The position numbers and the translations under genes were made by a program. Positions 1-34,623 of a stretch of DNA of 34,623 bases are shown in pieces. Source of the stretch: Methanocella sp. PtaU1.Bin125 (lineage in GTDB: Archaea > Halobacteriota > Methanocellia > Methanocellales > Methanocellaceae); the NCBI GenBank assembly GCA_002067315.1, contig MVRA01000040.1, forward strand, positions 1 to 34,623. Direction: 5' to 3'. The notes under the pieces were generated by a model. It saw nothing but the letters and a program-made list of their open reading frames with translations, made no database searches and had not been told where the DNA came from. Numbering within the stretch: the stretch's first letter is position 1; every line of letters begins with the position of its first letter.

Positions 1-750
1 TTTAGTGACGAGCTTATCGGCGATCGAGCCCAGCAGGTAATTGGGCACTTTCGGCCCCTCGGTCGCGCCGATCATCATCAGATCGTACCCGCGGTCCGCC
101 TCGTCCAGAATGGTCTCTACCACGGGGCCCTGCCGGAAGAGCGCGCGGTGCCGGACGCCCGAGGCGGTCAGGACCTCGATGACCGGCTTCAACGCCGCAG
201 CGGCCTCGTCGTGGGATTTGCCGACATAGAGTACGGTGATGTCGCTGTCGTATTTTTTCGACAGCACCTCCGCGAGCCGGGCCGCCCGGGCGGTGTGGTG
301 ATAGCCCGACGTGGGGATAAGTATCTTCTTATAGCTCATGGGCCGGTCGTCGTGATACCGGAGCACCGTGGTCTCGACGTTCGCGTTGCGGATGACCTCG
401 TCCATCTTGTTGCCGAAGATGCACTTCAGCCGCTTCCGGTAGGTGGAGTTGGACAGCAGGATCAGGTCGTACTTGCCGGTCCCCGCCTCGTCGACGATGC
501 CCGATGCGATGGACCGGGCGTTTTTCACGCGGTAGTTGATGCACATGCCCTCGGTGGCCGAGAGATGGCAGGTCGTCGAGATGGCGCTCATGGCCCGCCT
601 CCACTCGCCGGGCGAGATGTTCAGCACGTCCGAAGTGAAGACGTGGAAGAACGTCATCTCGCCGCCGGGGGCCAGGAAGTCGTTGACAAAATCGATCAGG
701 TACTTCAGGTTCGACGTCCTCGCGATGGGTATGAGTATGTTGCGGTACAC
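1..750 (-). CDS. Tandem universal stress protein (UspA family), C-terminus cut by window edge
   Basis: Two consecutive Usp domains can be read. The first begins YRNILIPIAR and the second begins near residue 107 with YKKILIPTSG. The second ends with the nucleotide-binding-type glycine stretch (MMIGATEGP...LLGSIADKLV), close to where the window cuts it, so only the last few residues and stop are missing. Usp proteins are soluble cytoplasmic stress proteins, often ATP-binding. I chose the GTG at 750 because AGGTGAGG lies just upstream of it. The TATA-like box at 786-797 also predicts transcription starting near 766, inside the alternative ATG at 771. The gene is divergent from nucS. The family call is firm; substrate and trigger are unknown. 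Confidence 0.85.
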   Translation of the reverse strand, partial: MYRNILIPIARTSNLKYLIDFVNDFLAPGGEMTFFHVFTSDVLNISPGEWRRAMSAISTTCHLSATEGMCINYRVKNARSIASGIVDEAGTGKYDLILLSNSTYRKRLKCIFGNKMDEVIRNANVETTVLRYHDDRPMSYKKILIPTSGYHHTARAARLAEVLSKKYDSDITVLYVGKSHDEAAAALKPVIEVLTASGVRHRALFRQGPVVETILDEADRGYDLMMIGATEGPKVPNYLLGSIADKLVTK

Positions 751-785
751 GGCCTCACCTGATATTGACATACCATGACGCCGGG

Positions 786-797
786 AATATAAATATT
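786..797 (-). promoter_or_regulatory. TATA-like promoter of the Usp gene
   Basis: On the minus strand the AT-rich stretch reads GATAATATTTATATT in an otherwise GC-rich spacer. It lies about 25 nt upstream of the predicted transcript start and about 40 nt upstream of the GTG start. Confidence 0.5.
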
Positions 798-829
798 ATC
801 GCCTGCCATCATGGCCCCGCCTGAAAGTA

Positions 830-845
830 GATTTATTTACTTTAA
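830..845 (+). promoter_or_regulatory. TATA-like promoter of nucS
   Basis: The sequence ATTTATTTACTTTAA is centred about 25 nt before the nucS ATG and no Shine-Dalgarno sequence follows it. This is the spacing expected for a leaderless archaeal transcript. Confidence 0.5.
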
Positions 846-862
846 CGTACGTTTATCCGCCG

Positions 863-1603
863 ATGAAGTACGCTGTCTCGCCGTCGCCGGAGCAGGCGCT
901 GGAGATGCTCGCCGGGAACCGGAAAGCCATGGCCACGATCGTCGGATGTTGCCGCATCGAATATTCCGGCCGCGCGAAGTCGTTCCTCGACTACGGCGAT
1001 CGCCTGGTGATCGTCAAGCCCGACGGCACGGTCATGGTCCACGGCGACACCCGGCGCGAGCCGCTGAACTGGCAGCCGCCTGGCACGAAGGTGAGCTTCG
1101 CGCTCGAGGACGGCCTGTCGATCGTGGCGAAGCGCACCAGCCCGCCGGAGCACATGCATGTCCACTTCCGGGATATCCACGCCGTCAGCGTGTTCCGGCT
1201 CGACGACGCGGCGGAGATCGACCTGGTGGGCGAGGAAAAGGACATCAAGGACCGCATCGAGAAGGACCCGTCGATCATCGAGCCGGGGCTCCGCGTCGTC
1301 CGCCGCGAGGTCGCGACGGAGTCGGGATATATTGATATGCTGTGCGAGGACACGGCCGGCCGCACGGTGATCGTCGAGGTCAAGCGCACGTCGATCTCGC
1401 CCTCGTCCGTGTACCAGCTCGAGGCCTACCTGCTGGACATGCGCAAGAGGAACAAAGACGTGGACGTGCGCGGCATCCTCTGCGCCCCTCGCATCTCGAA
1501 CATGGCCCGGGTGCTCATCGAGGAGAAGGGCATGGAGTTCAGGGAGATCGGGTACGAGTTCGAGCTGAAGGAGAAAAAGCAAAGCTCGCTGGACTGCTTT
1601 TAA
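863..1603 (+). CDS. nucS: Endonuclease NucS (mismatch-specific, RecB-like nuclease)
   Basis: This 246-aa protein has the full NucS layout. An N-terminal beta domain (about 1-120) is followed by a RecB-like nuclease domain with the catalytic set D158 (GYIDML), E172 and K174 (VEVKR). In archaea and actinobacteria this family cuts mismatched or branched DNA and works with the sliding clamp. The last seven residues, QSSLDCF, fit the clamp-binding consensus Q-x-x-L-x-x-F, so a PCNA contact at the extreme C-terminus is likely. Length is normal for the family. The ATG at 863 sits about 25 nt after a TATA-like box, consistent with a leaderless message. It stands alone and is divergent from the Usp gene. 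Confidence 0.95.
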   Translation: MKYAVSPSPEQALEMLAGNRKAMATIVGCCRIEYSGRAKSFLDYGDRLVIVKPDGTVMVHGDTRREPLNWQPPGTKVSFALEDGLSIVAKRTSPPEHMHVHFRDIHAVSVFRLDDAAEIDLVGEEKDIKDRIEKDPSIIEPGLRVVRREVATESGYIDMLCEDTAGRTVIVEVKRTSISPSSVYQLEAYLLDMRKRNKDVDVRGILCAPRISNMARVLIEEKGMEFREIGYEFELKEKKQSSLDCF

Positions 1604-1704
1604 AATCTGGCATGACCCGGGCGCGGCTGTCCACGCACATGCTGACCCGAAAAACCGTCAGTAGATTCCCATATGCTTTTATCCCGACACGCTGAGCCGG
1701 TATT

Positions 1705-2247
1705 ATGAAACGGCTGCTGCGCAGAGCTTTCACCATCATACTGCTCTTGTCAGCTCTGATGGTCGTTGTGACTCACGCGCTGGCTGCATTCTCTTTTCCC
1801 GTGCTGGGCCCGGTGCATGTGGGCTCTATCGCGGCAGGCGATAAAGTGCAATCAGACGATATGCCTCCACCGGGGAACCGGGCTGTCGGGGAGGGCGATA
1901 ATGGAAGGTCGTTCAGCGCGGACAGGGGCGAGGTGCTGATCGTACATCTCAAAGAGACCGATCCGGCGCAGTCCTGGCGTTACACGGGCCAGGGGAGCTT
2001 TTCGATTATCGACGAGACCGTCCTGGAGTCATACCCGGCAGTACACGACTTCCGCGTCCGGGTAAAGGGCCCGGGCGACCTGATGTTCGCGAAGGTCGAC
2101 AGCCGGAGCGGCGACGTGGTCGAGCGGTTCGGCGTGCACGTCGTCATCCGGGAGCCGGGGCCGCGGGGCGAGATACTGACCCGGTATCCGCTGTATGACT
2201 TCTTTGCCGTCAGCCTTTCACCCGGCCTGCTGAGCCAGTGGCGATAG
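1705..2247 (+). CDS. Exported protein of unknown function, possible chagasin-like fold
   Basis: The 180-aa product starts with a basic stretch and a hydrophobic segment (about residues 9-27, ending THALA), a typical Sec signal or N-terminal anchor. The mature part is rich in beta-type sequence. The run GRSFSADRGEVLIVHLKET, followed by a W-containing segment and a G-rich strand (residues about 68-150), loosely recalls the I42/chagasin protease-inhibitor fold (gly-rich loop, aromatic, beta sandwich). That resemblance is a weak inference and no diagnostic motif is complete. A TATA-like stretch (CATATGCTTTTAT, near 1670-1682) lies shortly upstream. No operon partner. Confidence 0.65.
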   Translation: MKRLLRRAFTIILLLSALMVVVTHALAAFSFPVLGPVHVGSIAAGDKVQSDDMPPPGNRAVGEGDNGRSFSADRGEVLIVHLKETDPAQSWRYTGQGSFSIIDETVLESYPAVHDFRVRVKGPGDLMFAKVDSRSGDVVERFGVHVVIREPGPRGEILTRYPLYDFFAVSLSPGLLSQWR

Positions 2248-2309
2248 CGACGTTATCAAAATAATAAGATAGCGTGCGCTAACCCGATAACAAAAAAAGT
2301 ACCGGAAGC

Positions 2310-2924
2310 TCAGGGCGTAGCCGTCGGCGTCCAGTACGGTAAGGTGCTCTGAAGCGCGTCAGCCTCTCTCAGGCTATTCACAGCCAGCGAATTATAGTGA
2401 TTCGCTTGCTGAATATAGCTATTATACCTGACCAGGTTGGGATTCGGGCGCCCGGTCTCGTTGGCATACTCAATAAAAGCGTCACTGGCGTTTTGTAAGC
2501 TTAAGGACTGGTATCTCGCCACTTCCGCCATTTTTTCGCTGAAACTGATCTCCGTAGAGCTGCCAGCGTATTGTTTCATGGACAGGAAGTCGGCTAACGC
2601 GGCATCCATGCGGTCTTTCGCCTGCAGCATTATGAGGCTGGCGTTCGTGTAATTACCGGCATTGGCCGTGCTATTGGCTTCCATTTTATACGTAATGCCC
2701 AGGTTGTAGTTGTTGATACCCGAGTTGTACCGTTCCACGTACTGGTACTGGCGCTCGACGGTCTGGTTCCCGGGGGCGGGGGTGGCGGTCGGCACGGGGG
2801 TCGCCGTGGGAGTCGCCGCAGGAGTCGCCGTCGGCGACGGCACGGGCGTGGCCGTGGGGCTCGCGCAGCCGGCAACGGCCAGCACTGCCGCGATCGCGAT
2901 CATCATCAATGCGAAGATAGCCAT
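2310..2924 (-). CDS. Predicted lipoprotein with Thr/Pro linker and helical domain
   Basis: The N-terminus is a hydrophobic signal ending in a lipobox-like VAGC (C20). A low-complexity linker of TATP/PTAT repeats follows (about residues 23-51), and then a Gln/Asn/Ala-rich, probably helical domain (about 55-195) with many Tyr and several N-x-S/T sites. This suggests a protein tethered to the outer face of the membrane. The last six residues, TPTATP, repeat the linker motif, an odd abrupt ending. The start is uncertain. ATG 2924 lacks a ribosome site, while GAGGTG lies about 26 nt upstream with no ATG, GTG or TTG in frame between them. No function is recognised. Confidence 0.7.
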   Translation of the reverse strand: MAIFALMMIAIAAVLAVAGCASPTATPVPSPTATPAATPTATPVPTATPAPGNQTVERQYQYVERYNSGINNYNLGITYKMEANSTANAGNYTNASLIMLQAKDRMDAALADFLSMKQYAGSSTEISFSEKMAEVARYQSLSLQNASDAFIEYANETGRPNPNLVRYNSYIQQANHYNSLAVNSLREADALQSTLPYWTPTATP

Positions 2925-3582
2925 TCCGTGACGGAGTGAGTTTACCAGGGTAACACCTCATTCAATATTTGATGCGAAGGCGATATAGATATGTAATGCC
3001 CGGCAGCGCCACGATACAGGCCGCAGAGCCGGTACGTACGCGGGCAGGTCCACGGATGCCTGTAAATACGATACGACGACCATGTCCGCGAAGGACGCCG
3101 GGACCGTACGATGGCCAGGCCCTTCGCGACCGATCATAATACGACCATAGCTCTTAAGATTTGTGGTTTTTTATGGAGTGAAAGTCACCGGGATTCGAGT
3201 AGAAATCATAGAGGCGGCAGACAGCCGGCGGACGACCCGGGCACCGGGCATGCAAAGACGATGGAAAATTGGCCGGGGGCATCGACCTTTGCCCGCCCGC
3301 GGCCACGCGCGCGGGCGTGTGACCGCAGCGGAGGCTGCCCGTATGTACAGCGCAGGCTGCCCGTATGTACAGCGCAGGCTGCCCGTATGTACAGCACAGG
3401 CTGCCCGTATGTACAGCACAGGCTGCCCGTATGTACAGCACAGGCTGCCCGTATGTACAGCGGAGGCTGCCCCGGGGATTTCCACGGGAGTCTCCGCCAG
3501 CGGTATCCACGGTAGCCCCCATTTGTGATCCCTACGGAAACCCCGGTAACCTCTGTATCCTCCCTGCCGTGATTATTTCTCT
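2925..3582. other. 658-bp non-coding gap holding a tandem repeat array
   Basis: No convincing gene lies here. The open frames on both strands near 3110-3520 are produced by the 22-bp repeats, which lack stops in several frames. Apart from the array at 3332-3472 I see no conserved coding pattern or RNA gene. Confidence 0.6.
3332..3472. repeat. 22-bp tandem repeat, six full copies plus a partial seventh
   Basis: The unit AGGCTGCCCGTATGTACAGC plus two variable bases is repeated head to tail with no spacers: copies start at 3332, 3354, 3376, 3398, 3420 and 3442, with a partial copy at 3464-3472. Copies differ only in the last two bases (GC, AC or GG). Each unit contains the palindrome TGTACA, spaced 22 bp apart, close to two helical turns, so all palindromes would face nearly the same side of the DNA. 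The array could be a protein-binding cluster or a neutral minisatellite. Confidence 0.95.
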
Positions 3583-4047
3583 ATGGAAGTCGATGCTCAG
3601 ATCATGAGCGTGCGAAGCCTCTTCATCGGCAGGCAAAACCTCGACTTCATGATCGATGACTGCAACCTGAGGAAGCCGGAAGAGGCCTGCGGCCTGATTG
3701 TAGGTACTTTTGAGAATTCCGTGGCGATGGCGTCGGACGTCATGCCGGTGAGGAACCAGAGCATGTCGCCCTACCGGTTTTCGATCGACCCGGTGGTGAT
3801 GTTTAAGGCGCAGAAGAAAGCGGAGGAGCTCGGACAGACGATCATCGGCGTGTATCATTCGCATCCGGCGGGCGCCGAGCCGTCGCACCTAGACGTCAAC
3901 TACATGACGGGCACGAGCTACGTGTGGGTGATCGTGGAGAAGTGTAGAGACGTCAAGGCCTTCGTCTACGACGGCGGGGTCGTCGAGGTAAAGATCGAAG
4001 AAAAGAAAGGAGAAGCGGCGGGGGTTACCAGCCGCGGTCCTGGATGA
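3583..4047 (+). CDS. JAMM/Mov34 family metalloprotease (Mec+/M67-like)
   Basis: The 154-aa protein has the JAB/MPN zinc-protease signature. This comprises the glutamate in EEACGL (E33/E34), HSH (H92, H94), then S101 and D104 in PSHLD. Prokaryotic members remove ubiquitin-like modifiers (SAMPs) or process ThiS/MoaD-like sulfur carriers; the substrate here is unknown. The H-x-H to Ser spacing is six residues rather than the usual seven. A downstream in-frame ATG at 3604 is an alternative start, and neither has a ribosome site. The 3' end overlaps the end of pdxS on the other strand by 23 bp. Confidence 0.85.
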
Positions 4048-4921
4048 TGGCCTCTTTGGGCATGGTGCTCACGCCGATGCCCTTCATCGGGTTGCCGATG
4101 CCCTTGGAGATCTTCGCCAGCTTCTTGGCGTCGTCGTAATTGTTGACCGCCTCGACGATGGCCTTCGCCATCTTCGCCGGGTTGTCCGACTTGAAGATGC
4201 CCGAGCCGACGAACACGCCGTCGGCGCCCAGCCGCATCATCAGCGCGGCGTCCGCCGGGGTGGCCACGCCGCCGGCCGCGAAGTTGACGACCGGGACGCG
4301 CTGCAGCTCCGCCGTCTCGATGACCAGCGCCGCCGGGGCCTCGATGGTCCGGGCGTACCGGACGAGCTCCTCGTGCGTCTTCCCCTTCAGGTCGCGGATC
4401 TCGCCCTGGATCTGCTTCATGTGCCTGACGGCCTCGGACACGTCGCCGGTGCCCGCCTCGCCCTTCGTGCGGATCATGGCCGCCCCCTCGTCGATGCGGC
4501 GCAGCGCCTCGCCCAGGTTCCGGGCGCCGCACACGAACGGCACGGTGAACTTCGTCTTGTCGATGTGGTACTTGTCGTCGGCCGGGGTCAGCACCTCGGA
4601 CTCGTCGACCATGTCCACGCCCAGCGCCTCTAAGATTTCCGCCTCGACGAAGTGGCCGATGCGGGCTTTCGCCATCACGGGGATCGTGACGGCGTTGATG
4701 ATCTTCTCGATGATAGCCGGGTCTGCCATGCGGGCGACCCCGCCTTCCTTCCGGATGTCGGCCGGCACTGCCTGCAGCGCCATGACGGCGACGGCGCCCG
4801 CCTTCTCGGCGATGAGCGCCTGCTCCGCGTTCGTGACGTCCATGATGACCCCGCCCTTCTGCATTTTGGCGAAGCCCCGCTTGATGAGCGTCGTGCCGTG
4901 TCTCAGCTCTTCCATCTTCAT
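4025..4921 (-). CDS. pdxS: Pyridoxal 5'-phosphate synthase, PdxS subunit
   Basis: This 298-aa protein is a complete PdxS (YaaD/Snz), the lyase half of the DXP-independent vitamin B6 pathway. It joins ribose 5-phosphate, glyceraldehyde 3-phosphate and ammonia. Recognisable active-site elements are D28 (MDVTN), the Schiff-base lysine K85 in MAKARIGH and the second lysine K154 in [10 protein letters not shown]; the GSGIFKS phosphate loop is near the C-terminus. The ATG at 4921 begins [10 protein letters not shown], matching the family start. GAAGGGA lies upstream. The amidotransferase partner pdxT is not in this window, so ammonia supply must be encoded elsewhere. Monocistronic. Confidence 0.97.
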
Positions 4922-4960
4922 GATTGTCCCTTCACTAATGGTTGCTATTAAAATGATTTT

Positions 4961-4972
4961 GATATTTAAATG
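4961..4972 (-). promoter_or_regulatory. TATA-like promoter of pdxS
   Basis: CATTTAAATATC on the minus strand lies about 45 nt before the pdxS ATG, leaving a short leader with a purine-rich ribosome site. Confidence 0.5.
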
Positions 4973-5018
4973 CTGCGTAGCAGCGTACAATGAAACGTCG
5001 CGATGCCGATATATACTT

Positions 5019-6215
5019 TTATGTCCCCGTACCCCGTACGGCCGCCGCTTTCTTCCGGGAGGAGATGAAAGCGTATGCCAGCAGCCCCACCAGCGCCAGC
5101 AACGCCGCGTGCCCATACAGTGTCACAGGTAACGACAGGTTCGTGATCAGCAGCCCGCCGGCAAAGGGCCCGACGACCAGCCCGAGGGAGAACAGCGTAT
5201 TGTAGATGCCGTACACGAAGCCCTGTGATCCGCCGACGTCCCGGCCGCCGAACAGATCGGACAGCAGGGGCATCATGGGGGACAGCACGAAGCTGACCGT
5301 GATCCCCAGCAGCGCGAAAACCGCCGCCGTCAGCAGCAGCGTCGGCATGAGCATCGAGAGCGCGATGACGGCCCCGGAAGCGATGAGCCCGGCGGTAATA
5401 ATGACGCGCCCGCCGTTACGGTCGTACATCCGGCCCGCGACAGGCTGGAAGACCGCGCTGAGCAGCGACATAAAGCCGAACCCGAGGCCGATGGCGGCGG
5501 GCGAGGCCTCGAAGGTCTGGTACAGGTACACGGGCATGAAAGGCTCAATCAGCCCGAAGGTCGCCGCCCCGGCGATGGTGATGATCGCACAGACGCCGAA
5601 TACCCCCGGCGCCTTGAGGATCGGCTGCAGGTAGCTGGGGCCCCCGGTTTTCACGATGCCCGCGGACGGTATCCTGCTAACCAGGAACAGCAGGCCGATG
5701 CCGCAGGCGACGACGGACGGGATCAGGAACGTCGGGGCATAGCCGAGATACTCGTAGATGAAGCCGCCCGCGACAGGCCCCAGCAGCATGCCCACGGACA
5801 TGATCGACATGGCGTACCCCAGCTTCTCCCCCCGCTCCTCCGGCCCGTACGTATCGGCCAGCAGCGCCAGCCCGGCCGACCATGTGGCCGCGCCCGACAT
5901 GCCCTGGATGAGCCGGGCGAGGACCAGCACGTAGACGTTGCCGGACAGCGCGAAGACGACGCTGGAAGCCGCCAGCGTCAGCATCCCGATCACCATGATC
6001 GGCCGCCTCCCCGTCCGGTCGGACAGCAGCCCGATCGGGATGCTGAAGGCCAGCAGGGCGAGCGAAAACGCGCCGAAGATGACACCGATCATGAGCTGAT
6101 CGGCGCCGAGGCTCATGGAGTACGAGGGCAACACCGGGATGACCAGGCTGTACACCATCATGTCAGTGAAAATGGCCGCCGAGACCAGCAGGAAAACGAT
6201 TATCTTTCTGTCCAT
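5019..6215 (-). CDS. MFS exporter, multidrug-efflux type (DHA1-like)
   Basis: The 398-aa protein is strongly hydrophobic with about 12 membrane segments, as in 12-TM MFS drug:proton antiporters. The hallmark motif [12 protein letters not shown], sits between TM2 and TM3, and an antiporter motif C-like stretch ([14 protein letters not shown]) lies in TM5. A second, weaker motif A ([11 protein letters not shown]) lies in the C-terminal half. Substrate cannot be told from sequence; TetA/Bmr-type drugs are typical of the group. I prefer ATG 6215 ([10 protein letters not shown]), which follows GCGAGG, over an upstream ATG at 6236. It is transcribed alone from a TATA-like box at 6265-6276. Confidence 0.9.
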
Positions 6216-6264
6216 TGCACAGGCGCCTCGCAGCAATTTTGTGGCGTTTAACAGGTGGCTCTTT

Positions 6265-6276
6265 CTATATAAAAAA
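6265..6276 (-). promoter_or_regulatory. TATA-like promoter of the MFS gene
   Basis: TTTTTTATATAG on the minus strand is about 50 nt upstream of the ATG at 6215 and is the only strong AT-rich box in the spacer next to the gene. Confidence 0.5.
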
Positions 6277-6495
6277 GCTGCCAGAGGGCGCAGAGATAGT
6301 ATTGTCGGCGCTACTTTATATATAAAAAGATTGACGCCAAGGGGGCCAGGAGCGCCAAGGATTTTCAGTACAGCGATTTTCAGGCCAGGGCAGTCAAAGT
6401 CTCATGGGACGCCAGGACTCGGTTGTGAAAACGTATTGTTTTCATGTGAAAGCTGGTGAAAATCAGGCCTTGTCAGAGCAATGCGCAGCTTTACA

Positions 6496-6531
6496 GCGCG
6501 CCAGGCTCGCCAAGGACCGCCAAGCTCGCCA
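6496..6531 (+). repeat. Left arm of a 36-bp inverted repeat (GCCAAG type)
   Basis: This arm pairs with 6572-6607, with 30 of 36 positions complementary. It is built of short units containing CGCCAAG, similar in style to the terminal repeats of the GxxExxY cassette at 10.6 and 11.4 kb. Confidence 0.75.
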
Positions 6532-6571
6532 CGTCATATATGGCAAGCGTGAATTCCCCATTATTAAACCT

Positions 6572-6607
6572 TGGCGAACTTGGCGGTACGTGGCGGACTT
6601 GGCGCGC
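6572..6607 (-). repeat. Right arm of the 36-bp inverted repeat
   Basis: It is complementary to 6496-6531 with six mismatches and a 40-bp spacer. No gene lies between the arms. Confidence 0.75.
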
Positions 6608-6825
6608 TTTACTTCTGCGCAATCAGAAACGGAGATTATTTTCATGGAACGCCATGCTTTTTAAATGAATCCTGGCACCGATCTCTGTTATTCTTGGCGT
6701 CCTTGCGCCCTGGCGGCATCTACCCTGGCGTCACTGGCCGCCTTGGCGCCTGTCCAAAAATGAAAAAACCGACGCGCGGCCTGCCCGGCGTCCGCGCGCG
6801 AACGCCCGACGGCCCGGCATAGTTT

Positions 6826-7551
6826 TTAGTTGCTCACGATGCGTTCCCGGTTGAAGGTCTTCAATGCCACGGCGAACGTAACGATGATGCCGGCCGCCAG
6901 GACGCCGATGATGACCGCGTCGATCAGCAGCACGTCGATGCCCAGCCCGTACTTCGCGAAGGACAGCCCGATGATGCCGCCCGCGATGAGGTAGGTCGGC
7001 ATGTAGGTGGCCCGCACGCTCGAGATGAAGCCGGAGACGGCCACGATGACCAGCACGGACAACACGACGATCATCGGCGCGATGACCAGCGCGGTCAGCA
7101 GCAGCGACAGGGTCGGGAAGGAGGCCGTCCACTGGATCAGGTGCCCGTTCAGGACGAGGACATAGCCGGCGATTACGGACATGACGAAGGCCAGCCCGCC
7201 CAGCCCGGCCGCTATCGCGGCCAGCGCCTTCCCGGCGAAGATCTCGCCGTCCTTGAGCGGGAGGCTGAACAGGTACTCGATCGTCCGCATCTCCTTTTCG
7301 TAGGGGAAGGCCATCACGGCGATAGTCGCGCCCATGACGACGGCGTACATGCTGGAGAAGAGCAGGTACGTCTCCAGCGCCTGCCCGACGATCCCGGCGT
7401 CATAGCTCGTGGCTTTCATGACCGCATCGATCTGCATGATGGGCAGGATGCTGAAGACCGCCAGCATAATCAGGTTCCTCATCAGGGACATCCGGCCCGT
7501 GAAGTACGAGAGCCACTCTTTCCGGGCGATCTCGAATATGACGTTGACCAT
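6826..7551 (-). CDS. ABC-2 type transporter permease
   Basis: This 241-aa protein has about six hydrophobic segments after a short N-terminal amphipathic stretch (IARKEWLSYFTGR), the usual start of ABC-2 permeases. The segment EKEMRTIEYLFSLPLKDGEIFAG matches the conserved cytosolic coupling region of the family. It follows the ATPase gene with only three bases between stop and ATG, so the two form one operon and one exporter. Substrate unknown. The start at ATG 7551 is fixed by this spacing. Confidence 0.85.
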   Translation of the reverse strand: MVNVIFEIARKEWLSYFTGRMSLMRNLIMLAVFSILPIMQIDAVMKATSYDAGIVGQALETYLLFSSMYAVVMGATIAVMAFPYEKEMRTIEYLFSLPLKDGEIFAGKALAAIAAGLGGLAFVMSVIAGYVLVLNGHLIQWTASFPTLSLLLTALVIAPMIVVLSVLVIVAVSGFISSVRATYMPTYLIAGGIIGLSFAKYGLGIDVLLIDAVIIGVLAAGIIVTFAVALKTFNRERIVSN

Positions 7552-7554
7552 CGC

Positions 7555-8478
7555 TTATTCCCCCATCACTTTAAAGTATACGTCTTCCAGGCTGTGCTCG
7601 TCCCGGGCCATTTCCAGGATGCCGATGCCCGCCTTCGCGAGCGCGCCGCTGACGGCCGGCGCCATGGCGTCGAGGTCGCCGTGGCGATCGCCGTAGATCC
7701 GGATACTGCCGTCCGAGACTTCGGCCTTGCCCAGCGCCCGGATGACGTTCAGGGCAGCCGCCGGCTCGCCGGTCACCCGGAGCCGCAGGGACGGGGTGAA
7801 GTGCCGGCGCTTCATCTCGTCCATGTCGCCATGGACACGGACCGTGCCTTCCTTGATGATCGCCAGGCGGTCGCAGACTTTCTCGACCTCCGGCAAAATG
7901 TGGGAGGTGATAAACAGCGTCTTGCCGTCCTTCTTCAGGCGGTTGATCAGGTCCTCGATATTCCGCGCCGCCTGCGGGTCCAGGCCGCTGGTCGGCTCGT
8001 CCAGGAACAGCACGTCCGGGTCGTTCACCAGCGCCCGGGCCAGCGCCAGCTTCTGCCGCATGCCCTTCGAGTACTGTCCCGCTTTCTTGTCCCTCGCCTC
8101 GTAGAGGTCCAGCTTCTTGAGCAGGTCGGCCACGATCTCCTGCCGGTCCTGCCGCCCGAACCCGTGGAGCCGGGCGGTATAGTCGACGATCTCGTAGCCG
8201 GTCATGTAATCGTAGAGCCCGTAGGTGTCCGGCAGGTACCCGATGACCTTCCGCACTTTATCAGGCTCGGCCAGCACGTCATAGCCGTCCACGACAGCGG
8301 TGCCGGACTGCGGCCTGATCAGGCCGATGAGGATCTTGATAGTCGTGGTCTTGCCCGCCCCGTTCTGCCCGAGGAACCCGAAGCAAGTCCCGCTCTTTAT
8401 GTCCAGGTCCACATTCCTGATCCCGTGCGACCCGTCGTACATCTTTGTCAAACCTTTTGTCGTGATCGTGATCTTCAC
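7555..8478 (-). CDS. ABC transporter ATP-binding protein (ABC-2 exporter type)
   Basis: The 307-aa protein has a complete nucleotide-binding domain: Walker A GQNGAGKT (37-44), signature YSKGMRQ, Walker B VLFLDEP and the H-loop histidine in ITSHIL. A C-terminal extension of about 90 residues (from about 215) is typical of ATPases paired with ABC-2 permeases (CcmA/DrrA/NatA type). It powers the permease encoded directly downstream. The signature motif has K in place of the usual second G (SKGMR for SGGMR), a common variant. No clear TATA box was identified upstream. Confidence 0.93.
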   Translation of the reverse strand: MKITITTKGLTKMYDGSHGIRNVDLDIKSGTCFGFLGQNGAGKTTTIKILIGLIRPQSGTAVVDGYDVLAEPDKVRKVIGYLPDTYGLYDYMTGYEIVDYTARLHGFGRQDRQEIVADLLKKLDLYEARDKKAGQYSKGMRQKLALARALVNDPDVLFLDEPTSGLDPQAARNIEDLINRLKKDGKTLFITSHILPEVEKVCDRLAIIKEGTVRVHGDMDEMKRRHFTPSLRLRVTGEPAAALNVIRALGKAEVSDGSIRIYGDRHGDLDAMAPAVSGALAKAGIGILEMARDEHSLEDVYFKVMGE

Positions 8479-8567
8479 CTCGCTCCCTCACGGCTCGCGC
8501 GCCGCATGAGAGCGAGCATATGTAGATCGGGAAACTACTTAAGAAAAATTTTGACGGAATACGGATA

Positions 8568-8608
8568 ACCATTGATTGCAGGCGGTCAATACGGCAAGCA
8601 TCAATGGT
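8568..8608. repeat. Short inverted repeat upstream of the ABC operon
   Basis: ACCATTGAT (8568-8576) is perfectly complementary to ATCAATGGT (8600-8608), with a 23-bp gap. It lies between the 3' end of the small membrane-protein gene and the start of the ABC ATPase gene, so it could be an operator or a weak hairpin. Confidence 0.45.
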
Positions 8609-8663
8609 ATCTAAAATGAATAGATATATTAAATGTTTTTATTTGAAATTTATTATTTAATAT

Positions 8664-8822
8664 TCAGGCGCGCATCTGCCGCGCCCCGCGCTGCATGTGC
8701 TCCCGGAGCATGATCAGCATTAGCAGGCCCACCGGGGGCAGGACGATGAGCGCGAGGATAGCCCCGGCCGAAAGCAGCACTGCGTGCAGGAATGTAACTA
8801 TAGCGTTGATAAAGCTAAACAT
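8664..8822 (-). CDS. Small membrane protein, 52 aa
   Basis: The product MFSFINAIVT... has one long or two short hydrophobic segments (about 8-38) and a basic tail (REHMQRGARQMRA), so a single-pass or hairpin membrane peptide with its C-terminus in the cytosol is likely. ATG 8822 is supported by GAGGT seven bases upstream. It is divergent from the membrane-anchored regulator at 8934, with facing promoters only about 30 bp apart, which hints at joint regulation. No family recognised. Confidence 0.65.
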   Translation of the reverse strand: MFSFINAIVTFLHAVLLSAGAILALIVLPPVGLLMLIMLREHMQRGARQMRA

Positions 8823-8862
8823 AATCAGACCTCGTTTTACGTTGAAGAGGTAAAGGGACATC

Positions 8863-8875
8863 GTTTAAATATTTG
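8863..8875 (-). promoter_or_regulatory. TATA-like promoter of the 52-aa membrane protein
   Basis: AAATATTTAAACG on the minus strand lies about 45 nt upstream of ATG 8822, leaving a leader of about 20 nt that carries the GAGGT ribosome site. Confidence 0.5.
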
Positions 8876-8902
8876 CGGCTGGAGAGCAGGCCTCCAGCAA
8901 GG

Positions 8903-8914
8903 TATTTATTATAT
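8903..8914 (+). promoter_or_regulatory. TATA-like promoter of the membrane-anchored regulator
   Basis: TATTTATTATAT is centred about 25 nt before the GTG at 8934. With no good ribosome site between, a leaderless transcript is likely. Confidence 0.5.
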
Positions 8915-8933
8915 CGGGGCTTTATCTCACATC

Positions 8934-9698
8934 GTGCCCGCCCGAGACGTTGCGAGGATACTGAACAACGAGTCCAACCTGAAGATCCTCGATAAGCTGA
9001 AAGCCCGGCCGTACTACCCCCGGGAGCTGGCCGGGGAAATGGCGCTTAGCGAGCCGTTCGTGGTCCGTCGGCTGAAGGCGATGGAAGAGGAGGGCCTTGT
9101 CGAGGGCCGGTGGGAGACCGAGGGCAGCCGCAAGGTGAAGCGGTACTACCTCATGGACGTCAAGATCGAGTACGGCCGGGAAGGCCTGAAGGTGACCTCT
9201 GAAGAGATCCCGGCGCCGCCCGCCGCCCCCGGGATCGATATGAAAAAAGAGCTGGTCGGCCGGCTGATCAAGCTGCCGCTCATCATTATATTCGTTGCGG
9301 GCATCCTGCTTGACATACCGATCATCATCGGGGCCATGCTGGTGTTCATGACCTGGTATACGCTGGTGATCGCGGGCGTTTATCGCCGGTTCCGCTTCAA
9401 GACCCACCTGCTGTCGATTCCGGTCTATGGCATCAACACGCTGGTGCTGGTATCGCTGTTACTCGGCAATCTTTTCCTGGTCGATGTACCCCTCGGGGCG
9501 GTCCTCGGGGTGCTCGCCGTCGTCCTGATCTATATCATGCTGTTCCAGGCGCGATATTACCAGATCGAGCTGGAGAATATCACGCAGACGTACCGCCGGT
9601 TCGTCTCCGAGCTGGAGGACGCGCCACTGGCCACGAAACTCCTGTACCTGCCCATAGTGGTCCGGTGGAAGATCAGCGAATATTTCCATCTCGTGTGA
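8934..9698 (+). CDS. Winged-helix (ArsR-like) regulator with C-terminal membrane domain
   Basis: The 254-aa protein begins with a winged-helix domain (about 1-75). Its helix-turn-helix PYYPRELAGEMALSEPFVVRRLKAMEEEGLV is followed by a basic wing (GSRKVKRYYL). After a Pro/Ala linker come four hydrophobic segments (about 108-205) and a soluble tail with a coiled region. It could therefore sense a membrane or external signal and bind DNA directly, a one-component membrane regulator as seen in many methanogens. I chose GTG 8934 because a TATA-like box lies 25 nt upstream; an upstream ATG (8784) would add about 50 residues lacking domain character. Target genes are unknown; the divergent 52-aa gene is a candidate. 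Confidence 0.8.
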   Translation: MPARDVARILNNESNLKILDKLKARPYYPRELAGEMALSEPFVVRRLKAMEEEGLVEGRWETEGSRKVKRYYLMDVKIEYGREGLKVTSEEIPAPPAAPGIDMKKELVGRLIKLPLIIIFVAGILLDIPIIIGAMLVFMTWYTLVIAGVYRRFRFKTHLLSIPVYGINTLVLVSLLLGNLFLVDVPLGAVLGVLAVVLIYIMLFQARYYQIELENITQTYRRFVSELEDAPLATKLLYLPIVVRWKISEYFHLV

Positions 9699-9782
9699 CT
9701 GCCGCGCCCCCTTTCTCCGGCCCGGTGCCGCTACGATATCGGGCATCGTTCATCACGATGGCCGCCGTAGGATACGATAATC

Positions 9783-9995
9783 ATGGCGGAAGACAGCGAA
9801 GAGCGGATTGCGGCCCTGCGCGCGGAAGCGTACAGGAAGAACCGGCAGATCGACGAGAAGCAGAGCGGCGAGAACCCCGATCGCATCGAGACGTTCAACC
9901 GGCGGGCCGACGCGAAGCGGGAGCGGTACGTCCGGGATAACTTCGACGAGTCGATCACTGAGGACGAAATGGAGCGCCGGACAGGCCCGGGCTGA
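9783..9995 (+). CDS. Small highly charged protein, 70 aa
   Basis: The product is soluble and rich in Glu, Arg and Asp (MAEDSEERIAALRAEAYRKN...), probably helical, with no hydrophobic segment. Codon use follows the GC-rich third-position pattern of the neighbours, which supports it as a real gene. A short AT-rich stretch (ATACGATAATC) is all that precedes the ATG and no strong ribosome site is visible. No family recognised. Confidence 0.6.
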   Translation: MAEDSEERIAALRAEAYRKNRQIDEKQSGENPDRIETFNRRADAKRERYVRDNFDESITEDEMERRTGPG

Positions 9996-10074
9996 CCGGC
10001 ACCGGCATCCCCGCGCCTCTGCTTTATTTATATGAACGTAAAATTATATTTCGGTGTTTGCTTTGCAGGATCAA

Positions 10075-10563
10075 ATGCACAGGGAATATGAGATGAAGCG
10101 GTTCGACCTGCCCGACATGAGCCACCGGGAGATGGACGAGCTGCTGGGGAGCCAGCTTTTATGCCGGATCAGCTTCAACGACCGGCCTTACCCTTACACG
10201 TTACCAATGGAATATTATTACTTCGGCGACACCATGTACTTCCACTTCACCACGACCGGAAAGAAAATGGACCTGATGCGCGCCGACCCGAACGTATGCG
10301 TGGAAGTGGACTGGTCCAACGACGACCTGTCGGACTACAAGAGCGTAATCATCCGGGGACGGCTCGTGGAAGTGATCGACACGGCCGAACGCAACACGAT
10401 GAATTTGGCCATGTCCGGCGCGGTCAAGGACAAGATCGGCATCAAGGCCTACCTGCGCATACCATGGGCAAAGAAAGGCATCGACTACCTGTCCGCGTCC
10501 AACATCCCGCTCACGCTCTACAAGCTCGAAGTCAAAGACATGACCGGCAAAAAAGCGCATTAA
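10075..10563 (+). CDS. Pyridoxamine 5'-phosphate oxidase-like FMN-binding protein
   Basis: This protein of about 162 aa is a split-barrel flavoprotein of the PPOX/Nim-like group. It has the SQLLCRISFNDRPY..PMEY opening, the central YFHFTTTGKKMDLMRADPNVCVEVD segment that lines the flavin site, and the later IIRGRLVEV strand. Such proteins bind FMN or F420 and reduce small molecules; the substrate is unknown. Starts at GTG 10054, ATG 10075 and ATG 10093 are all in frame; 10075 follows GGATC and lies about 30 nt after a TATA-like box (AAATTATATTT, 10040-10050). Its TAA stop falls within the TTAA that begins the downstream GxxExxY cassette. Confidence 0.88.
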   Translation: MHREYEMKRFDLPDMSHREMDELLGSQLLCRISFNDRPYPYTLPMEYYYFGDTMYFHFTTTGKKMDLMRADPNVCVEVDWSNDDLSDYKSVIIRGRLVEVIDTAERNTMNLAMSGAVKDKIGIKAYLRIPWAKKGIDYLSASNIPLTLYKLEVKDMTGKKAH

Positions 10564-10689
10564 GACGCCAGGTGGCCAAGAGAAGACGCCAAGACGCCAC
10601 TGTAGAAACTATGAGGCGCCAAGACGCCAAGTGTGCTTTTTTTAGATCAAGTCGCCAAGTGTCCAAGAAGAGAGGCCAAGACGCTACGT
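10560..10689 (+). repeat. Left terminal inverted repeat of the GxxExxY cassette
   Basis: The arm begins TTAAGACGCCAG, contains several CGCCAAG units and the 29-bp core at 10595-10623, and ends at GCTACGT. The core matches the reverse complement of 11360-11388 at every position. A run of seven T (10637-10643) inside it could serve as an archaeal terminator for the PPOX gene. Confidence 0.9.
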
Positions 10690-10852
10690 GAATTTTTTAT
10701 AAACAAGAATCAAGATGGCCGATAAGCGTTGCTAATACATTAAGTATTATTATAAATCCCGTAACTACATTATTAACTTTTTTACAAATCAATGTAGTAA
10801 AGTTTATGTTTAATCACATTGTATTCAATTAATTGAGAAAAAGGTGTTATAG

Positions 10853-11257
10853 ATGGAAAACAAAGTTGTTTATAAGGAACCGTCTGTAGAGCTTGATAAA
10901 ATTGCTAACCAGATCGTTGATTCAGCATACAAGGTACACATTAAAAAGGGTCCAGGGTTGCTTGAACGAATTTACCGTGATGCTTTAATCATTGAAATGA
11001 GGAAAAGGGGACTGTTAGTCGAAAAGGAAGTGCACGTGCCAGTTTATTATGATGACATATTATTAGAAGGCGATTATGTCCTGGATTTAATTGTTGAAGG
11101 CCAGGTGGTTGTCGAACTAAAAACAGTAGAGCAATTATTACCTATCCACAGGTCGCAGCTCAAGACTTATTTAGATATCAGCGGATGCCATTTGGGATTA
11201 TTGATCAATTTCAATTGTATCCTCATAAAAGATAACATTAAAAGAGTAATCCATTAG
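10853..11257 (+). CDS. GxxExxY family protein, PD-(D/E)XK nuclease superfamily
   Basis: The 134-aa protein carries the family's namesake motif as GLLERIY (within GPGLLERIYRDAL, about residues 34-46). A PD-(D/E)XK-type core follows: D in YVLDLIV, E-L-K in VVVELKTV, and an H-x-x-Q-L-x-x-YL helix. The family is assigned to the nuclease superfamily (PDDEXK_3), but its biological role is not settled to my knowledge. ATG 10853 is preceded by AGGTG eight bases upstream. Codon use is AT-rich, unlike every neighbour, which points to recent transfer. It is the only gene between two long inverted repeats. Confidence 0.9.
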   Translation: MENKVVYKEPSVELDKIANQIVDSAYKVHIKKGPGLLERIYRDALIIEMRKRGLLVEKEVHVPVYYDDILLEGDYVLDLIVEGQVVVELKTVEQLLPIHRSQLKTYLDISGCHLGLLINFNCILIKDNIKRVIH

Positions 11258-11273
11258 CCTTCTTCTTTTTAAT

Positions 11274-11423
11274 ACGTAGCACCTTGCCCCTCATCCTGGA
11301 TCCTTGGCCACTTCTCTTGGACCCTTAGCCCCTTAAATAGAAAAAGTAAAACTTGGCGCCTTGGCGCCTCATAGTTTCTACAGTGGCGCCTTGGACACTT
11401 CTCTTGGACCTCTGGCGACTTAA
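11274..11423 (-). repeat. Right terminal inverted repeat of the GxxExxY cassette
   Basis: Read on the minus strand it begins TTAAGTCGCCAG, shares the 29-bp core (11360-11388) and ends at GCTACGT as the left arm does. It is about 20 bp longer than the left arm because of extra sequence in the inner half. Confidence 0.9.
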
Positions 11424-13309
11424 GCCGCGGGCAGGATGACGACGAACCGTGCCCCTTTGCCCGGATCGCCGGGCACGCGGTCCTCGACCCAGACCTTGCC
11501 GCCGAAGTCGTCGACCAGCGCGCGGACGATGAAGAGCCCCAGCCCTTTTCCGTGGGCCCTGGTATCGCCCCGCTGGAAGCGCATAAAAATCTTGTCCTTC
11601 AGCCAGTTGGGAATGCCCGGGCCGTTGTCCTCGACCATGATGCGCAAGTAGTCAATCCCTCCGGACTTGATCCGGTCGACCCCGATGTCGATGACCACCG
11701 CGGTACCCGGGCGGGCGTGTTTGACGGAGTTGCCGATGAGGTTGGCAAAGATGTCGGTGACCAGCTCGTTGGCCCTGACCAGGCAGTCAGAGGGCGCGTC
11801 TATGTTTATTGTGACGTCGCCTGTCTCAGACGCCTCGTACAACGACTTCAGGTCCCGGAGTATCTTGCAGAGGTCGATAGACGCTATCCTTTCCTCACCG
11901 GGCTTTTCACGCTGGAGCTTGCGGACGTTGTCGATGATGCGGGACATATCTTTCAATGAGTCCAGCGATTTCTGCAGCAGGTCCCGGATGTCCTCGTTCT
12001 CGGCCAGCTCGATGGCCAGCTCGATGTAGCCCATGCCGATCTGGGAGAGGTTCCGGATGTCGTGGCCCATGAGGTCCAGGTAAAGCTCGGCCTGCGCCTT
12101 TGCCTCCTTAAGCTCTTCCTCCGACTGCCTCCGCCGCGTGATGTCCGTGAACATGGCCAGCGACCCGTCGTAATGGCCATCCTCGTCGATGATAGGGGCG
12201 GCACTGACGATGGTCACCAGCTTCGTGCCGTCCTTCCTCACCAGATCGCAGTCGTAGGACTCCCTGATGCCCTGCTTGCGGCGCTCGATCGCGGTCCTCT
12301 GGGCGTCCCGGGATGTCTCGTGGATGAAGTCGTAGCTCAACCTGCCGACGAGCTCCTCGGCACTGTAGCCGAGCATATCGGCCAGCTTTGGATTAATGAA
12401 ACGGATGATCGCCTTCCGGTCGATGATCCAGATGCCTTCCTGAGCCAGCTCCACGATCTGCCTGTACTTGCGCTCGCTTTCCCGCAGCGCCATCTCGGCC
12501 CGGCGGCGCTCATTGACCTCTGCCCACAGCGACTCGTTGACGTGCTGCAGCTCTTCCCGGCTCACACGGACCTCGATCTCGAGCTGGTCCCGCGCCTGGC
12601 TAAGCTCTTCTTCCTGATGCACGTGCCAGGTGACGTCCCTTATCGAGACGAGGTAGGAGGGCCGGCCTTTCCATTCCACCTCGACCATCCGCATCTCGAC
12701 GGCGATGAACTTGCGGAACGCCCGCAGGATGTACATCTCCACTGGCTCTTCCAGGACGATGGGGAACCCGAACAGCTTGCCGAGCATGTCCGTCTCGGCC
12801 ATATTGAACAGCGACTCGGCCGCCGGGTTCACGAACTGGATGTAGCCGTCCCGGTCCAGGACGACCATGGCGTCCGCGTTGCGCGTGACAATCGCCCTCA
12901 GGTCCTTGACGGTACGCTTCAAAGACAGCTCCGCCCGCCGACGGCGGATGATCTCCTCGATCAGCCCCCGCAGCTCCAGGAAAGCGGCCCGGGACTCGCC
13001 GTCCAGGCGCAGGAAGAACTCGGCCCCCGATTTGATCGTTTCGATGATAACCCTTTCGTCCGGGTGGCGGCCGTAAAAGATGACCGGCACCTCGATGTCG
13101 CTGCACTGCAGCGTGCTCATCAGGGGATTATCGCCGATCTGCAGCGCATAGTTGGCCACAATGATGTCTATGTTACCCTTCTCAAGGTAACTTAAGGCCT
13201 TATCGACAGACGGAGCCGATACAATAGTCATGCTCGTGTCCTGCGAGAGAAATTTCTCTCCCTCCCGGAGGATGGACGGATCGTTATCGATGATCAGGAT
13301 TATCGTCAT
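11420..13309 (-). CDS. PAS histidine kinase with N-terminal degenerate receiver, third gene of the kai operon
   Basis: This 629-aa protein reads in order: receiver-like domain (about 1-115), PAS (about 135-235), coiled coil, second PAS (about 285-395), HisKA with H416 in LMGHDIRN, and an HATPase with N-box (NLIGNSVKH), G1 (VEDNGPGIP) and G2 (GKGLGLFIV). In the receiver the acidic pair is kept (D8, D10), but the phospho-accepting Asp is Asn (IIVANYAL, N53) and the conserved Lys is lost, so it should bind rather than accept phosphate. It is soluble, with no membrane segment. ATG 13309 follows GGTG and lies 27 bp after kaiB, so the kinase is probably the output partner of KaiBC. Its TAA stop coincides with the cassette's TTAA. 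Confidence 0.93.
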   Translation of the reverse strand: MTIILIIDNDPSILREGEKFLSQDTSMTIVSAPSVDKALSYLEKGNIDIIVANYALQIGDNPLMSTLQCSDIEVPVIFYGRHPDERVIIETIKSGAEFFLRLDGESRAAFLELRGLIEEIIRRRRAELSLKRTVKDLRAIVTRNADAMVVLDRDGYIQFVNPAAESLFNMAETDMLGKLFGFPIVLEEPVEMYILRAFRKFIAVEMRMVEVEWKGRPSYLVSIRDVTWHVHQEEELSQARDQLEIEVRVSREELQHVNESLWAEVNERRRAEMALRESERKYRQIVELAQEGIWIIDRKAIIRFINPKLADMLGYSAEELVGRLSYDFIHETSRDAQRTAIERRKQGIRESYDCDLVRKDGTKLVTIVSAAPIIDEDGHYDGSLAMFTDITRRRQSEEELKEAKAQAELYLDLMGHDIRNLSQIGMGYIELAIELAENEDIRDLLQKSLDSLKDMSRIIDNVRKLQREKPGEERIASIDLCKILRDLKSLYEASETGDVTINIDAPSDCLVRANELVTDIFANLIGNSVKHARPGTAVVIDIGVDRIKSGGIDYLRIMVEDNGPGIPNWLKDKIFMRFQRGDTRAHGKGLGLFIVRALVDDFGGKVWVEDRVPGDPGKGARFVVILPAA

Positions 13310-13335
13310 TCGGCACCGTATGGTTTTCAACAGGG

Positions 13336-13644
13336 CTATATTTTCTGCTTGATGTCCAGCCCGACGAGCACCTTTTCCGAGACAGACATGTCCCCGATCA
13401 GCTTTTTCAGCGGCTCGGGGAGCTTGCGGATGATGGTCGGCACTGCGAAAATCTGGTCCTGGGCGGCGAGCTGGGGGTGCTTCACGAGATCGATGACCTC
13501 GATCGCGTACCTGCCCTTCAGGTGTTCCTCGCAGACCTTCTTCAGGTTCTCGACGGCCTTGCGCGACTTATCGGTCTCGCCTGCGACGTAGATTCGCAGC
13601 TGCCATTCCTTCGGCGCTTTCGCAGCGCTTTTTACTCCCGGCAT
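13336..13644 (-). CDS. kaiB: KaiB-like clock protein
   Basis: The 102-aa protein is a full-length KaiB: the [19 protein letters not shown] thioredoxin-like opening, the central [24 protein letters not shown] and the C-terminal LIGDMS. In cyanobacteria KaiB changes fold, binds phosphorylated KaiC and recruits output kinases. The family residues around the cis-proline (AVPTII) are kept. I chose ATG 13644, which has GAGGAG eight bases upstream, over the GTG nine bases earlier. It starts one base after the kaiC stop codon, indicating translational coupling. Confidence 0.95.
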
Positions 13645-13645
13645 A

Positions 13646-15418
13646 TCAGTCACTCCTCGCCTTATTATTCCGGTCCGCTTTTCGCTCCCGGGCCATGACC
13701 GAGCGGTCCAGGTTAATGATCTCGAGGTCCTGTTCCGCCTGCTCGATGCCCTTCACGAGCGCGGCTTCTTCGGCATGGAACGCGGTCTCGATAGCGGTCT
13801 GCCGCGCCTCGAACTCGCGCCGCTTCTCCGCCAGAATCGTCCTCTTGTGTTCGATATCTCGCTGTATCTCCGTAATCTGCGCCTTATCCTTCGCTTCCTG
13901 TACCAACCTGGCGCTGCCCATGAGCACGCCGGCCGGACCGACATACGGCGGGGCCAGGTCGATGCCCCGGCCGGTGAACCGGAACTCCCTGAGCTGGTTC
14001 GAGTGCGGCATGCCGCGGGACTTGATGACGGTCAGGCTGCGGTTGCGCTCGCCGTTGAACTCGACGTTGCGCAACATAATCCACGTGTCAATGATGGAAG
14101 AGACGAACACTTCCGGCTGCCTCGCCCGGATATCGCCCGTGATAAGGTCGGTCGAGATGCAGGTGATCTCTCTCGACTTCATCAGGTCCTGCAGCCTCAC
14201 CAGCATCGACTTGACTTCCTTGCTTCCTCCGATGGCCGTAAAGTCCGATATCGGGTCCATCACGATGTTTTGGGGCTGGAATCTCCTGATATGGTCTTCG
14301 ATCATCACGATATGCATTTCCAGGCCATACAATGCCGGGCGGGTCACGTAGAAATGGAGCAGGCCATTTTTCACCCACTGCCCAAGGTCGATGCCGATTG
14401 AGCGCATGTTCCGGACAATCTGGTCTTCTGTCTCTTCCATGGCGATGTACAGGCATTTCTCCCCCCTCCGGCAGGCGGCGTCCACGAAAGCCGCGGCAAA
14501 GCTCGTCTTTCCGGTCCCGGCCGTGCCCGTATACAATATGGCGCTGCCCCGGTAGAAGCCCTTACCGTCCAGCATCGTATCCAGCTTCGGGATGCCGGTC
14601 GATATCCGGTCTCTCGACAGCGCGTAATCGGTCCTGATCGAGGTGATCGGGAAGATGACGATGCCCTCACGGCCGATGAGGAACGGGTACTCGTCCATGC
14701 CGTGCGTGCTGCCGCGGTACTTGGCGATGCGCAGCCGGCGGGTGCTGATCTGCTCCGTCACCCGGCTGTCCAGGATGATGACGCAGTCCGCGATGTACTC
14801 CTCGAGGCCGTACCGGGTCAGCGTGGTATCGCCCTTCTCGCCGGTGACGACTGCGGTAATGCCCCGCTCCTTCAGCCAGCGGAACAGGCGCAACAGCTCC
14901 GAGCGGAGCAGCGCGTGATTGGTCAGGCCGGAGAACAGTACCTCTATAGTGTCGAGCGCCACGCGCTTCGCGCCGATGGAGTCGATCGCGTAGCCGAGGC
15001 GGATGAATAGCGCCTCCAGGTCGTACTCGCCGGTCTCCATGATCAGGCTGCGGTCCAGGAACACGTGATCGATGATAATCTTCTTCTCTTCCATCAGCTT
15101 CTCGAGGTTGAAGCCGACAGAGGCGAAGTTTTGCTTGAGGTCGTTGACGTTCTCCTCGAAGGTCAGATAGACGCCCGGCTCGCCGAACTCCACGGCACCG
15201 CGGACGACGAACTCCATGGCGAACATGGTCTTGCCGCTGCCGGCGCCCCCGGCCACCAGCGTCGGCCGGCCTCTCGGCAGGCCGCCGTAGGTAATGTCTT
15301 CGAACCCCTTGATGCCGGTCGGGGCTTTCTCGAGCGCCTTCAGCTTTTTACCCCCGGCATCGTTTTTACCCTTATCACGTCCGGTTCCACGCTTGCTCGT
15401 CGGCACAGTTAACACCAT
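13646..15418 (-). CDS. kaiC: KaiC, double-domain clock/RecA-like ATPase
   Basis: The 590-aa protein has two KaiC domains. CI has Walker A GGAGSGKT (57-64) and the catalytic pair E88-E89. CII has GTAGTGKT (298-305) and E328-E329. At the site matching cyanobacterial S431/T432 it has S440-S441 (VSSIIDT), so autophosphorylation is plausible. After the CII core (about 500) it carries a coiled-coil tail of about 80 charged residues in place of the short cyanobacterial A-loop tail. No kaiA is present. It is the first gene of kaiC-kaiB-kinase on the minus strand, with a TATA-like box about 45-55 nt upstream. The ATG at 15418 has no ribosome site; a GTG follows immediately. Confidence 0.96.
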
Positions 15419-15682
15419 CTTATAAAAGATACAATAATGATACTAGAATAATACTGGATAATAATATATAACTTACCGCAACGGCTTTCATGGCAAAACG
15501 CGCCGACAGCGGTCTTTGCCGGCCCGGTAAGATTAATGTGTCCAAATTATAGGTGCGCGTGCGTTACTGTTATTTGTGACCGCTTATGGCAAAACATTTT
15601 GTATCATAACCTTATATATGATTAGTTTTAGCTTATCAGAACCTGTAACTAAGAGACCTCGTTCAGACATAAAGGTGCCATG
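15419..15682. promoter_or_regulatory. Divergent promoter region between kaiC and the ADTH synthase gene
   Basis: This 264-bp AT-rich spacer has a TATA-like box for kaiC (15462-15473, GTTATATATTAT on the minus strand) and one for the aldolase gene (15610-15621, CCTTATATATGA). The 10-mer ATGGCAAAAC occurs twice on the plus strand, at 15490-15499 and 15586-15595, each preceded by GCTT, and may be a regulator-binding element. Confidence 0.55.
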
Positions 15683-16477
15683 ATGAACACAGGTAAGACT
15701 ATCAGGATGGGACGTATTTTAAACCGGCAGACAGGAAGGACTGTCATGGTCCCCATGGACCACGGGATCACGATCGGCCCGGTGACCGGGCTCGCCAACA
15801 TCACCCAGTCGACGGCCGCAGCGGCGGACGGCGGTGCCGACGCGGTGATCATGCACAAGGGTATCGTCAAGGAATGCTACGCGAGATATCCCCGTGACCT
15901 GGGGCTGATCGTCCACCTTTCGGCCAGCACGAACCTCAGCGTCGACCCGGACCACAAGATTATCATCACCCGGCCGCTCGAAGCGATGCGGCTGGGCGCG
16001 GACGCCGTTTCGGTGCACGTCAACGTGGGTTCCGAAAAGGAGAGCGAGATGCTGAAGGACCTCGGCGAGGTCTCCCGCGCCTGCGAAGGCCTGGGGCTGC
16101 CGCTGCTGGCCATGATGTACCCGCGGGGCAAGAACATCCACAACCAGTACGATCCCGACCTGATCGCCCACGCGTGCCGGGCCGGCGCGGAGATGGGCGC
16201 GGACATCATCAAGACCAACTACACCGGCGAGCAGGACACGTTCCGGGAAGTGGTCAAAGGGTGCCCGGTCCCGATCATCATCGCCGGCGGCATGAAGACC
16301 AGCTCGGACAAAGAGCTGCTGGACAAGATCAAGGGCGCCATCGACTCGGGCGCCAGCGGCGTCGCCGTGGGGCGGAACGTGTTCATGCACGAGACCCCGG
16401 CGATCATGGTCCGGCGCATCCGCGGCGTCGTCCACGAAGGCCTGACCCCCGAGGAAGCCATCAAGCAGTATCAATAG
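15683..16477 (+). CDS. 2-amino-3,7-dideoxy-D-threo-hept-6-ulosonate (ADTH) synthase, class I aldolase fold
   Basis: The 264-aa protein matches the archaeal DhnA-type aldolases. The Schiff-base lysine K177 lies in DIIKTNYTG, with acid/base residues D26 (MDHG) and Y146 (MMYPRG); each is offset by a constant seven residues from the sites I recall for the Methanocaldococcus enzyme. ADTH synthase makes the first intermediate of the archaeal route to 3-dehydroquinate and aromatic amino acids. A fructose-bisphosphate aldolase role is the main alternative. Two adjacent ATGs occur; I chose the second (15683), which puts AGGTG five bases upstream. The dehydroquinate synthase II partner is not in the window. 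Confidence 0.88.
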   Translation: MNTGKTIRMGRILNRQTGRTVMVPMDHGITIGPVTGLANITQSTAAAADGGADAVIMHKGIVKECYARYPRDLGLIVHLSASTNLSVDPDHKIIITRPLEAMRLGADAVSVHVNVGSEKESEMLKDLGEVSRACEGLGLPLLAMMYPRGKNIHNQYDPDLIAHACRAGAEMGADIIKTNYTGEQDTFREVVKGCPVPIIIAGGMKTSSDKELLDKIKGAIDSGASGVAVGRNVFMHETPAIMVRRIRGVVHEGLTPEEAIKQYQ

Positions 16478-16504
16478 GCCCGGGCTTCTGATGAGGGAAC
16501 GGTA

Positions 16505-16551
16505 GCGCGGTTAAAGGCCGCAAAGAACGCAGAGGAGCGCAGAGACCGCAG
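16505..16551 (+). repeat. Left arm of a 47-bp orphan inverted repeat (GCAGAG type)
   Basis: The arm starts GCGCGGTTAAAGGCCGCA and is made of CGCAGAG-like units. It pairs with 16593-16639 with three mismatches in 47. TTAA occurs at 16511-16514. Confidence 0.95.
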
Positions 16552-16592
16552 TTTCTTTTATGTTATACACGAAGCCCTATCTATAAGGGAAG

Positions 16593-16639
16593 CTGCGGCC
16601 TCTGCGCTCCTCTGCGGTCTCTGCGGCCTTTAACCGCGC
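16593..16639 (-). repeat. Right arm of the 47-bp orphan inverted repeat
   Basis: It mirrors 16505-16551 across a 41-bp spacer that holds no gene, with TTAA at 16630-16633. Transcribed, it would form a very stable hairpin, so it could also act as the 3' end of the aldolase message. It may be a miniature, gene-less relative of the GxxExxY cassette. Confidence 0.95.
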
Positions 16640-16767
16640 GCTGTGTACATCCACGCAGGCCGGAGAAACAACTGATCGGTTTGGGCATGTTTTATGATAA
16701 ATCAGCGCACTTAGTGAGCTTTGTATACTGCGTGTCCTGGCGGCACGAGCGAAAAAGGGCGGTTCAG

Positions 16768-17712
16768 ATGACCCCGGCGGAACGGAAAGCGATCACCATC
16801 ACCGGCCTCACCAAGGCGTTCGATAAGCTCGTCGCAGTCGACCGCATCGACCTCGACATCGGGGAGGGCGAGTTCTTCGGGCTGCTGGGCCCCAACGGCG
16901 CCGGCAAGACCACGCTGATCCGGATGCTGGTCGGGCTCTGCGTGCCGACGGCAGGGAAAGCGACCATCCTGGGCAGGGACATCGTTTCCGATCCCTACGG
17001 GGCCCGGGAGCTGGTCGGCGTCGTCCCGCAGGACTTCAACTTCGACGACAACCTCACCGCCCGGGACATCCTCACCTATCACGGGGGCTACTTCGGCATG
17101 CAGCGCCGCGAGCGGGAGGAGCGGGCGGACGAGCTGCTGGCGTTTCTGGAAATCAAGGAAAAGGCCAATACGACGTGCACCAAGCTGTCCGGCGGCATGA
17201 AGCGCCGCCTGCTCATCGGCCGGGCGCTCATGACGCGGCCGCAGGTGCTGTTCCTCGACGAGCCCACGACCGGCGTGGACGTGCAGCTGCGGCACAGCCT
17301 GTGGGACATGTTCCGCAAAATGAAAGGCTCCGGCACCACCATCATCCTGACCACCCACTATATCGAGGAGGCGGAGTCACTCTGCGACAGGGTGGCGATC
17401 ATGGACTACGGGAAGATCATCGCCCTGGGCTCGCCGGACGAGCTGAAGAAGACGTCCGGCAGCGGCAACCTCATCGAGATCGTGATTACCGGGGCCCATG
17501 CGATCCCGGACCTGAAGACGATCCCGGAGGTCGTCAGGGTCTGGTGGAAAGACGGCACGCTGAGCGCCCGGGTCACCGACGCCGACATCGCGGCCATAAA
17601 GATCCTCGATCGCCTGCGCACGGCCAACGTCGCCGTCCGGTCGATGCACGTCACCAAGGCCAGCCTGGAGGACGTGTTCCTGAAGCTGACGGGGCGTGAG
17701 CTGCGTGAATAG
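16768..17712 (+). CDS. ABC transporter ATP-binding protein (DrrA/NodI-like)
   Basis: This 314-aa protein has Walker A GPNGAGKT (41-48), signature LSGGMKRR, Walker B VLFLDEPTTGVD and the H-loop in ILTTHYIEEAE. The C-terminal extension (about 230-314, ending in SLEDVFLKLTGRELRE) is the one found in ATPases of ABC-2 exporters of the DrrA/NodI group. I chose ATG 16768 (MTPAERKAITITGL) because the domain begins right after it and residues upstream do not fit. The permease gene overlaps its end, so both form one exporter for an unknown substrate. Confidence 0.93.
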   Translation: MTPAERKAITITGLTKAFDKLVAVDRIDLDIGEGEFFGLLGPNGAGKTTLIRMLVGLCVPTAGKATILGRDIVSDPYGARELVGVVPQDFNFDDNLTARDILTYHGGYFGMQRREREERADELLAFLEIKEKANTTCTKLSGGMKRRLLIGRALMTRPQVLFLDEPTTGVDVQLRHSLWDMFRKMKGSGTTIILTTHYIEEAESLCDRVAIMDYGKIIALGSPDELKKTSGSGNLIEIVITGAHAIPDLKTIPEVVRVWWKDGTLSARVTDADIAAIKILDRLRTANVAVRSMHVTKASLEDVFLKLTGRELRE

Positions 17713-18475
17713 CCAGGTCGTCGCCACTTGGACGATGACGAAGCGGGAGATCATCCGCTTCGCCCGGAAGCCCAACCGGACCGTGCTCCCCAGCATCGTC
17801 TCCACGTTCCTGTACATCTTCGCCTTCGGCTACGCGCTGGGCTCGACCATACCGGCGATGGGCGGCCACTCGTACATCGAGTTCATGCTGCCCGGCCTGG
17901 TGATGATGCAGGCGATCATCCACGCCTACATCAACCCGTCCTATTCCATCTTCCAGTCCCGGGACACCGGGTACATCGAAGACCCGCTGACCACGCCGAT
18001 GCGCTACTCGTCCATGGTCGTCGCCTACATCCTGGGCGGCATGGTCCGCGGCCTGTTCATGGGCTTCGTCATCGCCGGGGTGACGATGCTGATCTTCGGC
18101 TTCTGGCTGGCCGACCCGATACTGTTCCTGCTGTTCCTCGTCTTCACGTCCGCGACGTTTGCGGCGATCGGCGTCATGTTCGGCCAGTGGTCGTCCAACA
18201 TCGAAGACGTCGGCAACGTGATGAGCTACGTGCTGAGCCCGCTGCTGTTCATCGGCGGCGTATTCTTCTCCATCGACATGATCCCGAGCGACATCGTCCG
18301 GACGCTGTCGTACCTGGACCCGCTGACCTACGTGATCGACGGGTTCCGCTTCGCCATGATCGGCTACCTGCGGACCGATCCGTACCTCTGTCTGCTGGCC
18401 ATCGTCATCTCGTTCTGCGTCTGCTTTTACGCGGCGATCAGGCTGTTCGAAAGCGGGTACCACCTGAAAACGTGA
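17705..18475 (+). CDS. ABC-2 type permease (DrrB/NodJ-like)
   Basis: The product of about 256 aa has six hydrophobic segments and the conserved ABC-2 features: an N-terminal TMTKREIIRFARKPNR interface helix, the E-x-x-x-PGL segment (YIEFMLPGLV) and the late SPLLFIGGVFFSIDMIP...LDPLTYVIDGFR signature. It starts within the end of the ATPase gene; GTG 17705 is preferred, with GTG 17696 as an alternative, so translation is coupled. It forms the membrane part of the exporter. Confidence 0.92.
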   Translation: MNSQVVATWTMTKREIIRFARKPNRTVLPSIVSTFLYIFAFGYALGSTIPAMGGHSYIEFMLPGLVMMQAIIHAYINPSYSIFQSRDTGYIEDPLTTPMRYSSMVVAYILGGMVRGLFMGFVIAGVTMLIFGFWLADPILFLLFLVFTSATFAAIGVMFGQWSSNIEDVGNVMSYVLSPLLFIGGVFFSIDMIPSDIVRTLSYLDPLTYVIDGFRFAMIGYLRTDPYLCLLAIVISFCVCFYAAIRLFESGYHLKT

Positions 18476-18741
18476 GCGAACTACGCCTGCGGCCGGCATG
18501 CAGGCTCACGCATCGCCGACAGGGCCATGCTATAAACACGTTTTAAAAGGAGTCGGTCGACGAGGGGGATTTTTGCCTGATAATGACGACGAAAAACGGA
18601 CAGGGCGGCAGTCGCACATCCGGCCGGGCATCCGCACGCGCGCGAGCGGCCCCGTCTGCTGTATCTGCAGTCTTTTACCGCGCCCTGTGTCCTCCACGCC
18701 GATCATCGTTCATTCGATGCCATATAGCCCGGGGTGCCGGA

Positions 18742-19089
18742 TCAGTTGAACCAGTCGTAGATGACGACGCCCTGGTTGATCTGCCCGGCCGTCTTGTAAG
18801 CGTCGTACGCGAAGTAGATCCGCCACACGAAAGCCACGAAGGCCATCGGGATGCAGCAGCACATGCCGATGCCCCCGGCCCAGATGGTCAGTATGCCGGC
18901 AATGAAGCTCCCGAAGAATATGAGAATGGCAAGCGCGATGCCTGCCACGATGTCAAACAGGAGAAATACGATGCCTTTCTTTACCTGGCCGTTGTAGATC
19001 TGTCCCAGCCCGGACAATAACAGTGTCAGCAAGGCCGCGAGGAGCGGCTCTTTGATCTTATGAACATTGACGGGAACGCCATCTGCCAT
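18742..19089 (-). CDS. TM2-like membrane protein, paralogue 1
   Basis: The 115-aa protein has three to four hydrophobic segments. It contains GLGQIYNGQVKKG, the TM2-type turn motif, a Cys run (GMCCCIP), and a C-terminal signature AYDAYKTAGQINQG..YDWFN shared with the next two genes. ATG 19089 follows GGTGA five bases upstream, better than an in-frame ATG at 19110. TM2 proteins are small membrane proteins of largely unknown role. It is third in a minus-strand run of three paralogues. Confidence 0.8.
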   Translation of the reverse strand: MADGVPVNVHKIKEPLLAALLTLLLSGLGQIYNGQVKKGIVFLLFDIVAGIALAILIFFGSFIAGILTIWAGGIGMCCCIPMAFVAFVWRIYFAYDAYKTAGQINQGVVIYDWFN

Positions 19090-19198
19090 ATCATTCACCC
19101 ACACAGGCATCTGCCGGTATTCGGCCAGACGCCGATGATCATAACGCTGAAGGGCATCATAAATTCTGCGCCTCCGGGCCGGGTGTAAAAGAAAAAAG

Positions 19199-19675
19199 TT
19201 AGTCCAGCCAGTCCTTGACCGGCTCGCCCCGGTTGATGCGTTCGGCCGTGTCGTAGGCGTCGTATAGCTCGTAGACGTACAGGATCATCGGCATGGCCAG
19301 GACGGGCAGGCAGCACAGGCAGCCGATGCCGTAGGTGATCGCGCCGCCGAAAGCGTAGACGATGACGGCGACCATCCCGATGGTCGCATTGAGGACCGTG
19401 AGTATGATGAACTTCTTGACCTGGCCGTTGTACAGCTGGCCCAGGCTGAACAGCAGGCTGCTGGTGACGATACCGCCGATGAGGGACAGTATCAGCGCCA
19501 GTACCGGCTCCTTTTTCTGTTCCGGCACGCAGGCCTTTTGGGCGGCCAGCCGGCCGGCACAGCCCTTACAGACGATACGGTCATTGACGTTAACCGCGCA
19601 GTCGGCGCAAAGCGCCTTGCCGCATTCGACGCACGTGCCGACGGCGTCGGCATCGGTATGCACATAGCACTTCAT
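19199..19675 (-). CDS. B-box-type zinc finger plus TM2-like membrane protein, paralogue 2
   Basis: The 158-aa protein joins a Cys/His zinc-binding head to a TM2-like domain. The head (about 1-45) has CYVH, CVECGKALCADC and CKGC, as in B-box zinc fingers. The TM2 domain has SLGQLYNGQVKK, hydrophobic segments, the Cys run GCLCCLP and the tail DAYDTAERINRG..VKDWLD. ATG 19675 has GGTGGG six bases upstream. The head is predicted cytosolic and could bind a partner protein. Middle gene of the three paralogues. Confidence 0.83.
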   Translation of the reverse strand: MKCYVHTDADAVGTCVECGKALCADCAVNVNDRIVCKGCAGRLAAQKACVPEQKKEPVLALILSLIGGIVTSSLLFSLGQLYNGQVKKFIILTVLNATIGMVAVIVYAFGGAITYGIGCLCCLPVLAMPMILYVYELYDAYDTAERINRGEPVKDWLD

Positions 19676-19775
19676 GGGATCCCACCACAACGATACCCTG
19701 TTTACCAGAGCCTTGCACTAATAGTGATTGCAGTATTTATAACTATCGCAAAGATAAAAAGAAAAAAGGGCCCGT

Positions 19776-20162
19776 TCAGGACATCCAGTCCTTCACGTAG
19801 ATGCCCGCGTTGATGTCCTTGGCCGTCTTGTAAGCCTCGTAAGCCGCATAGATGTTGACCAGCAGCGGCAGGAAGAACATCGGCATGCAGCAGCAGAAGC
19901 CTGCGCCTCCGACCACGATCGAGAGGGTGCTCAGGACGAAGTAGCCGCCGACAATGACGATCCAGAATACGATATACCCGATCAGCAGGATAAGGCCTTT
20001 CTTCATCTGGCCGTTAATGATCTGGCCCACGCCGGGGATGAGGAAAGAAACGATCGCGGATACGATCGGGCTCTTCGGCGCCGCGCTGGCGCTGGCATAC
20101 ACCGGCGCAACCGGCGGCGGTGTCGGCGCTCCCGGGGGAGGCGTTGTAGTTCCGTCTACCAT
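19776..20162 (-). CDS. TM2-like membrane protein with Pro-rich N-terminus, paralogue 3
   Basis: The 128-aa protein has a Pro/Thr/Ala-rich head (TTTPPPGAPTPPPVAP, about 4-20), then IPGVGQIINGQMKKG, three to four hydrophobic segments, GFCCCMP and the tail AYEAYKTAKDINAG..VKDWMS. ATG 20162 has AGGTGA five bases upstream. It is first in the run of three similar genes, each with its own ribosome site and separated by about 100 bp, so they may be transcribed separately or together. Confidence 0.82.
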   Translation of the reverse strand: MVDGTTTPPPGAPTPPPVAPVYASASAAPKSPIVSAIVSFLIPGVGQIINGQMKKGLILLIGYIVFWIVIVGGYFVLSTLSIVVGGAGFCCCMPMFFLPLLVNIYAAYEAYKTAKDINAGIYVKDWMS

Positions 20163-20356
20163 CAAAATCACCTGTCTACAGATATAATAACGAAAGCCTG
20201 TCGCCGTACGTGGGGCGAACGTTCTCGCCGCCGGCGATGTGGCACTCAGGCGCCTGTTATATTAGCTTCTATTGGCGCTGATGAGCTATATATATTTCGA
20301 GCCGCGCCCGGTCCCGCGAAAAAGCCGTACGGACGGGCATTGCCGGAAAAAAGGGC

Positions 20357-21238
20357 TTATCCGACCCTTTTGACCGCTTCCACCATGTTGGCCAGCTTCT
20401 GAAACGCCGCGTCCTTCCTGCGCATGCGCATGCCGCAGTCCGGGTCGATCCACATGTTCTTCTTGCCGATCCTGTCGATGCCCTGCCGGATCGTCTGTTC
20501 GATGGCCTCCACGCTCTCGACGACGTCGGACGTCGTATCGATGACGCCGAAGCCGATCGTCTTCCCGTGGGCCTCAATGAGCTCGCGGTCCATGGCCTCA
20601 ATATTCTTCGACTTCGAGAACTCGTGGTCGAGCACCCGGACGTTGGCCTCCAGCAGCTTCTTAAAGATCGGCCGAATGTCGCCGCACACGTGCATGGCCG
20701 GCGTCCCGGCGGCCTTCGCCACGATGTTGACGGCCTGGATGCCGGCCTCAAGGTCGGCGCCGATGCTGAAGTAGGGCTCGTCGATCTGGATCACGTCGGC
20801 GCCGGCGGCGGCCAGCGCCCGGACTTCGGCGGCCTGCGCGTAGGCGATATCGAAGACCAGCTCAGGGTCCGCGTTGGACCTGTAAGGCGAGCCCGCGTCC
20901 ACGACCGAGCTCCGCGCCATCGTCGTCGGGCCGGTCACTATGCCCTTGACCTTCGCCTTCGCGATCTTCCGGGCGTACTGAAAGTCCCCGACGGTCGCGG
21001 GCCGGTCCGGCACCTCGATGCGGCCGACCACCCGGTAGCGGCCTTTCTCTTTGCGATACCCGGGCATGTTCAGGGCGAAGATGCCCACCATGTCCGTCCG
21101 CACCTGGCCGTCCGAGATGATGGCCACGCCCGCCCGCTCCTGGTCGGCTACCGCAATTTCGATGGCCTTTTTCACGTCCTCTTCCGTGCTGATCGTAATG
21201 CCCGATGGGTAGCTGCCCACCACCGTCGTGGTCATCAT
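20357..21238 (-). CDS. MetE-like methionine synthase, short archaeal form
   Basis: The 293-aa protein corresponds to the C-terminal catalytic half of cobalamin-independent methionine synthase. The zinc/homocysteine ligands are all present: H183 and C185 (MHVCGD), E206 (DHEFSKS) and C268 (DPDCGM). The QIDEP substrate motif is at 151-155. It lacks the N-terminal MetE half, as in archaeal core MetE proteins, which probably take the methyl group from a corrinoid or other donor rather than methyl-folate; the donor is inferred. Two adjacent ATGs (21238, 21235) lie about 25-30 nt after a TATA-like box, suggesting a leaderless start. Confidence 0.88.
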   Translation of the reverse strand: MMTTTVVGSYPSGITISTEEDVKKAIEIAVADQERAGVAIISDGQVRTDMVGIFALNMPGYRKEKGRYRVVGRIEVPDRPATVGDFQYARKIAKAKVKGIVTGPTTMARSSVVDAGSPYRSNADPELVFDIAYAQAAEVRALAAAGADVIQIDEPYFSIGADLEAGIQAVNIVAKAAGTPAMHVCGDIRPIFKKLLEANVRVLDHEFSKSKNIEAMDRELIEAHGKTIGFGVIDTTSDVVESVEAIEQTIRQGIDRIGKKNMWIDPDCGMRMRRKDAAFQKLANMVEAVKRVG

Positions 21239-21253
21239 GATATGAATAGATGG

Positions 21254-21268
21254 GATTATAATTTTATA
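21254..21268 (-). promoter_or_regulatory. TATA-like promoter of the MetE-like gene
   Basis: CATATAAAATTATAA on the minus strand lies about 25 nt before the first ATG, and no ribosome site follows. Confidence 0.5.
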
Positions 21269-21454
21269 TGATTTCCTGTCGGCAGTCTTGCAGATAAATG
21301 ATCTCGCGCGTCACGCATACGCTCCGGATATAAACCAAATTTATTTACATTCTTATTAAATTGTACTTATTAAATAGTAATAAAAGGTTTATTAGCATGT
21401 ACTTCCTTATCGGTTTTATACACGAGTATACGTAGTTTTATTGAGGGCATGTCG

Positions 21455-21685
21455 ATGAGAAAGTTCGGTAAGTTCGAGATCCTGGGCGCAGCAATAACGA
21501 CCGTCGGGCTCATGTTTTTGATCATGAACGTCCTGGCATACTTCGACGTCATCCCCATGGCGGGCGCCGGGTTCGGCTCGGCCATTGTCAGCCTGCTCAT
21601 GGCGACCAACGGCTACATGATCATGCTGTTCGGCATCGCCAGCAATAACGCGGCGGCCGCTGCGGTCGCAGCCGCAGCGCAGTAA
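21455..21685 (+). CDS. Small two-helix membrane protein
   Basis: The product, about 76 aa, has two hydrophobic helices (about 9-30 and 42-64) and ends in an alanine-rich tail (AAAAAVAAAAQ). ATG 21455 has GAGGG seven bases upstream; ATG 21449 sits too close to that site. A TATA-like box (GTTTTATAC, 21413-21421) is correctly spaced. Family unknown. It stands alone, between divergent and convergent neighbours. Confidence 0.68.
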   Translation: MRKFGKFEILGAAITTVGLMFLIMNVLAYFDVIPMAGAGFGSAIVSLLMATNGYMIMLFGIASNNAAAAAVAAAAQ

Positions 21686-21708
21686 AACCGTTTTTCCGGC
21701 CCGGCCGG

Positions 21709-22278
21709 TCAGGCGGCATGGATTTTCTTTAAGAGCCACGCCATGTTAGCCGCGACGTTCCTGACCGTCTGTAGGCCTTCCTCGTCCTTTTTGACGTCCT
21801 CGAGCCCCAGGCCGTAGGCCACGTTCCAGTACGTGGAGCCCGGCACTATCATCCCGTTGATGTAGAAGAAATAGTTGAGCTGCGCGAAGGTGAAGTTCGC
21901 CCCCGCCCGCCGGGCCACGGCGATGGCGGCGCCGGCCTTGCGCTCCAGCGTCCGGCCCTTCTTCATGGCCACGAAGCCCGCCCGGTCCAGCAAAGCCATG
22001 ACCTGCGGCGAGGCCGAGCCGTAATAGACCGGGCTGCCCACGATGATGCCGTCCGCCTGCTCCATCTTCTCGAAGATTTCCTGGAAGTCGTCCGCGATCT
22101 TGCAGTCCATCAGCTCCGAGCAGGCGTTACAGGCCTCGCATGGCGCCACGTTCTTCTCGCTTAACCTGATCATCTCGGTCTCGAAGCCTTCCCGCTTCAG
22201 GACGGTCAGCGCTTCGTTCACCAGGTATTCCGTATTGCCCCTCATCCGAGGGCTGCCGACGATGCCTATGACCTTCAT
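21709..22278 (-). CDS. Iron-sulfur flavoprotein (Isf-like, NADPH-dependent FMN reductase fold)
   Basis: The 189-aa protein has a flavodoxin-like FMN site at the start (GIVGSPRMRGNTEYLV) and the GSPVYYGSAS loop. The compact cysteine motif C47-x2-C50-x2-C53-x5-C59 fits the 4Fe-4S site of archaeal Isf proteins. Isf-type proteins pass electrons and can reduce O2 or H2O2 in methanogens; the exact partner here is unknown. ATG 22278 has AGGTG seven bases upstream; upstream in-frame residues lack domain character. Confidence 0.9.
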   Translation of the reverse strand: MKVIGIVGSPRMRGNTEYLVNEALTVLKREGFETEMIRLSEKNVAPCEACNACSELMDCKIADDFQEIFEKMEQADGIIVGSPVYYGSASPQVMALLDRAGFVAMKKGRTLERKAGAAIAVARRAGANFTFAQLNYFFYINGMIVPGSTYWNVAYGLGLEDVKKDEEGLQTVRNVAANMAWLLKKIHAA

Positions 22279-22396
22279 GTGCATGCACCTGATTATCGTA
22301 GGTAACTTGACGGGCAACATATATAAAAATCGTGCCGCGGTCGGGCGGAGACCGGGTAATGCGATGCCGGCCTGCGCCGGCGTACGGGCAGGTAAC

Positions 22397-23440
22397 CTAT
22401 AGCGTGATAATCCGATCTTTCGTAATGCCTTTCCACGCCTTGACGAACGCGTCGGGGCTGATGCCCGGGAACGTGTCGATGATGCAGACGTCGCACTCTT
22501 TGACGACGCCGGCCAGCCGCCGTAAATCGGCATGGTACACGTCGATCTCGACGGCACCCGACGCTCTCGCTACCAGGGTCGGCTCCTTACTGATCAGGGG
22601 CAGACTCTCCGGCGCCGCGATCTGCCTCAGCTCGACGCCGAGCGCCTTTTTGTTCACCTCGATGTTGAGCAGGATGTTTTTCACCGCCGGCAGCCAGGCG
22701 TCGTTGAGGATGACTCGCCGGGCACCGGCCGTGGCCGTCAGCAGCCCCAGCGTGCCGGCGCTGGCCATCCCGTCGACCACGGTCCGGCCCTCCAGCCCGC
22801 CGTCAAGGAACAGCTGCTCCAGCACCTTGATCTTGACCGAGTTGTTCCGCCAGAACTCGACGTGCATCTGGCGGTGGTTCCGGTAGAAGGCCATCTCGCC
22901 CAGCAGGCTGGACACGATGTCCGATCTCATGTCGCAGCCGGCCAGCAGCTCATAGGTATGAGGCTTCACGCCGACGTCCGACAGGCCGACGCTCTTCAAC
23001 GGCCCTCCCGACCGCTTCAGCACGCCCTTGACCTCGGGGACCTCGGCGAGTATGAGCTCCGCGGCCGCCCGATCGACGTGGTCGAGCAGGACGATCAGGC
23101 TTTTGCTGCCCAGCCGCGGGGCCTCGAACAGCTCGAACCCGCAGGCGATCAGCGGCGAGCCTGCGTCCTTCAGCGGCGTCCGCCCGCTCTTCAGTCCCCG
23201 GCTGACCAGTATGCCCAGCACCTGGGCCATCACGTAGTCGATGTGACGCTTGCCGCAGGCCGGGCACCGGCCGGCGTCCCGGTCGAAAAACCGGCCCAGC
23301 CCGGAAAACGGCGCCAGCTTGTCCAGCGGCCGCTCAGCCGCGCACAGGTTACACGGGGCGTACATGCCGGCCGTGCCGGCGATCAGATCCTCCGCAGGCC
23401 TGACGCATTCCGGGCTGCCGCACGTCGGACAGATGACCAT
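22397..23440 (-). CDS. Zinc-finger class I SAM-dependent methyltransferase, putative RNA methyltransferase
   Basis: The 347-aa protein begins with cysteine pairs typical of zinc ribbons (C4, C7, C12; C30, C33; C59, C62 with H66). A middle domain follows (about 70-190), then a Rossmann methyltransferase domain with the SAM loop VVDGMASAGTLGLLTA (about 221-236), the acidic strand ILNDAW, and CIIDTFPG at the catalytic-motif position. The order of N-terminal accessory domain then Trm1/Trm5-like methyltransferase suggests tRNA or rRNA modification, but the motif IV residues differ from Trm1 and Trm5, so the substrate is unknown. The ATG start begins directly with the first zinc knuckle. Confidence 0.7.
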   Translation of the reverse strand: MVICPTCGSPECVRPAEDLIAGTAGMYAPCNLCAAERPLDKLAPFSGLGRFFDRDAGRCPACGKRHIDYVMAQVLGILVSRGLKSGRTPLKDAGSPLIACGFELFEAPRLGSKSLIVLLDHVDRAAAELILAEVPEVKGVLKRSGGPLKSVGLSDVGVKPHTYELLAGCDMRSDIVSSLLGEMAFYRNHRQMHVEFWRNNSVKIKVLEQLFLDGGLEGRTVVDGMASAGTLGLLTATAGARRVILNDAWLPAVKNILLNIEVNKKALGVELRQIAAPESLPLISKEPTLVARASGAVEIDVYHADLRRLAGVVKECDVCIIDTFPGISPDAFVKAWKGITKDRIITL

Positions 23441-23592
23441 AATGACTTAAGATGCGATGTGGGAATATTAATTGCTTCTGGTTAACCGGCCGGGAAACGA
23501 TCGATATGCCGGACGTAGACCGGACCGGTGAGTTTATAACCATATAAACCTAAAAAATAATAGTTATCACTAAGGCGTCGGGTGTACGAGGT

Positions 23593-24210
23593 ATGAGCGA
23601 TAGTCCGGGGATAAAGTCGAGACGAAGCCCCGATATTTTCAGGACAGTGAAAAACACCTTACATCTCGGGACCGCCCGGGAAGAGCCTGCCGAACTGCCG
23701 GTGGACTACGAGGCGTCCATGCGGGAGCTGGTCGGGAATATCAAACAGCAGTCGGACGGCGACCTGAAGACACAGGACACTATGGCGCGCGCGGCCGACG
23801 CCCGGCCATTCATCAGGGAAGCGCAGTCACATAAGCAGATCACCACGCTCTACGATGCGCTTGATAAGGAGAACATCAAGGCAGCGACCGAGACGATCGA
23901 CGCGATGGGCCGCGCCATGAACGTGGAGGCTGCCGACGTGCTGGCCATCCTGCTCGAGTACCCGGACGACGCGGTCCGGGCACAGGCAGCGCTGACGCTG
24001 GGCGTCCTGGGACAGCGGGACTCGGTCGAGCCGCTGATCAGGGCGCTGGACGACCGGTCGGCACAGGTCTGTGAAAACGCGGCCAACGCCCTGGGCCTGA
24101 TCGGGGACAACCGGGCGGAAATCCCGCTGCAGAAGGTCCCGGTCGACAACCCGAAGGTCAAGCGGGCGGCGGTCAACGCGCTGGCGCGGATCGAGAACAA
24201 GCGCATGTAA
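23593..24210 (+). CDS. HEAT-repeat protein
   Basis: The 205-aa soluble protein has a disordered charged N-terminal part (about 1-75). At least three HEAT-like helical repeats follow (about 85-205), seen as AADVLAILLEYPDDAVRAQAALTLGVLG, DSVEPLIRALDDRSAQVCENAANALGLIG and VDNPKVKRAAVNALARI. Repeats of this PBS-lyase type are protein-binding scaffolds. No partner can be named. GAGGT lies just before the ATG, and an AT-rich promoter-like stretch lies around 23545-23570. Confidence 0.82.
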   Translation: MSDSPGIKSRRSPDIFRTVKNTLHLGTAREEPAELPVDYEASMRELVGNIKQQSDGDLKTQDTMARAADARPFIREAQSHKQITTLYDALDKENIKAATETIDAMGRAMNVEAADVLAILLEYPDDAVRAQAALTLGVLGQRDSVEPLIRALDDRSAQVCENAANALGLIGDNRAEIPLQKVPVDNPKVKRAAVNALARIENKRM

Positions 24211-24229
24211 CCCGGGCCGGTTCAATACG

Positions 24230-24240
24230 CTTATATACGA
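24230..24240 (+). promoter_or_regulatory. TATA-like promoter of the GATase-like gene
   Basis: CTTATATACGA is about 25 nt upstream of ATG 24262 with no ribosome site between, as for leaderless genes. Confidence 0.5.
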
Positions 24241-24261
24241 TATCGCTGCCATCTGATCACG

Positions 24262-24831
24262 ATGACAAGCGCGATGGTCGTCACGGACAGAGGCAACGTT
24301 TTCGAGACACTTTTCCTGGAGCAGGGCATGGTATGCCAGCAGGTGACGCCGCCTGCGTTCGGATCGCCATACTGTCACCCGGTCAGGCTGCTGATCGTCC
24401 CGTCGGGGTTCGCCGCCGAGAAATACTACAAAGGCGTGCGCAAGGCGCTGGAGCGGAACGCGGACCGGATCGGGAACTTCATCGAGAACGGGGGTATCGT
24501 GCTCGCCTTCGGGGCGATCGTCGACGACTATGACTACGACTGGCTGCCGGTCAGGCTCGCTTACCATATGAAGTTCAAAGAGGCTGAGGTCCGGCTGGTG
24601 AAGCCCGACGACCCGGCTGCGTCGTTTATCAGGCCCGGGGTGCTGGACTGCGACGGGTACTTCACCGCATGGGACGGCGACGTCGTCATGGTCAGGGAGG
24701 AGGACCGGCCGGTGCTGGTCAGCCGGAAATACGGCAAAGGCCACGTCGTCGCTTCCGCGCTGCACCAGTGGCCGTCGCCCGAATTCCTCCGGTGGGCCTG
24801 CGGCGAGGAACGCGAGCCGTTACACATATAA
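24262..24831 (+). CDS. Class I glutamine amidotransferase-like fold protein
   Basis: The 189-aa protein has the strand-helix pattern of GATase1/ThuA-like proteins. An early strand (LLIVPSGFAA) is followed by a helix, then FIENGGIVLAFGAIVDDYDYDWLP, and a late RKYGKGHVVASALHQWPSPEFLRW typical of proteins that report on a cleared site rather than hydrolyse glutamine. No nucleophilic Cys in a G-x-C-x-G elbow is seen, so amidotransferase activity is unlikely. Function unknown. Confidence 0.65.
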   Translation: MTSAMVVTDRGNVFETLFLEQGMVCQQVTPPAFGSPYCHPVRLLIVPSGFAAEKYYKGVRKALERNADRIGNFIENGGIVLAFGAIVDDYDYDWLPVRLAYHMKFKEAEVRLVKPDDPAASFIRPGVLDCDGYFTAWDGDVVMVREEDRPVLVSRKYGKGHVVASALHQWPSPEFLRWACGEEREPLHI

Positions 24832-24953
24832 AACCCGCGTTTCGCCCTTTCGGAACGAGACAGCGGGCCCCTTCGGGCGGCCGATCGCGCGCGCACGAAT
24901 GATCGTCACGGGCTACAACGACTTTTCTAAGGCAGAACGGCTGTCAAGACAAG

Positions 24954-24964
24954 GGTTATATAAC
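24954..24964 (+). promoter_or_regulatory. TATA-like promoter of the winged-helix/mre11 transcript
   Basis: GGTTATATAAC precedes a predicted transcript start near 24985. The ribosome-site-like GAGGGG follows at 24989-24993. It is the best promoter candidate for the downstream wHTH-mre11-rad50-nurA run. Confidence 0.55.
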
Positions 24965-25037
24965 GTTGTAGACAATTCAGTGTATACGAGGGGATGAGAG
25001 CATCCAGGAAGACCGCAAGGATATCAAGCAGATTTTC

Positions 25038-25541
25038 ATGCAGAACAAGCCCTGTGCGATCCTGCTGGCGATCCCGCGCTCGGACAAGCCTTACGTATCG
25101 GTCCTGATGAAGGAGGCCGACACGACCTTCGCCCACACCACGAACATCCTGTCGGACATGGAGGCCTACGGCCTCGTGGAGTTCGTCAGCGAGGGCCGGA
25201 TGAAGTACGTGAAGCTGACCCGGCGGGGCAGGGACATCCTGAAGTCGCTGCAGTCGCTGGACGGGGCTCTCGGCGGCGGGGACCTGCTGCGGAGCCTCAA
25301 GCGGCTCGAGACGCGGGTGAGCGGCATCGAGGCGCGGCTGAAGGCCGGGGAGCTGAGCGAGCGGATGAGGAAGCGGACGGCGAAGTCGCTGGAAGAGATC
25401 GCTGCCCGGTCGGCCCTGATCGAGCGCGAGGCCCCGCTCTTCCGCAACGAGCGCCTGGACTACGAGGTCAGGGTCATGCGGGAGCGGCTCGAATATTTGA
25501 AAACGAAGCTCCCGGCGGGCGACGCCCCGGACAGCCAATAG
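25038..25541 (+). CDS. Winged-helix (MarR-like) protein with coiled-coil tail
   Basis: The 167-aa protein as started here has a winged helix-turn-helix (about 1-75: TTFAHTTNILSDMEAYGLVEFVSEGRMKYVKLTRRGRDIL) and a long charged coiled coil (about 85-160). Coding character clearly continues upstream of this ATG (ESIQEDRKDIKQIF, completing helix 1) as far as a GAGGGG ribosome site, but no ATG, GTG or TTG occurs in frame between the upstream TAG (24969) and 25038. The true start may be unusual, or a base may have been lost. It ends 64 bp before mre11 and may regulate that operon. Confidence 0.8.
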   Translation: MQNKPCAILLAIPRSDKPYVSVLMKEADTTFAHTTNILSDMEAYGLVEFVSEGRMKYVKLTRRGRDILKSLQSLDGALGGGDLLRSLKRLETRVSGIEARLKAGELSERMRKRTAKSLEEIAARSALIEREAPLFRNERLDYEVRVMRERLEYLKTKLPAGDAPDSQ

Positions 25542-25605
25542 TTTCAGTACGCAGTTGAGTTAAAGGTTAATACACGCCTGCCCAACAAATACAGGAGGAT
25601 GCCCC

Positions 25606-27009
25606 ATGAACTTTATCCATACGGCGGACCTGCATCTCGGCTACCGGCAGTACGAGCTGGACGAGCGGTTCCGCGACTTCGGCCGCTCGTTCCTGGAGGT
25701 CGTGGAATACGCCATCGCCGCAAAGGCGGAGTTCGTGCTGGTGGCCGGCGACCTGTTCAACGCCCGGAACATCAACGCGCCGACCTACATGCAGGCGTTC
25801 CACATCCTCGGGAAACTGCAGTCAGCCGGCATCCCGTGCCTGGCCATCGCCGGCAACCACGACCGGCCCTTCCTGCGGGATCACCTGTCGTGGCTGGAAG
25901 CGCTGGAAAACCACGGCCTGATCCGGCTCCTCCGGCCCGGGGAGGAAAAGCTGATGCGGGGCTATGTCGACATCGGCGGCACCCGGATTTTCGGCATGAG
26001 CTACGCGGGCTCGTCGACGTCGGCGATCATCCCCCGGATCGCGGACGAGATCAGGGAGATCAACGCCGCGGATCCGCCGGAGTATACAATTCTCATGATG
26101 CACGCCGGGGTCGAGGGGCAGGCGAAAGGCAACATCATCGGGGAGACGCCCTACGGGGACTTCCTCAAGCTGAAAGGCGTCGTGGACTACCTCGCGCTCG
26201 GGCATTACCACAACGCCTACGCGCTGGACGGCTGGGCCTATAACCCCGGCAGCCCGGACACCTGCTCGCTGTCCGAAGTGAACGAGCCCAAAGGCTTCTA
26301 CCACGTCCGGGACGGCAAAGCGGAGCTCAAGGAAGTGCGCCGGCGCCCGTTCATATTCGCCAGCGTCCGGCTCGACGATCACCTCGATGCCACGTCACTG
26401 ATCTCCGCCCTCGAGAAGAAAGTGGCGTCGATCCGGAAGCCCGAAGAGCCGCCGGTCGTGATCGTCCAGTTCCGGGGCTGCCCAGGCTTCGACCGCTCCC
26501 ACATCGACGTGGAGCACGTGAAACAGTTCGTCACCGAAAAGCTGGACCCGCTGTACGTAGACGTCCGCTTCGACCTGTCCGGCGACCCGTTCTGCGTCTC
26601 CGGCGTCGAGACAGGGGGCGTCGATCGCGCGGTCATCGAGCGGGAAGTGCTGAGCCGCTTTGCCGCGGCGGACAGCATGCTGTCGGAATACGGCCACTAT
26701 TTCGCCGCGTCGCTGTCGGAAGTAAAAGACCTGGCGGTCAAAGGCGCGGACGCGGAGACGCTGGACGCGCTGATGCGGAAGGCCTTCGAGGACATCAGGG
26801 ACAGGAAGGCGCCCGTCTCCGGGGCCGTCGTCGTGGTTAAGGCGGCGGACGAGATGAAGCCGCCTGCAGAGCCGGAACCGGCCACGCCCCCTGCGCCGAA
26901 GCCCGCGAAGGAACGGAAGAAGAAGGCGCCCGCCCCTCCGGCGGAAGAGCCGCCCGCGCCAAAGGTGCAGCGCAAGACGCTCAGCGAGTTCTGGGGTGGC
27001 AAGCCGTGA
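25606..27009 (+). CDS. mre11: DNA repair exonuclease/endonuclease Mre11
   Basis: The 467-aa protein has all the phosphoesterase metal ligands: D8 and H10 (TADLHLG), D49 (AGDLFN), N84-H85 (GNHDR), H166 (MMHAG), and H200 and H202 (GHYH). A capping domain follows, then a Pro/Ala/Lys-rich, probably disordered tail (about 405-455) ending in RKTLSEFWGGKP. Mre11 with Rad50 opens and trims double-strand-break ends. GGAGG stands seven bases before the ATG. Its stop codon overlaps the GTG of rad50 by four bases. The tail makes it longer than most archaeal Mre11 proteins. Confidence 0.97.
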   Translation: MNFIHTADLHLGYRQYELDERFRDFGRSFLEVVEYAIAAKAEFVLVAGDLFNARNINAPTYMQAFHILGKLQSAGIPCLAIAGNHDRPFLRDHLSWLEALENHGLIRLLRPGEEKLMRGYVDIGGTRIFGMSYAGSSTSAIIPRIADEIREINAADPPEYTILMMHAGVEGQAKGNIIGETPYGDFLKLKGVVDYLALGHYHNAYALDGWAYNPGSPDTCSLSEVNEPKGFYHVRDGKAELKEVRRRPFIFASVRLDDHLDATSLISALEKKVASIRKPEEPPVVIVQFRGCPGFDRSHIDVEHVKQFVTEKLDPLYVDVRFDLSGDPFCVSGVETGGVDRAVIEREVLSRFAAADSMLSEYGHYFAASLSEVKDLAVKGADAETLDALMRKAFEDIRDRKAPVSGAVVVVKAADEMKPPAEPEPATPPAPKPAKERKKKAPAPPAEEPPAPKVQRKTLSEFWGGKP

Positions 27010-29351
27010 TCATCCGCAAGATAGCGCTGGAGAATATCAAGAGCTATAAGACAGCCGAGATCGAGCTGACCGACGGCATCACCGGCATCGCGGGCCTGAA
27101 CGGCGCCGGCAAGTCCACCGTGCTGGAAGCGATCGGCTACGCGCTGTTCGACTGCCTGGCGTACACGCAGAGCGAGTTCGTCCGCAAGGGTGAAAAGACC
27201 GGTAAAGTCGCGATCACGTTCGAGGGCGCGGACGGGATCGAGTACACGGTCACCCGCAAGTGCGGCGCGTCGCAGGCCTATCACATCGAGAACGAGCAGG
27301 GCATCCGGCTCTGCGAGGGCAAGGACGACGTCGGCGACATGCTGTGCGAGCTGCTGGGCTACCGGGTCAACGAGCTGAAGCAGCTCCGGGCGCTGTTCGA
27401 GAACGCGATCGGCGTGCTCCAGGGCACCTTCGTCTCGGAGTTCCTGGAGAGCAGGGACAAGCGCAAGGCGATCTTCAATCCCTTGCTGCGCATCGAGGAG
27501 TACGACCTCGCCTCGAAGAACATGCTGTCGCTGAAAAACCTCGTCGAGCGGCGCATCGACACGCTGGAAAACGAGAAAAAGTTCCTCGAGGGCCGGGCAG
27601 ACAAGCTGGCGACGCTGGAGGACGAGAGGAAAAAGCTGCAGGACGAGAGCGGTGGCCTCGCCGCGCAGTCGGCCGATAAAAAGCGCCTGCTGGACGAGGC
27701 CCGGGCGAAAAAAGAGATGATGGACGCGGCGGAGAAGGTCGTGCGGGAGCTGGAGGCGCGGCAGCGCGTCGCCATGGCGGAGCTGGCCGCCGCCGGGCGG
27801 GACCTCGAGACGGCCCGCCGGCAGCACGAGGCCGCCGAGGCCTCGGCCGGGCGCCTGCGGGAGAGCGAGCCTGGCTATATAGCTTACAAGGCAAAGCTGG
27901 AAGAGAAAGACGCTCTTGAAAAGAAGCGCGTCGAGCGGGACGAGGTCAAGAACGCGATCGACGCCATCCACAATCAGCTGACCGGGCTGAAGGCCCTAGA
28001 CGGTAATTGCGACCGGACGCTGGCCGAGATCGCGCAGGCAGAAAAAGAGCTGCCGGCGCTGGAACAGAAGGCGGGCGAGCAGGAGCGCCTCGAGGAAGAG
28101 AAAGCGAAGGTCGCGTCCCTGATCGGCGCCAGGGACATGGAGCTGGCGCAGGTGAAGGAGCGCATGGCCCGGGCGAAGGGGAGCAAAGGAAACCTGTGCC
28201 CGGTCCTGCTGGGCGTAGAGTGCGCGTCGGTGCAGGACTTCTCGTCGTACTTCGGCGAGCAGGTGAAGCGCATCGAGGCCGATCGCGCCGGCCTGCTGGC
28301 GAAGATGAACGAGATCGCTTTCAAGATCAAAGCGCTGGGCAACGCGAAGGTCGAGCTGGGCGTACGGCGGGAGACCGTCAGAAAGCGTGAGAAAGCCCTG
28401 GCGGAAAAGGCGGCGGTCGCGCAGGACATCCAGGCGAAGAACGCGGAGCTGATGCCGCTCGTGGTCCGGCTGAGCGGTTTCGGGCCGCTGTTAAAATCGA
28501 TCGAAGCTCTGAACGCCGAAATCAAAAACCTCCGGCCTCATTACGAGGCCTACCAGCAGAACCTGAAGCTGGCAGGCCAGAAAGACGACCTGCAGAAGGC
28601 GCTGGCAAAGGCGACGGCGTTGCAGGCGCAGCACGAGCGGAAGCTCCGGGAGATCGGCGCGGAGCTGGAGGAGAAGCAGCGGTCCTACGACCGGGACGGC
28701 CACGGGGCCGCGAAGTCTGCCTGCGAGACCCTCTCCGGCGAGATCGCCTCGATCGCGGCACGCATGGAGGCGGGCGCCCGGCGGCTCGCCGCGGTGAACG
28801 CCGACATCGGCCAGATCGCCCTGGACCTGACCCGCATCAAGGAGATCGAAAACGGCCAGGCCGCCGAGCGGGAATACCTCGGTTTCATCGAGCGGTGCCG
28901 CAGTATCCTGAAGCTGGCAGGCCCGGAGATCGTGAAGTTTTATATCGATTACATATCACGCGAAGCAACGAGCATGTATTGCGAGATAGCCAGCGACCGC
29001 CGCGTCGAGATCCGGTGGACGCCCGACTACGACATCCTGCTCGTCGAGGACGGCCGGGAGCGGGCGTTCCGGCAGCTGTCCGGCGGCGAGCAGATGAGCG
29101 CGGCGCTGGCGGTGCGCCTTGCCATCCTGAAGATACTGACCAGCAGCGACGTGGTCTTCCTCGACGAGCCCACGCAGAACATGGACGAAAGCCGCCGCCA
29201 GAACCTCGCGCAGGAGATCCTCCGGATCAAGGGCTTCCGGCAGATGATCGTCATATCCCACGACGACACGTTCAACGCCAACCTCGAGAACGTGATCGAG
29301 ATCGAGAAGGTCAACGGCGAAAGCGGCGTCAGGGGGCGGCCGGTTGCTTGA
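27006..29351 (+). CDS. rad50: DNA repair ATPase Rad50
   Basis: The 781-aa SMC-like protein has Walker A GLNGAGKS (30-37) and a Q-loop region. A long coiled coil runs about 170-650, interrupted by the hook, with the signature LSGGEQMS and Walker B VVFLDEPTQNMDE near the C-terminus. It forms the Mre11-Rad50 complex that tethers and resects DNA ends. The zinc hook is unusual: instead of C-x-x-C it has C398 and C406 (LCPVLLGVEC), seven residues apart. The coiled coil is short, making the protein smaller than the usual 850-900 aa. The GTG start overlaps the mre11 stop, and the rad50 stop overlaps the nurA start. Confidence 0.97.
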   Translation: MIIRKIALENIKSYKTAEIELTDGITGIAGLNGAGKSTVLEAIGYALFDCLAYTQSEFVRKGEKTGKVAITFEGADGIEYTVTRKCGASQAYHIENEQGIRLCEGKDDVGDMLCELLGYRVNELKQLRALFENAIGVLQGTFVSEFLESRDKRKAIFNPLLRIEEYDLASKNMLSLKNLVERRIDTLENEKKFLEGRADKLATLEDERKKLQDESGGLAAQSADKKRLLDEARAKKEMMDAAEKVVRELEARQRVAMAELAAAGRDLETARRQHEAAEASAGRLRESEPGYIAYKAKLEEKDALEKKRVERDEVKNAIDAIHNQLTGLKALDGNCDRTLAEIAQAEKELPALEQKAGEQERLEEEKAKVASLIGARDMELAQVKERMARAKGSKGNLCPVLLGVECASVQDFSSYFGEQVKRIEADRAGLLAKMNEIAFKIKALGNAKVELGVRRETVRKREKALAEKAAVAQDIQAKNAELMPLVVRLSGFGPLLKSIEALNAEIKNLRPHYEAYQQNLKLAGQKDDLQKALAKATALQAQHERKLREIGAELEEKQRSYDRDGHGAAKSACETLSGEIASIAARMEAGARRLAAVNADIGQIALDLTRIKEIENGQAAEREYLGFIERCRSILKLAGPEIVKFYIDYISREATSMYCEIASDRRVEIRWTPDYDILLVEDGRERAFRQLSGGEQMSAALAVRLAILKILTSSDVVFLDEPTQNMDESRRQNLAQEILRIKGFRQMIVISHDDTFNANLENVIEIEKVNGESGVRGRPVA

Positions 29352-30492
29352 CCTGAAATTATTATCCGGCGAGCTGGACGCCCGCAGGGAGGAGATCGTC
29401 GGCTACGACGGCGAGACCTCGTCCACGGGAAAGCTGTACGCGGACCGGCTGCGCCTGCTGGACGACCTCGATCTCTCAGTCAACACGCAGCTCGGCCCGT
29501 ACTCGGGCAGTAAAGTGCTGGAGGAGGGCCCGTTCATCCGGCGGTTCGGGCAGGGGTTCCCGTCCCGCCAGGAGGCCACCGACTGGGCGCTTGGCGTCCT
29601 GAAGGACCGGAACGTCGCCGCCGTCGACGGCAGCCAGATCTACCCGTCGAGACACATATCCGTGCCCATCGGGCTGGTCCAGGCATGCACGGTCGTCAAC
29701 AGCCATAACGGCGACCGTCGTTTCGCTACAGACGCGAAGCTCCACCTGATGCTGCCCGCCGACTTCGAGGAGAACGGCAGCTACGTCTTCGCCCAGGCCC
29801 CCGTATCTACGAAACGGTTCGAGCTGGAATGCCAGCAGATCGGCGCCTTCATGCGATCACACCCCGGCGACATGGTCTTCCTGGACGGCTCGCTGGTGCT
29901 CTCATTCACCGGCCAGCAGGAAGAGAAGGAACAGGCCCGGTACGTCAGGGCGATCACGGATCTGCTCGACGTATCGGAAGAGACCCGCTCGCCGCTCATC
30001 GCCTACACGGACATGTCCATGAGCAAGGATATCCTCACGCTCATGCGCCATGCTTTCAGCCTGCCGCAATCCGGCCACCTGACCGACGCTTTCCTGATCA
30101 GCGACCGGATGCGGTGGGGGGACCGGACCCGGGCATTCGCCTGTGACAGAGACGACCGGCTGCAGAAAGGCCAGAAATCGACGCTCGACCTCTACGGCCG
30201 GCACCGGGACAACGTCGCCTTCTTCTTCATCATGTCCGGCGGCCACCTGGCCAGCAAAGTGGAAGTGCCCCGGTGGTGCTTTGACGAAGGGCTGATGGAG
30301 AAGATTGCGGATACGATCAGGGCAGAGTGCATCATCAGGCCCGGCTACCCGGACATCATCCACCGGGCCCACGAATATGCTTCCATCAGCTTCGCCGAGG
30401 CCGGGATGTTCCGGGGCATGATCGACGCCTTCGCGGCGAAGCACCGGATAAAGATCTATAAGAGCGCCAAGGAGCTGAATAAGCAGTTATAA
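29344..30492 (+). CDS. nurA: DNA end-resection nuclease NurA
   Basis: The 382-aa protein has NurA's two acidic metal-site segments, VAAVDGSQIY (D95) and MVFLDGSLVL (D181), and the C-terminal GYPDIIHRAHEYASIS block. NurA is the 5'-3' nuclease that works inside the HerA hexamer in archaeal end resection. The TTG start lies within the end of rad50 (8-bp overlap) behind a GGGGG stretch, so it is translationally coupled. It ends 48 bp from a convergent histidine kinase gene. Confidence 0.95.
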   Translation: MLDLKLLSGELDARREEIVGYDGETSSTGKLYADRLRLLDDLDLSVNTQLGPYSGSKVLEEGPFIRRFGQGFPSRQEATDWALGVLKDRNVAAVDGSQIYPSRHISVPIGLVQACTVVNSHNGDRRFATDAKLHLMLPADFEENGSYVFAQAPVSTKRFELECQQIGAFMRSHPGDMVFLDGSLVLSFTGQQEEKEQARYVRAITDLLDVSEETRSPLIAYTDMSMSKDILTLMRHAFSLPQSGHLTDAFLISDRMRWGDRTRAFACDRDDRLQKGQKSTLDLYGRHRDNVAFFFIMSGGHLASKVEVPRWCFDEGLMEKIADTIRAECIIRPGYPDIIHRAHEYASISFAEAGMFRGMIDAFAAKHRIKIYKSAKELNKQL

Positions 30493-30540
30493 TCCAGGAT
30501 CTCAACTGTTAAAAACGGTTAAAAAGCCGTCCGATCTGCT

Positions 30541-32154
30541 CTATTCTATCATGGGCAGCATGACTGCGAACCTGGCACCCTTCGTGTGGTCACCCGGCAC
30601 CCGGTCCTCGACCCAGACCCGGCCATCATAGCTCTCCACGAGCGACTTGACAAGATATAATCCGAGGCCCATACCCTTTGCCTTTGAAGTGCTCTTCAGC
30701 ATACGGTCGAATATCTTTCCCTTGAAATCGTCGGGGATGCCTGGCCCGTTGTCCTCGACCGTGACGCGGCAGTATCGGCTCCCCTCATCGACCATTTCCA
30801 GGCTTATGACGACTTCCGCCCGATCCCCGGTGTGCTTGATCGCATTGCTCACCAGGTTAGCGAACACGTCATATAACAGCTCATTGGCATAGACCAGGCA
30901 TTGCTCGCACTCGTTGATGTTCAGAGTAATGGCCTTATGCGGGACCGCCCCGAACTCCCGCTGCAAGTCCCTGAGTATCTTGCATACGTCGACTTCCTGG
31001 GCCTGGAACACGCCGTCTTTGAGCTTCTGCAGTTTCCGCACGTTCTTGATCAGTCTCGCGCTCCGCTGTAGCACCTCGATAGGCTTATCAAGGAGCGCGT
31101 TCCGGTCCGCATCCGGATACATATCCCGGGCCAGCTCGAGATAACCCAGCGCGATCTGGTGCATGTTGTTAATGTCGTGACCCATGAGGTCCAGGTAGAG
31201 CTCGACCTGGGCTTTGGCTTCCCGCAGGGCTTTCTCGGACTCCTTTTTATTCGTGATGTTCCGGATGACGACGATGAGCTCATCGCCGGTCAGGGGCATT
31301 AGCCGGGCCTCATAGTCCTGGAAGCCCTGCTGCATCGGCATGGTGTATTCGACGATCCTCAGCTCACCCGTAGCCATCGTGTTCCGGATCTCCTGACGGA
31401 ATATTGCGGCGATTTCCGGGGGAAGCACGTCTTCGATCGTTTTCCCCAGGAATTGCCCGGGCCTGACGTAGAGATTTGACAGACTACCCGCATGGTAATC
31501 TAAGAACACGCCCTCGTCACTGAGACGGAAATAGATGTCGGGCAGTGCCTTAAAGATGGCCTCGATCTCAGTGAGCTTCTGGAGCAGTTCCGCCTCGGCC
31601 CGCTTACGCTCGGTGATGTCCCGGTTCACGCCACGGTATCCCCGGTAGTGCCCGGAATCGTCGAATAGCGGTATGCCGGTCGTCTCGATGAACGCCACGC
31701 TGCCGTCCTTTCTGATCAGCCGGTTCTCCACGCGTTGTATCGGTTCGTGTCGGGCAATGGCAGGCCAGGCGATCGACTTCATCCGCTCCAGCTCATCTTC
31801 CAGCATGAATTCAAAGGGGCTCCTGCCGAGGACTTCTTCCGGCTCATAGCCCATGATGTCCCGCATCTTCGGGCTGTTGTAGGTCAGGGCAAAGCCGGCA
31901 TCGGTCTCCCAGACCCAGTCGCCGGTTTTCTCGACGAGGCTGAGATCCCGCTCCTCGCTCTCCCGGAGCGCATCTTCAGCCATCTCGCGATCAGCAATGC
32001 CATGAGAAAGAGGATGGCGGACCTTGAGGTTGAGCTCATTTTCCAGGACCGCGATACGATTATTAAGCTCGGCGATCAATCGGTCCTTGCTGGCAGAGTC
32101 CCGGCTATTACGAGTGAAACTCGACCTGTTCCTGGACCTCGATTTCGCTGCCAT
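30541..32154 (-). CDS. Cytoplasmic PAS-PAS histidine kinase
   Basis: The 537-aa protein has a basic N-terminus with a short coiled coil (about 22-70), a PAS domain (about 68-185), and a second PAS (about 195-302). HisKA follows with H326 in LMGHDINN, then an HATPase with NLVSNAIKH, VEDNGPGIP and MGLGLYLV. There is no membrane segment, so it should sense an internal cue such as redox state or a small ligand. The kinase core is clearly related to that of the kai-operon kinase (shared LYLDLMGHDI). No response regulator is adjacent. ATG 32154 is preferred to GTG 32160. It interrupts the run between nurA and herA on the opposite strand. Confidence 0.93.
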   Translation of the reverse strand: MAAKSRSRNRSSFTRNSRDSASKDRLIAELNNRIAVLENELNLKVRHPLSHGIADREMAEDALRESEERDLSLVEKTGDWVWETDAGFALTYNSPKMRDIMGYEPEEVLGRSPFEFMLEDELERMKSIAWPAIARHEPIQRVENRLIRKDGSVAFIETTGIPLFDDSGHYRGYRGVNRDITERKRAEAELLQKLTEIEAIFKALPDIYFRLSDEGVFLDYHAGSLSNLYVRPGQFLGKTIEDVLPPEIAAIFRQEIRNTMATGELRIVEYTMPMQQGFQDYEARLMPLTGDELIVVIRNITNKKESEKALREAKAQVELYLDLMGHDINNMHQIALGYLELARDMYPDADRNALLDKPIEVLQRSARLIKNVRKLQKLKDGVFQAQEVDVCKILRDLQREFGAVPHKAITLNINECEQCLVYANELLYDVFANLVSNAIKHTGDRAEVVISLEMVDEGSRYCRVTVEDNGPGIPDDFKGKIFDRMLKSTSKAKGMGLGLYLVKSLVESYDGRVWVEDRVPGDHTKGARFAVMLPMIE

Positions 32155-32431
32155 AGCCACGCCCGCGTGAAAAATTATTGAATAGTAATCATTGATTGAC
32201 GATAATTATTACGAAATTGGAATGGTACGGCTTTTTATAAATATTTATGATTGCTATCCGACCCATAATGATAATTAATCCGATAGAAGCATCATCGGAA
32301 TGACACGCCCATTAGTTTCAAAATGCTCGTGCATCAAGTATTTCTCTCTTAAGCATTGAATATCAGCTAGGCATGCGTTAGTCATCGAAGCCTTACAGGG
32401 GATTATCGTTATAACGGAGAGGAAAAGAGGT
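32155..32431. promoter_or_regulatory. AT-rich divergent promoter region
   Basis: This spacer separates the PAS kinase from the HAS-barrel/herA pair. A near-palindromic TATA-like stretch (32231-32249, TTTTTATAAATATTTATGA) could serve the kinase. No clear box is seen at the right distance for the HAS-barrel gene, whose ATG follows GAGAGG and GAGGT. Confidence 0.45.
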
Positions 32432-32968
32432 ATGAAAATCGGATCGGTCGTGCAGGTGAGGACGTTCTCGGAATACGTGGTCAGGACGCCCGTCGACCGG
32501 AACGACGGCTATGTGCCCGCCTCGGGTATCGCGCCGGGGACCTATGTCTCGATTAAAGCTCAGGAGGGCAGAGTGATCGGCATCGTGACCAATGCGATCC
32601 ACAGCGTTAAAGAGGACTACCTGCCATATCTCCCCGAGGGAAAGCAGGAGGTGTTCCTGCCGTATGCCACCGATTACCGCAGCTCGTACCTGGTGGTCAC
32701 CGGCATCGGCAACGTGCAGGAGGCCGGGCCGGCCTACGAGTTGCGCTTCACCCCGGGCATCAACGACCTGGCCGAGGTCATGGAGCCGGAAGAGATCCGG
32801 GCGTTCCACCTCTGCGACGGCAAAGCCAGCTTCGCCTACTACCGGCGGCTGTCGCAGGCGGTCGACCCGGCCACGCTCATTTGTGCCATCGACAACGCGG
32901 CCCGGGCGATGCCGGAATGTGCCCCGATGCTGAAGGCATTGAAAAGGCTCACGGAGAAGAAGCTATGA
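32432..32968 (+). CDS. HAS-barrel domain protein, likely HerA partner
   Basis: The 178-aa protein opens with a beta-barrel-type sequence (GSVVQVRTFSEYVVRTP, then GTYVSIKAQEGRVIGIVTNAI; about 3-60) resembling the HAS barrel at the N-terminus of HerA and ATP synthases. A second domain follows (about 65-178) with FHLCDGKASFAYYRRL. It overlaps the herA start by four bases (ATGA), so the two are translated together. It may seat on or regulate the HerA ring. The fold call is by pattern only. Confidence 0.7.
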   Translation: MKIGSVVQVRTFSEYVVRTPVDRNDGYVPASGIAPGTYVSIKAQEGRVIGIVTNAIHSVKEDYLPYLPEGKQEVFLPYATDYRSSYLVVTGIGNVQEAGPAYELRFTPGINDLAEVMEPEEIRAFHLCDGKASFAYYRRLSQAVDPATLICAIDNAARAMPECAPMLKALKRLTEKKL

Positions 32969-34536
32969 AGCCGGCGGGAATTGTCCGGGACGTGGAGCAG
33001 AACGACGTCCATTTCATCTCGTCGAAGAAGTTCAAGACGGGGGACTTCGTCGCCTACCACGATCGCTGGGTCGACACAAAACAGCCGGTGCTCTGTCGGG
33101 TGCGGTACGCGCAGTCGCTCAAGCCGCTCCCGGACGAGCTGATCGAGGACAGCGGCATCGACCCGAAAGCCATCCTGGAGTTCGGCGGGCTGGACCCGGA
33201 TGACTACGGCAGGTACCTGATCACCGCCAGCGTCGTGGGATATTTTAACGATAAGCAAGGCGAATTCAAGCACCCCCGGACCATGCCTGACTGCGGCGAG
33301 TCCGTGTACGATGCGGGCGGCGACATCCTCAAGCACATCAGCAAGGCGGCGGACGGGCAGCAGGGCTCGGCTACCGTCGGCACGGTGCTCGGCTCCGACG
33401 TGCCGGTCGTGCTGGACGTCCGGGACGTGGTCAGCCAGCACCTGTGCGTGATCGCCTCTACCGGGAGCGGGAAGAGCTATACGGTCGGCGTGCTGCTCGA
33501 GGAGCTGATGATGCCGCGCAACCGGGCCGCGGTCATGGTGGTCGACCCGCACGGCGAATACACCACGCTCGGTGCCATGGCGAACGACCCCCGGTTCCGG
33601 GACGCCGACTACGCGCCCCTGGTGAAGGTGCTGCGGAAAGAGAATGTCAAAATAAAGATCACCGAGCTGGAGCTGGGCGACTTTTTGGGCATGCTCGACC
33701 TTTCGGACAAGATGCGGGAGTTCTTCGTCCGCGCCTACCGGGCCTGGCGCAACGGCAAGAATCACAAGAAGTCCGACCTCCTGCGGGAGATCGAGAACCT
33801 CGGCGGCAACGAGAACAACGACTCCACGATCAACGCGATCACCTGGCGGTTCCAGGGCGTCATGAGCAGCGGCATCATCGACGACTACCAGCACGTCCGG
33901 CTGACGGAATTGTTCGTCCCGGGCCAGCTGACCGTCCTCGACCTGAGCGGCATCGGCGAGAACGACCAGCAGCTGATCACGTCAGTCCTGTTGAGACTAT
34001 TATTCGACGCCCGGGAAGGCACGGTGAACCAGCGCCTGATCGAGGGCCAGGAGCGGTACCTGCCCTACCCCGCGTTCGTGGTGCTGGAAGAGGCCCACCG
34101 CTACGCGCCCCAGAACGGCGAGGCAAAGTCGAAATCGATCCTGAAGACTATCCTCTCCGAGGGCCGCAAGTTCGGCATCGGCGTCTGCATGGTCTCCCAG
34201 CGGCCGTCCAAGCTTGACAGCGACTCCCTGTCCCAGTGCATGACGCAGATCACCATGCGCATCATCAACCCGGTCGACCAGGGCCAGATCGCGGCCAGCG
34301 TCGAGACCATGAGCCGCGAGCTGCTGGATGAGCTGCCCAGTCTCGCCAAAGGCGAGGCCATCATATCCGGCGTCGCCGTCAACACGCCCGTCCTGGCCCG
34401 CATCCGCGAGCGCCTGACCCCTCACGGCGGCACCAGCCGCGACGCGCCGGGCGAGTGGGCGGCCCGGTGGAAGAAGACCGCCGCGGCGAAGAAAGCGGCA
34501 CCCGTGCTGACGCAGAAAGAGTATAAGCTTTTTTGA
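32965..34536 (+). CDS. herA: DNA translocase/helicase HerA
   Basis: The 523-aa protein is a FtsK-HerA type ATPase. The N-terminal HAS-barrel region covers about 1-130, Walker A STGSGKS is at 165-171, Walker B is LEEAH at 374-378 (FVVLEEAHRYAP), and the late QRPSKLDSDSLSQCMTQITMRI segment contains the arginine-finger area. HerA forms a hexamer that pumps DNA to NurA during end resection. ATG 32965 is fixed by the 4-bp overlap with the HAS-barrel gene. A Lys/Ala-rich stretch precedes the C-terminal QKEYKLF. Confidence 0.96.
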   Translation: MKPAGIVRDVEQNDVHFISSKKFKTGDFVAYHDRWVDTKQPVLCRVRYAQSLKPLPDELIEDSGIDPKAILEFGGLDPDDYGRYLITASVVGYFNDKQGEFKHPRTMPDCGESVYDAGGDILKHISKAADGQQGSATVGTVLGSDVPVVLDVRDVVSQHLCVIASTGSGKSYTVGVLLEELMMPRNRAAVMVVDPHGEYTTLGAMANDPRFRDADYAPLVKVLRKENVKIKITELELGDFLGMLDLSDKMREFFVRAYRAWRNGKNHKKSDLLREIENLGGNENNDSTINAITWRFQGVMSSGIIDDYQHVRLTELFVPGQLTVLDLSGIGENDQQLITSVLLRLLFDAREGTVNQRLIEGQERYLPYPAFVVLEEAHRYAPQNGEAKSKSILKTILSEGRKFGIGVCMVSQRPSKLDSDSLSQCMTQITMRIINPVDQGQIAASVETMSRELLDELPSLAKGEAIISGVAVNTPVLARIRERLTPHGGTSRDAPGEWAARWKKTAAAKKAAPVLTQKEYKLF

Positions 34537-34623
34537 CTCTTCTGCATCGTTGGGATCGAAGGGCGGTGGCCGGATGTCTCTGATGGTTTGCCATTCAGGC
34601 ATCCTGTGATGAGTACGCAAGGG
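34537..34623. other. Right edge, no feature seen
   Basis: The last 87 bases hold no recognisable gene start, promoter or repeat. Confidence 0.5.

Follow-up and report, generated by a model that had tools for sequence, protein, structure and literature searches.

Architecture of the locus

The window (the whole stretch of DNA analyzed, 34,623 nucleotides from Methanocella sp. PtaU1.Bin125) carries a palindromic element in which a single open reading frame (ORF) is enclosed by two inverted arms and which fits between two convergent genes. The element, its neighbors, and two further palindromes in the window are listed below.

6482..6621: palindrome without a gene, apart from the cassette, made of CGCCAAG words and lacking the family core
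10054..10563, + strand: PPOX-like (pyridoxamine-phosphate-oxidase-like) gene, the upstream neighbor, with a stop codon that overlaps the end of the element
10562..11421: complete palindromic element with its GxxExxY gene, ends set by comparison with 35 gene-less copies
10562..10700, + strand: left arm, with CCAAG/CGCCAAG words, variable triplets, the conserved core, and a T-tract
10595..10623, + strand: 29-nt core, left copy (79 core copies genome-wide)
10853..11257, + strand: GxxExxY gene for a predicted PD-(D/E)XK protein of 134 aa, with D78, E88-x-K90, Q102, and Y106 intact
11283..11421, − strand: right arm, inverted
11360..11388, − strand: 29-nt core, right copy
11420..13330, − strand: response regulator/PAS histidine kinase gene, the convergent downstream neighbor, likewise with a stop codon that overlaps the end of the element
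16505..16639: palindrome without a gene, apart from the cassette, made of CGCAAAG/CGCAGAG words

The ends of the element read AAG...CTT, the same as in the gene-less copies. Repeat alignment within the window places the inverted arms at 10555–10680 and 11303–11428, where 126 nt are 79% complementary, and the two cores (10595–10623 and 11360–11388) match each other perfectly, exactly where the initial annotation had put them. The hairpin potential of the element is very strong (z −18). The GC content falls from approximately 0.59 to 0.34 across the cassette, in which the GxxExxY ORF is the sole gene evident; neither a DDE nor any other known transposase was found within the element. The cassette had also been described as bounded by TTAA, which does not hold: each of these motifs comes from the stop codon of one of the convergent neighbors, and the gene-less copies lack it, so TTAA is no feature of the element and is ruled out as its target site. 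An Rfam search of the window returned no rRNA and no other match.

The two separate palindromes, at 6482–6621 and 16505–16639, belong to families other than that of the cassette. Adjoining the kinase gene that borders the cassette are, on the minus strand, KaiB (13336–13653) and a double-domain KaiC (13646–15418), and the minus-strand genes at 13336–15418 are an archaeal Kai-type cluster.

The GxxExxY protein

The product of the gene matches the profiles PF13366 (PDDEXK_3; E 8e-38, 130 bits against a cut-off of 22) and TIGR04256 (GxxExxY; E 1e-38, 132 bits against a cut-off of 35), and its GxxExxY motif reads GPGLLERIY. Judged by this motif and by scores above the curated cut-offs, it is a member of the GxxExxY family, in agreement with the earlier reading of a single AT-rich gene of this type. 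D78 and E88-x-K90 are conserved across 50 homologs; Q102 and Y106 are conserved residues as well. The predicted structure (pLDDT 91.5) shows a PD-(D/E)XK fold; its best Foldseek matches, 3syy, 4ic1, and 1avq (LHK-Exo, Cas4 SSO0001, and lambda exonuclease), are weak (E ~0.015–0.03), and a sequence search of the PDB gave no match. With a D...(D/E)xK site in the characteristic fold of the model, the protein can be placed in the PD-(D/E)XK superfamily, the structural matches being weak. It has the fold and the ExK and QxxxY residues in common with the lambda exonuclease/Cas4 branch, but it is only 134 aa long and is found in neither a phage recombination nor a CRISPR setting.

No role is assigned to GxxExxY proteins in the open-access literature searched, subscription journals lying outside that search. 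The gene copies within genomes are under purifying selection (dN/dS 0.05–0.23). No match to the gene was found in 50,697 phages or in viral contigs, and there were only 8 matches in 72,556 plasmids; spread by phages or plasmids was rejected on these counts.

Word arrays around GxxExxY genes

The initial annotation proposed that GxxExxY genes elsewhere be examined for similar repeats, and matching inverted repeats do flank them in general. In four Methanocellaceae genomes, inverted repeats surround 14 of 16 tested GxxExxY genes as opposed to 0 of 26 other genes. The figure is lower in the remaining Halobacteriota, where a long inverted repeat reaches the same score at only 6 of 20 GxxExxY loci, and most of the rest carry short word arrays. 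Of 80 GxxExxY loci drawn from many bacterial phyla, 73 have enough flanking sequence, and 36 of these show an inverted repeat scoring 40 bits or more, compared with 1 of 244 control positions of the same size.

The arms are built from a heptamer, CRCNRA(G/T/A), for example, CACAGAG, CACAAAG, CACTAAG, CGCCAAG, or CGCAGAT, which is repeated in tandem, mostly with a spacing of 1–3 nt, and is oriented toward the gene from both sides. The expected orientation is found on the left at 65 and on the right at 61 of 79 loci, the opposite one at 11 and 10 of 79, respectively, against a background for the stricter word CRCNRAG of 30 in 3440 windows (0.9%). Among control words, permuted ones occur at 0–1 and plainly reversed ones at 10–11 of 72 loci. 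The two arms of one locus share words (cosine 0.66, against 0.23 for arms of different loci; P ≤ 5e-4), and the word type tracks protein similarity (Mantel r 0.21–0.27, P = 0.0005), a signal that may be due in part to host relatedness. The word CRCNRA(G/T/A) goes with the GxxExxY family across Bacteria and Archaea.

The association extends to whole genomes. Of 296 Halobacteriota genomes, 33 are carriers; arrays are enriched in 7 of these and in 4 of the 263 non-carriers (P = 2.8e-5), enrichment meaning at least 15 above control, a cut chosen after the table had been seen; one genome (G003) was left out of the enriched set because its reversed control pattern is itself frequent. Many carriers show no enrichment under the single pattern applied, to which arrays of other words are invisible. 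Three of the four enriched non-carriers (G097, G122, and G258) come from a single genus that also includes carriers; they have many arrays and no GxxExxY gene. In 35 bacterial carrier genomes, a strict three-word pattern gave 458 occurrences against 4 for the control and was present in 24 of the 35.

A repeat family in the host genome

The core of the cassette belongs to a genome-wide repeat family, a point missed in the first reading of this DNA. The host genome contains 79 copies with at most 3 mismatches (42 forward, 37 reverse; none for the reversed-pattern control), corresponding to about 42 elements. The core occurs nearly always in gene-less inverted pairs of ~230–350 bp, and the copies fetched have a constant layout, a forward core followed ~145–330 bp on by a reverse core with no gene between them. 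The window cassette, the only gene-bearing member found of its family, is the same element with the short loop replaced by the GxxExxY gene. Gene-less copies end in AAGnnGCC...GGCnnCTT and have a T-tract in each arm. Many of them fit exactly between convergent stop codons, where they may act as terminators. The host has a second GxxExxY gene, on another contig (C175); the repeats around it use another word, CGCGACG, and are likewise present elsewhere in the genome.

A comparison of 72 arms shows almost no variation in the words (CCAAG and the core), and the triplets intervening between them are near random; even in pairs of copies with loops 82–95% alike, the triplets remain near background identity. 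Variable arm positions are 0.345 alike within an element and 0.339 between elements, and hairpin complementarity was accordingly rejected as the selected feature. Across the loci compared (L041–L080), the triplets between the invariant words change faster than the loop, even among copies with nearly identical loops. An insertion-sequence-like element seems to interrupt one palindrome of this family (L045 and L071), at a point where the contig also breaks. A target-site duplication of 3–9 nt was found in 0 of 36 copies, and matches of 2 nt in 3 of 36.

Evidence of movement

Movement of whole units is most apparent in a closed genome (G002), where two loci (L104 and L106) are 98.6% identical over 643 bp, comprising repeat, gene, and repeat, in unrelated flanks; the identity starts at the left arm and stops ~15 bp past the right arm. 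Two further multicopy sets, and more from other archaea, are present across G002, G003, G127, and G254. Two archaeal genomes of family f6 (G176 and G196) contain at least 11 copies of a ~300-bp element in which CGCAGAT arms surround the first part of a GxxExxY gene. Since the arms enclose only this part, these gene-remnant elements are internal deletion derivatives, similar to miniature inverted-repeat transposable elements (MITEs).

Empty sites, which the initial annotation had suggested looking for, were found for gene-less copies of the family. In a genome of the same genus (G001), an orthologous site consists of 47 nt between convergent genes (orthologs 80% and 75% identical), and its host counterpart holds a gene-less element; a second site, of 90 nt, is likewise free of the element, its orthology being weaker. 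At five other orthologous junctions, the palindromes in G001 belong to different families, and two of them match arms that surround GxxExxY genes of G001 itself, so that the gene-less palindromes of a genome can be traced to its own GxxExxY genes. For the window cassette itself, a PPOX ortholog without the cassette is present in the same genus, but its downstream neighbor differs, and it therefore provides no clean empty site. Some elements occupy the same locus in related species, indicating that movement is not constant. GxxExxY elements are mobile units accompanied by gene-less derivatives; the earlier suggestion of a minimal mobile element is well supported by flanking repeats, empty sites, multicopy units, and deletion derivatives. 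The element may also be selfish, and the nuclease and repeats may suffice for its spread, as the initial annotation proposed, but the position of many gene-less copies between convergent genes and the strong conservation of their words leave room for a host function.

In four Planctomycetota loci (L113, L115, L117, and L131), a GxxExxY element is located at apparently the same groEL–dnaJ junction, gene names having been assigned by eye, and the words differ between species. At one locus of G001 (L097), a divergent GxxExxY gene without arms lies beside apparent siroheme/heme-type genes and is possibly a domesticated copy.

Four-helix-bundle genes and other candidate movers

The same arrangement, with inverted short-word arrays on either side, is seen around genes of another family, the four-helix-bundle proteins (TIGR02436), mostly from f6 archaea. 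The array words at these loci (L215–L244) include TTTAGCGG, GACTAGCC, GGGCTAAG, GATACAGG, and GAATTACG. Arrays of CRCNRA(G/T/A) are found on the two sides of 1 of 21 and 0 of 21 four-helix-bundle loci, as opposed to 7 of 12 and 7 of 12 GxxExxY loci from largely the same archaeal family, which suggests to us that each of the two protein families has a word type of its own. Given the same architecture around four-helix-bundle genes, the layout does not require a nuclease, which leaves room for the idea that the enclosed genes are passengers.

The screen for other movers covered two enzyme classes, reverse transcriptase (RVT_1) and Y1 transposase (Y1_Tnp). Neither was found in the single-contig carriers G001, G002, G150, G204, and G254, and RVT_1 was not found in 11 of 13 carrier genomes, complete ones included. 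Being absent from complete carriers, both were rejected as movers.

A proposed nuclease-mobilized palindrome and its alternatives

The cassette is probably a minimal mobile palindromic element in its autonomous form, consisting of an inverted array, a GxxExxY gene, and a second inverted array, and mobilized by the nuclease it encodes. The nuclease would recognize the arm words, both in its own element and in gene-less copies, probably while the palindrome is in an extruded or single-stranded state, and would cut or trim there. Host replication or repair may then copy the element, without target duplication, to new intergenic positions, many of them flanked by convergent genes. Copies that have lost the gene would persist as MITE-like palindromes that the nuclease could still mobilize, in the way proposed for RAYTs and REPINs. 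The nuclease as the mover, the form of its substrate, the copying mechanism, and the insertion preference are all inferred, and another enzyme could act in trans.

If so, a different enzyme or a host process would move word-array palindromes, and the GxxExxY and four-helix-bundle genes would be small cargo. This we consider unlikely, albeit worth keeping in mind: it draws on the four-helix-bundle genes within the same architecture, on the arrays without a gene in G097, G122, and G258, and on a mover screen limited to two classes, but the word is specific to GxxExxY across domains and differs at four-helix-bundle loci from largely the same archaeal family, the unit holds no other gene, complete carriers lack both enzymes screened for, and the gene copies are under purifying selection. 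Somewhat more doubtful is a domesticated system, in which nuclease and palindromes work for the host, with functions such as bidirectional termination or palindrome processing between convergent genes, and movement is uncommon or lies in the past. The near-identical multicopy units and the gene-remnant MITEs, which denote recent movement, speak against it, as do the two sites that are element-free in the relative, despite the many gene-less copies abutting convergent stop codons, the invariant words with near-random spacer triplets, the T-tract in each arm, and the orthologous junctions that hold palindromes, of differing families, in both species.

The remaining two explanations carry very little weight. 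An arm-folded transcript copied by a reverse transcriptase, or kinship with 23S rRNA intervening sequences, would fit the very strong hairpin potential, the variable triplets, which resemble error-prone copying, and the four-helix-bundle S23 ORF in the Coxiella rRNA intervening sequence (PMC4990558); yet RVT_1 is absent from the five single-contig element carriers, and the variable positions of the two arms are complementary no more than by chance, making an RNA-based route highly improbable. Least credible is an ordinary, vertically inherited gene that came to lie between repeats by chance, to which one may relate the elements that related species have in place at some loci and the armless gene of G001, and which is refuted by the association, copy-number, and boundary results.

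Extending the preferred reading, nuclease-driven mobility, beyond this locus, one may envisage a domain-spanning class of mobile DNA in which one PD-(D/E)XK nuclease spreads its own element and large populations of gene-less palindromes via the arm word, with four-helix-bundle elements as a second class using other words, a proposal on which we are evenly divided. It would give the widespread GxxExxY proteins a concrete, testable function, account for a common type of short-word repeat in prokaryotic genomes, and provide a minimal system of ~640 bp and one gene for DNA mobility without a classical transposase.

Comparison with known systems

Among known mobile elements, those with inverted ends are an obvious reference. 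In insertion sequences (ISs) and their MITEs, an autonomous element bounded by inverted ends amplifies within the genome alongside non-autonomous copies that arose by internal deletion (PMC10969869). GxxExxY elements likewise have inverted ends and internally deleted copies, but they differ from ISs in being without a DDE transposase, in showing no target-site duplication in 36 copies, and in having ends that are imperfect word arrays instead of a fixed terminal repeat. Intervening sequences of 23S rRNA have complementary arms. That of Coxiella is short, contains a single small S23/four-helix-bundle ORF, and has been described as selfish (PMC4990558), whereas GxxExxY elements encode a different protein family, lie outside rRNA, and have far more widely dispersed gene-less copies. 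Retro-elements and DGRs call for a host reverse transcriptase, which 11 of the 13 carrier genomes lack.

The closest likeness is to the RAYT (TnpA-REP)/REPIN system, in which a small nuclease gene is flanked by palindromic repeats that occur genome-wide as inverted doublets, mostly intergenic, and in which the RAYT enzyme and the REPIN repeat co-vary (PMC3116915, PMC8266576). The GxxExxY gene, too, encodes a putative nuclease and is flanked by repeats dispersed as inverted doublets. In contrast, RAYTs are HUH/Y1 enzymes (PF01797), and GxxExxY proteins are of the predicted PD-(D/E)XK type (PF13366); the GxxExxY palindromes are longer than REPINs and are inverted arrays of 7–8-nt words, and, unlike in RAYTs, the gene-bearing unit is itself multicopy in several genomes. 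GxxExxY elements have no HUH nuclease, no target duplication, and no DDE transposase, and for this reason are members of neither the RAYT/REPIN nor the IS/MITE group. Judged from the open-access literature, they are widespread and apparently undescribed minimal mobile palindromes, a counterpart of RAYT/REPIN whose putative nuclease is enzymatically unrelated.
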